Assembly: GCA_039654915.1 (NCBI GenBank)
Contig: CM077599.1
Location: 11,782,501 to 11,846,500 of the forward strand
Direction: 5' to 3'
Length of the DNA: 64,000 nucleotides
Source: Aquilaria yunnanensis
Lineage: Eukaryota; Streptophyta; Magnoliopsida; Malvales; Thymelaeaceae
Shown one piece after another: positions 1 through 64,000 of this stretch. Every line of letters begins with the position of its first letter. The first letter of the stretch is position 1. The notes below the pieces were generated by a model. The model was not told the origin of the DNA. It saw nothing but the letters and a program-made list of their open reading frames with translations, and ran no database searches. The position numbers were made by a program, and so were the translations under genes.

Positions 1-1068
1 ATCATGGAAGAAGTTCATTCTGGAATGTGTGGAGCACACACTAGTGGTCATACTATGGCAAGACAAATAATGAGAGCTGGTTACTATTGGCTCACATTGG
101 AAAGTTATTGCATCAATCACGTAAGAAAATGTCATAAATGCCAAATATATGCCAACAAGATTCAGGCTCCACCTGCTCCTCTTAATGTAACAGCAATACC
201 TTGGCCTTTTGCCATGTGGGGAATTGACGTCATTGGAGCCGTTACCCCCAAAGCTTCTAATGGTCACAAATTCATCCTAATGGCAATAGACTACTTCACT
301 AAATGGATAGAAACTGTGTCTTATGCAAATGTAACTCAAAAGGTGGTATGCCGGTTCATTAAGAAAGAAATCATTTGTCGCTATGGGCTGCCAGAGTGTA
401 TCATCTCAGACAATGCCACGAACTTGAACAATGCAATGATGCAGACTTTGTGCCAACAGTTCAAGATCAAGCATCTCAATTCAGCAACTTATCGACCGAA
501 GATGAATGGTGCAGTAGAAGCGGCCAATAAAAATATCAAGAGAATTATTGAAAAGATGATCGTCACTTACAAGGACTGGCATGAGATGTTACCTTTTGCA
601 CTACATGCTTATAGAACTTCTACCCGTACTTCTACTGGAGCAACAACTTTTTCTCTGGTATATGGTATGGAGGCTGTATTGCCCATTGAAGTTGAAATTC
701 CTTCATTAAGGGTACTAATGGATACTCAATTGAGAGAAACAGAATGGGTCAAGGCTAGATACGAACAATTAAACCTAATTGATGAAAGAAGAATGATAGC
801 CCTCTGCCATGTGCAGCTTTATCAAAGGAGGATGATTCGCGCTTACAATAAAAAGCTTCGCCCACGGAAATTTCACGAAGGTGACATAGTGCTCAAGAAA
901 ATTCTATCCATTCAGCATGATTCTAGAGGAAAATGGACACCAAATTATGATGGACCATATGTCGTGAAGAAAGCATTTTCAGGAGGGGCTCTAATTCTGA
1001 CAGAAATGGATGGACAAGAGTTACTGAAGCCAGTAATTTCAGATTCAGTAAAGAAATACTTTGCATAA
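1..1068 (+). CDS. Ty3 integrase, C-terminal part of pol (5' end outside window)
   Basis: Inserts the retrotransposon cDNA into host DNA. The frame is open from the window edge and stops at 1066-1068. The visible order fits a Ty3 integrase: the end of the HHCC zinc-binding domain (two histidines near residues 5 and 12, then CHKC), followed by the catalytic core. In the core the acidic residues sit in GIDVIG, in SDNATN (usually SDNGT, so one small change) and in NGAVEAANK, where the E completes the DDE triad. A basic C-terminal region with the GPY-type motif (YDGPYVVKK) follows. There are no stops or frameshifts over about 350 codons, so this copy may be fairly young, although the LOG gene downstream is broken. 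The sequence style matches Tat-lineage integrases. Protease, reverse transcriptase and RNase H would lie to the left. Confidence 0.9.
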   Translation: MMEEVHSGMCGAHTSGHTMARQIMRAGYYWLTLESYCINHVRKCHKCQIYANKIQAPPAPLNVTAIPWPFAMWGIDVIGAVTPKASNGHKFILMAIDYFTKWIETVSYANVTQKVVCRFIKKEIICRYGLPECIISDNATNLNNAMMQTLCQQFKIKHLNSATYRPKMNGAVEAANKNIKRIIEKMIVTYKDWHEMLPFALHAYRTSTRTSTGATTFSLVYGMEAVLPIEVEIPSLRVLMDTQLRETEWVKARYEQLNLIDERRMIALCHVQLYQRRMIRAYNKKLRPRKFHEGDIVLKKILSIQHDSRGKWTPNYDGPYVVKKAFSGGALILTEMDGQELLKPVISDSVKKYFA

Positions 1069-2335
1069 TGAAGAAATTTTCGGACAGAAGGGAAGAAGTG
1101 GATACAGGGTTACCAAAGTTTATTTGATCAAAGTTGTCAAAGAGAGCGTTCTTCCCTCACACTTTCATTGTTATTCATCTGTACTCAAGACTTTTATATT
1201 CTCTTACCCATAAATAAAAAGCTAATTCTCTTTAGCTTTCCTTTGATTCTCATGTTCAACTTTTATATTCCCTTGTTAAAAAAAAAATGATAAAGTCATT
1301 TCTACCCAGTTCTTTTCCTTCAAATCTCACATTCCTACTAGCCTTAAATGTGCAATAAATTGTGACTTTTGTAGGAAGAATAGTACTAATTAAAACTCAG
1401 AAAAAGAAAAAACCATAGATTACTTTGATAAGCTTTGTGAATTAAAACAAGTAAGATTGAGGTCCTGTTTTGCGAACGGCACAGAACATAGGCTAACAAA
1501 GAAGAAGGAGTAACAAATCTTCGGGAGATAGCCTTAGTAGTTGCCTGGATGATCGCTTCAGAAGTCTTAGCATGTTCACGTCAGCAAGAAAGAACCATAC
1601 TCACAAATATTTCAATAGGGACAATTATTTAGAGAGGCATAAAGTATGAGGCGGGCGAACATTAAAGAAATTGATGCCAAAATTCAAGAACAAGTCAAGG
1701 AAATGGGATTTTGAAAAGAGTTGGGCTTTTGAGGCAATGGACAATAGCTGGGAAGCATAAAGAGATTCAATGATAGTCCAAGAAGGCAATCACAAAGAGA
1801 ATCCAGTAAAGCAAAGACATGAAGAACTAGATCCATCCAAAAATCAAAAAAAAAAAAAAACCATCAGTTACACATGCTCTGCATTCATGCATTTCACATC
1901 ATGCATGCACAACCTTTGCATAACAGGGACCAAATGGGAAGCACATCCACGGCACAGTTACAGCAGTATAAGCTGATATCTCAATGACATCAGCTCTTAC
2001 CAGTCTATCACTGGATGCACAGCTAATACGCTGGACCCAACCTCATCAGGAATTCAAGGATAAAGTAGACAATATTGTCAAAAGCCTAGCAATCGATTCA
2101 ATAATCGAGGCTACACCTAGAATGACAGGATTGACGCCAGCTTAGTAGTATCCAAGATAAGAGATAGCTATGGTCAAGGATAAGGCAGACGTCAAGAAAT
2201 ATTGTCGTTGATAATTTGTCAAAAGCGGGCAATGGATTCAATAATCGAGGACTCCGTGACTCTCAAGTCGGTTCTCTCAGTTGCCCATAATAACTGATTC
2301 CTTCTTCCTTTCTTTCTTTTACTTCCCGCTAGAAA
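1069..2335. other. Spacer between integrase and cargo genes; no gene seen
   Basis: No convincing reading frame; the longest + frame (68 codons at 1770-1976) ends in a lysine run encoded by poly-A and looks random. A near-duplicate phrase occurs twice before the first Cys-rich gene (around 2088-2106 and 2228-2250, 'caatcgattcaataatcgagg' type), hinting at a local duplication. No TATA box comparable to those of the later cargo genes is visible before 2336. Confidence 0.5.
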
Positions 2336-2884
2336 ATGGATCCTACTCTTTCTCCTTTGCGAAAATATTTTCCTTCTCTCCCAATGAACATTCTAAAAAA
2401 GATTTACCGAGTTCGCTGTGAACGATTAAGAATTTTGATGCACAAAGGAATCCCTGAAGTTGTACGGTGGTTAATCGAAGCTAAGGTTCGTCTGGTAGGC
2501 GAAGCCCCAGATGCATTTACGTCTCACATGCCTGGCATAGGCAAAAGCTCTTATGCCAAAAAGCGAAGAGCGAAAAGGTTACAAGTCTGTCATAAATGTG
2601 GTCGATGGACTTGTAATACTAAATGTCGTTCTTTAGGAATGATCTCCGATAATCGAGAAGATAAAATACGATTCATCAGGAATGGCCTGAATAAGGATTC
2701 GTTGGATGATATCCGATTGACTCTTGAGATGCATTCTTGTGGATCAGTGCAACGTGAACTTCTTGGTTTATGGAGTATTTTTCATGAAGAACGAGAGTGT
2801 TACAGTCCTGGGAATCTGACTTTAAAAGACCCTGTTTGCCAGTTTGTAAGAAAACTGGATGGGAAGCAAATCCCTGACTCATAG
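2336..2884 (+). CDS. Small basic Cys-rich protein, cargo copy 1 (intact)
   Basis: A 182-residue protein, not firmly identified. The N-terminal half is hydrophobic/basic (KYFPSLPMNILKKIY near residues 10-24). It is followed by a basic stretch (YAKKRRAKR, about residues 74-82) and directly by a compact cysteine cluster C-x2-C-x4-C-x3-C (CHKCGRWTCNTKC). The C-terminal half has a conserved HSCG and ends QFVRKLDGK. A basic patch followed at once by a four-Cys finger is the layout of the nucleic-acid-binding/silencing-suppressor proteins of carlaviruses and relatives. That link is my inference; the Cys spacing is tighter than in the viral family, and an unknown plant zinc-binding protein is the alternative. 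It is the first of three tandem paralogues inside the retrotransposon and the only one with both an open frame and all four cysteines. Confidence 0.65.
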   Translation: MDPTLSPLRKYFPSLPMNILKKIYRVRCERLRILMHKGIPEVVRWLIEAKVRLVGEAPDAFTSHMPGIGKSSYAKKRRAKRLQVCHKCGRWTCNTKCRSLGMISDNREDKIRFIRNGLNKDSLDDIRLTLEMHSCGSVQRELLGLWSIFHEERECYSPGNLTLKDPVCQFVRKLDGKQIPDS

Positions 2885-3045
2885 AAGGCGTTGAAGCCGT
2901 TACTGGACGTAAAACCAGTGGAAGATGTGAGCCACAGTCGCAATCACTGTACATACAATTTGTCATATTTGAAAATTTGTATTTTTTTTTTGACAATAAT
3001 GTACTTGCTCCCGCAAGCGTCATTAACACGTTATCCTTTCATCGT

Positions 3046-3052
3046 TATAAAT
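3046..3052 (+). promoter_or_regulatory. TATA box of Cys-rich copy 2
   Basis: TATAAAT about 120 bases before the ATG at 3173, in a block (roughly 2880-3172) that recurs before copy 3. It suggests each copy is its own transcription unit rather than part of the retroelement genomic transcript. Confidence 0.5.
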
Positions 3053-3172
3053 GCGTGTTCTTTTTCCCGGTTAAGTAGCGGATACGGTACTCCGTGACTC
3101 TCATAGTCGGTTATTTCAGTTTCCTACAATAACTGATTTCTTCCTTTCTTCTCTCAAATTCTTTTCTCATCA

Positions 3173-3706
3173 ATGGATTCTACTCTTTCCGCCATGCGAA
3201 AGTACTTTCCTTCCCTCCCAATAAACGTTCTTAGAAGGATTTACCAAGCTAGATGTGAAAGAATCAGAGTTTTTATACACAAGGGCATTCCTAACAATGT
3301 GCGGTGGTTAATTGAAGCTAAGGTCCGTTCGGCTGTTGAAGTTTCAGATGCATTTATGCCCCGTATGCCCGGCTTAGGTAAAAGCGCTTATGCCAAAAAG
3401 CGAAGAGCAAAGAGGCTAGGTGTCTGGCATAAATATGGACGATGGAATTGCGATACTAAATGTCGCTCTTTAGGATGCATCCTGAAAAATCGTGAAGATA
3501 AAAGAAAATTCATTAAGAATGGCTTGCGTAAGGAATCTCTAGAAGATATCCGAGAGACTCTTGAAACACATTCTTGTGGAGGAGTGCAATGTGAAATTAT
3601 CGATTTATGGAAGACTTACCATAAAGAACGAGACCGTTACAGTCTTGGGAATCTGACTTTAAACGACCCTGTTTCCCAGTTTGTAAGAAAACTGGATGGG
3701 AAATAA
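3173..3706 (+). CDS. Small basic Cys-rich protein, cargo copy 2 (finger damaged)
   Basis: A 177-residue paralogue of copy 1 with an open frame from ATG 3173. The same order is visible: KYFPSLPINVLRRIY, the basic stretch YAKKRRAKR, the finger region, HSCG, QFVRKLDGK. Two of the four finger cysteines are replaced (the CHKC of copy 1 is WHKY here), so a metal-binding function in that finger is probably lost while the basic stretch is kept. Flanking DNA is also shared with the other copies, so the unit that duplicated was gene plus promoter, about 0.8 kb. The function is unknown; see copy 1 for the possible viral-type relationship. Confidence 0.6.
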   Translation: MDSTLSAMRKYFPSLPINVLRRIYQARCERIRVFIHKGIPNNVRWLIEAKVRSAVEVSDAFMPRMPGLGKSAYAKKRRAKRLGVWHKYGRWNCDTKCRSLGCILKNREDKRKFIKNGLRKESLEDIRETLETHSCGGVQCEIIDLWKTYHKERDRYSLGNLTLNDPVSQFVRKLDGK

Positions 3707-3862
3707 ATCCCCGACTTATAGAAGCCGTTACCGGACGTAAAACCAGTGGAAGATGTGAGCCACAGTCACAATTACTGTACATATAAGCTGTCATTTGTCT
3801 TTTCTTCTGACAATAATGTACTTGCTTCTGTAAGCGTAATAAACACGTTATCCTTTCATCGC

Positions 3863-3869
3863 TATAAAT
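3863..3869 (+). promoter_or_regulatory. TATA box of Cys-rich copy 3
   Basis: TATAAAT about 115 bases before the copy 3 start, in the same context as at 3046-3052 (ATCCTTTCATCG(C/T)TATAAATGCG). Confidence 0.5.
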
Positions 3870-3978
3870 GCGTGTTCTTCTTTTTGGATACGGTACTCCG
3901 TGACTCTCAAAGTCAGTTATTTCCGTTTCCTACAATCACTAATTTCTTCATTTTTTTTCTTAAATGCCTCCTTCATCA

Positions 3979-4528
3979 ATGGAGTATTCTCTTTCCGCCC
4001 TACGAAAGTATTTTCCTTCCCTCCTAATAAATGTTCTTAAAAAGATTTATCAAGCTAGATGTGAATGATTTAGAGTATTTATGCATAAAGGCATTCCTGA
4101 TAATGTGCGGTGGCTAATCGAAGCTAAGGTTCAGTCGGCTGGTGAAGTTCCAGATGCATTCTTCCCCCGTATGCCCGGCTTTGGTAAAAACGCTTATGCT
4201 AAAAAGAGAAGAGCAAGAAGGCTAGGCGTCTGTCATAATTGTGGATGGTGGATTTGCGGCACTAAATGTCGTTCTTCAGGGATAATCACCAGAAATCGTG
4301 AAGATAGAAGAAAATTCATTAAGAATGGCCTGCGTAAGGAATCTCTGGAGGATATCCGAGAGACTCTTGAAGCGCACTCTTGTGGAATGGTGCAATTTGA
4401 GATTGTCGGTTTATGGATGACTTTTCAAAAAAGAACGAGATCGTTACAGTCTTGGGAATCTGACTTTAAACGACCCTGTTTGCCAGTTTGTAAGAAAACT
4501 GGAAGGGATGCAAATCGCCAATTCATAG
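3979..4528 (+). pseudogene. Small basic Cys-rich protein, cargo copy 3 (broken)
   Basis: The third tandem paralogue. The alignable frame starts at ATG 3979. It has an in-frame TGA at 4066-4068 where the sister copies have an arginine codon, and a one-base length change in an A-run near 4425-4432 that shifts the last 40 or so codons. The finger cysteines are all present (CHNCGWWICGTKC), unlike copy 2. A shorter product could in principle start at ATG 4081, but it would lack the N-terminal segment and end in a shifted tail. Confidence 0.6.
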
Positions 4529-4570
4529 AAGGCATTGAAGCCGTTACTGGACGTAAAGCCAGTGGAAAAC

Positions 4571-4825
4571 GTGAACCAAAGTCACGACTACTGTACATGC
4601 TAGCTGTCACTTTTGAAAATTTTCCTTCACTTCCAGGAATAATGTACCTATTCCTGACATGAGCCACAGTCACGACTACTGTACATGCTAGCTGTCGCTT
4701 TTGAAAATTTTCCTTCTCTTCCAAAAAATAATGTACCCATTCCTGACGTGAGCCATAGTCATGACTACTGTGTATAGCTGTCATTTTGGAAATTTTCCTC
4801 CTCTTCCGACAATAATGTATCTACT
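4571..4825 (+). repeat. Three tandem units of about 89 bp
   Basis: Units begin near 4571, 4660 and 4749 with GTGA(A/G)CCA(A/C/T)AGTCA(C/T)GACTACTGT and continue through TAGCTGTC and GAAAATTTTCCT. Related single units lie after copies 1 and 2 (about 2925 and 3757). The 3' flank of the Cys-rich gene was amplified on its own after copy 3. Confidence 0.7.
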
Positions 4826-4861
4826 CTTGAAAATATAATTATTGCATTATCTCTTCATCTC

Positions 4862-4869
4862 TATAAATA
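4862..4869 (+). promoter_or_regulatory. TATA box of the LOG unit
   Basis: TATAAATA 41 bases before the ATG at 4910, followed by a pyrimidine-rich leader (CATCTTTTCTTCATTTC). The spacing to the ATG is short for a plant leader but usable. Confidence 0.5.
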
Positions 4870-4909
4870 CATCATCTTTTCTTCATTTCTTACAAGGTTA
4901 AGGATAGGA

Positions 4910-5539
4910 ATGGAGAAAACCTTAACTCGTAAATCCCGAAGTATTTGTGTATTTTCTGGGGCTTTTCCTGGAAAAGATGAAGAGTACTTAAAGGCAGCCA
5001 ACCATTTGGGTAGAGTATTAGCTGAGTGAAAAATACATTTAATCTATGGAGGAGATAGTGTCGGATTAATGGGAGGTGTAGCATCAGCAGCATCTTTAGG
5101 AGGAAGTCAAGTTTTGGGCATTATCCCTGGACCTTTGAAGTTTATTTCTGGGGGCACGATTGGAGAAGAGTTAGTGGCTAAAACTCTGCAAGAGCGTTTG
5201 TTACAAATGCTTTTTAATGCTGATGCTTTTATCGCTCTACCAGGTGGTTTTGGCACATTGGGATAAGTCTTTCAAATTGCTTCCATGACCCAACTTAATT
5301 TGCATAAGAAACCCATTGGGCTGTTGAATGTTAACAATTTCTTTACAGGTCTGATAGCTTTTGTGGACTACGCTATGCAGAAGAATTTTATATCAAGAGT
5401 AGCACGACGAATCCTAATATCCGCAACAACTGCTGAAGAATTGCTAGATAAAATGCAAGCTTTTGTTCCTGAACCAGATCCAATGATAATCCAGATAGAC
5501 TGGGCACGACAATCTTTCCCGACTAGTTCCGTCCCATAA
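4910..5539 (+). pseudogene. LOG-like: LOG-type cytokinin phosphoribohydrolase, captured, two stops
   Basis: LOG enzymes release active cytokinin bases from cytokinin riboside monophosphates in the cytosol. The frame from ATG 4910 to the stop at 5537-5539 spans about 209 codons, the usual LOG length. It shows CVFSGAFPGK, YGGDSVGLMGGVA (usually YGGGS), GIIP, DAFIALPGGFGTL and KPIGLLNV in the family order. Two in-frame stops interrupt it: TGA at 5027-5029 and TAA at 5264-5266. The second falls in the PGGxGTxxE signature: the residue after TL is G, and the stop lies where the second acidic residue normally sits. There are no introns and no frameshift, so a processed copy or selection for compactness are both possible. 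It lies in the same orientation as integrase and downstream of the Cys-rich genes, inside the retrotransposon. Confidence 0.85.
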
Positions 5540-6063
5540 TTGTCTTTTACTTGGCCTGTTGAAGCATTGTGGAAGAAGAAGCGATCCGATCTGTTATTCT
5601 TGTCCTTTAGTTTTATTATCAGCATTTTCTTTCGTGTTTTGGTTTTTCTTTTCAGGGAATTTCTTTCGTTTTTATCTTGCAGGATAGTTTGGTTCATGCT
5701 AATATTAAAACCATAGGACAAAGCCTTTAGTTTGGAATGGCTGAGTAAGGAGTAATTTTGTTTACTCTTGAGACGCATCCTATTAGGTCCACTAGTCAGG
5801 ACATTTTTGGGTAGCTAAGCTTCAACCTTATTTGGATGACATATCTCACAAGGGAATCTATATTTTCTGAAGAAAATATTAGATGAAACCTTGGATATTG
5901 ATTCCAAACATCCGTACCCTTACATAATTTGTCTGTTTTATTTCACATTATCAAGATTCACTCATCTCATGGAAGTTTAAATTCTTGCACTCGCCTATTA
6001 TGAAAATTTACACTTCCGAAGAAATTATTCCAATTTCAATTGCTTTTATATAAAGTTTGCGTG
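5540..6063. other. Spacer after LOG; no gene seen
   Basis: AT-rich DNA with no convincing frame. It joins the LOG copy to the hairpin minisatellite. Confidence 0.5.
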
Positions 6064-6836
6064 GGGTGCTAAGGAAAGCTCCTTAACCCCAGAAAGGAGA
6101 AAAACTCTTTTCTCCACCAATCAATCAATTTTCTTTCAATGATAGGACAGCTCCTATCGCCGAGGTCCTAAGGAAAGCTCCTTAGCCTCAAACCAAGCAA
6201 TTTTCCTTCAACGATAGGACAGCTCCTATCATCGAGGTCCTAAGGAAAGTTCCTTAGCCTCAAACCAATCAATTTTCTTTCAACGATAGGACAGCTCCTA
6301 TCGCCGAGGTCCTAAGGAAAGCTCCTTAGCCTCAAACTCAATCAATTTTCCTTCAACGATAGGACAGCTCCTATTGCCGAGCTCCTAAGGAAATCTCCTT
6401 AGCCTCAAACTCAATCAATTTTCCTTCAACGATAGGACAGCTCCTATCGCCGAGGTCCTAAGGAAAGCTCCTTAGCCTCAAACTCAATCAATTTTCCTTC
6501 AACGATAGGACAGCTCTTATCGCCGAGGTCCTAAGGAAAGCTCCTTAGCCTCAAACTCAATCAATTTTCCTTCAATGATAGGACAGCTCCTATCGTCGAG
6601 GTCCTAAGGAAAGCTCCTTAGCCTCAAATTCAATCAATTTTCTTTCAATGATAGGATAGCTCATATCGCCGAGGTCCAAAGGAAAGCTCCTTAGCCTCAA
6701 AATCAATCAATTTTTCTTCAACGATAGGACAGCTCCTATCGCCGAGGTCCTAAGAAAAGCTCTTTAGCCTCAAAATCAATCAATTTTCCATCAACGGTAG
6801 GACTGCTCCTATCGCCGGGGTTTTAAGGATGGAACC
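6064..6836 (+). repeat. Hairpin minisatellite, type A units (about 72 bp, about 10 copies)
   Basis: Each unit holds two perfect 7-bp-stem inverted repeats with 4-base loops, GATAGGA-CAGC-TCCTATC and CTAAGGA-AAGC-TCCTTAG, joined by GCCGAGGTC and CCTCAAACTCAATCAATTTTCC. Tandem repeats between pol and the 3' LTR are known for Tat/Ogre elements. The last unit here is already of type B. The array is split at 6837 by a solo LTR. Confidence 0.9.
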
Positions 6837-7807
6837 TGATAGCCAAAGGCTATTGCCTCCTCGGTAGTAACTCCCTGCCAGAATATTGGCCGAGGAGTCT
6901 GACGTCACCCAAGAGAGGATCTTTTCATTGACCTCGGAAGGTGCGAAGTCAAACACTATGAGCTCGAGACTTTGGTTAGCTCGTCAGGAATTCCGAGGAC
7001 AACACCGTTTCCATCGAGGGGCCAAACTGACCGTCTTCGGGTAAGAGAGCCATCTCTCTGAAGCAAGGGAGAATCTCCTCGAAGGCCGAGGCCCCGAAGA
7101 GGTCTTCCCCGAACAAGAAACACCTGAACAAGGGAATCCCCGAACTATGGGTGCGAGTCCCGAAGAAGGTGTTCATCAAGGGAACTCCCAGAACTATGGG
7201 ATATATCCCGAATGAGGTGCTCGCACCGAAGGACGGATAGAATCCGAAGAGGGTGCACGCACCGAAGGGCGACCTCGCCCAGGGGACCTCGGGAGTACGG
7301 TATGAGCATTTAAGGAGCCTCTGACATGCCGCCCGCAAGCCCTACACGTCACATCAGAACGGCGAACTGACACGCCGTAGCCGCCCCAGTCCTGACACAA
7401 CCTGTCCGGGTCCAAGGCTAAAGGAGGCTGCAAACGGCTGCCTGTCCCCTAGGTCCAAAAATACAGATCAAATCCGACCGAACACGTGTCATGATCTAAA
7501 CGGACCAGCTACTCCTATAAATACTAGGAAATGGGACTGGGCAAAGGATGGGCATTTTCCCCCCTCTGAGAAAACACAAAACAGGCAAGACACTTGATCC
7601 CTTAGTGTTCTTCCTCCACTTTCACTCAGAAAACTGACTTGGGCGTCGGAGGGTCCTCCCCGGAAAAGCAAACCGGGGACCTCCTAACCTCTTCCTTGAG
7701 CTTTTCAGACACACTCAGCTGGGAAACCAGAGCTCCAGGCGCTCGCCTCTTCAGGAAGTCTCTCCGCCTGTCAACATGACAGCAAACGAAGATGCTTTGG
7801 GGCATCA
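6837..7807 (+). mobile_element. Solo LTR (family B), 971 bp
   Basis: Begins TGATAGCCAAAGG and ends GGGGCATCA, with a perfect 5-bp target duplication GAACC at 6832-6836 and 7808-7812. Removing it restores a normal minisatellite unit. A TATA box (TATAAATA, 7516-7523) sits about 680 bp in, as in an LTR promoter. It is more GC-rich than its surroundings. The same family occurs at 17495-18353. The frames inside it show no conserved domain. Confidence 0.93.
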
Positions 7808-8937
7808 GAACCTTTGCCTCGAAATCAATCAATTTTCCTTTAACGATAGAACTGGTCCTATTGCTGAGGTTTTAAGGATGAAACCTTTGCCTCAAAATCA
7901 ATCAATTTTTCTTCAACGGTAAGACTGCTCCTATCGCCGAGGTTTTAAGGATGAAACCTTTGCCTCAAAATCAATCAATTTTCCTTCAACGGTAGGACTG
8001 CTCCTATCGCCGAGGTTTTAAGGATGGAACCTTTGTCTCGAAATCAATCAATTTTCCTTCAACGGTAGGACTGCTCCTATTGCCGAGGTTTTAAGGATGG
8101 AACCTTTGCCTTGAAATCAATCAATTTTCCTTCAACGGTAGGACTGCTCCTATTGCCGGGGTTTTAAGGATGGAACCTTTGCCTCGAAATCAATCAATTT
8201 TCCTTCAACGGTAGGACTGCTCCTATCGCCGAGGTTTTAAGGATGGAACCTTTGCCTCGAAATCAATCAATCAATTTTCCTTCAAACAGTAGGACTGCTC
8301 CTATCGTCGGGGTTTTAAGGATGGAACCTTTGCCTCGAAATCAATCAATTTTCCTTCAACGGTAGGACTGCTCCTATCGCCGGGGTTTTAAAGATGGAAC
8401 ATTTGCCTCGAAATCAATCAATTTTTGTTCAATGTTAAGACTGCTTCTATCGCCGAGGTTTTAAGGATGAAACCTTTGTCTCAAAATCAATCAATTTTCC
8501 TTCAACGGTAGGACTGCTCCTATCGCCGCGGTTTTAAGGATGGAAGCTTTGCCTCGAAATCAACCAATTTTCCTTCAACGGTAGGACTGCTCCCATCACT
8601 GAGGTTTTAAGGATGGAACCTTTGCCTCAAAATCAATCAATTTTCCCTCAACGGTAAGACTGCTCCTATTGCTGAGGTATTAAGGATGGAGCCTTTGCCT
8701 CGAAATCAATCAATTTTCCTTCAACGGTAGGACTGCTCCTATCGCCGAGGTTTTATGGATGGAACCTTTGCCTCGAAACCAATCAATCAATTTTCCTTCA
8801 ACGATAGGACAACTCCTATCGCCGAGGTTCTAAGGAGAGTTCCTTAACCTCAATCTCTATCAATCAATCAACTTTTCTTCAAACGGTAGGAAGGTTCCTA
8901 TCGTAGAGGTTCTAAAGAGGATTCCTTAACCTCAGGA
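7808..8937 (+). repeat. Hairpin minisatellite, type B units (about 72 bp, about 14 copies)
   Basis: Continues the array after the solo LTR. Units read GGTAGGACTGCTCCTATC, GCCGAGG, then TTTTAAGGATGGAACCTTTGCC and ATCAATCAATTTTCC. The first hairpin is kept with a G/T change in the stem, while the second is replaced by a shorter AGGTT/AACCT pairing. The last two units drift back toward type A. Confidence 0.9.
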
Positions 8938-9022
8938 TTTAGGCGTCAAGAAGGTTCTCAATGCCTAGCTAAGTCGGACGAAATTTGGTAACGACTTTGC
9001 ATACATCATGTCCCATAAAGCA

Positions 9023-9038
9023 TGCAAAGAGGGGCAGC
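9023..9038 (+). promoter_or_regulatory. Polypurine tract for plus-strand priming
   Basis: TGCAAAGAGGGGCAGC directly before the LTR start TGTTGACACCC at 9039. This is the place and composition expected of a polypurine tract and it fixes the element's orientation as +. Confidence 0.8.
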
Positions 9039-11908
9039 TGTTGACACCCAATTTCATTCGACTTTTTTTTTACAAAACAAAAACAATTTAATTAAAAATC
9101 AAAAATAATAATAATAATAATAAATTATTAATTAATTATTATACAAAGAGAAAATTAAATTAAATAGTTTTTGGGGAGGGGCATTTTGTTAAGTTAATAT
9201 CTATGTGTGTATATCCAAAAAAAATTAAAATTAAAAACTAAAAAAAATTAAAAAAAATTAATTATTATTATTATTACTGAAAAAAAAATTAATTAAGTTA
9301 ATTAGTTTAAAATACATTTTGTTTTATAAGGGTTTAGTTAAAAATGATATATGTGTGTATATATGTATGTATGAAATACAAAAAAAAACTCCATAAAAAA
9401 ATGAAAAAATTAAAAAGTTTGGAGTAAAAATGACAGAATTAAGAAGTTTTGGGAAAATTTGACAAAAACTAAAAGTTCCAGGAGCATTTGGTAATTTTCC
9501 GCATCAATTTTGGGCCAAACAGACGGTTCTGGCTCAAATTGACAGAAAAAGACAAAATTGTCTCAATCAGAAGTTTCAGGAACATCCCCAAAGTCAAAGA
9601 AACATAAAGGACTGAAACTGTCATTTTAGCAAATTAAGAGATAAGTCTGTTTTTAATTAAATTTCAAATTTTTTTAATTAAGGGAATCCAAGGCCCCTTC
9701 CCCTATAAATAGGGGGTGAAATCTGCAAAGAAACCAAGAAAAAAAATTAAGATTAGTGCCGTTTAAAAAAAAAAAGGGAAAAACTGTAGAAAAGTCCTTA
9801 GCCTCTGCCCCTTCACTAAAAAAAAAAAAACTAAACTTTCATTCCTAAACTCTTTTTGCCGTTAGCCTCTCTCGCCGTTTTCGCGCCTGTCACCCTCCGT
9901 CGCTCGCCATACCTCCCTCCTCCACTCCAGCCGCCGTCTCGCTGCTTTCGTCGCACGCCGACGCCGTCTCTCCCTCTCCTCGCCTTCCGCCGAAATTCCC
10001 TCTCTCTCTCACTGTTGTTCTCCTCTCTCTTTCTTCACCCTCCCCTTGCTGCCGACGCCATTTCCCCCTCTTCGCCGCCGTCGTCATCTCTCCCAGACGC
10101 TCCAGCCGCCGTTTCGCCACCTCCGTCGCTCGCCGGCGCCACTCCTCCTTCTCCCCTCCACTCTCTTCTCTTCTCTTGTTTTTTCCGTTCTTCTCCTCTA
10201 TCCACCCCCAGCTCACTGCCGACACCATCGCCGCCTCCAGACTTCCCCTTGCTCGCCGTCGCCGTCGCTTCTATCTCCCATCGCCCAGGAAGTTTAAAAT
10301 TTTACTCTTTAGGTAAAATTCTGTTTTAATCCTTCATCTTTTTATATTCTTTCATTCATGTCACTAACCTTTTTTTTTTTGCAGAATTAACACTAACTTT
10401 TGTGTGATTTATTTATTTGTTCTTATTTTTTTTTCTTTCATGGAAGTTATACCTCCTAATTTTTAGTGGATGACCAAAAAGTCTCACTTTTCTTTATTTA
10501 TTTAATTTCCTGCAATTATTTAATTTATGCACTTTTATTTTTTTTTTAAGGAAGGTTATACCTGCTACTTTTTTTTTAAGTGGATGGCCAAGAAGCCCCA
10601 CTTTTCTTTATTTAATTTCTGTAATTATTTAATTTATGCATGTTTATTTTATATGGACGGTTATACCTCCTATTTTTTTTATTCTAAGTAGATGGCCAAA
10701 AAGCCCCACTTTTCTTTATTTATTTAATTTCCTACAATTATTTAATTTATGCACTTTAATTTTTTTATGGAAGGTTATACCTCCTACCTTATATTTTAAG
10801 TGGATGGTAAAAAGCCCCACTTTTTCTTCATTTATTTAATTTCCTGTAATTTACTTTATGCAATTATGTGGATGATTAAACTTATTTCACTTTTAGCCAT
10901 AAAAGATGATAAATAAATAAAAAAAGAAGAATTTTTTTATGTGAATCATTAACTTTATCTCACTTATTTTTAGTGCTAATCAAGAATCCATTTTTACAAC
11001 AAAGCCCCCATCCTTTATTATTTTGGAACACATATATTTTTTTAAAACAATAAAAAGTTAACCTTTTATTCCTTTTATTAGAAATTAAAACTAAAAAAAA
11101 AATCATAACCAGACAATAAAAAAAATCAAATTTTAAGTATATCTTTTTTTAAAAAAAATCTTTCATCAAACAAAAAAGAAAAGAATAAGAAAGAAAAGAG
11201 TAAAAAGAAAAAGAAGAAAAAAATAAGAAAAGAAAAAAATAAGAAAATAAAAATAAAAAATTGAAAAAAGAACAAAATAATTTTTTTTTAACAAAAATTA
11301 AAATTAGTTAACATTAAGGTTATTAAAAATCCAAAAGTTCACAAAAATTTATGACAAATTAAGAATTAAGTTTTTTTTTTAAGTTAAAATCCATGTCCGG
11401 GTGATCAAATAGGATTCATGGCTTGGAGAAAACATAAATTTTTAAATGAATAAAATTAAGTATCAGAATAAAATCCATATTCTGATAATTTGGCAGAATT
11501 TATGATATGGATTATTAATTAATAATTAACTAAAATTTCATTAAATTCCGTGACCGGGTGATTCGATAGAATCCATGGTTCGGAAATATCAAGTTTGTTA
11601 TAAAATTGCGCAAATTAATTATCAAGATTTTTTTTAAATCCGCATTAATTCATTAGTCCACATCTGGACGATTTCAGTTAAAATTTTTAGTTTTGAAAAT
11701 TAACTGAATTTATTGAAAAGCAAAGCAAAACAAAATTGAAATCAACTAAGGTACCAATTTTTGGGCGCTATAACAAAGTTGTTTTAGCGTAACCGTATCC
11801 CCGAACCTTTGAACTCTTGCAGACCATTTTTAGGTATCCAATCGACCTGAGCGAAAACCGATTGGTGGCGACTCCCGAAAACCCCCCCATACCCCGTACA
11901 TTGCCACA
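9039..11908 (+). mobile_element. 3' LTR of the Tat element, 2870 bp
   Basis: Starts TGTTGACACCCAATTTC and ends GTACATTGCCACA. An inverted relative with clean target duplications (25020-28299) gives both ends. A core promoter CCCTATAAATAGGGGG (TATA at 9704-9710) lies about 665 bp in, followed by a pyrimidine- and GC-rich stretch (9840-10290), probably transcribed leader, then long AT-rich DNA. The 157-codon frame at 9856-10329 is Pro/Ser-rich low-complexity translation of that leader, not a likely gene. Confidence 0.9.
10430..10870 (+). repeat. Tandem repeat inside the Tat LTR (about 90 bp, 4-5 units)
   Basis: Units contain GGTTATACCTCCTA, AAGTGGATGGCCAAAAAGCC and CCACTTTTCTTTATTTATTT. The same array is present in reverse at about 26740-27110 in the solo Tat LTR, so it predates both copies. 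Confidence 0.8.
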
Positions 11909-12781
11909 AAAGTATTGTTTAAAAATGTATAACAACCAATTACCTTTAACGTGGTCACGTGCTCCTCTCGTGCAGCTCGAGATACATGTGACCAAGATAT
12001 AGAACTTTCGTCCCACAACCTCACATGAATAGAGGCTATGGTGGAACGAACAGAGTCATCAATGAGTAAGTTGTAACAAATGATGATTATAATAAGATAT
12101 ATATATAAACTGATGTATAAGAACAACGTATAATTATATCAAAATTAACTTTGTAACAGTCAGTAATACTTACTCTCAAGGGACGATGAGCGGACGGTCC
12201 TGCGGAGGTGGAGGTGGTGGTAAGTCAACTACCCGTGGGCCTCGCCCTCTAGGTAATGGGGAGCCAGCAGCTGGCTGGGCGTCAGGTGCGGCCGCTGGGC
12301 CGCCAGTGGCCTGGGCCTGCTGAGGTGGCTGCTGCTGCTGCTGAGTCGGGTGTAGGCCGGGTAGATGAGGAGTGGATATACCGAGCTCATCTGGATCAAG
12401 GAATGAGTTAGGATCGACATCCCATGTGGGCTGCCCGATCCCTGTTTGCTGGTACTGAAATGACCCGGATATTCCGCTCATATCCTGGTAATACGCATCA
12501 GTCTGCGTGTCTCGAAACTGCTGAAATGCGGATCCGGAGCTCGATGCGCCAAACGTGTGCGGCACATGAGGTTGTGACACCAGAGTATATGGCAGCTGCG
12601 TCTGTGGCTGGGTCGGATGCACCGATGTCTGAGCCTGTGTCTGTGAGAGCTGGGTCTGAGTGTCAGTCTGTGACACCTGTGTAGGTGTCACAGCAGGCTG
12701 TCGTCGACCCCGACTACGTCGGGGATCATGTATATCCTTGGCCGGGGCTTTGCCCGAGCCGGACTGTCTGGGGCGAACCAT
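11909..12781 (-). pseudogene. Second CACTA gene (TNPA/Ptta-type), truncated by the retrotransposon
   Basis: The likely start is the Met at 12781-12779, right after a good splice acceptor (TTTAATTTTAG/G). An untranslated first exon ends at a GTAATT donor near 13416. The first coding exon (about 200 codons) is Q/P/T-rich (PTQVSQTDTQTQLSQ, QQQQQPPQQ, PPPPPP). It ends at a TGA (12176-12178) just before a GTAAGT donor, so it is either mutated or mis-spliced. A second exon (about 11940-12060) has a W-containing segment (SSISWSHVSRAAREEH) like plant Ptta/En/Spm transposases and is followed by GTAATT. The rest should lie left of the retrotransposon, outside the window. It probably encodes the DNA-binding partner of the transposase. 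Confidence 0.6.
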
Positions 12782-13416
12782 CCTAAAATTAAAGTTTAAC
12801 ATGTTTATTACATATATATGTAATACTAAATTAGCATTACGTCACTAACATTTACATATTAAATTTCATTATTTTAGTAAACTTTGTAATTTTTGAAATT
12901 TCAGTCATTTGAATACCATTTGTGCAGTAACACTTTTTAAAATTGCCAATTAATTATTATTTGATATATACTTATTTATAAAATTAATTATTAAACTAGC
13001 ATTAGCGGATTATACTTACATTTTTTAAGTAACATTAGTGTTGTAACTTGCGCTTCTTAATTACACTAACATTATTAAAGTGCTAACAATATTACTCTAA
13101 CATTATTGAACTAACAGTTTTTTATATTAACCACATATATAGTAACATGCTATAGTACAAATAGAAGTAACCATTATTACATAAAAAATTATTGTTGTCC
13201 CTAACCACATACATATTAATTACTAACACCATATAACTAACCACATACATATTCATTACTAACACCATATATAACATTACCTAAAACATATAATATAAAA
13301 ACTAACTTCTTAAAATTTAACCTTCAATACGTGCATTATATATATATGTAAACAACAACTATATGTAATAACAAACAATAATTATATATGAAAAATTACT
13401 TAAAAATAAAAATTAC
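12782..13416 (-). other. Intron of the second CACTA gene; AT-rich, no other feature
   Basis: The span between the inferred 5' donor (near 13416) and the acceptor before 12781 on the minus strand. No reading frame or repeat of note beyond short ACATATAT-type runs. Confidence 0.45.
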
Positions 13417-13499
13417 CTAGTTTAAATAGCTCTGGGGGAGATTTGGGGAGTGGGTTTGGAAGAGTTTGTCGCAGAAACGAATGAATGAAGTGGTGAAAA

Positions 13500-13900
13500 C
13501 TAAAGAACTCCCACGAATTTTAAGGGGAAGTTTGTCGATTTAGCTACCAACTTGACCTACGATTTTCCTGCATTTTTTCCAAATGTAGGGAAAACCGTAG
13601 CAATGTTTCCTACGGTTTTCCTACTAAAAATATAAAATGCATGAAAAGCGTAGGAAACCAAATTTTAGAATTTCCCGCCAGTAATTGGTTTCCCACCTTT
13701 GTTTCAACGAACCACCTAACGCGCTACTTAAATCCTACGCTTTTATGACATCTAATTTTCCTACAGTTTTACTACTTAACTGAAATATTGACTCAAAACC
13801 GTCGGACAATGCGTTATCCTAGGTAATTATGTTCCTACATCTTTCCTACCCTCATTAATTACTAACTTAAAACCGTCGGACAGAGTGAATATCAAATATA
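13500..13900. promoter_or_regulatory. Subterminal-type repeat block upstream of the second CACTA gene
   Basis: Contains several copies of CCTACG(G/C)TTTTCC, AAAACCGTCGGACA and TACGCTTTT in both orientations. The same words fill 20200-20660 next to the CACTA terminus. In En/Spm elements such motifs bind the element-encoded regulatory protein. Here the block lies about 7 kb inside the element, directly before the untranslated exon of the second gene. It is either a duplicated promoter or the worn end of a second element. No terminal CACTA is found near it. An (AT)n run follows at 13899-13917. Confidence 0.6.
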
Positions 13901-14075
13901 TATATATATATATATATAATTTATAATGTGTTTATATATGAACTAATTATATGGTTGGAGGAGTTAATTATTACACTTTTTTTAGTTGATGAATAAATGA
14001 AAATATTTATATTTTGGAAATTAAATATATAGATTTAATGTGTATGGTCAGATTGAATCTCCCAAATTTATTAAC

Positions 14076-14360
14076 AGGTAAAATCCACCGGGGGTGACCT
14101 AGCTTATGTTTTTGTCCTAAACGGGTACTTTACCTTCAAATTGGCCTACCGAGGTACCTTACCTCTTATCGCGTGTCCTGTTTGAGTACTTTCCGTTAAT
14201 TTCAGAGTTATATCTAACTCTAATTGCTTACGTTTTTGTATTAAAAAGTTTGAAATAAATTATAAAATAACACTTATGTTCCTTTAATTTTTTTCTATCA
14301 ACAATTCTAAATCCTACCATTATAAAAAATAAGCTAGGTGACCCCCGGTGGATTTTACCC
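14076..14360. mobile_element. MULE-type MITE, 285 bp
   Basis: Terminal inverted repeats of about 31 bp (GGTAAAATCCACCGGGGGT... and the mirror ...ACCCCCGGTGGATTTTACC). Flanking 10-bp repeats ATTTATTAAC (14066-14075) and ATTTAGTAAC (14361-14370) differ at one base. The GG(G)TAAAATCC terminus is shared with the larger MULE at 48868. Confidence 0.85.
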
Positions 14361-14578
14361 ATTTAGTAACATTATTATTATTTTTTTAATAGCATGCAAT
14401 AATTTTTTGTGGGAAAAAAGTTAATTATTTTCATTTCAACGACACATGTAATTAATTAGATATGTGATGATTAAATTTCATAAATTTTTTTCCTTAACCA
14501 TTCACAAACAAAAATGCATTAAAAGTTATATTACGATTTCAAATAAAACATGAAAATGTTTTAAACAATTACACTTAA

Positions 14579-17500
14579 TCAAACATCATCGCCTTCATCT
14601 GACTCAAAACTATCGAGCGATGTTTCATCATCTGATGTATCCCTATCGGCTTCTGTGATCTCGATGTTCTCATCCAGTTGTTGGACGATTTTAGGAACAG
14701 ACGTTCTATTGACAAGTATGTTAATCTCATCAAGGGCAATGCCATCAGTTGTTTCCATTAGTACTTCACTTGAAATCACTTCTTGGAACGGCTCATTTGT
14801 GGTTTCTAACCGACATGTTTGCTCATTAGACATTTCCTCATTCTCGTCAGATCGAATACTTAAATTATTCGATGAACAATCGATGAAAGCTTGTGGGTTC
14901 GTCTTTACCACCGGCCACCACTGATGAAGAGTCTTGTTAGGGTACTAACAGTAGTAAACTTGTTGAGCCAGTGTCACAAAGATAAACGGCTTAGGTGGTG
15001 ATAATCTTGACTTCCATTTAACGTCAACAACACCAGTATGTGCGCAACTTCGAACACCACGTGTCGGATCAAACCAAGTACATTTGAACAGCGTCATGAC
15101 TTCATACCCACTCCCGTGGTACTCAATACGTATAATCTCATCAATAAGGCCATAAAAATCATAGCCATTGGATCCCCATGTCTCACCCTTCACGCAAACA
15201 CCATAATTCTGTGTCGTTTTGTCTTTGCCGTAGGATTGTGTATGTAAACGAAAACCATTCACAATACATCCATTGTATGAAACGACAACTCGAATAGGAC
15301 CATGGGCTAATTGTACAATACGAGGATCTAATTTATCCTTGAAACGGTTAACCTGAAAATATCAAGTTAATATAATAACATAATTGCACAGTAAATTCAA
15401 ACAGAACACAATTAGGAACATGAAAATTATCATGCCATAAAACTCACGTATGATACAAGCCATTCAGTCAAATGCTGGTCTCGAACACTTTGTAATTCAC
15501 TTTCACCTAATTGGGGAAATCTTGTTGATATATAAGAGTCAAAGTGCCTGAAATGATAACTAGTTAATAATGAATTAAAGCAATCAGATTGATATAAAAA
15601 CCCTCACAGTTGTTTACATATATGTTACTTGACAATCGGTATAATCTCATTACAGTTGCGCAAAGTGTAGATATGCATTTGATGTTTCTCAGTGGGATCA
15701 AGTAAGCGTTGTCGCCCGCAGTTGGGTATGTTACGACATCTTGTATTGAAGATAGATAACAATTGACCCTTGACATCAGCCACAGGAATAGGTATATCAT
15801 CATTTCATGGGACCCTGTTTAACTGTGTAGGAATATTTACTTCAAAGTAATGGCTACAGAATGTAGACATTTCCTGGACCAAGTACGCTTCCACAATTGA
15901 TCCTTCAATTGCAGCTTTATTTCTAGCCTTTCGCGACCGCATTAGTCTGCCAAGTTAAAAAAATATAACAATTAATGACATGTAATATGCGAAAATTATT
16001 GACATATAATATATGAAAATTATTGACAGAAATATGAATGCAGATTAAAAAATTACCTTTCAAATGGATACATCCATCGAAATTGAACTGGACCACACAA
16101 CTTTGCCTCATGAGGGAGGTGGATAACAAGATGTTCCATCGAATAAAAAAAGGCAGGAGGGAATATCTTTTCTAGATTACATATGGTAACCACTATATTC
16201 CACTCTGTTGTATGTCATCAAATCGAATCCTACTTGTGCATAAGGTTCTGAAAAATGAGCAAAACTCAGAAATCATCTCCCATATAGGACCTGGCATATA
16301 CCCACGTAATGCAATTGGAAGCAACCTCTGCATGAACACATGACAATCGTGACTCTTGAAGTTATGGAATGTACCGTCACTCAAGTTAACTGTACGACCC
16401 AAGTTCGAGGAATAACCATCAGGCATCTTTATCGTTCTCAGCCACAGAGTAACATCTCTTACATGTTCCCGACTCAACGTATAAGATGCTTTTGGTTTTA
16501 CACATTTTCCCCTAATATTTCGTAAATGTAGATCACGCCGCATATTTTTTAACTCCTGAAGCGAAAGGCGAGAATTGGAGTTATCTTTTGTTTTCCCATG
16601 TATATCCATAGCAATATTAAAAATATTCTCGAAACAATTTTTTTCAATATGCATGACGTCCAAATTATGGCGAACTAGCAAATGCTTCTAGTACGGCAAC
16701 TCCCAGAATATACTCCGCTTTAACCAATTATGCCACTCTCCAAACCCCGTAACTCAGTGTTTATCATATGAAGAGCCAAACAGAGGAAAACAATACCCAA
16801 CCAACATAGTATGTATTTCCTCACCTGACTTATATGGACTAGCGACAGCACTAACCTTCTTCCCTGGGATGAACGATGTTACATTCGAACGGAATGTGTG
16901 ATTATACGGTAAAAAAACCCTGTGACAATTAAACCAACATGGCTTTCTGCATTTCTTCAACATAAATGTGTCAATTTCATCCATGCAATATGGACACGCC
17001 AGCTTACCATGGGTACTCCAACCTGAAAGGTTTCCTAGTGCAGGAAAATCATTAATTGTCCATAATAAACATGCCTTGATAAGAAAATTTTGTTGTCGAC
17101 AACTGTCCCATGTAACAACCCCTTCCGACCATAAAGTTTTGAGCTCCTTAATCAATGGTCGTAAGAATACATCAATGTTGCGTCCTGGTGCTCTAGGACC
17201 AGGAATTAGGAGAGTCATAAAGATGAAGGGTTCTTTCATACACAGTTCTGGCGGAAGATTGTAAACAACTATAAAGATTGGCCATATCGTGTATGTTCCA
17301 CCAACAACATTATTCGGGTTAAATCCATCGGTACACAATCGGAGCCTAACATTTCTAATTTCATTAGCAAATGATGGGAATGTTCGATCTATGTGACGCC
17401 ACGCTTCAGACTGACATGGATGACCCATACTTCTATCATTGCATGATTTATTATAAGCATGCCAAGTCATGTGAGTCGCTGTTTTGATTACATGTGATAG

Positions 17501-19311
17501 CCGAAGGCCTTTCGCCTCTTCCAGTACGCGCTCCCCGAAGGGCCGTCTGGGGAGCCTGATGTAGCTCGGAAATAAGCATTGCCAATGACCTCGGCAGAAG
17601 TGGAGTCGAGCACGACAAAGTAAGCACTTTGACTAAAACGCCAGAATTATTTAAATGTGTTGCCGGCTACCTCGGGAAACCGAACATATCATCTTCGGGA
17701 GCAAAGAGCCAGCTACTGAAAGCAGGAGAGATTCTCCCGAAGGCATAACTCCCCGAGCCACCAACATGATTCCCGAGGAAGGGCGTCCGTGCCAAGGGGG
17801 CGACCTCGCCCAAAGGGCCTCGGGAGTACGGCATGAGCATTTAATGAGCATTTAAGGAGCCTCTGACAGGAAACCCACACGCCGCCTGAAATGGTGACTT
17901 GACGCACTGACGCCGTCCAAGTCCTATCTCAGCCACAAAACCAGGAGCCTATAGACGGCTACCTGTTCCCTACGCCCAAAAAGCACAGAGAGGATCCGAC
18001 CGAACACGTGTCAGGATTTGAACGGGCCAGGCATTTCTATAAATACTGGGAAAAAGGACTTGGCAAGGGATGGGATCCATCCCCTCTCCGTGATCAGCCT
18101 TCGCCCATAGCTGAAAATATATGCAGGCTAGCTCTCGCACCTTTCTAGTGGGCCTACTTTCTTCATTATCAGAGCACTGACTTGGGCGTCGGAGGCTCCT
18201 CCCCGGAAAACCATCCCGGGGACCTCCTAACGCTTTTTTCTGAGCCTTTCAGGTATTTTCCCACCTGGGGAATATCTCAGCAGGACGTCCTTCCCCCTCG
18301 GAAGCTCCCTCGGAATTCACTATGTCACTGGACAGAGATGCCGGAGGGCATCAACATGTACAAGTGCTTCAACCTGCTTGTTATTGGTAGATACCATAAC
18401 AATTTTTTCGGAATCAACGTCTTCCTTCCGGAGGTTACTCTTTCTTTATATCTACTGCTTCCACATTCACGACAATGTGTTAATTTCTCATCTTCCCGAT
18501 AGAATAGCATACAGTTATTCTTACATGCATGAATTTTTGTATATGGCAACCTAAGTCCTTTTGTGAGTTGTTTCGCATCATATAGGGTGGACGAGAGTCT
18601 ATTACTTTCAGGCAACATTTTTTTCATAAGCTCCAGTACTCTATCGAAACAACGATCTATCATATTAGACTCACTTTTGCAACTTAACAATTGGGTCATT
18701 GCAGACAATCGTGTTTGTTTAGTGCACCCATCCCACAATGGTGCATTTGCATCATCCAACAAATTATAAAATTGTTATGCGGTTGGATTAGGTAACCCCT
18801 CTCTCATTTCAGATACATCGAACACATTATCATTATTATCACTGTCATTATCAGGTTCTTTGACATCAATATCGATAAAGTCTTCATCCACCAATATTCT
18901 TTCACTATTTTTAGATCCTAAATTCGATGATAATGGACCCATTGATTCACATACCATCTGTTTATACGCATTTACACTACTTGATTCTCCCCTTGTCCCT
19001 CCATATAACTGAGATGGAAAATAGCTACGGGCCATATTTAAATTGTGCAGATTGCTATCATATTGTTCATTGTGACAGTGCCATATGTAATAGTTTGGGG
19101 TAAATCCATATCGAAACAAATGCTCTCTAACTTTCAGCTCTATTCGATAAAATCTGTTATTACATTTACGACAAAGGCATTTAATCATTTCTGACTCCTT
19201 CCCACTAAATGCAAACTGTAGAAACTCATTAACACCAGCCATAAATGCAGAATTCATATATCCATCTGTATCTGTCATCTGGTACATCCACTCATGTCCA
19301 TTAGCAGCCAT
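14579..19311 (-). pseudogene. CACTA transposase (TNP2-type), several stops, split by solo LTR
   Basis: Catalyses excision and insertion of CACTA elements. Reading on the minus strand from the Met at 19311 there is a transposase-associated zinc domain (WMYQMTDTDGYMNSAF..., CLCRKCNNR, WHCHNE). The core follows (LLDDANAPLWDGC, then after the solo LTR SMGHPCQSEAWRHID, LCTDGFNP, ACPYCMD, RHNLDVMHIEKN). DUF4218 comes next (FPPAFFYSMEHLVIHL, then AYLVQEMSTFCSHYF in a later exon). DUF4216 lies at about 14950-15260 (YGLIDEIIRIEYHG, LFKCTWFDP), with an acidic tail ending at 14579. Stops interrupt the frame at 18776-18778, 16753-16755 and several later points, and a solo LTR sits at 17495-18353. The domain order is complete, so the decay is recent to moderate. 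Confidence 0.88.
17495..18353 (+). mobile_element. Solo LTR (family B), 859 bp, inside the CACTA transposase
   Basis: Begins TGATAGCCGAAGGCC and ends GAGGGCATCA, with a perfect 5-bp duplication ACATG at 17490-17494 and 18354-18358. Deleting it and one ACATG rejoins the transposase coding sequence. A TATA box is at 18038-18045. It is the same family as 6837-7807, sharing the phrase CTTGGGCGTCGGAGG and the downstream CTCCTCCCCGGAAAA. Confidence 0.93.
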
Positions 19312-19496
19312 TTTGTTTCCCTTGTAAAATAGACAGTAAAAACCCTCAACATAAATACATAATATATTTATTACATTTCATATAATATAAATATAATGAA
19401 AATGTAAATGAATTACTTATATATGTCATGCATACACCTCGTACCTTCTATAACTGAACTACCTAGCTACTCCATTAAGGTAAGGGCCCTACTCCA

Positions 19497-19723
19497 TTGA
19501 AAGTTGTATAAGCAGTAAACCATTTTAACTGTTCCATGTTAGTAGCATTTTATGTAAATTTCGACAGCATTTCCCTTCAGTTCCCGTTCACAGTGTTTCT
19601 CAATAATATCAACTTATTGAGAAACACACGACGGGAACAATTTGGGAAATACTTTACCAAATTTCACATATTGCTACTACGACAGGAACACATTAACTGA
19701 AATACTGCTTATACAAGTTTCAA
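19497..19723. repeat. Foldback (hairpin) sequence, about 227 bp
   Basis: The core is a perfect 14-bp stem GTGTTTCTCAATAA (19593-19606) and TTATTGAGAAACAC (19614-19627) with a 7-base loop. Imperfect outer arms pair TTGAAAGTTGTATAAGCAGTA (19497-19517) with its near complement at 19703-19723. It lies in the leader or 5' intron of the CACTA transposase. It could be a small MITE or a precursor-like hairpin. Confidence 0.7.
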
Positions 19724-20154
19724 CTGTCCAACTTGGACAATCCATGATTATGTTAATTATAAATATAACTTAATCCAATACATCTTGTTTGTCAACAATC
19801 TGAATCAGACCAATATTATATTTGTCATCAACACAATCATGGATGGAGAATCTAAGGTATAATAAATAAATACTTATATTATGCAACTACATGCTGTGAT
19901 AAGTCAGCTACCTAAAACAACATAAGTATATCTCATAAAAAATAAATAATTACCATTTAAATCACTAACCTCTAAAGTCAGCTACCTAAAACAACATAAG
20001 CATATCTTATAACAAATAAATAATTAATAGATAAATTACTAATCTATAAATTACTTATAAATACCTCTATTGAGCTGAAGAAGTTGTTGAAGCGGAAGTG
20101 AAATTTGATGTAGAAATTGTTGCTGGGACGAGTTGGAGAAGAGAAGGGGGGAGG

Positions 20155-20162
20155 TATTTATA
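20155..20162 (-). promoter_or_regulatory. TATA box of the CACTA transposase gene
   Basis: Read on the minus strand, GGCTATAAATACC. It lies between the subterminal repeats and the transposase start, as expected for the element's main promoter. Confidence 0.6.
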
Positions 20163-20164
20163 GC

Positions 20165-20658
20165 CAAAATTTGTAGCAATATCGTAGGTATATATGAAAA
20201 GTTAAACTGCAAGAATAATGTAGGAAAGTTGTAGTAACTAACGTAAAAAAAATGTAGGAAAAAAAAAACTGTAGGAAAATTGCAGGATTAAAATTCCTAC
20301 ATTTTTAAGACACTCATTCTTTTTTTGTCTCAAAACCGTAGGAAAAAAAATGAAGGAAAAGCGTTGGATATTTTTTGTCTCAAAACCGTAGGACTATAAA
20401 CTGCAGGAAAAGTGTCGGATAACGTGTCCGACACTTTTCCTACATATGTGGTCCCATTCGCCTCAAAACCGTCGGACTACTTGGCACCATTATTTCCCGC
20501 CATCTTACTCTGACATTTATCCTACGCTTTTTTGTGTCAGAAATTAATTGACTCAAAACCGTCGGACATAAGATTTTGTTTGACGATTTTCTTGCGCATA
20601 ATTTTCCTACGCTTTTTTTGGTAGGAAATTTTCATAGCAAATAATCCTCATCCTTGTA

Positions 20659-20661
<3 letters not shown>
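20165..20661. promoter_or_regulatory. CACTA subterminal repeats and right terminus
   Basis: Dense short motifs (TAGGAAAA, AAAACCGT(A/C)GGA, AGTGTCGGATAACGTGTCCGACACTTTTCCTA pieces in both orientations) end at CCTTGTAGTG (20661). An inverted pair, AGTGTCGGA and TCCGACACT, lies at about 20411-20438. These are the expected sites for transposase or regulator binding. DNA outside the end (an AT run) matches the FMO intron 5. Confidence 0.75.
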
Positions 20662-20694
<33 letters not shown>

Positions 20695-20730
20695 CCATTT
20701 GTACGTGGCTATATATGTGTGTGTGTGCAG

Positions 20731-21076
20731 GAAAATGATCAATCCTCGAATTCCTCGGCTGGCGGTGATTGGGTTCTCGGAGAACTACGCTAACATGTTC
20801 ACGTCGGAGATTGAATGCTAGTGGGTGGTGAGCCTGCTAGCCGGAAAAGGGCAGTTGCCGAGCGTGGGGGAAATGGAGGAGGAGATAAAACTGTGGGGGG
20901 ATTACTTGAACAAGTACAGTGGAAGGCATTTCAGTAAGTCATGCGTTACCCCCATTCAAATTTGGTACATCGACCAGCTTTGCAGAGATATGGGATGCAA
21001 CCATAAAAGGAAGGGACGATTTCTGGCCGACCTCTTCCAGCCTTACAACCCCACTGATTATGTTGGCTTAGCTTAA
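20731..21076 (+). pseudogene. Last exon of an FMO paralogue, one stop codon
   Basis: Equals exon 6 of the intact gene at 57394-57739 in length (346 bases), splice acceptor (GTGTGCAG/G) and frame. The encoded segment shares nearly all residues, from [19 protein letters not shown] to [17 protein letters not shown] at 20819-20821 replaces the CAG (Gln) of the intact gene. Exons 1-5 are missing here because a CACTA element ends 70 bases upstream; they may survive left of the window. Confidence 0.92.
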
Positions 21077-21337
21077 TTTAATTTATTACTCGCCCATCCT
21101 TCTTCCAAGCCAGAACTGCCTGCCACGCTGTATCTCTATCTATCTATCTATCTATCTATTCATCTATAATAAATAACACAAATAATAAAAAGTGTGGAGG
21201 TGTATATTACATTTTTACCCTTAAAGGAGTATATCACATGTACGGCTACTATCTATGTTGGCTCAGCTTAATTTTATTACCCGCATATCATTCATCCAAG
21301 CCACAAACTGACTACTACTCTGTTCCTGTCTATCTTC

Positions 21338-22058
21338 GGGACAGTTCACTTTAGTTTAATGCAATTAAAGATATCTAATTAATAGCGGGTCGACGTCGGG
21401 TTTCAATGTGGATCTAGCCAACAGGATGAAATTAGCCACAGTTTTTAGTTTTATTTACAAAGTGTGTCATCCTACTCCTCAATAGTTCTTCTCTGCCAAT
21501 GCACATAAGACAACCCTTATTGCTGGATGCAAAGATGGCATCAAAGATGCTTGCATCATCTCTTTGTCAAAATTACTAGCCATCCGCTTTATATGGACCT
21601 GCAAGCCACCTCTCCAGTGGATCCCAAGGTTTCGGACATGATGCTCCCCTTCTACCTCTCACAATATGGCAACCCCCATTCTCGCACCCACTTCCATGGC
21701 CGGGAAAGTTGACGATGCCCGCGCAAAGGTTACCAGCATCATTTGTACTCTGCCGTAGATCCACCAGTCAGTTTGTTTTCTAGCCTAACAGTAGGGACCA
21801 ACAGACAGATGATTGGCTATGCTAGCTCACAAGCGGTGGATCCACCAATGAGTAGCTAGATTCGTTGCTAGTGATTAATGGTGGAGTGTGAAATGTGGAG
21901 GGACGAAGGAGAGAGGAAAGTGATGAGTGATGGGTGATGGCATCACCTTGTAAATAACCTCAACTTTAGCTCCTTTTTTTATTTTAATACTTTGACCCAC
22001 ACATGCCCGGCCGATTAATGAGGTTGGATTAATTGGAAACAACTAAAATGAACTACCC
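21338..22058. mobile_element. TIR element carrying an NFS1 fragment, 721 bp
   Basis: Absent from the sister duplicate near 57980, which gives the empty site. Ends are imperfect inverted repeats: GGGACAGTTCACTTTAGTTT at the left and, reversed, GGGTAGTTCATTTTAGTTG at the right. TCTATCT occurs on both sides within a TCTA-rich target, so the exact target duplication (7-9 bp) is uncertain. Superfamily not assigned (MULE or hAT type possible). The cargo is described separately. Confidence 0.7.
21535..21770 (+). pseudogene. NFS1-like: Captured fragment of cysteine desulfurase NFS1
   Basis: Mitochondrial NFS1 supplies sulfur from cysteine for Fe-S clusters. A start MASKMLASSL (ATG 21535) resembles the usual presequence start. 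After a TAG and an apparent internal deletion comes PLYMDLQATSPVDPKVSD, then LPFYLSQYGNPHSRTHFHG, the strongly conserved N-terminal substrate-loop region of NFS1. Then there is a stop and a frame change into VDDARAKVTSI. Only about 15% of the gene is present, and the PLP lysine and active-site cysteine regions are absent. No intron is visible, but plant NFS1 genes are often intronless, so this does not prove an RNA intermediate. Confidence 0.8.
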
Positions 22059-22142
22059 TTCTATCTATTTATCTATCTATCTATAATAAATAATAAAAAA
22101 CATGAAAATTGTGGTGGTATATAAGACATTTTTACCCTTAAT

Positions 22143-22452
22143 GGGTTAATTACAATTTATCCCATAAGGTTTAGGTGATATTACATTTTGTTCATTCTTT
22201 AGAAATATGTACTTTACCCTTGGTGTATACTCTACTCTTTTAAAAAATAGATAACTTTAAAATGTCCATTAACTATAAAAAAATTACCATAAAAACTGAA
22301 ATTAGTATGAAATAACCATTGTACAGTTTAATTTTAGATTTTGGAAGTTGCTATCAAATAGTTTAAAAAATAGGGCAAAGTATGTATTTTTTACACAAGA
22401 AGAGCAAAATGTAATATCACCTAAAATTTTAGGGGAAAATTGTAATTAACCC
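22143..22452. mobile_element. MULE-type MITE, 310 bp (copy in FMO duplicate 1)
   Basis: Inverted ends GGGTTAATTACAATTTATCCC... and ...GAAAATTGTAATTAACCC, with arms of about 60 bp including GGTGATATTACATTTTG and its mirror. Orthologous to 58071-58409, so it inserted before the segmental duplication. Confidence 0.8.
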
Positions 22453-23039
22453 TACGTATAATTAGATATGGTAGATGCTTTTCCAAATTTCCCCCTCACA
22501 ATTCCAGGTAATATCTATTGCACACCTTACACTAGATCAAGTTTCATCTTCTAAAACGATCGATTCTACTTTTGGCTTTTAATGCTACCACAATCTTCCT
22601 CGTGCTTCAACCGTGATTGCTCTAACTCTTCCACCCATGATCTGCTTAATAGCAATCGACAAGATGAGACAAGAAAAAAAGATGATGACAATAGTGATGA
22701 CAAGATGGGAAGATGATAGTGACAACAAGATGAGAAGACAATGTCGATGACATATCAAAGTTGGAAAAGACAAGACTTGTTAAATCAAGCCATGCTAGTG
22801 ACTAGAGGTGAGCGACAATTGTGAGATTGTGGAGGCAAGCAATGATTAGAAAACTAAATATTGCCGCACAAAGCACAGGCTGCTATTTATGTATATTTAT
22901 ATAATAGTGGTAGGTTTAGAGTAGGTTATAAACATACGTAGGATGTAAAGGAGCCATTGATAATGATAAGAAAATAAGTGATAACTTCTACCTTAAGTTA
23001 TCTATTATCACTAACTTGCCCCCACAATCTAAATTTTTA

Positions 23040-24185
23040 TGAGCTAATGTTAAGAGTGCCTAAAAAATGTTGATTAAGACAGAATGGTAGTGGCTTACTA
23101 AGAACATCTGTAACTTGAGCTTAAGTAGAGATGGACCAAACGACAAGATCTTTTCGAGCAACGTTTTCTTGAATAAAGTGGAAGTTAGCTTCAATATTTT
23201 TCATCCGAGCATGAAATATGGGATTTGTAGTAAGGTAAGTAACACCTATATTGTCACACCACAAGATGGGTGGCTGTGAGAGGTAAACACCAAGCTTAGA
23301 AAGTAAAGTTTGTATGTAGATAAATTTTACAGTAGTATTGGCTAAGGCTTGATATTACGCTTTAATGTTAGACATTGAAACAATGTGCTGCTTACATGAA
23401 CTCCAAGAAATAAGATTTTTTCCTAGAAAAATGGCAAATCCATTAGTTGAGTGGCAATCATCTGGTTGCCCAGCCCATTCAGCATCCGAAAACTCGCTAA
23501 GCACTTGTGAAGAAGACTAATGAATGCAAAGGCCAAAAGAAAGTGTGTGCTTCAGGTATTGAAGCATCCGTTTGACAGCAGTCTAATGGAAGGTTGTAGG
23601 AGCTTGCATATATTGAAAAAGTTTGTTTACTGTAAAGGAAATATTAGGCCTAGTGAATGTGATATACTATAATACTCCAACAGTGCTTCGATATAATGTT
23701 AGGTAAGGCATAGGGTTGCCAGCTTCTTTAGACAACTTCTCCATCGTAAACATTGGAGTGGTAATAGGCTTAGCAGCAATCATGTTAGTCTGGTGTAAAA
23801 GCTCTAGGATATATTTCTATTGACATAAAAAAAATTCCATGGGAAGTAGTCATAGCTTCAATACCAAGAAAGAAATTAAGCGGTCGTAGGCCCTTGTTTA
23901 GGAAATCATTTTGGAGTGCCTCGAGAAGTATTTCAATAACATGTGAAGAAGGGCTTGTGACCAAAATATCATCGACATAAACGAGTATAAACAAAACTAT
24001 ACCAAACCTGATGTAGATAAAGAGTGAAGTGTCGGCCTTTAATGCTACAAAATCAAGTTCCAATAGCCTTGAGCTCAAATGAGAATACCAAGCACGGGAC
24101 ATTTGCTTGAGGCCATAAATAGCCTTATGAAGTTTGCATACATGTCTTGGACATCAAGCGTGTCCATACCTGGGTGGTTGTGATG
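23040..24185 (-). pseudogene. Ty1/copia reverse transcriptase-RNase H remnant
   Basis: On the minus strand from about 24180: CKLHKAIYGLKQ, then an open 105-codon stretch with LFILVYVDDILVT (catalytic YVDD) and FFLGIE. Further down come the RNase H pieces WAGQPDDCHSTNGFAIFLG, WCDNIGVTYLTTNPIFHAR and KNIEANFHFI, ending near DVLSKPLPF. Several stops and small shifts break it. The LTRs were not identified. It is the 3' third of a copia pol gene and dead. Confidence 0.88.
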
Positions 24186-24360
24186 TAACACCCCCATATT
24201 CCATATGAAAAAAATGTGTGAAACTTTATATAGATATATAGACTCAAGTTCCATAGCACAAACACTTCAGATCATGATCTAAGTCTAGAATCGGTCAACG
24301 GAATACCTGCCCATATCATATAGGCTATCCATTAGAAAAAAAAAAGCACTAAGTGCTTAT
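24185..24360. repeat. TRIM LTR pieces, one direct and one inverted
   Basis: 24187-24265 resembles the 5' half of the TRIM LTR (TGTAACACCCCCATATTCC...). 24275-24345 resembles its 3' half in reverse (AATCGGTCAACGGAATACCTGCCCATA). It lies directly before the TRIM at 24361, forming a palindrome-like junction. Confidence 0.6.
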
Positions 24361-24442
24361 TGTAACACCTTCATATCTCACACCGGAGAAATGTGGGAAG
24401 CATTACATGGATATATAGACTTAAGTTCCAGAACATAATCAC

Positions 24443-27400
24443 TGCTGCACTCTAGCAGCTGTAACCTAAGTGTAGATTGTCGCCAGTAATAAAAGCTCGG
24501 GAGTCCGAGTGTCGAACCACAGGGAAGTGAATTAAGAAATACAAGTTGAAGTTTTAATAAAGAAAGTTTTGGTGCAATGTGTGAACAAGTGTGAATTAAA
24601 ATTGGAATTCAAACAAAATAGCTAAGGTTAGGGGATCCACTTTTAATATATCGATTATAATTAATTTTAGCCCATCTTACCACTCAATTGAGATCCACAC
24701 ATAAAGAAGGTCCCAATCGAGGAATTTAGTTAGTATTAACATTCATTGATCTTAAAACGCCAACATTTACTAATGGATTCACGTATCCATCATGCCAACC
24801 TTTGTCGACAATAACTCAAGATTCCAATATAGCCGACAGAGCCATGTTCTACAGAGGGAATCAAGCAGCTTTTGTGCCAATGATTTGACTATGATGAATC
24901 AAGACTCCTAATTAACAAAGAAGGAAGTTAAATAGATTAAGAAAGAAAATACCATTAACGTTGTGATCCATTCAAATCAATCATAACCTCTATACCAAAA
25001 GCTTTACCCTTTCACCTTATGTGGCAACGTACGGGTTTTCGGGAGTCGCCACCAATCGGTTTTCGCTCAGGTCGATTGGACACCTTAAAAATGGCCTACG
25101 AGAGTTCGGGGTTCGGGAGTACGGTTACGTTAAAATAACTCTATTTTAACGCCCAAAATTGGTACCTTAGTTGATTTCAATTTTGTTTTGCTTGCTTTTA
25201 AATAAAATTCAGTTAATTTTCAAAACAGAAATTTTAACTGAATTAGCTGGATGTGGATTTTTAAATTAATATGGGCTTTAAAATCTTCGGTAATTAATTT
25301 GTATAATTTTTTATAAACTCAATATTTTCCGAACCATGGATTCTATCGACCCACCCGGACACTGAATTTGATGAAATTTTAATTAAATATTTTAATCCAT
25401 ATCATAAATTCTGTCGAATTATCCGAATATGGATTTTTATCTTTGTATTTAATTTTTATTCAATTAAAAGTTTGTATTTTTCCAGATCGCAAATCCTGTC
25501 AGATTATTCGGATATAGAAATTAATTTAATATTTTTATTTATTGTTAGTTATTTAAAATTTTAATTCTTATTTTTTATTAAATTAATTATTAATTTAATT
25601 ATTAATAACTTTTATGAATTTTTATTTTGGATTTTTTGATGATCTTAATGTTAACTAATTTAAAATTTTTTTTTTTTAAAAAATATTTATTTTTTATTTT
25701 TATTTTCTTATTTTGTTCTTTTTCTTTTTTTTTTCTTTTCTTCTTTCTTTTATTCTTTTCTTTTTTTTGGTTTTAAGTAATTACTTGATTTATAAAGGAA
25801 CCAAAAAGTAATTATTTAATTATCTAATATCAAGATTTTTTTTTATTTAATAAAGAAACCAAAGGGTTATATATTTTTTTAAAAAAAATAAGTAAAAGAA
25901 AAGTCTTAATATTCATATATTTTGTATTTTATTTTGATAAAATATTTTAAAGTAATTATCTAATTTATAAGTCTAAAAATATAAATCTAATTGATAAGTC
26001 TAAAATATATTTGAAGAGAATTTAATTTTTTTTTTTTAAATCATTTGGTTAAGATTTTTTTAATTTGTTTAATAAAGGAACCAAAAAGTTATATTTCTAT
26101 TATTTTAAAACAAATAAGTAAAATATAAAGTCTTAATTTTCATATATTTCTTTTATTAAATTTTTTATTTATTTATTCTTTATTCTTTTTACTGGATAAA
26201 AAATTTTAAAGTAACAATCTAAAAAAATAATTTTATTTTTTGAGATTTTATTTTAAAAAAAATGATATATATTTTTTCTTCTCCAAACCATGGATCCTGT
26301 CGGATCATTTGGATATGGAATTTAATTTAATTAATTATTTATTTAATTAATTATAAATTTTAGTCATAATTTTTATTGAATTTTTATTATTTTTAATTAT
26401 TTTTTTTTCTAATCCATAAATTTTAAATATATACATAAAAAATTGATTTTTATTTTTTTAATTATCCAATTATGATTTTTTAATAATTTTTAATAAAATG
26501 AATAAAAGGTTAACTTTTTGTTGTTTTTAAAGAAATAAGAAAAAAAATATGTGTTCCAAAATAATAAAAGGATGGGGCCTTTGTTAAAAATAAAAATAGA
26601 TTTTTGGTTAACCTTAAAAATAAATGGAATAAGGTTAAGTATTCATATAACAAAACTCTTCTTTTAATTTGTTATTATTTACTTATTTATTTTATTTATA
26701 TTTTTTTTTATGGCTAAAGGTGAAATAAGTGAAATAAGTTTAACCATCTACATAAAAAAATTTAAAATTTCATAAATTAAATTGAAGGAAAGTAAATAAA
26801 TAAAGAAAAGTGGGGTTTTTTGACAATCCACTTAAAAAATAAAAAAAGTAGGAGGTATAACCTTCCACAAAAAATAAAAGTGCATAAATTAAATAATTGC
26901 AGGAAATTAAATAAATAAATAAAAGTGGGCCTTTTTGGCCATCCACTTAAAAAATAAAAAGTAGGAGGTATAACCTTTCATAAAAAATAAAAGTGCATAA
27001 ATTAAATAATTGCAGGAAATTAAATAAATAAAGAAAAATGGGGCTTTTCGACCATCCACTTAAAAAAAAAAAGAGGTATAACCTTCCATGAATAATAATA
27101 ATAATAATAATAAATAAACATATAAAGATTATTGTTAGTTCTTCAGAAATAAATAAAAAAGGTTAGTGACTTAGTAAATGAAATAAAAGTAATAAAAGGA
27201 CTAAACTAAGGTTATACCCAAAAGAGGAAAAAACTGGGTCGCGAATCGGGTCTTGGGGCAAAAAAAACGGGTCGCGACGTTTTTTCTTCTTTTCTTCTTT
27301 CGTTCGATGGCAGGGACGGTGGCCTTTGACGACGTGACGAGGGGCGGCGACCTGGGATGCTACGGACGGCGCGACGGCGAGGCGGGACGACGGTGAAGAC

Positions 27401-29222
27401 GGCGGCCGGGAGGAGGAGCAGCTGGCGGAGGGAACGGACGGGGGTGACGTAGACTCGACGGGGAGGAAAGTAAGAAACGGACTGTGAGATGAATAGCGAC
27501 GGCGAGGGAGGCGACGGTAAGGGCGAACGGCGGCAGCAGGGAAGGCGACGGCGTCGGCAAAGTGAAGAGGAGGATGACGGTAACGGCGTACGGATGTGAA
27601 GAAAGAAAATAATAGATGGATGAAAAGAGGGTGAAGTTAAGGTTTTTTATGAGAAGAGGGAGGAGAGGCTAGGGACTAAACTACAGTTTTTATTTTTTTA
27701 AAATGGAGCTCTAATCTTGATTTTTTTTTTCTTTCTTCGCATATTTCACCCCCTATTTATAGGGGAAGGGGCCTTGGATTCCCTTAATTAAAAAATTTTG
27801 AAATTTAATTAAAAACAGACTTATCTCTTAATTTGGTAAAATGACAGTTTCAGTCTTTTATGTCTCTTTGACTTTGGGGATGTTCCTGAAACTTCTGATT
27901 GAGACAATGTTGTCTTTTTCTGTCAATTTGGGCCAAAAACGTCTGTTTGGCCCAAAAATGACGTGAAAAATTACCAAATTCTCCTGGAATTTTTCATATT
28001 TTGTCAAATTTTCCCAAATTTCTCAATTTTTTCATTTTTACCCCAAACTTTTCAATTTTGTCATTTTTTATGGAGTTTTCTTTTGTATTTCATACATACA
28101 TATATACACATATATATCATTTTTAACTAAACCCTTATAAAACAAAATGTATTTTAAACTAATTAACTTAATTAAAAATTTTTAGTAATAATAATAATTA
28201 ATTAATTAATAATTAATTATTATTATTTTTAATTTTTAATTTTTTAATTTTTTAATTTTTTTTTTGATAAAAAGGGTCGAACGAAATTGGGTGTCAACAC
28301 CTTAGCAAAAAGAAGATTAGTTAAACATAATAAAAATAAACAACATGTAGAAAGATAAAATAAACATAGATTGAAAGATCAAAAGAAGAAGAAGAACAAG
28401 AATGAGAAAACACTTGGACATAGCTTCAGTATTGAAAACAATAACAAGAACAAAGAAGAAAAGCTAAAGAAAATAGAAGAACATAAAGGAGGCCTAGGAA
28501 AATGGCCACCTTCACCCTTCCCCCAAGGTGACTATTTATAGAGTTTTGGGGTGGGTGAAATGATAAAAATAAAATGGTAAAATGTTGGTAAATACAAATC
28601 AATAATGAAAAGCCGCAACTTCTTTTAATTTTTTTATCATCGTAGATATCAGATCAGCTCTTCCTAAAAGTATAGAAGTTGTAGATCTCCTCTTTAGCTT
28701 CGAATCGATAGCTTGCTCATTCAAATCGGACATCCGTAGCTCAAGTTATAATTTTTCTACCGAAACTGTTCTTCAGCACACGAAAAAACGAATGGTCTCA
28801 TTTATAATCAGATTTTGGCAATGAAAATGATCAAACTAGCTTGCGGAATGAAGTAGAGTTGAAGATCTATGTGTTGCCTTTCAGATGAATTTGGAATCAC
28901 TCAGTTCCGATGCCTACAGCTCCAGATATGATCTTTTCTCGTGAAGGGTCGCCAAGTGATGATTTTTACCTACATAAAAAATAATTATTTAATATATATA
29001 TTTTAATATTAATGAACAGTAAACCACGTATGTACAGTGAATACGCGTATGAACAGTAAGTCGGTGAATAGTGATATGTGAATAGTAAAACGCGTATGAA
29101 TAGTAAAAATATATGAATAGTAACCCAGTGAAAAAATGCTCAGAATGTAGAAATTAATCATACTCAAAGTGTATAATAATGATTTAAACCTTTAATAACA
29201 ATATACTTATAAGTATTCATCA
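24443..29222 (-). mobile_element. Solo LTR (family C), about 1.5 kb, itself split by a Tat solo LTR
   Basis: Ends TGCTGCACTCTAGC (24443) and GTATTCATCA (29222), with a perfect 5-bp duplication ATCAC at 24438-24442 and 29223-29227. Subtracting the inner 3285 bp leaves about 1495 bp. The phrase at 24484-24525 (GTAATAAAAGCTCGGGAGTCCGAGTGTCGAACCAC) reads in reverse as the GGTTCGACACTCGGACTCCC segment usual near plant LTR 3' ends, so orientation is minus. No coding interior, hence a solo LTR. Confidence 0.85.
25020..28299 (-). mobile_element. Solo Tat LTR, 3280 bp
   Basis: On the + strand it runs TGTGGCAACGTACGGG ... ATTGGGTGTCAACA, the reverse of the Tat 3' LTR (9039-11908). The 5-bp duplication CCTTA is perfect (25015-25019 and 28300-28304). 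The promoter (reverse of CTATAAATAGGGG) is at about 27752-27764, the GC-rich leader at 27230-27600 and the 90-bp tandem block at 26740-27110. Frames in the GC-rich leader are low complexity. Confidence 0.95.
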
Positions 29223-29312
29223 ATCACCTAGCGTTTTTCCTTTTCCAAATGATAGTACATGTGGTATGGGTAGGTATTTCGTTGACCGGTTCTGGATTTG
29301 GGCCATTACAAA

Positions 29313-29325
29313 TGGTATAAGAGCC
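29313..29325 (+). promoter_or_regulatory. TRIM primer binding site (initiator tRNA-Met type)
   Basis: TGGTATAAGAGCC, two bases after the LTR end TACA (29310). It differs at one base from the initiator tRNA-Met complement used by many plant retroelements. Confidence 0.75.
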
Positions 29326-29674
29326 GACCTAGAACCATGATGATGTGACATACTAGGTATGCACATCCATCGTCTACAGAGGCTGATCCTGGATTAAAAA
29401 GGTTATTTTGTCATGGGCCAAGTTATTTGATTAAAGAGCTTATTGGTCTAAAGGACCATGTAATCTGAGTGACCAAAATGAGGACATTAGGTACATAAAG
29501 GGAGAAGTTTGTAACACCTTTATATCCCACATGGGAGAAATGTGAGAAGCCTTATATGGATATATAGATTTAAGTTCTTAAACACAATCACCTAACGCTT
29601 ATCCTCTTACAAATGATAGCCTTTGTGGTATGGGCAGGTGTTTGATTAACTAGTTTTGGATTTGAATTGTACTA

Positions 29675-29876
29675 GAATTTGAGCTTATATATCCACATAA
29701 GACTTCCCACACTTTTCCCATGTGAAATATAAGGGTGTTATAACTGGATTATTTGGCCTCTAAACTAAGTAACCTTTCTAATCCAAGATCAACCCCGGTG
29801 GATGATGCATATGTATACCTAGTATGCTACATCATCACTGTCTTAGGTTGACTCTAATATCAAGCTGTAACACCCC
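29675..29876 (-). mobile_element. Second TRIM copy, inverted and truncated
   Basis: Read on the minus strand: a primer-site-like TTGATATTAGAGTC near 29865, an interior with GTAGCATACTAGGTATACATATG and GATCTTGGATTAGAAAGGTTA matching the first TRIM, then an LTR start TATAACACCCTTATATTTC. It abuts the first TRIM tail to tail. Confidence 0.7.
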
Positions 29877-31253
29877 TAATTTTATAAATTTTAATTTTAA
29901 AAAATATTTTAATTTTTCAAAGCTAATAAGAAATTAATTAAAATAACTTAAGAAATATAAGGTAAAAACTTTTTTTTAAAAATTTATTTTTTTCAATTAA
30001 TAAAGTATTAAACCAAATCAGAATAATTAAATGATAATACAAGAAAACCAAAATAAAAATAATGATCCAAATTTAAAAATCCATGTTATTTAAAAAAATA
30101 ACATGAATTAAAATTCAGTCCCAACCAATTTCTTGAAAAGCTATAACGTACCCTCATTTAGTGTACTCCACATTTTGAACTTCATTACATGGTTCAGTAT
30201 ACTTCATCTTCTCATAGTATTGACCTAATGAATATAATTTAGAAGGAGGGGTGAGTACTACTTGCTTAGTAAAAGGGAATAGAGGTGTTCAGTGGGTGGT
30301 GCCAACCCGGTGAAGACTTGGCTACCCAACGTAGAATGAGGCATAACAAGAGGTTGGGCAGTTATGGGCCTTAGGGGAGGGGGGAGTCTTGCGTGGACCA
30401 GGCTTAGCCTAGCTTATAATTGAGCTCGGCCCAAGCACGGTGGCCCCGGGCTGTGCCGGGCCAAGCTTGAGTGAGTTAGCCTAAACATCAATTTTTAAAT
30501 TTTGCCAAAAATGGGTAAATTACACCCTAAAGCCCAAAAATGGGTCCAAATTTCTTTTTAACATCAAATTACCAATTCTCTCATTAATAATGTAATCACA
30601 AAAGTCAAAACTGAAACATTTCTAACATTGATTGTATATTTTATATTTTACCACTGGACTAAGATTTGTAAGTGTTGTTAAGCTTTTTATTAATAAAAGT
30701 TGCACTGATAATGATATTTTTCTCTAAAATCATAATTAAATAAATATTTTAAAAATAAAAAAAATTATTCCCTTATAAAATTATAAAATTTAAGTTTCAA
30801 TAATTTAATCAAAGGACAAATGAATAATAAACTTTAAGTTTCAATAATTTAATCAAAGAAAAATCTCATGCAATATCATAACAACAACAGTGAAATCCTA
30901 TTAGCTTACTTGAACTAATATACATATACATAATTCCTTTTGATTGATTAAATCATATCTCATTGATTAAATTATTTAATCTAATACTTGAATGTTGTTA
31001 GACAGACTTGGGATGGTGGGCACGTACATCACTTACTCTTGAGATTATTCTTAGGCAATTCCGCTTGTAATACCACCAAGTCATAGCCTCTTGGGATACC
31101 TATACCAGGGTAAAACCTCTCATGATACCAGCCATAAGTATAGTCCCTCGCCATCTATGGTCCAATAACACAGAAATTATATCTCCAAACTCCATATCAA
31201 TATCAAGCCATGACTAGAGATGGTCTGCTACCACCCTAACATACCTCATATGA
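29877..31253. other. Repeat-derived DNA without genes
   Basis: AT-rich. A hAT-like terminus (TAGAGGTGTTCAGTGGG, about 30285) has no visible partner. 30290-30480 is GC-richer (CCCGGGCTGTGCCGGGCC) and non-coding. 31010-31230 is spacer with no frame. Confidence 0.5.
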
Positions 31254-31562
31254 CATAAAATTAGTTGATAATAGATAATGAAATTTTTAGAGAATAGGAA
31301 AAATATCACCTATATATCAAGAATAATTTGGATGAGTCGTGGGACTACTCACTCTCTTTTAGACATTTCGTGTCATACTGGTGCAGAAACCTTAGTCACG
31401 CTGCTCTTAGGATAAAACAGCCCAGTGTTTGGCACAAAATAATCACACTATTAAACTCCTAGCTATTTGGACCCTTAATTTCTACATTTATATGCTTTAA
31501 GAATATAAGTAAATGAGAGTTAAAAAGTACTAATGAGACAAATGGTTAGTGTCTTACAAATA
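31254..31562 (+). repeat. Direct repeat, copy 1 (pair with 35764-36168)
   Basis: From ACATAAAATTAGTTGATAATAG to GTGTCTTACAAATA; shared with the second copy except for an internal insertion there. Nature unknown; possibly LTR remnants of an element spanning 31.3-36.2 kb. Confidence 0.7.
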
Positions 31563-31819
31563 TTTATTATTAATAAGTATTATTATTTTTTTTGAAATAA
31601 AATCTCCAACAATTCCTCTTCATTTTAATAAAAACCAAAATGATATATAGATGGGTAAAGACAGTTTATTATGTGTAATAAAGGTTGTGATACATTGACC
31701 CTTTACTTAATGAGTCAGCTCCCTTGTTCCATAGCCAATAGTGGTACGACCTTCAACTATGGTTGTTTGCGGGTACAAGTTTACTTAACACACATAATAA
31801 ACTAGGTGTCCATTGAGCT

Positions 31820-33390
31820 TATAAGTGATAAGCTTATATTTATTATATTTATTTCTCTTATATTTAATATATTTTAATATGTTTTGAACCTTAAAGATAT
31901 ATTTTGAGTATGTTTTATAACTTAGAGCATATCTGGACTCAATTGATTGAAAATGGATTTAATTGTAATTTTATAAGTGTTAATTTGGTTGTGTTCTTTT
32001 AGGATTTTGACAGATTGGCGATATTTTGGTAGAAAAATCATATCTTGAGTTACAGAGATCAGAATCAAGTGATTCTTCATTCATTGGAAAGCTAACATCT
32101 GGAGGTACAAATCACATTTAGACTATGAAACTCAGTTTGCACGTTAAGAGGGTCAAATTCAACTTCAAAATTGTGATTTGTGAATCATCCCTGGTTTGGA
32201 AGCAGTTACCGTATTTTGGGCATATCTTTGGATGTAGATGTCCATTTTATGCGATTCAGGCGTCATTTCGAAGATAGGAAAGAGATATACAACTTTAATG
32301 CTTTAAGTTTTGAGAGATAATGCATCAATCAAGGTTGAATCTCAGCTTGAAGTTACTGCTACTGTTCTGAAGCATTTCTTGGTTCACAGCTTTGAAACCT
32401 TTTAGTTTGTTTGAATCTTTTTATTTGTGTGGGGTAATTTTGTAAAAATATAGAAAGTTTAGGGAAAGTTTATAAATTTAGCACACTAGGTTAGCTATAT
32501 TAGAATGAAGGAGGAGCTGCCGCAGGGGACTTCCCCCCCTCTTCGCCAACTTTCTTTGTTTCTTGTTTCTTTTCTTTTTAGTGATTTATTTTATTCTTGG
32601 AAACCCCAAATTCTTCAACACTGTGGGATCAAAGTTTTTTTTATTCATTCAATTAATATTTTGAGTATTAAATGTTCTTTTATGATTAATTTCATGATTG
32701 TTTCGTTTATATGCTAGGAGACCTACTAGTTGTTATTCGATTTCAATTTACTGATGGGTTAGAAATCAAATTCATAATTGTTTAGTTTCTTTAATCTGTG
32801 AAGCAACTGGGATTTAATGATTTGTTGTGTCAGAAATCATTAGGTCTTAGGGAGAACATTCAAATAAATTAAATGCAACCGTTTGTGTTTGTGTTATTTA
32901 GTTTCATCGATCTCTCTAATTTTTAATGCAATTGTTAAATTAAATCAAAGTGCTTATCTTATGTTGTTTAGTAGTTAGGGTTAATTAGATCATTTTTTTC
33001 TGATTAACTACGACTAAGGAGAGGTAGGAAGATAACTCCAACGATGAATATTCAAAGTTTCGATTGATCTATCTATGTATCGATGATCAGTTGTAGAAAT
33101 TCGGTGGTGGATGTTAACTGATGCCAAGGTTTTAATTCTTGATTATTTTGTTGGTTTCTTACTTGATAAGTTTTTTAATTTTTTTTTTCTGATCATTTTT
33201 TTTATTGCACACAATCCCCCTAATCTTTTATTCTAAGCTTTTTGTGAGGAAGCTTTCAGATAAAAATTTCCCTTAAGATTCGACCTGGTTTCCACTGCTA
33301 TACTACAAATTTATTTATTCTGAGTTGTTAGTGATACCATAATTATTTTTGGTGATTTCGATGACTGACCAATAAGCTTGCACTATTAAT
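31820..33390 (+). mobile_element. Probable LTR fragment, boundaries uncertain
   Basis: Late in the segment AGATTCGACCTGGTTTCCACTGCTATACTACA resembles the conserved pre-terminal region of long plant LTRs. Earlier text (GGAAAGCTAACATCTGGAGG, TCTTGAGTTACAGAG) resembles in style the interior of the family C LTR at 28620-28960. No clean TG...CA ends or target duplication were found. The 70-codon frame at 32505-32717 is not supported as a gene. Confidence 0.45.
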
Positions 33391-35763
33391 GACCATGTGT
33401 ATATCCTAACTTTTTCCTGAGCAATTTTAAGAATAACCCAAAGAGCAGCCTCACTCCAACACTCATATAGGTGAAAATCCATCAAGGGTGCTTCTGTAAC
33501 TTTGACACCCCACTCATCAAAGAGCTACAGATTCTCAGTAAGAGCAAATGCTTAACCCTTAATTGTTATAGGATAGATACATTTACACCATCGAGATGAG
33601 GCAATAAATAAATCTCTAAGATGATGCATCTCTAAACGATTTCATTATGATTCATTTTTCCCATTCAAAACGCAAACCTTAGGATCTCTAATTTTTGGGT
33701 TTGGTATTCTTATAAGAAGCTCCATTCAATTCAGGTTTAAACCTATCCACCTCGATGTAACCCCTTTAACCTTTGACTTCAATAGAAGATTTTACAAGAA
33801 ATAAGTGACAAAGGTTATGGAGTATTGACCACATGCCACAAATTGCTAGTAATGATGTCAATGATTATAGGTGGTGATAAGCATTGAGCTTAAATTTTAT
33901 TTCCCATGGTTTTATTTTCAACCAGCCTACATCATATGGCCAATAAATTTATCATTTATTCGAATTTATGATTCCTATCTCATGGGTATTTTGATATGCT
34001 TCAATGATAATGCACACTTTCATGATTTCCCATTTTATGGGATACTTGTATATGCTTCAATGACTATACACATAAGTGAATTGGGGTTCATTTTAATTTG
34101 CCTATTTGTTTAGGTCGGTGTACATTTCTAAAAGAGCATAATTAGGGGATCCATCTTTTTTTCTTTGTATTTTTCCTTCACATCGTGCACATTTCTCAAT
34201 TGAGCATAAATTGGGGTCTATCTTGTTTTCACATTTACTTGGTACATGAGTATGTCATACAAGACAACTCTTTTGGGGTCCTTGTATCTCGTGAAAAGGC
34301 TATGCCATTAATTCAATATATGCCACAATATCTTATAATAGTATTTCATGATCACCACATTGTTTTATGGCTGCTACATTGGTGCCTTGATTTAGACTCA
34401 TATTATTGTCTAAATCTTAAACCAACCTCTTCCCACAAAATGTTTTTTTAGGCACCAAATTTTAAGTTCTCGCAACTTGAATCCGATACAACAAATTTTG
34501 ACTCCCACATTCAAAATCCGAGGCAACAAATTTTTATGTTTCCACAATGAAAATTCAAAGCAACAAGTTTTTATCTCTAACAAATAGATTTTTTTTTTGT
34601 TTTTGAAGTGCTAGGAAACAAATTATTCTCTCTAAAAGAGAAAATTTTCCCAACCACCGAAGTCATCAAAATACAAAAAAGAGGAGATTTCAAAAACTTT
34701 TCCAAGAAATTTCCCAATAAATCTTTTTCAAGTATTTTCACCAATAAAACTTCCTTTTTTTTTTGTTACTTTGTCTTTTCCACCCTTAAAAAAAAAATTC
34801 CCCTCTTTCAAAAGTCATTGTTGCCACGAAAAATGCTTTTCCTATATTTTCATTTTTTTTCCCCAAAAAATACCAAATTGGAATTCCAATTTCATAAATT
34901 CACCAATCACAATTTTTTTCAAAAATCATTAACGCACAAAATAAAAAAAAAATTGAGAAATTTTTCCATCTACCATGTGTGCCATTTTTATTTTCAATCT
35001 TCTTGTGCCAAAAGCAAAAACGATCTCTTTTTATTTTTTTTCAATCTTGAACGAAAACTAGTAATAATACATGGTATTAAAAAAGAAAACGTTTCTTTTC
35101 CTCCACCAGCCAAAAGGCTATGAAAATGTTGGTGGTTAACCATAGGCACAAATTCTCCACCAAACAAGACTTTAAACGAGGCAGTAAACATTTTTTTTTC
35201 CTCAAACATAATGTAGATAAAACTTTCAACAACTCCTAGCATTCAAATGCACAAGAAACCAGAAGTCCCTTTTTAAAAAAAATGAAAAATAAAACAAGTT
35301 GATAACATTTTTAGATTCTTCTCAATTTATGTAACACTTTTGGTAATCCAACCCCAAAAATCAAAGCCATAGAGATTCTTAATTGCCAAAATTTGTTTCA
35401 CAGAAAGTTTCTTTAGCTAGCTGTTGGGCTGAAATAGTTGTTACTATTTTAATCCAAAAGTGTATCTTGCTGAACTCAAAATCATAAAGTCCAATTCATG
35501 CCAAATAAAATTTTAAAACCCATGATACTAGAAAATAAGAGCCAATCCAAAACTTACCCAATCAATTTTTAAGGCATATAATTTTGGTCTCACCACCAAA
35601 TAAACATCGGGTTGCTATCTTAAAAATAAAATAAAAACATAAGGCGAAACATCCAAAATTTTTGTTCATGCACCGTAAAACCATTAGAAAATTCACAAAT
35701 AATAAAATATAGAATTTAGGCCAAATTTTGATTTCATCAATGGCACGAAAATAGACAGTTTTG
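33391..35763. other. Low-complexity repeat DNA without recognisable genes
   Basis: T- and A-rich frames (for example 34608-35123, F/K-rich) reflect composition. Repeated phrases such as GCAACAA(A/G)TTTTTAT and CAACTTGAATCCGA at 34460-34580 suggest an old duplicated repeat. No protein domain is recognisable. Confidence 0.45.
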
Positions 35764-36168
35764 TAACATAAAATTAATTGATAATAGATAATAAAATTTG
35801 TAAAGAGTAGGAAAAATATCACCTATATATCAAGAATAATTGGGATGAGGCGTGAATCTATCTACTCTCTTTTGAATGTTTCATACCATACCAGTGGTCA
35901 TGCCCCTCTCAGGATAAAATAGCCCAGTTTTTATCTCTATCAAAGAGATTTTTTTTTTAGAGAATAAGAGGCAGAGAATTTGTGTCTAAAATGAAGATAA
36001 AACAAGTATATATACACAGCCATGTTTAAGAGCCATTGGGCACAAAATAATAACACCAATAAACTCATAGCCGTTTGGACCCTTAATTTTGACATTTATA
36101 AGCTTTAAGAATGTGAGTAAATGAGAGTTAAAAAGTAATAATGAGACAAATGGCTAGTGTCTTAAAAA
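35764..36168 (+). repeat. Direct repeat, copy 2 (pair with 31254-31562)
   Basis: Same start and end phrases as copy 1, plus an insertion of about 90 bp near 35930-36030 (TTTTATCTCTATCAAAGAGA..., itself containing a small inverted repeat CTCT-ATCA-AAGAG). Confidence 0.7.
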
Positions 36169-36394
36169 TAGTTTTTATTTATGGGCATATATCTTTCATC
36201 ACCATCAAGCTTGAAAACCACGGGGATAGATAAAGCTAATGAATGACCCCAGACTTTAATCTGCGGTGGTGGAGAGAAGTGATAGACATCATGAAACTGC
36301 TATTTTTGCTTTCTTTCCTATTGGGTGTCCTGATATATATAATTGCTCTCAGGTTTCAATGATCTTGTGAGTGGGTTTCTTGTTATTATCAAGC

Positions 36395-36770
36395 ACTAAT
36401 GAGTTGCGACTAAACGACAGGGACCATACTGTATAAATATTCAACTCATCCAACTTATTTTCTTGACCTTGGGAATCTAATTACAAAAGTTAGTTTTTGA
36501 AAATGCTTCGTTAAAATTCGACATAAAGGCCCAAATTGATAAAGGGTCCGAGCAAATGAGAAGGATGTGGGAGATGTCTTCTATGGCAGAATTACATCTC
36601 GGGTACTTTGTCTTAAAGAGTACTTCTTTGGTAGATAAAGCATTAAAGCAAGACTTCCATAAGAATGTTTTGAATTTCTAAAGAATATTCGTGGCCCAAA
36701 CCTACTTCATGAATTTCAGCTTTAGTTGGTTGGCAGCGTCATTATCAGCACATGGAGTATTAGTCCCTCG
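36395..36770 (-). pseudogene. LINE reverse transcriptase zinc-binding domain remnant
   Basis: On the minus strand from about 36700: VWATNIL, stop, KFKTFLWKSCFNALSTKEVL, then YPRCNSAIEDISHILLICSD. This is the zf-RVT pattern (FLW..., LPTK-like, C..C..E...H....C) at the C-terminus of plant L1-type pol proteins. Two stops interrupt it. No reverse transcriptase core was found beside it. Confidence 0.75.
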
Positions 36771-36963
36771 GCTCAAAGCATAACCTTTTTTTTATGAGTA
36801 GATGCTAGTAGTTGAGTCCTGCCATGTTGACTAATCCCTTTCTAATCCATTCCGGTGAACCCCCCTTAGAATGATATCTTGAGGGAAAATGTGAGATAAC
36901 TATGCTAAGTTCCAAGATTCCTCTGTTTGATTGAATAACTCAGCAACACAAGTCTATTTTATT

Positions 36964-37381
36964 TAGAGATGTCAACGAGCCAGGTTTGGGTTAAGTATAA
37001 CTAATCCCAAACCCCACTTAAGTAATCAGGTTCGGGTAGGCGGGTAGACGGGTACTATCCATCAACTCATTTTAAGGCATATGTTTGATTTTTTTAGATT
37101 TTTTTTATATATATTTACATATATTTTTAAAAGAATGTATATATTCACAATTAATTAATACTTAAAAAATTATAAGTTAAAGTAATATAAGGTAGTTTAT
37201 GTTAAATTATAATGTTATTTTTAAAATAAAATTATATTTTAAATATAAATATAATAATTTAAAAAAAATATTAATAAAATTAGATATAATAAATTAAACT
37301 CATACCCTTCCTATAATTTTAAAGTTAAGATTGGGCTCAGATTTGAATAACTTGGTTCGGAGAGGGTAGGTGATATCTCTA
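36964..37381. mobile_element. hAT-type MITE, about 418 bp
   Basis: Ends TAGAGATGTCAACG and GGTGATATCTCTA are inverted repeats (11 bp, one mismatch). Flanks ATTTTATT and CTTTTGTT are a plausible 8-bp target duplication with two changes. The interior is AT-rich and non-coding. Inner phrases CAGGTTCGGGTAGG and GGTTCGGAGAGGGTAGG add weak symmetry. Confidence 0.65.
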
Positions 37382-37829
37382 CTTTTGTTCCTATAATTGC
37401 CCATGGGTGAGCTCTTTCTTGAAGCTTGGGAACGATGGGATCCAGCAGTCCCTTATCTTTTAAATGTTAAATGAAGGGAGAGCATGTTTTTCAGCGCCAC
37501 AGTTGAAAAAATAGTGACAACCTCACACGCTCACCACCAGGCTGTCTTTTCCATTCAGTCTAGCGGCAAAAAGCATAAATACCCACTAGGTGACATAATG
37601 TACTCTGCACGGACAATTACTACTTTATCATCCCATATTTTGCTACCTTATTTTATTTCTGTTTGTGCAATTTATCGTCTTCTTTAAGGGGACCAAAAAA
37701 ATAAAAAAAAAAAGAATGGTTCAGTTTCGCTGTGGGAAACGAAAATCTTCTGGCCACAAAAGTCTCTGTCTCTTTCATGTCTCATCCTTTGTGGTACTGT
37801 CACGTGTTTAAAAAATATGAAATGTATGG

Positions 37830-38335
37830 TCTAAAGCTTATTTTGCCCCTTGAGCTTTGTCAACTCAGACATTTTAGCCCTTAAACTTTGACTCTGTTCG
37901 ACTTACCTCTCAAACTTTGTAAATTGGGACTTTTTACCTCTCACTCCAATTAAAAGAAGAATGTGTACTAAAATGAAAATAAAAAAAATTTAAATGACTA
38001 ACTAAATCATTTGTCTAGTGATTGACTCTTATAAGCAAATAATGAGAAACCTTAATACAAATTTATAGGCAAAACAAAGGAAAGATGTGCAATTTTAAAT
38101 GTGAAACTGAAGCCTTTATTATTTGCTCACAATGGTCAACTATTGGACAAATGATTTAGTTAGCCCTTCAGTTCTCTTTTTATTTTTATTTTAGTACATA
38201 TTCTCCATTCAAACTAGGTTGTGATGGTAAAAGGTTTCTGTTCGTAAAGTTTGAGGAGCGAGTCGAATTGAGTCAACTCTAAAGGGTAAAAAGTTTGAGT
38301 TGCCAAAATTTAGGGGGGGAAGGGGCTTCAGGCTT
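37830..38335. mobile_element. MITE with long inverted ends, about 500 bp, inside the foldback
   Basis: Left TTATTTTGCCCCTTGAGCTT, CAACTCAGACATTTTAGCCC and ACTCTGTTCGACTTACC mirror right CGAATTGAGTCAACTC, GAGTTGCCAAAATTTAGG and GAAGGGGCTTCAGGCTT, arms of about 100 bp. Exact ends and target duplication were not fixed. Confidence 0.6.
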
Positions 38336-38712
38336 GAAATTTATGGAAAGTTAATGGCAATGACAACAATTACATCATTTAGAAGAAAAATTTTGAACTT
38401 GGCACTTCAAAACAAAAAGTCTTTAGTTTAGTTAGTAAATATTCTTCATTTTCTTTTTGTTTTATTTGTTTTAATCATCAAAATCCCAGGTTTTGCCTAA
38501 ACACTTCAAAACAAAGTGATTAATCAAACGATTTTAAGATAAATTATCAATTTTCATCTCTATAAATCATCTTTTATATCATTTAAAAAGAAAAAATTAA
38601 TAATTTAAACTGTCAATTAACTATAAAAAATTACTACACATTTTAAATTTATTATAGAATACTTATCAAATTATTTAAATAGAATTTTAAAAATTCATGT
38701 CATATAGTTATT

Positions 38713-40119
38713 GGGTAAATTTCATTTATGGTCCCTAACTTTTTTGCATTTTCCTAAACAGATCCTTAACCTTCATTTTGTCCTCTTAAAGTCCTCAATC
38801 TCCCTATTTTGGTCCAAATTGTGGTCCTTCTATCAATTTTACAGTTAAAATTAACAGAATCAAGGGGAGAATGCCAACTTTGGTCCCTATTTTTCTCTTC
38901 TTATTTAAAACACCCCTAAGTTAGCAAAATCTACACTTTAGCGATCTAAGAAAAAAAAAATTAAGAAATTCATCCCCAATTCATCCTCGAAATTGAGCGC
39001 TCCACCGGTGTTGGCTCACCCACCTCCTCATTTTTCTCTCTCATCCATTCCCAGAGAAAATCGCAACCTTGCCGACCTTTCCACAACCCTCGTCAGCCTC
39101 ACCTTTTAACGACCTCCGCAACCTCACGACCTCACCTTTCTACAACCTTTGTGACCCTCGCCAGCTTCTCCGCAAGCTCACCTTTCCAAACTCATTCGAA
39201 TCGATCCCGCAATTCAACATTAATTCAACTCCCAATAGACCCGTCGCGGAATGGATCTCACGATTCAATCCGGATCAGGGCGAGAAATGACCCCTTCTTT
39301 GTTGTGGATTAGCAATCGTTATGGCCATCGCTGCCATTGATGCTGACTTTTACTCTGAAACGATCCAGGACCACAGCCATCGTCAATGGCATCCACCTAG
39401 CACCATAAGGGTTCCTCACCTAGTGCTACATGAACCGTGTCTTCGCCTACAAGACCACTAGAAGAAGTCCTCGTTCCCATGCGTCATTTCCATCGCCATC
39501 ATTCTCGGACTGTCATTGTTCCCATTGCCTCGAAATCCTCTACTGAACGCAGTTAGTTCACAAGATCAAAGGTTGGGCAACTAGTTCTAGATTTCCACTG
39601 TGAATGCATTTGATTTAGGCTCTGATTTGGCCTTAGTGCCTAGTCCTAGGAACTTCGGTTATGGGTGAGGAGGCAATAGGTAGAGTCGACCTAGGTGAAG
39701 GTCAAGGGAGCGAGGTTGTGGCTAGACGGATCGTGCGATCCCAAGACGATGATAGAGGTCATAGTGGAGTATTGGCGCTTGGAACGGTGGGGATTGGCAG
39801 CGGAGGGTTTGGACGAATAATGGGCCGACTCACAGACATAAAAGCTGAAGGTGGACACACTTTTCTAAGAATGGACGAGAGGGAGAGTGTGTGTGTGTGT
39901 TAAATTTAAAATTTAGGGTGCTTTAAGTGGGAAGAAGAAAATGAAAGGATCAGAGTTGGTATTTTTCATAAGATTCCGTTAACTTTAACTGTAAAATTAA
40001 CGGAATGATGACAATTGGGAAAAAAAATGAGGTCAAAGACTTTAAGAGGCCAAAATTAAAGTTAAGGACCTGTTTAGGATAACACAAAAAAGGTTATGGG
40101 CCACAAATGAAATTTATGC
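38713..40119. mobile_element. Mutator-like element, 1407 bp, with captured GC-rich cargo
   Basis: A perfect 10-bp duplication TATAGTTATT (38703-38712 and 40120-40129) flanks inverted ends of about 220 bp: GGGTAAATTTCATTTATGG... on the left and, reversed, GCATAAATTTCATTTGTGG... on the right. No transposase. The middle (about 39000-39900) is GC-richer than its surroundings and gene-like, with a 73-codon frame from 39069 and a frame with AYKTTR...SFPCVISIAIILGLSLFPL near 39440-39530. I cannot name the source gene. Such structures are Pack-MULEs when the middle is host sequence. Confidence 0.88.
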
Positions 40120-40926
40120 TATAGTTATTTGATAAATTGACATGCAAAAAGCTAGTTTTGAAAGAAACATCTCTTTATTAAAAACATTTCAATTAGATCT
40201 CTCACTAGATTGATCACTTAACTTAGAATAATTATATGACATAAATTTTTAAAATTAAATTTAAAATTATTTGACAATTATTCAATAGGAAATTTAAATT
40301 TAATGAAAATTTTAAATTATTAATTTTTTTATTTTTAAATGATATAAAGATGATTTACAGAGATGAAAATTGATGATTCAAAATTTTAATTTTAAATTGT
40401 TAGTTTTAAAATCATTTAATTAATCAATTTGTTTTTAAGTTTTCAAGCAAAAGTTAAGATTTTGATGTTTAAAACAAATAAATCAAAAGAAAATGAAGAA
40501 CATTTACTAACTAAACTAAATACTTATTATTTTGAAACACTAAGTTGAAACGTTTTTTTTTTCTCTAAATAATTTGGCATGACATGGCGAGGCCTTATTG
40601 TGTAATTGAGATCCAGCCGCCAGGTCGGCGAGAAAGCGAGGAAAAAGCTTTCCTCGACATGCCACGTGGAGACAGCCTCGTCGGTAAGCTTCCGTCCTCT
40701 TATCGTTGCCGGCCCCACCCCCACAACGCCAAGTGAAGTGTCTAACTCACCCTACCGTCCCTCCAAATATCAATTTTTTGTTTAGTCAAAATCACTTATA
40801 CAATAGAAAAATGTTTGAAGGAATTCACTTTCCGTAAGATTGCTATTTTTAAACATGTGACAGTATGACAAGGATGCGACATGAAAGAGCGAGAGTTTTG
40901 GGGACCGAAAATGACAAGGATGGGAC

Positions 40927-40928
<2 letters not shown>

Positions 40929-40977
<49 letters not shown>
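40929..40977. repeat. (GA)n microsatellite
   Basis: About 24 GA units inside the right arm of the foldback element. A partial duplicate GGGACCGAA...ATGACAAGGATG(C/G)GACATGA flanks it. Confidence 0.95.
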
Positions 40978-40982
<5 letters not shown>

Positions 40983-40990
40983 GGGACCGA

Positions 40991-42011
40991 ATATTTTTGT
41001 CCACCGGATAACCATCAATACTTTCCTGTGTGTATTTACGTGTTTTCTTCCAATTCTCAGCCTTTAGTTTTGCTTTATTTTTCTGGCCTTTTATTTAGCA
41101 AGGGATAAGACACAATATAAACGTGATGTGTTCAACACTTTCGGGCTTTCGAGATTTGTTTTCATTAGCTTTATATAAGACTCTGTTTCAATTAGCAAAC
41201 ATAAACAAGCAAACTAGAGTATAGCTTTATCATGAGAAAAAGTATGATAAATTATATACTTATCAAATCATGAGCTCAAAATTTTGTTGTACTGCCTATT
41301 TGATATCCATTGGTAATGAATTACCCGTTATATATATAGGTTAATTTGTTAATAAAATATCACTATTTAATATTATTTTTTAAATATATTTAAATATTTT
41401 ACATACTCGACATTGTCACAGGATTCTAAGTTATTTTAAGTTTAAGAAAAGTATACATATTTAAAGTGTTATAAAAATATTTTTATAAAAATATTATAAT
41501 AACCAGAAAATTCAAAAGTAATAAATTATGTCAAAATTTATTAATTACTAAATTTATTAATAAATTCTTCCAAGATTATATCGCGCAAATATCATAAAAT
41601 TATTAAATTTATTAATTTATCTAGTAATAATAAAATTTTATAATTTGAATTTGAATGATTACAAACTTCAATTTTCAAAGTTTAACAACTATTATCAACA
41701 TAAAATCTAAAACAAATATCTAACTAATGTCCTAAAAACTTCACAAAATAAAAATTATTAGCATTCTCCTCTTAATTTTGTTGATACTATTTACTTCCTG
41801 CCCAATTTTTTCATACAAATCACACAAAAGAAGGAATTGAAAATATTTGAATTCTAAACTTTTTGGTAGCTTTCTATTAATAATTTGAAACCATTCAATA
41901 ACTCATTATTTAATGTATTATTTTCATTTTTTTTTATTTTTCACGTAGAATCAATGCCATTATAAAGCTAACATATCTATCTAATAATTACTTAAACATT
42001 TTTTCTAAATA
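40991..42011. other. AT-rich spacer, no gene seen
   Basis: No frame, TATA-linked gene or repeat structure that I can support. Confidence 0.5.
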
Positions 42012-42230
42012 CTCCTTCTGTCACAAAAAGGATGTAGTATATTTTATTTTGGGTCGTCTAAAAAATATGCAATATTTTCATATTTAGTAAATTATTGTAC
42101 CATATTAACTTTCAAATTATCATTTCAATATCCATTTTTTCCATCTTTCTTTATGTGTAAAAAGTGAAGATAAAAGTGAAAACAATATGTAAATTTTTTC
42201 CTGTTTCATTCAAAATGAGACCAGGGGGAG
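42012..42230. mobile_element. Stowaway (Tc1/mariner) MITE, 219 bp
   Basis: Ends CTCCTTCTGTCACAAAAAGG and, reversed, CTCCCCCTGGTCTCATTTTG; flanked by TA on both sides (42010-42011 and 42231-42232). Confidence 0.85.
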
Positions 42231-42984
42231 TAATTATTTTTTATGCTTTTTTCATGTCTAGACGAATAAAAACAAAAAAATCAATACAAGATACTTATTT
42301 TTTGAAAAAAAAATATTTAAAAAATAATTTTGAGCTTCTTAAAATATAAATTTTTGTGACAAAATAATCACTTAGACACAAGTGAATTTTGTGCTTACAG
42401 CTGGTACCAATTACTTTTACATCTCAATTAGTAGAAAATATCATAAACAACGATTTTCACATGTTTAGCATTTTCGTGAAGATTTTTGTTTAATTATACC
42501 AATTTGACGTATTTTGGCAAAAATTCTTTCTACCGCATTTTAATGAATACCATGGTAGTATTACAGCAATATGTCATTTCACTTGCCTCTTACTTTTTCG
42601 TTTTGCATTCCCAAAAACATTCTTACACTTAGCCACTGGTAAACACTACGACCTCCTATTAGTTTTCCACCAGTTTCCGTCAGAAATTCTCTTCTCGACC
42701 TTCTGTTGAGTCTTTGTTAATGGCGATCTTGATGTCAATTAGGCTCAGTAATTTGAATCAGCTCCGATGATATTCATATACAAACACCATCAGTTACCAA
42801 AAGTATTTTTTTAAGGTATGTGAAATGTAGATAATGGTTGTTTCACACAGGATACTAGTCGTAAAGGTTAAAGTTATAAAGAAAAATAAAAAAAAAAAGA
42901 TAAATGATAAAAAATATTTGTATCTCACGGAATTCATAAAAGATAAATGATAAAAAATATTTGTATCTCACGGAATTCATACCC
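42231..42984. other. AT-rich spacer, no gene seen except a short tandem duplication
   Basis: A 62-bp tandem duplication of GATAAATGATAAAAAATATTTG...CGGAATTCATA lies at about 42898-42981, immediately before the pseudogene exon. Confidence 0.5.
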
Positions 42985-45900
42985 TGCAGGCAAGGATAAA
43001 TTACCGTGTATAGTGAAACAAAGAAAAGGCAAGCACAACTTGAGTTCAAAAAGTTAGACAAGGATCTCAAAGCCCTCAAGCAAATCCTTGTGAATCAATG
43101 CAGAAGATCAAACAAATTCTAGAAAATAGAAAAGAAGATGAAGTTGCATGTATTGCATATCTGTTGACACCCAAATTTATCCAGATACTAACTTTTGTTT
43201 TAGTTCTAGGTTAAAAAAAATTAGTTTAAAAGCATTTTGGTTTTGCAGGGGAAATTTGGTATTTTTAGATGTTATTGATTTTTGGAGTTTAAAGTGTTCA
43301 CCTATTGTAGAAATAAGAATTAATTTAGTCTAGGCACAAATTTAGAGTCCTAAGAGTTTTATTGGGTCAATTTAGGGAAAACGGGAAAGTTTGGGAAGAA
43401 ACAGGAAATTTTTAGAGAATTTTGGGAAAAAATTGGAAAGTTTGAGGTTAATTTGTCAGAAATGGAGAGTTTTGGGGCAAATTTGATGAGATCCTAAAAT
43501 TTTAAGGAAATCTAGAAAATTTTAGGAAGTTTTGGGCTCAATTGACAAATCCTTAAAGTTTTGGGTCAAATTGAATTTCACACAGAATCTAGGGCAAGAT
43601 CAGCAGGTTGGGAGTTTTGTTGGACTTAAATTGGTATTTTACCATATTATATCCTGATATCCTCAAATTGAATTTGGATCAAGTTTAAAGTCTGTTAAAC
43701 CTAGCTAATCTCACCTAACCTCTCTTAGTATAAGTATGGGCCATTAATTGATGAAAAGAGGGCAGATTAGAAGAAAAAATGAAAACCCTAAGCTTCTTCA
43801 GAAAAAGGAAAATCTGCAGCCTTTAGCCCCTGATTTTTTTCTCTCAACTTCAGAAAACACACTTTTCTTAGAACCGCTGCCACCACTCTTCGTCAACCCC
43901 TCCTAGTGGCCGCTGTGTCGCTGCCGAGCAAAGCCACGCCACTGCTGCCCACTAAATCGAAGGAGACGAGTAATATATGTAAAGTTTCGAGATTTTAAGG
44001 ACATCTAAGATTCCATATTCGATTGGTCTAATAAGAGCCACAGTTTGAAACTAAATTAAAAATCAAATATAACTCAATAAGATTTATCAAAATAATTTCA
44101 TCAATTATTAGGTAAAGAAATAAAGATTTAGGAAAAGATAAAACCAAACCCAATGACACTAATTTTCAGGCGCTTTAATAAGGTTATTTTAGCGTAATCG
44201 ACTCACGATCTTAGAATCTCTCACAGACCATAACAGGTATCCGATCGACCTAGGCTAAGGGAAATTGATTGGTGACGACTTCTAAAAATCACATTGCTGC
44301 GAACTCACGGCCTAGAATAAGATAGTTCTTTTAAATTCTTTGTGGATTTGGTAAAGTTTCGAGATTTCAAGGACATTTAAGATTTCATATCCAGTTGGTC
44401 TAATAATAGCTACAATTTGGAATTAAATTAAAAATCAAACATAACTAAATAAGATTTATCAAAACCATTGCATCAATTATTAGGTAAAGAAATAAAGATT
44501 CAGGAAAAGATAAAACCAAACCCCATGATACTAATTTCCGGGTGCTTTAATAAGGTTATTTTAGTGTAACTGACTCTCGATCTTAGAATTTCTCGCAGAC
44601 CATAACAAGTATCCAATCAACCTAAGCAAAATTGATTGGTGGTGATTTCTAAAAATCACGTTGCTACGATATCCAATGAGAGGAGAAGCAGCCTAGAGCA
44701 AGCTTCAAAATCAGCAGGTTCATGAAACCTCAAAACCAATGTTGTAAGTTCTAGCAAGGACATGCTTAACAATTCAAAATCTTCAATAGCTGGCATGAAA
44801 CCTACAAAGCCTCACACAAAAGCTACCAATTCTAAACCATTAACTACTGCAACTATGAACTTTATCAGGCTAAGTAGGGTGACTCTGCAATTGCCACAAA
44901 TGAAAAAGTTGAGAAGCAATCAACTATTGAATTGAACCCGAGACCTTAAGGTCCATCTTAGTCAACCATATCCAACAGATAAGAGTATTGATATAACTCT
45001 TAGAGCATCTCAAACTTCAAAACATTTTACAACCCATTAAGAAAGAAAATATGACCCAATAAGCCTTCAAATGCCAGAACCAACAAACTGCAAGATAAGA
45101 AGCTTGAATTGCATAAGCAATCTAATTCAAAAATTCCAAGATCAAATCTAGGCTAGCAAAATAGGCAGCCAAGCAGACAATAGATTCAAGGTCTTCATGT
45201 AGGAAGTCCAAGCTTAGATCCGAAAGTTGCATCAGAATAATAACCAATCAAGTGATGTTAGTAGCCATGTGAGAGATGTGAGCCACCAATAAGATGTTTC
45301 TTTAATAAAATTTGATAGTAACATCAGTTCTGCCTCTATTGTTGAAAATGAAGTCACGAGCACTAAAAGATCAAGCAAAACTAAAAGCTTAAGCTTCCAA
45401 CAGAATGTCACAAACAATAATGTAAGATTTTCACTCTTCCTTTCCTCCCTTATCCCTAATGATTATATAATCTTCTCTTCAACAACATGAACTTTATATC
45501 TCCAAAATCACAGGAAGCAGGTTCATTGAAGATAACTTGGAGCTAGGATACATAAACATTGCACTTGAATGACGAAGTCACTTACTCTAGTGAAGAAATA
45601 TCACAAGGCTTAAAGATGCAAACTTCTCAGACTATAAGAATTGATGCTGAAGCTCCCGTTCACCTAAATTTCACAGAATATTAACAATGAACTAACTAAA
45701 ATTCAATAAGAATAAATAATATAAAAATAAATTTCTTAGATGAAGATACTTAGTGTAATTATTAGTTATATTTTTTATGCTACAGATGATATGCTAAATT
45801 CTTATGAACTAGAGTGGAGGTTTGTATTTTTGGATGACTTGTGTAGTTATAACCTCATGTCCTACCAAGATCTTATAGTAAAGAATATTGGTCATTTAGT

Positions 45901-46440
45901 TTAGAAACTCATACAAAATAGACGACATTGATCAAGAATCCATGATAAATGAAACCACATCAATGTCTAACTGCCAAAATACAGACCAATAATAAATTTC
46001 AAAAATATTGTTTGCATCAGGTCTCCAGGGTGTTGAATATGTATACTTAACATTACATCTTCGCCAATTGGATAGCTGATTAACCCCAGCTTGTTCCTTA
46101 CTTTAGGAAAAAAAAAAGGTTTTGATGACAAAAAAATGGTAGAAAGATCAGTCAGTTTAAACCTACTCACAAAGTGCACAGGAAACTTGTATTCAATATT
46201 GTCAACAAAATCATACCCAATGAATAGAGGAAGGAAAGTTATGGCAAATGGTGGCACCAGTTGAACATGACTTTCAATAAACAACAAAAAGGACAACAAC
46301 TTATTAAAGAATTATGCTCAAAGATAGACCATCTACAAGCTAGCAATTCAAACCTTGAAAAGGACGATGATGATTTGAGAAGCATCCCATGGCAAGATTC
46401 TTGCAACAATCTACTGCGGTTAACTTCAATTAAACATTAA
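42985..46440 (+). pseudogene. LONGIFOLIA/TRM-like (DUF4378) gene remnant, split by a solo LTR
   Basis: LONGIFOLIA/TRM proteins act at microtubules and shape organ elongation. Pieces appear in the family order. After a splice acceptor (CCCTGCAG/G) comes LEFKKLDKDLKALKQIL, with MQKIKQILENRKED in another frame. Across the solo LTR (43162-44668) comes SSIAGMKPTKPHTKA. Further on are a Ser-rich stretch and SSDVSSHVRDV...ENEVTSTKRSS...SLSFQ, ending at a GTAAGA donor (45422). Near 46265-46420 is QLIKELCSKIDHLQ and DDDDLRSIPWQDS, from the DUF4378 C-terminal domain. Many stops and frameshifts make it nonfunctional. The N-terminal part is absent. Identification rests on my memory of the family pattern, so it is moderately secure. 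Confidence 0.7.
43162..44668 (+). mobile_element. Tat-related solo LTR, 1507 bp, with duplicated 3' segment
   Basis: Starts TGTTGACACCCAAATTT, with a perfect 5-bp duplication ATATC at 43157-43161 and 44669-44673. The last base pair of the LTR reads CG instead of CA. The final roughly 365 bp are present twice in tandem (about 43975-44300 and 44340-44665), each with CAGACCATAACA(G/A)GTATCC and GATTGGTG(A/G)(C/T)GA(C/T)TTCTAAAAATCAC. That same U5-like text ends the Tat LTRs at 11770-11880. The insertion splits the DUF4378 pseudogene. Confidence 0.88.
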
Positions 46441-46740
46441 TAACCTGACAAAAAGACCTTTGATGGAAGATTATACATTGGCTATTGCTGGTCAGCAACC
46501 TATTTTGTTGATGCCTCCACCTAATTTACCAAAAAATTTCAACTTAAAATAAGCAGACTTCAGTAAACCTAGATACATTTCAATAAAAATATTTGAGAGA
46601 CTCGTTAGACCAAAATAGTTGACATTCTTTTATAGCATCTATGAACCTAGAAACCCAAAAGTGCAAGACAACCAGGGAGATGATGGGAGAAAGGTGAAAA
46701 GTAGAAGCTCGAAACAGCTTTTGGCAAGCCCTCAACATCT

Positions 46741-47115
46741 TTATATCCCCAATCTTGCCATGTGAAGTCTCATACTCTCTCGTACTCCTCTTATGCTAAC
46801 GTCTTTCTCTTCACTGTTGCGCGCACACATTGAAACACAATCTCTTAGGAAATTCTCATCCAATTCTTCATCATCTGCAAAATACAAAAAACATTTAAAT
46901 CCTCCATATTCATCCATGGATGTATTAAAATCAATAACCATTTTGCAGTGGTAAAGCCTGACTTGATTTGTGTGAATGTTCCTTAGAGCACAACTGCTTG
47001 AATTAGCTTTCTCGATGCCATTGGTGACTAAGAATCCAATCTTGTTGACAGAGTTATCCACCAAACATGTCTCTACGGTGGCAATGTTGAAGGCCTCGAC
47101 TGCACCAACGTGCAT
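46741..47115 (-). CDS. Hypothetical 124-residue frame
   Basis: Not recognised. The frame starts MHVGAVEAFNIATVET, has a mid region with CALRNIHTNQVRLYHC and an acidic stretch FADDEELDENFL, and ends MARLGI. Composition is balanced rather than low complexity, which is unusual for this window and is the only reason to list it. There is no clear promoter or splice context, and conservation cannot be judged here. It could be an exon of a decayed gene or chance. Confidence 0.25.
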   Translation of the reverse strand: MHVGAVEAFNIATVETCLVDNSVNKIGFLVTNGIEKANSSSCALRNIHTNQVRLYHCKMVIDFNTSMDEYGGFKCFLYFADDEELDENFLRDCVSMCARNSEEKDVSIRGVRESMRLHMARLGI

Positions 47116-48639
47116 TGAACACTGCTGGAAGCAGTAGTAAGAAGTGGAGGATTTAAAGCTAGGGAAAGATGAAATGGGAAAGAAGAGAGAGAAATGCGAT
47201 GATCTAGTGAACGGGAGGAGGTACTTTGATATAGTGATTAGATGAAGACAATGATGGATGAAGAAGGAATGGCAAAAATGAGATGGAAGACTGGAAAATG
47301 CTTAAATCTACATGTAATTTCATCAAATAAGTATTATGATTAATCATTTAACAAATCAAAACTTGCAGCATTGAGACAATATCATTAACTCAAATTTTGA
47401 TTTACGTAATTGGGTAACATGTGCATATCTGAATCTAGTACCAACGCAACAACAAAATGAAACTTACCATATGGCATCAATTTATTGGCTTGTAGAGCTT
47501 GGGTATTTTTGAGAGTCAGAGTGTTAAAAGTTATCATTTACTTAATAAAAATTAAAGTTTTACCCCGTATTTGTTTTATAATCTCTTTTATTAAGGAAGA
47601 GTCAAAATCATCTTTATTTCATATATAGAGCTCACAGAATATGTGTTTGCAAGTGCTTGACCTTCTACTAAAAATCTAAAAAGATTTAGAATTTAAATAT
47701 TAAAGAATACCGTTGCAGTATGCATCTCATCCAGGAACTGATACGTCCAAAAGGGATCGAGAGGATTTTTCTTTTAAATAAAAAAGAGCTGATTCAAATA
47801 TGTGACGAAAAATATTTTGCATGGATTTCAAAGTTGTGGGTTAAGATTGATGGATGTAAGCCCCCGTACCCTTTTCACGGTCTATTTTTTTAGTTGATCT
47901 AAAAGTACCGTGAAATTAATTCCCTTTGATCGAAGAATGAGGCTAACTTGAAACTGAAAGTTCCTCAATAAGTCAATGACGTGTAACCCGTTATATATTT
48001 TGCGTCAATTAAACAGGTGCAGGCTGAATTTTAGAGGAGAAAATGCTCTCTATTTCAAGGAAACGAAAAGCTTCCAGGCCGCCATCGTCATCCTCTTTTG
48101 ACTTATGTAGTTAATTAACTAATTTCTCACCTCCAAGTTTAACCAACGTCTTCGATCACCAACTACGTACATTCCTTAGTATCCAGTTATTTGGATTAAT
48201 ATTACCGCATTAAAATTTTTTATTCCCATACACGTCGATTATTTATATTAATTGTATATTTCATTAAAATTTTAATTTTTAAAAAGTTTGAAAAACTATA
48301 TATATGTGTGTGTATGTATATAAGAAAGGATTTTTATTTAATGTTTCTTTTGTAGGCTTTTGTGAGTGAAAAAGGATATAAAAAATTATACATTCTCAAC
48401 AAAAAAAGAATATTCAAGTGATTATTATTTTTTTAATACTCAAGGTCACTATAAAACACAAGTACCAGAATACGGCGCCACTAGAGCTCAGGTCTTCTGC
48501 CTGGAATGTCTTATAATATTGCTAGCTAAACTAAAAATACAGGACTCAAGTGATTATTATATGCATGTAGAATTAATATTGACTTTGGTTAATTATTTCT
48601 ACTTTGTTGGCAAGCCGCAGTGAGCAAAACAAACCCCTG
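47116..48639. other. Spacer, no gene seen
   Basis: A purine-rich stretch at 47140-47300 lies upstream of the hypothetical minus-strand frame. The rest is AT-rich, with frames explained by composition. Confidence 0.45.
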
Positions 48640-50130
48640 CGTTCAAAATTGATTCTAAAGCTAAGGGTTAATTAGTTTTTACTTAAGTTAACTTAATCCA
48701 AGATAGTTTATTTTTCCTTTTATACCTTTTTTTAAGTTAGTATATGTAGGTATAATAATCCATTTAAATTATAATTTTTATAGTCTTATTAAATTTTCAT
48801 AAATTTTTAATTTTAATGCCTAAAAAATAAAAAATTTATAAAAATTTAATAATATCATAAAAATTTAGGGTAAAATCCAAATTTAGTCCTCTAACTTTGA
48901 GAATCGTCCTAATGTGGTCCCTTAACTCAAAAAGTCACTATTAAAGTCCCCTAACTTAACTAGTGTGTCCCATTTTGGTCCCTACTGTTAGTTTAATCGT
49001 TAGTTTAGATGGAAAATGCTTATGTGGCACACCAACTGCCACATGGCATCCTCTTTTATGAAACACAAGTGACAAAACTGAAAGAATAATAGATATCAGG
49101 GTAAAATTGACACATGAAAATAATTCTAAGGACCTAAAGCATATATTAACCCAAGTCATCCTACGCAACTCCAACAGCAAATGGTGGTCCTGCAATTCGA
49201 CGGCGGCGGCGTTTAAATTTGCTGGGCAAGGCAGACATTGACAACCCGAAATCGAGAGGGAGAAGAAGGGGAAATAGGGACGGGGAAATCGGGATAGGGA
49301 ATAGGGAGAAGACGAGGAAATCGGGATGGGGAAGAGCGGGAAATTAGTACGGGGAAGACGGGGAAATCGGGACGAGGAAGAGGGGGAAATCGGGGACGGT
49401 GAAGAGGGAGAAACAGAGACGAGGAGAGGAATAGAGGGGAAAGGGGAGAAATTGAAGAGATACAAAGGGGAAGCGGAGAAATCGGTGACGGGTGGGGGGA
49501 GGCAGTCGGGAGAAAGATGAGGAGTTGTCAGCGGTAGGCGTTGGACAGTGGCGAGATGGCGGCGATGGATGTTGTGCAATGGGCGGTGGCAAGATTGCAG
49601 TGATTTAGTGGAAGCGGCGTGAGGTGGAGCAAGGATGGTGGCCTGGGAACCGTCGGCGGCGACTGGGCTTTGGTTAAAATTAGGGAAGAAAAACTTCAGG
49701 TTATTTGTGTTTCTAATCCCTAGGATTATTGTTTGTATCAGTTTGGTTTTCAATTTTCATTTCTATATAGTTTGGTCATCCATTTTAGTTGAGGATGAAG
49801 CCACGTGGCAGTGTGGATGTCATGTAGACAAATTTTATCCGAAATAACGCCTAAACTAACAGCAGGAACTAGAATAGGACACGCTAATTAAATTAAGGGA
49901 CTTTAACAGTTACATTTTTAGTTAAGGGACTACATTAGGATGATCCTCAAAGTTAAGGGATTAAATTTGGATTTTACCCTAAAAATTTACTTTCAAATGG
50001 ATTATTAGATCTACTTAATATTGACTTTCAAATAAAATTAATTTCAGGTTAAGAATATATATAAAAAAAATAAGTCATTAATTTTGGGTTAAATTAATTT
50101 AAATTAAAATGAATTGATTCTAAATAATTG
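48640..50130. mobile_element. MITE (relative of 52545-52930) interrupted by a MULE
   Basis: Left part 48640-48867 and right part 49990-50130 align to the uninterrupted relative in FMO intron 2, including TTCATAAA(A/T)TTT, ATAATAATCCATT(T/G)AAA and ACTTTCA(A/G)ATGGATTATT. That relative shows the empty site (AATAACATCATGAAAATTTACTTTC) for the MULE at 48868-49979. Confidence 0.75.
48868..49979. mobile_element. Mutator-like element, 1112 bp, with purine-rich cargo
   Basis: A perfect 10-bp duplication TAAAAATTTA (48858-48867 and 49980-49989), inverted ends GGGTAAAATCCAAATTTAG...AGTCC and its mirror, arms about 180 bp. No transposase. The middle holds a GC-rich, strand-biased stretch (49195-49700) with a degenerate GGGGAAATCGGGAC(G/A)-type minisatellite (49250-49470). 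Frames there (up to 265 codons on the minus strand) are Ser/Pro-rich and partly read through the TIR, so I do not call them genes. The source of the cargo is unknown. Confidence 0.88.
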
Positions 50131-50159
50131 CTTTTAATCTTAGTTCCATGAATTTATAG

Positions 50160-51232
50160 AGGAATGAAAATCTTCTATCCCCAAAACTCTCTATCGCCTT
50201 CATGTCCTGTCCTTATAATACTACCACGCGTCTACAGTAAATAAGGAAGTTACGGAAAGTTAATGTCATACGGGCAGTTTGGCAAAAATCAAAGACAACA
50301 ACTACATCATTCAGAAGAAAAACTTTGAACTTGGTGTTTTAAAACAAAAAATCTTTAGTTTAGTCAGTAAATGTTCTTCCTTTTCTTTTGTTTTATTTTT
50401 TTTAATCAACAAAATCCTACGTTTTGCCTATACACTTAAAAAAAAGTGATTAATCAAATCATTTTAAGACTAATAATTAATATTACAAATTATCAATTTT
50501 CATCTTTGTAAATAATTTTTATATCATTTAAAATGAAAAAATTAATAATTTAAACTACCCATTAACTATAAAAAATTTTCTACACTTTTTAAATTTACTA
50601 CAGAATAGTTATCAAATTATTTAAATAGAAATTTAAAAATTCATGTCATGTAGTTATTTGACAAACCGGCATGCAAAAAACTAGTTTTGAAAGAAACATC
50701 TCTTTGTTGAAAACATTTCAATTGGATCTCACACGAGATTGATCACTTAACTTAGAATGTCTTCAAATTCTATTTAAATTATTTGATAATTATTCAATAG
50801 TAAATTTAGAATGTGTAGTAATTGTTTTATAGTTAATGAAAAGTTTAAATTATTAATTTTTTCCTTTTTGAATGGTATAAAGATGATTTACAGAGATGAA
50901 AAATTAATAATTTCAAATTTTAATTTCAAATTATTAGTCTTAAAACCATTTGACTAATCAATTTGTTTTGAAGTTTTCGGGTATAAGTTAGGATTTTGAT
51001 GATTAAAACAAATAAAAGAAAAGAAAATGAAAAACATTTACTAACTAAACTAAAGAACTTTTGTTTTGAAACACGAAGTTGAAGTTTTTTTTTTTTTTCT
51101 AAATAATGCAGTAGTTGTCTATATCGTTCACTTTCCATAAATATTTTATTTTTAAGCACGTGACAGTATTACAAGGATGTGCATGGCATGAAGGAGACAA
51201 AGACTTTTGGGGCAGAAGATTTTCGGGCAATT
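50160..51232. repeat. Long foldback element, copy 2, next to the FMO promoter
   Basis: The left arm (about 50160-50640) and right arm (about 50645-51232) are imperfect reverse complements over nearly their whole length. Examples are GAAAATCTTCTATCCCC with GGGGCAGAAGATTTTC, and GTTTTAAAACAAAAAATC with the mirrored text near 51060. Same family as 37735-40990. It ends about 30 bases before the FMO TATA box. Transcribed RNA would fold into a hairpin of up to 480 bp. Confidence 0.8.
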
Positions 51233-51261
51233 TAGAGTGGTGAGCTAGCTAGGCCTATATA

Positions 51262-51268
51262 TATAAAT
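51262..51268 (+). promoter_or_regulatory. TATA box of the FMO gene
   Basis: TATATATATAAATTA around 51254-51270, 75-80 bases before the ATG at 51341; transcription would start near 51290-51300. Confidence 0.6.
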
Positions 51269-51340
51269 TAAATTGCGCACACACATATATCTAATATCGT
51301 TTGGTTGCTTGAAGTTGAAAAAAGAAAAGTAGGGGAAATA

Positions 51341-54300
51341 ATGGAGAAAAAGAGTGTGGCTATCATCGGGGCAGGGGTGAGTGGGATTATGGCATGCAAA
51401 TACGCCGTCGAGAAGGGTTTCCATGTGACTGTGTTCGAAGCGGAGGAAACCGTCGGGGGGGTTTGGGCTCACACTTTGGAGACCACACAACTTCAAACTG
51501 TGAAAGAATTGTACCAATTCTCTGATTTTCCTTGGCCTTCTTCTGTTCGAGAACTACACCCCACTCATTTACAGGTTTTGATATACCGTTTACTTACTAT
51601 ACGGTACAAATATTTTCACATTTTATCATTTTATTACATAGTATATCATAATTTTATGTGCATTTTTTCCGAAAATTACAGTATACAGTAAATATTGTGA
51701 TATACGTACCACGGTATTTTATTTTTTACGGATACGTGTGAGATTTTTTTTTGTTATTTTACATAAAAAATATCATAAATAAATAAAACATTAAAATATA
51801 ATTAATATACATATCATAAAATAAATATTTACTTTTATTCTTTTGGTTATTTTTCTTGGTTAACATAAAAATTTAATGATTACTTTGAACCACCCAGGAA
51901 TTCAATGTGATATTAAAAAATGTATTGTTGTTATTAAAGTATCATTTTTTTCTCTTATATCAATAAATTAGTTTCTTTTTTAATATTATTTGTTTTGCTT
52001 TATATATATTATTTTTTTTTATGTTTTTTGTATTAAAAAATATCTTCTATCACATATGTTTTATTTATATTTGAAAAATTATAATTAAAAAAATTAGAAT
52101 ACATATAAAATATGTAAAAAAAATTATTGAATTTATGTCACCTTAAAATAATATTATAATATTTATTTTTTTTATGAAAACAGTAATGGTATGAGGTATT
52201 GTATACCTTGCGATATATTTTAAAATTTTAAGGTGCATTATACCTAGCTGTAATAGTATTTAAAACCTTGCAGGTGATGGACTACTTGGGGTCATATGTC
52301 AAGCATTTCAATCTCTACCCGCACATAAGGCTCAGCTCTAAGGTCCTCTCCCTAAATTACAGAGGAGAGTCAGAAGAAGAGATGGAGAGCTGGCATCTTT
52401 GGGGTGGTACTGGCACTGCCTTTAGCTCCAAAGGTAAATGGGATCTCAAAGTGCAGGACACGAGAGATGTAGATGCCCCAGTAGAGGTACTTATCTATAT
52501 ATATTAGTATAAAAAATATGAAGGTGCCAAACGTCCTATTAAATTATAGTAAGTTATTTTATTCTTTCTGTCAGAACTAGCACCCAGTTTATTTTAACTT
52601 AAGTTAATTGACTTCAAAATAAGTTATTTTTATTCTTACGTATTTTTTACCCGGAATTAATTTTAATTAAAATTCAATATTATGTTGTCGCAATAATCCA
52701 TTGAAACTACAATTTTTTTATAATCTTACTAAATTTTTATGAACTTTTTTAGTTTAAGGCATTAAAAAAGAAAAATTCATAAAAATTTAATAACATCATG
52801 AAAATTTACTTTCAGATGGATTATTGCATTTACATAATATTGACTTTTAAATGAAATTAGTTTCAGAAAAAAAAATATAAAAGTAAAAATAAGTCAGTTA
52901 ACTTAAGTTAAAATGAACTGACTCTAAATTTGTCATTGTTTTATTTTTTATTTACTTATATTAATGCTAGGCTTCCAAAAGGAAAGAAAACAAAGAAAAA
53001 AGAATAAGACCATGTAATCTATATGCCTTACATCTTAACTTTAATGGCAAAAACACTAAGTTGCAACTAAAGTTTAATTTTTGTAACAAACTTATCATTG
53101 ATTTCATATTATTATTGAACAATACCTTAAAACCAATATTTTATCAATTTCATTACCCTTTAACTTTAATGAGATATTTCTATTAACACTTAAAAGTGCA
53201 ATTTAATATTTTAGAAACATACATAGATAAATATTTTATTTTCTATTTGATTAGTGTCACATATATATTAGTATTGGGATTTAACACGGAAAAAAGTAAT
53301 AAAAAATCAATCTTGTGTAGGATATTTATCATTTGTAGCGATGGTATTTTTAATCTATTAGTTGTCACTGAAGTAGGACTTTTGTAATAAATACGCCCTT
53401 AAATTTATAAGTTACACAAAAAACAATTAATTAACAATACTTATGTAAATGATTATAAGGCAAAACACCGACATGTTTTATATACATGTTCTTAGACTTA
53501 GTTGTTTAAGTTTTATAGAGTATGGCTTCAAAAAGCGCATGACTCTTTTAAAAATAGTGGATAAAATCTATTCGTGATCCTCTAGTTTTAATATTTGTCC
53601 TAAAGTGATTTATACTAACATAAAGTCCCTTACCCTTTAACTTTGCATCTCATTTGAGTCCCTTTCATTAGTTTTTTCTGTTCTCTCCGATGAAACTTGA
53701 TGACGTGATGACTTGCATGCCGATGTAGCAGTGCCTAATACCAGTTGGCCCTTTTTCTCATAATAATAAATGACTATACTAAAAGAAAGTAAAATTTCGA
53801 GCAAAGATTGACAGAAAAACATAATCTAAGGACTGAAAATGTAGATTACGCAACTCATCTTCTTCCCCAAAGTCTCTTCCCTGCGAACGAAACAGCACAG
53901 CCTCATCCCAGTCCTATATATCCTCGTCCTAATCCTCTTCCTGAGCTTAAGCTTTCGCCGGATCTACTTGATCATCTTTCTCATCGCCCTCCTCAGATGG
54001 GTCGTCCTCTACCTCGCCAGGAAGGAGCTGCTCGTTGTCCTCGGATTTGAGATCGGCAACCGTGTGGTGGTGCCGGTGCTGCTCGCCTTCTTGATGGTAG
54101 CTTTGTCCTTCACCGGTGCGTGGGTCAACGTGTTGGTGGCTACAGCGACCAGAGCTTCTTTCATCATTTTGCACACGGGGTAGAGGACGACGGATGATCT
54201 GGTGGTGGATGATTTGGCATCGCCCTGTGGGCACGTGCTTGCTGGCAGAGATGAAGAACTGGATACCCCGACCCCGAGAGGGGATTATAGTGATGTCTAG

Positions 54301-55461
54301 TTTTGATTCTTCATGTAGGAACGGGATTGACTTAAAAAGTTGGGCAAGTTGTAATTATTAGTATTAGGAAAACTATAATAGAAAGGAAAAAGAAAACCAT
54401 AGATATTATTTGAAAATTCATTAAGTTGGAGAAAATAACTACTTCATATACTAAATTAATTTATTCGAATAACTATAAAGGTGAATTTTGTGGGTCCTTA
54501 ACCTTTAGTCTGTGATGATTAATATATTCAAGCTAAAAAAACTAAAAAAACTAGATGGAAGGTGCCACCAAGATAATTACCCAAAATATAATCTTCAATG
54601 TATTTGCTTTTTAACTTACATAAAATATACTATGGGAATATACAATTGACATTAGAAAAAAAAATATTTTTCAATATCCATGATTTACTTGAGTTAATAG
54701 ATTTCATCAAATAATCAATGATTAATAGGAATATTTTAAAAATTTTAGAACAAAAAAAGTAATTAATAGGATAAGAGTCACAAAGGAGTATAAATTAAAT
54801 ATTATGGACTATCAACAAAATTTTACCCTATTGTTTATGTTACCATTTTCTTTAATTTGGATAAAATATGGTATTATATATTTTATTTCAAATAAAAATA
54901 AGGGTATATTTAATAGTAAGTTGTTCCTTTTTATATCTATGGTGTGCTTTTCTTTTCTTTTTTGTTTCTATTTATACCTATTGTGTTTTTTGATAAACTT
55001 ATTAAAAAATAAAATTTGAAATATATTATTATTTTTTATTTTAATTAAGAAAAAATTTTAATATATTTTTCATATTTAAAATGTTAAATAAATTTGTAAT
55101 AATTGCATGTAATTTATTTATGTATATATATATATCAATGATGGAATTTTCTTTAATTAATTATGTTTTGATATTTGATATCATTGTGGGGCGTGTAGGT
55201 TCATGAGGCAGACTTCGTGATCCTGTGCATTGGCCCATTCAGTAGCTCACCACACATTCCCAAGTTTGAAAAAGGTTTCGGCCCAAGCGTTTTCAAAGGA
55301 ACAGTATTGCATTCACAGGACTATGCTGCCATGCCAAGAACAAGCCTCAAGGATTTGATCGAAGGGAAGAGAGTCACCATTGTTGGTTCTTATAAATCTG
55401 CTGTGGACATAGCAGCAGAATGTGCAAGTATCAATGGTACATACTCTTGTTGTCGGCCCTA

Positions 55462-55508
<47 letters not shown>

Positions 55509-57739
55509 AAAGATTTGTGTGCTCTCAAAGCCAAAATATAAGCATATATAAGAGTATATAAAGGATTGCACATATAGTATTACTATATGAGATATGATGA
55601 TTTGTCTCAATCATTAATTGGAATAATGATTCCTCATGTATATTATGAATATTTATGTAGATAAATATTTGAACAAGATCAAATAAATTACTCTTAAACA
55701 TTTAACTATTAAGAATAGAGTAAATGGCATTAGTTCTGTAAATCTAAAAATAATATGAACTTAAATACATGTGTAACATACACATATTTATTTTCAAATT
55801 AACAGTGCCATGATTCTAACTATGGTTGGGCTAGTCCAGCTTATGTTTAACAATATTGTAGTTGGATAGTGAATGAAATAAAATAAAGTATGTGGTTTCA
55901 TGTGAAATATCTCTGAATTCTTGATTGATTTTATAATATTGTATAAGATGTTAAAAATTAGCAAATGACTAATTTAATAATATATAAGAGACGTATGTGA
56001 AATCTCTCTATCAGAGAAATCACGTGTAGAATAAACTGAAATTAAGAAGATGAATTCAAGTGTATGAAATTTGTAGATTTTGCTCTTATAGAATTAAAAA
56101 ACAAGTTACTCAGATAATTATTTTTATAATCTAAGCCTGGTATATACTAATTTAATAACTTGGAACTAGTTATAATTTCCAATATATATATCACAACTTT
56201 AATTGCAAGTTGAGCGGCTTTGGCAGCCGGGGCGGCAAAAGACAAAATGTTTGTAACCTTAATTCATAGTTTCATACTCTTGTACAAAACTAAATAAGAA
56301 ATTAACATCTTTGTGTTACTCCACAACTTCAGGGCCAAAAGTTCCTTGCCGGCTGATTGTAAGAACTCCCCATTGGATGTTTCCAAGTAACTTCAACAAG
56401 GTCTGGGGATTAAGTCTTGCAGCTTTAATCTTCAGTCGCTTCTCAGAATTGACAATTCATAAGCCTGGGGAGTCGCTCACCCTCAGCATTTTGGCCACTC
56501 TACTCTCCCCTGTGGTAATTTAACAGCCAACAACCATCACAGTAATAGATGAAGCATATATGATCGTACTACTGGTTTTAGTACCCTATCCCAAAAACAT
56601 TGATACTTTTTTTATTCTTTTTTCCATCTCAAATTAAATCAATGGCACTTAAAATGTATTTATTGAGCGGATATATACACACACGCACATGTATCCTGAT
56701 AAGAAGTCACATCCATACACTTTCAAATAAGATGAACGCCATACTCGTTTTCTTTTTTATAAATTTTTTTCCTCTCTTGATCTTTTTGGAGAGGTATTAA
56801 CTAGTACGTAACATTAAATTTTAATTATAGAGATGGCTGGTGGCGAGGTATATTGAATGCTTCCTCAGGTGGAACATTCCTATGAAGAAGTACGGCATGC
56901 TACCGAGGGAGGGATTTTTCCACCATGTGTCCGGGTGCCAGATAGGGATGCTGCCTGAGAATTTCTACAGCAAAGTAGAAAAGGGAAGCATCCTGCTGCA
57001 GAGGGTTGAGGAAGATTTAAGGTTCTGTGAGGAAGGGCTAATTGTAGACAAAGAGATGAAGCCAGCGGATGTGGTCATTTTCGCCACCGGATACGAGGGT
57101 CATCGGAAGCTTAGCAAAATCTTCGAGTGCCCTGTCTTCCAATTGCATATGGCAGGATCACCGGATTCCATTCTTCCTCTCTACAGGTAATTAATTAATG
57201 TTACCTAGCTAGCTAAGTAATTAAGCTACCTAGACTTAGTAATTAATAAGCCATATGTGAGCAAATTAACTAAATGAGAAATTAAGAACAGACCATGCAT
57301 GCATCATCGTGACGATCTAGCTAATCTGCACAAATGATGTATATATCTATTATCCATCTGTACGTGGCTATATATGTGTGTCTGTGTGTACAGGAAAATG
57401 ATCAATCCTCGAATTCCTCGGCTGGCGGTGATTGGGTTCTCGGAGAACTACGCCAACATGTTCACGTCAGAGATTGAATGCCAGTGGGTGGTGAGCCTGC
57501 TAGCCGGAAAAGTGCAGTTGCCGAGCTTGGGGGAGATGGAGGAGGAGATAAAACTGTGGGGGGATTACTTGAACAAGTACAGTGGGAGGCATTTCAGGAA
57601 GTCATGCGTTACCCCCATTCACATTTGGTACATCGACCAGCTTTGCAGAGATATGGGATGCAACCCTAAAAGGAAGGGACGATTTCTGGCCGACCTCTTC
57701 CAGCCTTACAACCCCACTGATTATGTTGGCTTAGCTTAA
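51341..57739 (+). CDS. FMO1-like: Flavin-containing monooxygenase, FMO1-like, six exons, 522 aa
   Basis: FAD- and NADPH-dependent monooxygenase. In the FMO1 group the known role is N-hydroxylation of pipecolic acid for systemic acquired resistance; membership of that group is inferred from overall likeness. Exons: 51341-51574, 52274-52486, 55199-55436, 56333-56514, 56831-57186, 57394-57739. All introns are GT-AG, and the phases join to 1569 coding bases. Motifs: FAD site GAGVSG at residues 10-15; the FMO signature [11 protein letters not shown] in exon 3; a second nucleotide-site segment [12 protein letters not shown] (second glycine positions not canonical, as in FMO1 relatives); FATGYEGH in exon 5. 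No stop or frameshift, and length fits the family. Intron 2 (2712 bp) holds a MITE and a PRA1-bearing fragment; intron 3 starts with an (AT)n run. The paralogous last exon at 20731 is broken. Confidence 0.93.
52545..52930. mobile_element. MITE in FMO intron 2
   Basis: Imperfect inverted ends, CAGTTTATTTTAACTTAAGTTAA and, at the right, GTTAACTTAAGTTAAAATGAACTG. The interior matches the MITE at 48640-50130 without the MULE. Terminal bases and target duplication not fixed. Confidence 0.7.
53559..54360 (+). mobile_element. MULE-like fragment carrying a PRA1 copy, right end not found
   Basis: The left end GGATAAAATCTATTCGTGATCC, then phrases TAAAGTCCCTTACCC and TTTGAGTCCC, are of the same style as the MULE ends at 48868. 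No mirrored right end appears before exon 3, so it is truncated or rearranged. The GC-rich cargo from about 53860 to 54300 stands out from the AT-rich intron. Confidence 0.55.
53868..54300 (+). pseudogene. Captured PRA1-family protein copy in FMO intron 2
   Basis: PRA1 proteins are small ER/Golgi membrane proteins that bind prenylated Rab GTPases. In one frame the sequence reads [35 protein letters not shown], then [20 protein letters not shown] (given here in parts), a stop TAG at 54181-54183, [11 protein letters not shown] and a final TDYS-like acidic end with stop at 54298-54300. The two hydrophobic hairpins and the acidic tail are the PRA1 plan. The N-terminus is short and poorly preserved. 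There are no introns. It lies sense to the FMO gene, so it would be transcribed with it. Confidence 0.75.
54361..55198 (+). other. Remainder of FMO intron 2; AT-rich, no gene
   Basis: No domain or repeat recognised; the 71-codon F/L/Y-rich frame at 54804-55019 reflects T-rich DNA. Confidence 0.5.
55463..55505. repeat. (AT)n microsatellite at the start of FMO intron 3
   Basis: About 21 AT units, some 25 bases after the exon 3 donor (GT at 55437). Confidence 0.95.
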
Positions 57740-58070
57740 TTTAATTTATTACCCGCCCATCCTTCTTAATTCCAAGCCACAACTGCCTACTACGCTATTC
57801 CTGTCTATCTATCTATCCATTCATCTATGCTAAATAATCAAAAGTGTGATGGTGTATAAGACATTTTCACCCTTAAAGGAGTATGTTACATGCATAGCGA
57901 CTGTCTACGTTGGGTTGGCTTAATTTTATTACCTGCCCATCGTCCATCCCAGCCACAATTGACTACTACTCTGTTGTCCATCTTTATCTATCTGTCTATC
58001 TATCTATCTATCTATATGTAATAAATAATAACAGGTGTGTTGGTGGTGTATAAAACATTTTCATTCTTAA

Positions 58071-58409
58071 GGATTAATTACAGTTTGCCCCCTAAGGTTT
58101 AAGTGACGTTACATTTTACCATTTCTTCAGAAATATATACTTTATCCATGTTGTACACTTTACTCTCTTAAAAAAACTGTTTTACATTTACATATATAAA
58201 GCAAAAATTAATAATTTAAAATATTCATTAACTGTAAAAAAGTATCATAAAGACTGAAATTATTATGAGCTAACTATTGTACAATTTAAATTAAAATTTC
58301 AGAAGCCGCTATCAAACAGTGTAAAAAAGGGAGCAAGGCATGTATTTTTAAGCATGAGGGGCAAAGTATAATATCACTTAAAATCCTAGGGGCAAAGTGT
58401 AATTAACCC
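58071..58409. mobile_element. MULE-type MITE, 339 bp (copy in FMO duplicate 2)
   Basis: Orthologous to 22143-22452. Ends GGATTAATTACAGTTTGCCCCC and GGGGCAAAGTGTAATTAACCC. Confidence 0.78.
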
Positions 58410-58674
58410 TATATATAGTTAGATATAGTGGATGCTTTTCCAAAATTTCCTCACACAATTTTATGTAATATCTATCACATACCTTACACTAGATCATGTC
58501 TCGTCTTCTCAAATAGTCGGTTGTTGAGTATGGTTTTTAGTGTCACTGTAATCATTCTCGTGCTTCAACTGTGACTCTTTTAACCCTTCCTCCCATGATT
58601 TGCTCGACAATGACCAGACAAGATGAGGCAAGAAAAAAAATATGATGACGACGGTGATGACAAGATAAGAAGAA

Positions 58675-58700
58675 GAAGATGATGATGATGATGATGACGA
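58675..58700. repeat. (GAT)n microsatellite
   Basis: AGAAGAAGATGATGATGAT run in the duplicated tail; expanded compared with copy 1 near 22680. Confidence 0.85.
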
Positions 58701-58959
58701 CAAGATGGGAAGACAACATTGACGACATATTAAAGTTGGAGAAGATGAGAAGTTGTTAAATCATCCCACACTGGCGACCAAAGGCTAGTAGGGATGGTGA
58801 GATCGAGCAGGCAAGCGACAATCAATGCAATTTGGAGGCAAGCAACAATGACCGCAAGATTTGGAGGCTGAAGGTGAAGATGTAACTATGATGCGAGCGG
58901 TGGCTGTGAGATTTGAATATGATGACTTGTAGTGTCAAAAAAATGAGATTTATATATTG

Positions 58960-59480
58960 TGTTAGACACTTTTATCTGTTGGTTTAGATACTTTTAGATA
59001 TTTATTTAGAGATGTCTTCTTATTAATTCATTCTTTAGATATTAATTTAGACACTTTTACTTATTGGTTTTTACACATTTTTTTCTTCTCAAAATAATCA
59101 ATTGTTTGCATATTATTCTATAGACTTTGACATAACCCATTAGATACTTTTGTATATTGTTTTAGACAATTTTACATATTAATTCATGCACTTTTATTTC
59201 TGAATAAAATAAATTTTTTGTATATTGCTTCATATACTTTTACATATTACTTCATATACTTTTACATCTTGCTTCAGATACTTTTACACTTTATATATTA
59301 TCTAAAGAAAATAAAATGTCTACATATTGTGTTATACACTTTTACATGCTTTTATAGACACATTTACACTTTACATATTATCTGAAGAAAACAAAATGTC
59401 TATACATTGTTTCATACACTGTCACATACATCTTTAGATACTTTTACATATTGTTTTTACATTTTTGCATCTTATCTTTG
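58960..59480. repeat. Degenerate minisatellite, about 22-26 bp unit
   Basis: Many loose copies of ATACTTTTACATATTGCTTCA/ACACTTTTA. An AT-rich decayed array with no coding content. Confidence 0.7.
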
Positions 59481-59559
59481 ACACTTTTCTAGTTTGTTTA
59501 TGTGCCAGTTGGTTGGTGGAGACAATCAAGGAATGGCCGAATAATGTCGTGCAGTAGAA

Positions 59560-59850
59560 GCAACCAAGGTGAATGAGAGGCGAAGATTTAGGGTGATATA
59601 GGGTAGATCTGGAGGTAAATGATGATGACATAATTCAAAGGCAAACAATGATAGCGTGTAATTCAAAGGTGAGCGATGGTGACCTAATCACAAGGGTGAG
59701 TAGCAATCCAGAGGCAAGAAGGTGATGATACAATTTAAAGGTGGATGATGATGAGATTTGGAGGTGAACAGCATCAAGATCCAAAGGAAAAAGGTGACGA
59801 TCCAATTTGGAGGCAAACAACAACAGCGAGATCTTGAGACAATGATTTTG
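59560..59850. repeat. Degenerate repeat, about 32-36 bp unit
   Basis: Repeated AATTCAAAGG(T/C)(G/A)A(G/A)C(G/A)ATG and GATTTGGAGG(T/C)GAA phrases. Similar phrases at 58790-58880 (GCAATTTGGAGGCAAGCAACAATG) indicate one older array broken by the minisatellite. Confidence 0.6.
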
Positions 59851-61096
59851 AATGATGACAATTAAGTGGAGATGGCATTAATGATGTGGGGCTTCTTATT
59901 GGATGGGGAGATTTTAGTACAGAGGCAATTTGCTCAAATTTTAAGTTGGGTTGTGAGTTATATATAGAAAATTAGAGGTGGATTAATATATTTAGTTAAA
60001 TATATGTCTATAAAAGAGTCTAAAATATAAAAAAATTGCATAAAAGTTGCATAATATAATTAGCAAAACCATCGCATTAATATATTAATATATATAAAAG
60101 CAGGTAATCTGGCAGAATTGTCATTTGACAATTATTAAAAATTTGAGGTAATTCCTCCATTTGACACATGTATTCCTGAATTTAATATAGGTTGACGCAT
60201 CGTGATTTCCCATTTTCACCCTGCTAGTGTACACGTGTCATATAGCGATTTGATTAAGGTTTGACTTTAACCAATTTAAGGACTATTAACACTTTTGCCA
60301 CCTGCACTATGAGCTTAACACGTGTCCAACAGTTTCAATAAAATCTATTCAATTTTTTAATTACTGCATGCAGACCCACACTCTCCATCTTCAGTTCTCA
60401 ATTCAAGGCAAACCTTGTCCCAAAAAACAGTTTTAAAAATTTAAATATATGATTTCAAAATCTCATTGAAACTGAAATGGTTTTTTTTTTTTAAATCTTT
60501 GATTTTATACAATATACTTTCTTTTTTGAAATTTTTTTCAAATTAGTTTTTTTTTAAAAAAAAATCAACTTTTTAACCCTATATGTTTTAACTGTTGCTT
60601 ACGTTTCCTTACTTTATTCACATAGATAGCCTAGTACTTTTTTACCAGTTACTGATGCAGTTACTTTTTACATATATAAATACTGATCGAAATTCATAAT
60701 ATTAGTTTCTTCTATTTCAAGCTTCTCATCACTAGTCAACATTCTTACCATGAACATATACTTCATAGCATGAGCTTCTCTTTCCTTCTTCTCTACGCGT
60801 TTGTTCATTACACCTATGGAGAGCAACAAAATTCAATATTAACTACTTGAATAACTGAAAAAATCATCTCGATACAAATTTTATTCTAATTCCTTTTTCC
60901 ATGCTATTATCTATTCTAATCTAAGAGAAGACATTGTTGTTTACAGAATATCATCATCATTAATTAAGAGTATCTACTATCAATTTTAGACACATAAAAA
61001 GGTAAGGTCGCCGGCTTGACAGTCTAATTTTTTATCTCTATTAACCCATTAGAGTACTTTTTATGTGAAGCAGGTTTATGATAAAAGTCACCTACC

Positions 61097-61097
<1 letters not shown>
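59851..61097. other. AT-rich spacer, no gene seen
   Basis: Contains an ACACGTGTC pair (about 60230 and 60318), possible G-box-like words, but no linked gene. Confidence 0.45.

Positions 61098-61138
<41 letters not shown>
61098..61138. repeat. (AT)n microsatellite
   Basis: About 19 AT units. Confidence 0.95.
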
Positions 61139-61140
<2 letters not shown>

Positions 61141-61639
61141 TAAATAACCTGAACTATAAAAACTGACAGTTAGGCCATTTTGGCAGACGTGCTACAAATC
61201 GCACAAAATTATTATTTTATCAAATGCACTTCACCTTCGAAAGTAATCGCAAAACTTGTGGATCTCCTCCGATCATGATTTCTGCAATCTTTGCTCTAAT
61301 CTTCATCTTCGATTGTGATTTCTTAGGTTTGCCATTCTGATCGTCTTCTCCGACAACTTCTTGCAATCATAGTTTTTTCAATTTTTGTGATTTCACGTCA
61401 ATCATCTTTTTTGGCCTCTGTTCTGCGATTTCAACTGTTTTGGCAATTTTCGCTTTGATCATCTTCTCGACCCTGCTTGTTGTATTCTTTGTGATATTTG
61501 CTTTGATATGTTCTTTTTGCTTTTCTGTATGCCATTTTTTTCATTTTAAAGTTGTTATATGTTACTGTATGGGTTGTTGTTTGTTTTTTTCATTTAGAAA
61601 TCAAAAAAAAATTATGCCAACAACTACTTTAAAAGAACA
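61139..61639. other. Unassigned DNA before the satellite
   Basis: Recurring TTTGTGATTT/TTCGATTGTGATTTC and GATCATCTTCTC phrases (61240-61480) suggest a decayed repeat. The 88-codon hydrophobic frame from 61440 runs into the satellite and is not convincing. Confidence 0.4.
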
Positions 61640-62790
61640 TATACATAGTTTAAAAAGAACATCAACATTTGAAAAAACATATGTAAATGTAGAAAGACAC
61701 ATATAAACGTGAAGAAAAGAACATGTGCATGTAAAGAAAAAAATACATATGTTAAGAAATATTTATTCAGAACAAATTTGTATGTATATGTACATGTACA
61801 CACACATATATAAAAATATATATGTATAGAAAGAAAAGAACATATGCAAATAAAACAAAAAACATATACATAGCTACATAACCTATAGTAAGAAAAACAT
61901 ATATATATGTATAAAAGAACACATCGATATAAAGAAAACAACATATGCCTATAAATAAAAGTACACATACATTCACATGCATATTTATAGAGCAAATATA
62001 AAAAAAACACATGGATAGAGGAACACATCAATTTAAAGAAAAGAACATATGCACATAAAGAAAAGAACATATATCTTCATATATATTTATACAAAACAAA
62101 TAGAAAAAAAAATATTATGAACATACACACATGTATAAGTGAGTGTATACCCATAAAAAAAATAACATAGGCATGCAAATAAAAGAACACATACATTAAG
62201 AAATATCTATTCAGAACTAATTTGCATATACATTCATACATGTATAAAAGAACATATGTGTAGAAGGAAAAAAACACATGCAAATAAATCAAAGAACATA
62301 TGCATAGTTACGTAAACTATAGTGAAAAGAACATACACATGTATATAAAAAACATATCCATATAAAAAAACCATATGCCTACAAAGAAAATAATACATAC
62401 CTTCATAAACATATATACATAACAAATATCAAAACACACATGCACAGAGGAACATATGCATTTAAAGAAAAGAACATATACATTTAAAAAAAAAAGAACA
62501 TATCACATATATCAATACAGACCAAATATCAAAAGCCATTATGAACATACATGCATATACAAATGACCATATACATATAAGGAAAAGAACATGTGCGTAT
62601 AAGAAAAGAACATATTTGTTCAAAAATATCTATTCTGAGCAAATATGCATGTATAAGTGCATGTACATATACACATATATAGAAGAACATATGCATAGAA
62701 AGAAAAGAATATATACAAATAAAGCAAGGAACATAAGTGTAGTTACATAAACTACAGTAAAAACAACATACATACATGTACAAACAAAGA
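61640..62790. repeat. Higher-order tandem repeat, about 435 bp x about 2.6
   Basis: Basic units of about 20 bp resemble AAAGAAAAGAACATATGCAT. Landmark phrases recur at about 435-bp steps: AAGAAATAT(T/C)TATTCAGAAC at 61754, 62196 and (variant) 62622, and ACATA(G/A)CTATAGT-type text near 61880, 62315 and 62748. All reading frames across it (Y/F/C/V-rich on the minus strand) are repeat translations. Confidence 0.8.
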
Positions 62791-63042
62791 AAAATGGAAA
62801 AAAGTAAAAAAGATATGAGAAGAAAAAAAGAAAAATAGAAGTAGGATAAAATGTAGATGATATATATGAAAAAGCTTGGAAAAAAAAAAAGAAATTGGAA
62901 GGGGAAAAAGCCAAACAAAAAACTAAAAAAAGTAAAAAATAAAACAAAAAAAAAAGTATGGAAAAAGTAAAAAGTATAACTATGGAGACTAGAGCCCTCA
63001 TCGCCTTGATTTTGAAGAGAACTCCAGCCACTCTAATATTTT
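62791..63042. other. Purine-rich low-complexity DNA
   Basis: A/G-rich GGAAAAAGTAAAAA-type sequence continuing out of the satellite; no gene. Confidence 0.6.
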
Positions 63043-63268
63043 TACACTTATGTCAAGAAGCCGCTTATAAAACTTGTATTATAATAATAAACCTATCAAG
63101 CACACAAGTGTGCCTGGTGCACATAAGAATTGACATATTTAACCCGTAACATTTTCACACTTATGTCAGGATGTCGCTTAAAAAGCTTTTATTATAATAA
63201 TAAACCTATCAGGCACACTTGTGTGTGCCTGGTACATATAAGAATTGACATATTTAACCCGTAACATT
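63043..63268. repeat. Tandem duplication, about 114 bp x 2
   Basis: Two copies from ACACTTATGTCA(A/G)GA through ATTATAATAATAAACCTATCA(A/G) to TTTAACCCGTAACATT. Each contains a small palindrome-like CACACAAGTGTG / CACACTTGTGTGTG segment. Confidence 0.9.
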
Positions 63269-64000
63269 CATTGATCCAATTGTTTTATCTTCAACATTTA
63301 GGTTTGATTTCGTGTGAAGAAGTAACAAAATCAAATACTTCAATCCAATCACCAAGTTCCTTTTTACCTATTACCATCTTTATAGTTTTATATTTGACAT
63401 ATGCGATGGACTATGTGCGCTGTTGAAATATATTTGCATGCAATTTTTTAATTGAAGCATTAATCAATAAAAAACACCAATGCACTACTTTTGTATGTTT
63501 TTTTTATTTCTCTTCCCTTCTCAACACCTTGCAAAGTATGTTCTAATGATAAAATTGTACTATAGCATGCATTTCTATAAGAACGTACTAATCTCTAAAT
63601 AAGAATGCCTATAGGAAGGTGCAATGTAGTCTGTTTTCCAAACTACAGTTTTTGAAAATTATTTTCCACCAATAATTTTTTTTATGTTATAATTTCCTGA
63701 TTATCTTATTCTAATTTTTCAAATCTGTTCTAGATGGTTATTTTAGTTTGTATTTGTTTTTGTTTTAAATGCTATGAAGACATGGTTATATTGCTTTTTT
63801 TTCCTATGAATTATTACTATTATTTCCCTACATATGATCTATACATAGCTAGTTTGTTTACAAGTTTATAACCACATTGTCTTTCCCTTAGGTTAGTTAT
63901 GGTTCTTACACAGTCAGAGCACTTAACCAATGGTAAATTCACCATAGTAAAGAGAAATTTCTAGGAAATTGGTTCTTCATTTCATATCCTTAGTACCCAT
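63269..64000. other. Spacer to the window end, no gene seen
   Basis: AT-rich; no supported frame, RNA gene or repeat. Confidence 0.45.

Follow-up and report, generated by a model that had tools for sequence, protein, structure and literature searches.

NABP-type genes and a LOG gene between integrase and 3' LTR in an Ogre/Tat-type retrotransposon family of Aquilaria yunnanensis

Introduction

In the usual picture, LTR retrotransposons are no more than passive targets of silencing. A window of 64,000 nucleotides from Aquilaria yunnanensis (the whole stretch of DNA that we analysed) raises the question of whether some of them also act on their host. Downstream of an integrase, the window holds three small genes of the nucleic-acid-binding NABP (CRP) type, which is otherwise known from carlaviruses and allexiviruses, and a gene of the cytokinin-activating LOG family. 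An earlier note, made from the letters of the sequence, had proposed that these genes belong to one Tat/Ogre element lineage and serve to alter host cell state. Our main reading, to which we give a probability of about one half, is that the NABP array (three or four genes) and the LOG gene of this Ogre/Tat-type element form an effector set that shifts the host cell and aids the element's copying or inheritance.

Results

The element and its boundaries

The integrase end, the array of three tandem, basic, Cys-rich frames on the integrase strand (2336-4533) and the full-length LOG frame with two stops are all present as the earlier note had described them (Table 1). The LTR and polypurine tract that it had placed at about 6064 were misplaced; both lie further downstream, and most of the region 6121-8934 is a 73-bp minisatellite, split into two blocks by a solo LTR. 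Part of this inserted solo LTR is 69% identical to 17798-18252. For the element's own 3' LTR, a second LTR of the same family lies on the minus strand (28299-25020) with the duplicated site TAAGG.

Table 1. Features of the element within the window
Feature	Position	Strand	Remarks
Integrase, C-terminal part	1-1068	+	rve, 2.3e-10; pol extends upstream of the window
Spacer, integrase to first NABP gene	1069-2335	+	from alignment with fetched copies
Conserved leader of NABP 1	2251-2335	+	5' side shortened in the window copy
NABP gene 1	2336-2884	+	182 aa, open; all of the C4 finger kept
TATA-like box (TATAAAT) before NABP 2	3046-3052	+	at -127 in 21/21 copies
NABP gene 2	3173-3706	+	177 aa, open; 2/4 finger cysteines replaced in the window copy
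TATA-like box before NABP 3	3863-3869	+	20/21 copies
NABP gene 3	3979 to ~4533	+	broken in the window: one stop and a frame change
Duplicated 88-bp unit 5' of LOG	4569-4830	+	length of stretch varies between elements
TATA-like box before LOG	4862-4868	+	21/21 copies, at -43 to -49
LOG gene	4910-5539	+	209 codons, intronless, two internal stops in the window
73-bp minisatellite, block one	6121-6829	+	
Solo LTR from a different family, inserted	6837-7807	.	971 bp; GAACC on each flank
73-bp minisatellite, block two	7808-8934	+	82-bp unit in last part
Polypurine tract GCAAAGAGGGGCAGC	9024-9038	+	immediately 5' of the LTR
3' LTR, TGTTGACACCC ... TTGCCACA	9039-11908	+	2870 bp

The idea that a nested or chimeric insertion lies between the integrase and LOG was dismissed, since sister copies are collinear: the integrase, spacer, NABP array and LOG are in line in 15 of 20 sister copies, and the remaining five have no integrase match inside the fetched piece. 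The earlier view that no element boundary separates the integrase from LOG is borne out. About 97-366 bp that are present in 19 of the 20 fetched copies are missing from the window at 2250/2251 (the twentieth copy is unaligned there). The leader of NABP 1 is shared with NABP 2 and NABP 3. We dropped the idea that it is a structured RNA (z-scores of only -0.6 to -1.6; zero Rfam matches in 1-6100) and claim only that its sequence is conserved.

The 3 kb upstream of the window (L030) contain a G-patch domain, RT, RNase H and a second RNase H; RT, RT_RNaseH_2 and RVT_3 follow one another directly 5' of the window's integrase. In the Ogre/Retand group of the Tat clade, a second RNase H sits between RNase H and integrase (PMC6317226), and the domain order of this polymerase is that of Ogre/Retand. 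Retand elements are also described as having an antisense TRP28-type frame between pol and the 3' LTR in 97% of clusters (PMC11963269). The four longest antisense frames in the window, which is one decayed copy, had zero Pfam domains.

Copies of the family in the genome

The window holds an old, decayed copy of a family that has many open copies. The element is present in more than 100 copies, and 149 of the 150 scored LOG matches in the genome, 105 of the 150 scored NABP matches (hand count) and 113 of the 114 integrase matches are free of stops. In the window and in 20 copies that a search with this gene region had retrieved, N2, N3 and LOG (N1 to N3 being the three NABP genes) keep their position and order in all 21, and N1 does so in 20. 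Copies chosen by their integrase match instead also hold the genes: both of the two that we read have the NABP array and LOG. One of them has four NABP frames, all open, and its LOG is uninterrupted as far as the piece extends; the other has three NABP genes, of which one is broken, and a complete open LOG. Six more integrase-LOG pairs lie 4.2-4.9 kb apart on the same strand (from coordinates only). The claim that the genes belong to the element lineage is thus upheld, although some copies may lack them.

We read the family as the product of a young amplification: 57 NABP places share one identical score and are stop-free (hand count), and the full 209-aa LOG is present in eight of the 12 pieces of the young group, the other four beginning inside the gene. 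The number of NABP genes varies between copies, at three or four.

Selection on the four genes

Between subfamilies, dN/dS (each test being one pair, the window against one copy of a second subfamily) was 0.14 for N1 (0.08-0.26), 0.34 for N2 (0.21-0.56), 0.31 for N3 (0.18-0.56, with N3 taken from a sister copy) and 0.25 for LOG (0.13-0.47). Among the off-frame controls, one reverse frame was also low (0.27-0.49); in our reading it echoes the third positions. Two more frames had values of 0.51-0.71 in the tests of N3 and LOG. Values between NABP paralogues were 0.37-0.45, and values between these NABPs and NABP genes borne by Athila-like elements (see below) were 0.19-0.26, in both cases with intervals below 1. 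At the level of sequence, the comparisons show all four genes to be under purifying selection between subfamilies.

Within the window's subfamily, the genes gave 0.48-0.86, indistinguishable from off-frame controls at 0.37-0.98, and we rejected these values as a sign of function. (Of the 21 copies, 11 were used for the integrase, 17 for N1, 21 for N2, 16 for N3 and 14 for LOG; the excluded rows had gaps or no match, and stop codons were skipped.) The earlier note had proposed dN/dS across copies as a check, and its outcome is divided, with constraint between subfamilies but nothing beyond the controls within one.

Likeness of the NABP genes to viral proteins

The earlier note's suggestion that the Cys-rich proteins are of viral type holds for parts of the window's array. 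NABP 1 is above both Pfam cut-offs (Viral_NABP, 26.5 bits with a cut-off of 23; Carla_C4, 23.0 bits with a cut-off of 20.9), and NABP 3, of which a 139-aa part was searched (4081-4497), passes Carla_C4 (22.4 bits) but not Viral_NABP. NABP 2 of the window is under the cut-off in both. The NABP 3 frame is open in nine of 21 copies. Among the 120 listed NABP homologues, all have a precomputed PF01623 match, 103 have the C4 finger pattern and 60 are exactly 182 residues long, at 55-89% identity.

Could the likeness be that of two short, basic C4-finger proteins with no common descent? The viral match spans only about 31-90 residues around the finger, and a profile search of the PDB with NABP gave no match up to E 10. 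We nevertheless consider convergence unlikely: in one young copy, all four NABP proteins are over the cut-offs of two separate viral models, and every listed homologue carries PF01623. The structure model of NABP is poor (pLDDT 54), and a search of IMG/VR confirmed no relatives.

NABP genes in Athila-like elements

The unit of leader and NABP follows the integrase in Athila-like elements too. One such element (L009) is a plant-like contig in a bacterial MAG, the only one found among GTDB contigs. Its frame at 104-1591 has integrase domains only, with RVT_3 absent and no second RNase H before the integrase, and its NABP passes only one of the two viral Pfam models. In L044-L048, NABP follows integrases that are 69-72% identical to that of L009. 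We take L009 and, by integrase similarity, L044-L048 to be Athila-like, from known motifs and the missing second RNase H. The earlier assignment to Tat/Ogre is therefore right for the window's element, which has the second RNase H, but NABP is not confined to that lineage. The presence of this unit in Athila-like elements besides Ogre/Tat-type ones is, as judged from these domains, new here.

The NABP tree disagrees with integrase similarity, and the NABP gene therefore likely moved between retrotransposon lineages. Three Athila-like copies with NABP have no LOG match in the next 3 kb downstream, so the pairing of NABP and LOG is not obligatory. In other plants, equal-sized source contigs of listed proteins (8723, 4511 and 2128 bp) hint at the pairing.

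The LOG gene and the tail of its relatives

Host LOG genes are known to contain introns. The window's LOG, with X at its stops, matches Lysine_decarbox at 1.4e-28. The motif PGGxGTxxE is interrupted by a stop in the window, is present in open LOG copies of this genome and is found in 107 of the 120 listed TE-type LOGs. In a tree with 16 host LOGs, a branch with support of 100/100 sets the TE-type LOGs apart from these as one clade, and the LOG of the window's family is divergent, on a long stem.

In TE-type LOGs from other sources, LxLxL occurs in the last 12 residues of 94 of the 120 listed, while none of 120 host LOGs has it in the last 30 residues and shuffled sequences give 3.8%. EAR consensus motifs are LxLxL or DLNx(x)P, and the effector HaRxL21 is reported to bind TPL via a C-terminal EAR motif (PMC9956375). 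A protein combining the LOG fold, a basic stretch and LxLxL might then recruit TOPLESS while NABP contacts DNA, so that the element would silence host defence or TE-silencing genes and not act through a hormone. We think that improbable. The LxLxL tail is absent from the window's family: every one of the 150 LOG matches scored in the genome ends before it, at query residue 201 of 215. Furthermore, the 94 tailed LOGs are related and hence not independent.

Another possibility is that LOG, from an ordinary host cDNA, and NABP, from a viral or host finger gene, were picked up by chance transduction and multiply with the element as functionless passengers. Plant LTR elements are described as transducing genes, in one or few copies (PMC11963269); in the window, LOG and NABP 3 are broken, and dN/dS within the subfamily is uninformative. 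The purifying selection between subfamilies and lineages disfavours such passengers, as do the constant length of half of the listed NABP homologues, the multiplication of NABP copies that stayed open and the separation of TE-type from host LOGs. We consider this account very unlikely.

Discussion

A proposed role for the genes

If these genes are effectors, they would favour division and weaken silencing in the host cell, and the element would thereby be copied and inherited more often. Each gene may be transcribed from its own promoter: TATA-like boxes lie before NABP 2, NABP 3 and LOG, which suggests separate expression. A copy of another subfamily (L031) has such boxes at -87 of NABP 2 and -40 of LOG, and the NABP 3 box is also present. 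NABP would enter the nucleus, bind nucleic acid via its basic stretch and C4 finger and, by analogy with carlavirus CRPs, act on host promoters or small-RNA silencing. Some carlavirus CRPs are reported to suppress silencing, and that of CVB to be a transcription factor causing hyperplasia (PMC12172455). LOG would release active cytokinin in or near dividing cells, and in relatives from other plants the EAR-like tail may recruit TOPLESS co-repressors.

The genes might instead serve the element's own cycle. NABP would then accompany the element's RNA or cDNA as a nucleic-acid chaperone or bring it into the nucleus, and LOG would be a co-opted scaffold whose enzyme activity is secondary. A small, basic protein with a C4 finger is what one would expect of an RNA-binding accessory protein, in Athila-like elements NABP comes directly after the integrase, and the LOG tail of other species, which is disordered in the model, could bind a partner. 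Against this, the motif PGGxGTxxE is retained in most listed relatives, LOG is under purifying selection, the TATA-like boxes suggest separate expression, and viral CRPs are reported to act on host silencing or gene expression (PMC12172455). We judge a role in the element's own cycle to be rather unlikely.

Our main reading, that of an effector set, can be extended, tentatively and with considerable doubt. Ogre/Tat and Athila elements may share a mobile cassette of leader and NABP that hops between lineages and amplifies in tandem. LOG would have joined it in Ogre elements and gained a TOPLESS-recruiting tail in many plants. By raising cytokinin and damping silencing in meristem cells, such elements could reach the germ line, a virus-style manipulation of the host.

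If genes of a viral silencing-suppressor or transcription-factor type are retained, selected and multiplied by an element family beside a gene of a hormone-activating family, host reprogramming by plant retrotransposons would become a directly testable question. There is also a bearing on annotation. A protein in the TE-type LOG clade is listed as host LOGL10 in poplar (P0184; P0187 shares the name). A survey of Ogre/Retand elements is described as leaving out extra frames shorter than 250 codons (PMC6317226), a cut-off that misses genes of the size of NABP and LOG, both of which are below it.

Comparison with known systems

The earlier note knew of no named family with this gene pair. For LOG, a precedent is in print: Gypsy elements of Citrus and poplar carry a YgdH/LOG domain (PMC9289625, citing Steinbauerova 2011). 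For NABP in retrotransposons, we found no report in the titles and abstract starts of the open-access literature.

The window's family resembles Ogre/Retand in its second RNase H, long LTR, tandem repeats on the 3' side and extra frames after pol, and differs in the nature of its extra genes, NABP and LOG, which lie on the sense strand. The Citrus and poplar elements likewise have a LOG-family domain inside the element, although their description, in the part of PMC9289625 that deals with them, does not mention an NABP array, a tail of EAR type or selection acting on LOG. Orchid Ogre-like elements carry an m6A demethylase (AlkB) that was tested in vitro, a domain also present in Alpha- and Betaflexiviridae (PMC9289625); their extra gene is an RNA demethylase, whereas here it is NABP plus LOG, known from sequence. 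With the carlavirus and allexivirus CRPs, the element NABPs share the basic stretch and C4 finger, and some copies pass the Pfam cut-offs. Unlike those proteins, they have 182 aa in open copies and lie in tandem in a retrotransposon. Finally, with the plant LOG cytokinin riboside 5'-monophosphate phosphoribohydrolase, the element's LOG shares the domain, PGGxGTxxE and, for a relative, a confident structure model (pLDDT 82). Unlike plant LOGs, it is intronless and falls in one TE-type clade, whose members elsewhere have an EAR-like tail in many cases.

The gene array and its element

The array of genes for virus-type nucleic-acid-binding proteins (NABPs) and LOG (a cytokinin-activating family) is confirmed as real and under selection; it has been amplified, and it extends more widely than the earlier note reported. 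The gene content named there (an integrase end, three Cys-rich frames, here the NABP genes N1, N2, and N3, and LOG) was borne out in the window, and the NABP units with their leaders repeat at 78–81% nucleotide identity. Against the Pfam viral nucleic-acid-binding models, N1 scored above both cut-offs, N3 (of which part was searched) above one, and N2 of the window below both. No Pfam domain was matched by any of the window's four longest antisense frames.

The 3 kb directly upstream of the window encode a G-patch and an RT together with two RNase H domains. Where the second of these lies between the first and the integrase, an element counts as Ogre or Retand (PMC6317226). Judged by this extra RNase H, the element probably belongs at the Ogre/Retand level, a split between the two requiring the 5' end. 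The stretch from LOG to the LTR consists of 73-bp minisatellites, broken by a solo LTR of a different family. Because of where the 3' LTR was found, the LTR position in the earlier note was wrong.

Features of the window, within and beyond the element
Feature	Position	Strand	Remarks
Integrase, C-terminal end	1-1068	+	frame and domain match
N1	2336-2884	+	tandem NABP frame
N2	3173-3706	+	tandem NABP frame
N3	3979-~4533	+	tandem NABP frame
LOG	4910-5539		two stops in frame
Solo LTR, other family	6837-7807		inside minisatellite; duplicated site GAACC
3' LTR	9039-11908		polypurine tract immediately 5'
Q/T/P-rich frame, 208 aa	12176-12802	minus	shortly beyond 3' LTR
Frame of 238 aa	16754-17470	minus	putative CACTA transposase fragment, by resemblance
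Related sequence	17798-18252		partly similar to solo LTR at 6837-7807
Second LTR, same family as 3' LTR	28299-25020	minus	solo, 3280 bp; TAAGG flanks both sides
Inverted repeats	37856-38307, 50166-51224, 52585-52920		self-complementary; look like small DNA transposons

Copies in the host genome

A DNA search of the 842-Mb genome with the gene region as query scored 37 of 4474 candidates, and we compared 20 copies besides the window (n = 21 with it). These form an old subfamily. The order N2, N3, LOG was identical in 21/21 copies, N1 was present in 20/21, and an integrase was also visible in 15 of the 20 fetched pieces. Frames were open in five copies for N1, nine each for N2 and N3, and three for LOG.

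Protein searches, whose counts cover the best-scored candidates, revealed younger subfamilies. Among the best 150 of 8304 candidates for N1, 105 lacked a stop and 57 shared one identical score (counted by hand); 149 of the best 150 of 3605 LOG candidates lacked a stop, as did 113 of the 114 scored among 25084 for integrase. Two copies were chosen from the integrase matches, and NABP and LOG occur in both: the first has four open frames for NABP and a LOG that stays open to the end of the piece, the second three NABPs (one broken) and a full LOG. Among LOG pieces belonging to the young NABP group, 8 of 12 had a full 209-aa frame (the other four begin within the gene), and a thirteenth piece, from another subfamily (L031), has one stop. 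Since open frames are common in these matches and in the copies read, the window holds a decayed member of a family whose genes are often intact. With two places read, copies lacking NABP or LOG may exist; six further integrase–LOG pairs are known from coordinates.

TATAAAT lies upstream of N2 (21/21 copies), N3 (20/21), and LOG (21/21), and upstream of all three in L031, which is 15% diverged; none was found upstream of N1 or of four Athila-borne NABP copies examined. Because shuffled sequences give a chance of 3–11% per site and the copies are related, we regard these boxes as putative promoters of N2, N3, and LOG.

Selection on the genes

Within the old subfamily, pooled dN/dS was 0.52 for integrase, 0.86 for N1, 0.56 for N2, 0.49 for N3, and 0.48 for LOG, indistinguishable from off-frame controls, as expected for decaying copies. 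Between the window and L031 (one pair), N1, N2, N3, and LOG were all below 1, with intervals that exclude 1. Other frames were mostly higher, with some for N3 and LOG at 0.40–0.71, so the contrast between gene and frame is clearest for N1. Ratios were 0.37–0.45 among NABP paralogues and 0.19–0.26 between Ogre NABPs and the NABP of L009 (contig DAIEQH010000041.1); in these comparisons, most other frames gave at least 0.7 and one reverse frame 0.41–0.63.

NABPs in two retrotransposon lineages

In L009, an Athila-like integrase that lacks the second RNase H is followed by a plant-type NABP in the same orientation. This plant-like contig, labelled as a Candidatus Nomurabacteria MAG, most probably entered that GTDB genome as a contaminant from a plant. 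The two types of integrase, this one and that of the Ogre-type element, are 31% identical. In the host genome, the five top-listed elements with integrases 69–72% identical to that of L009 (Athila-like, a label based on motifs and the lack of the second RNase H) all had NABP directly behind the integrase; neither of two elements from a 62%-identity group had NABP within 1.5 kb, and LOG had no match in the three of the five read 3 kb further. The host Athila-like NABPs are 69–77% identical to N1 of the window and 60–67% to the L009 NABP. A leader motif (CCGGTTAAGTGGCGGATACGGTACTCCGTG..) lies upstream of both Ogre and Athila-borne copies.

In an NABP tree of 35 rows, including four of the five host Athila-like NABPs (the fifth was left out), these, the host's Ogre NABPs, and the protein P0001 formed one clade (100/99), with the host Athila NABPs adjoining N2/N3 (98/93) and L009 outside. 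The simplest reading would be that the NABP unit was exchanged between lineages, in either direction. One transfer would suffice, since the four Athila rows may or may not be a single clade (12% of bootstrap trees). An old duplication with losses is a possible alternative to exchange.

Homologues and relation to known elements

A search with a limit of E 10 gave 261 NABP homologues. All of the 120 best-ranked ones have PF01623, their sequence identities are 55–89%, and 103 have a C4 finger pattern; Populus, Xanthoceras, Acer, and Rhamnella are among the sources named for them. For LOG, a branch (100/100) separates 25 retrotransposon-type LOGs from 16 host LOGs, the latter being LOG1/3-like and LOG8 only. 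An EAR-like LxLxL motif occurs in the last 30 residues of 95/120 retrotransposon-type LOGs (the last 12 in 94/120) and in none of 120 host LOGs; this tail was lacking in the best 150 scored LOG copies of the window's genome. The LOG tail is disordered in a structure model (pLDDT 82). All 120 listed retrotransposon-type homologues are probably borne by transposable elements, judging from copy number and clade. The functions of NABP and LOG are inferred.

Our search of the open-access literature found no paper on NABPs in retrotransposons. A LOG-type (YgdH) domain has been reported in Gypsy elements of Citrus and poplar (PMC9289625). LOG in retrotransposons was already partly known. Apparently new are the NABP module and the fact that it occurs in two lineages.
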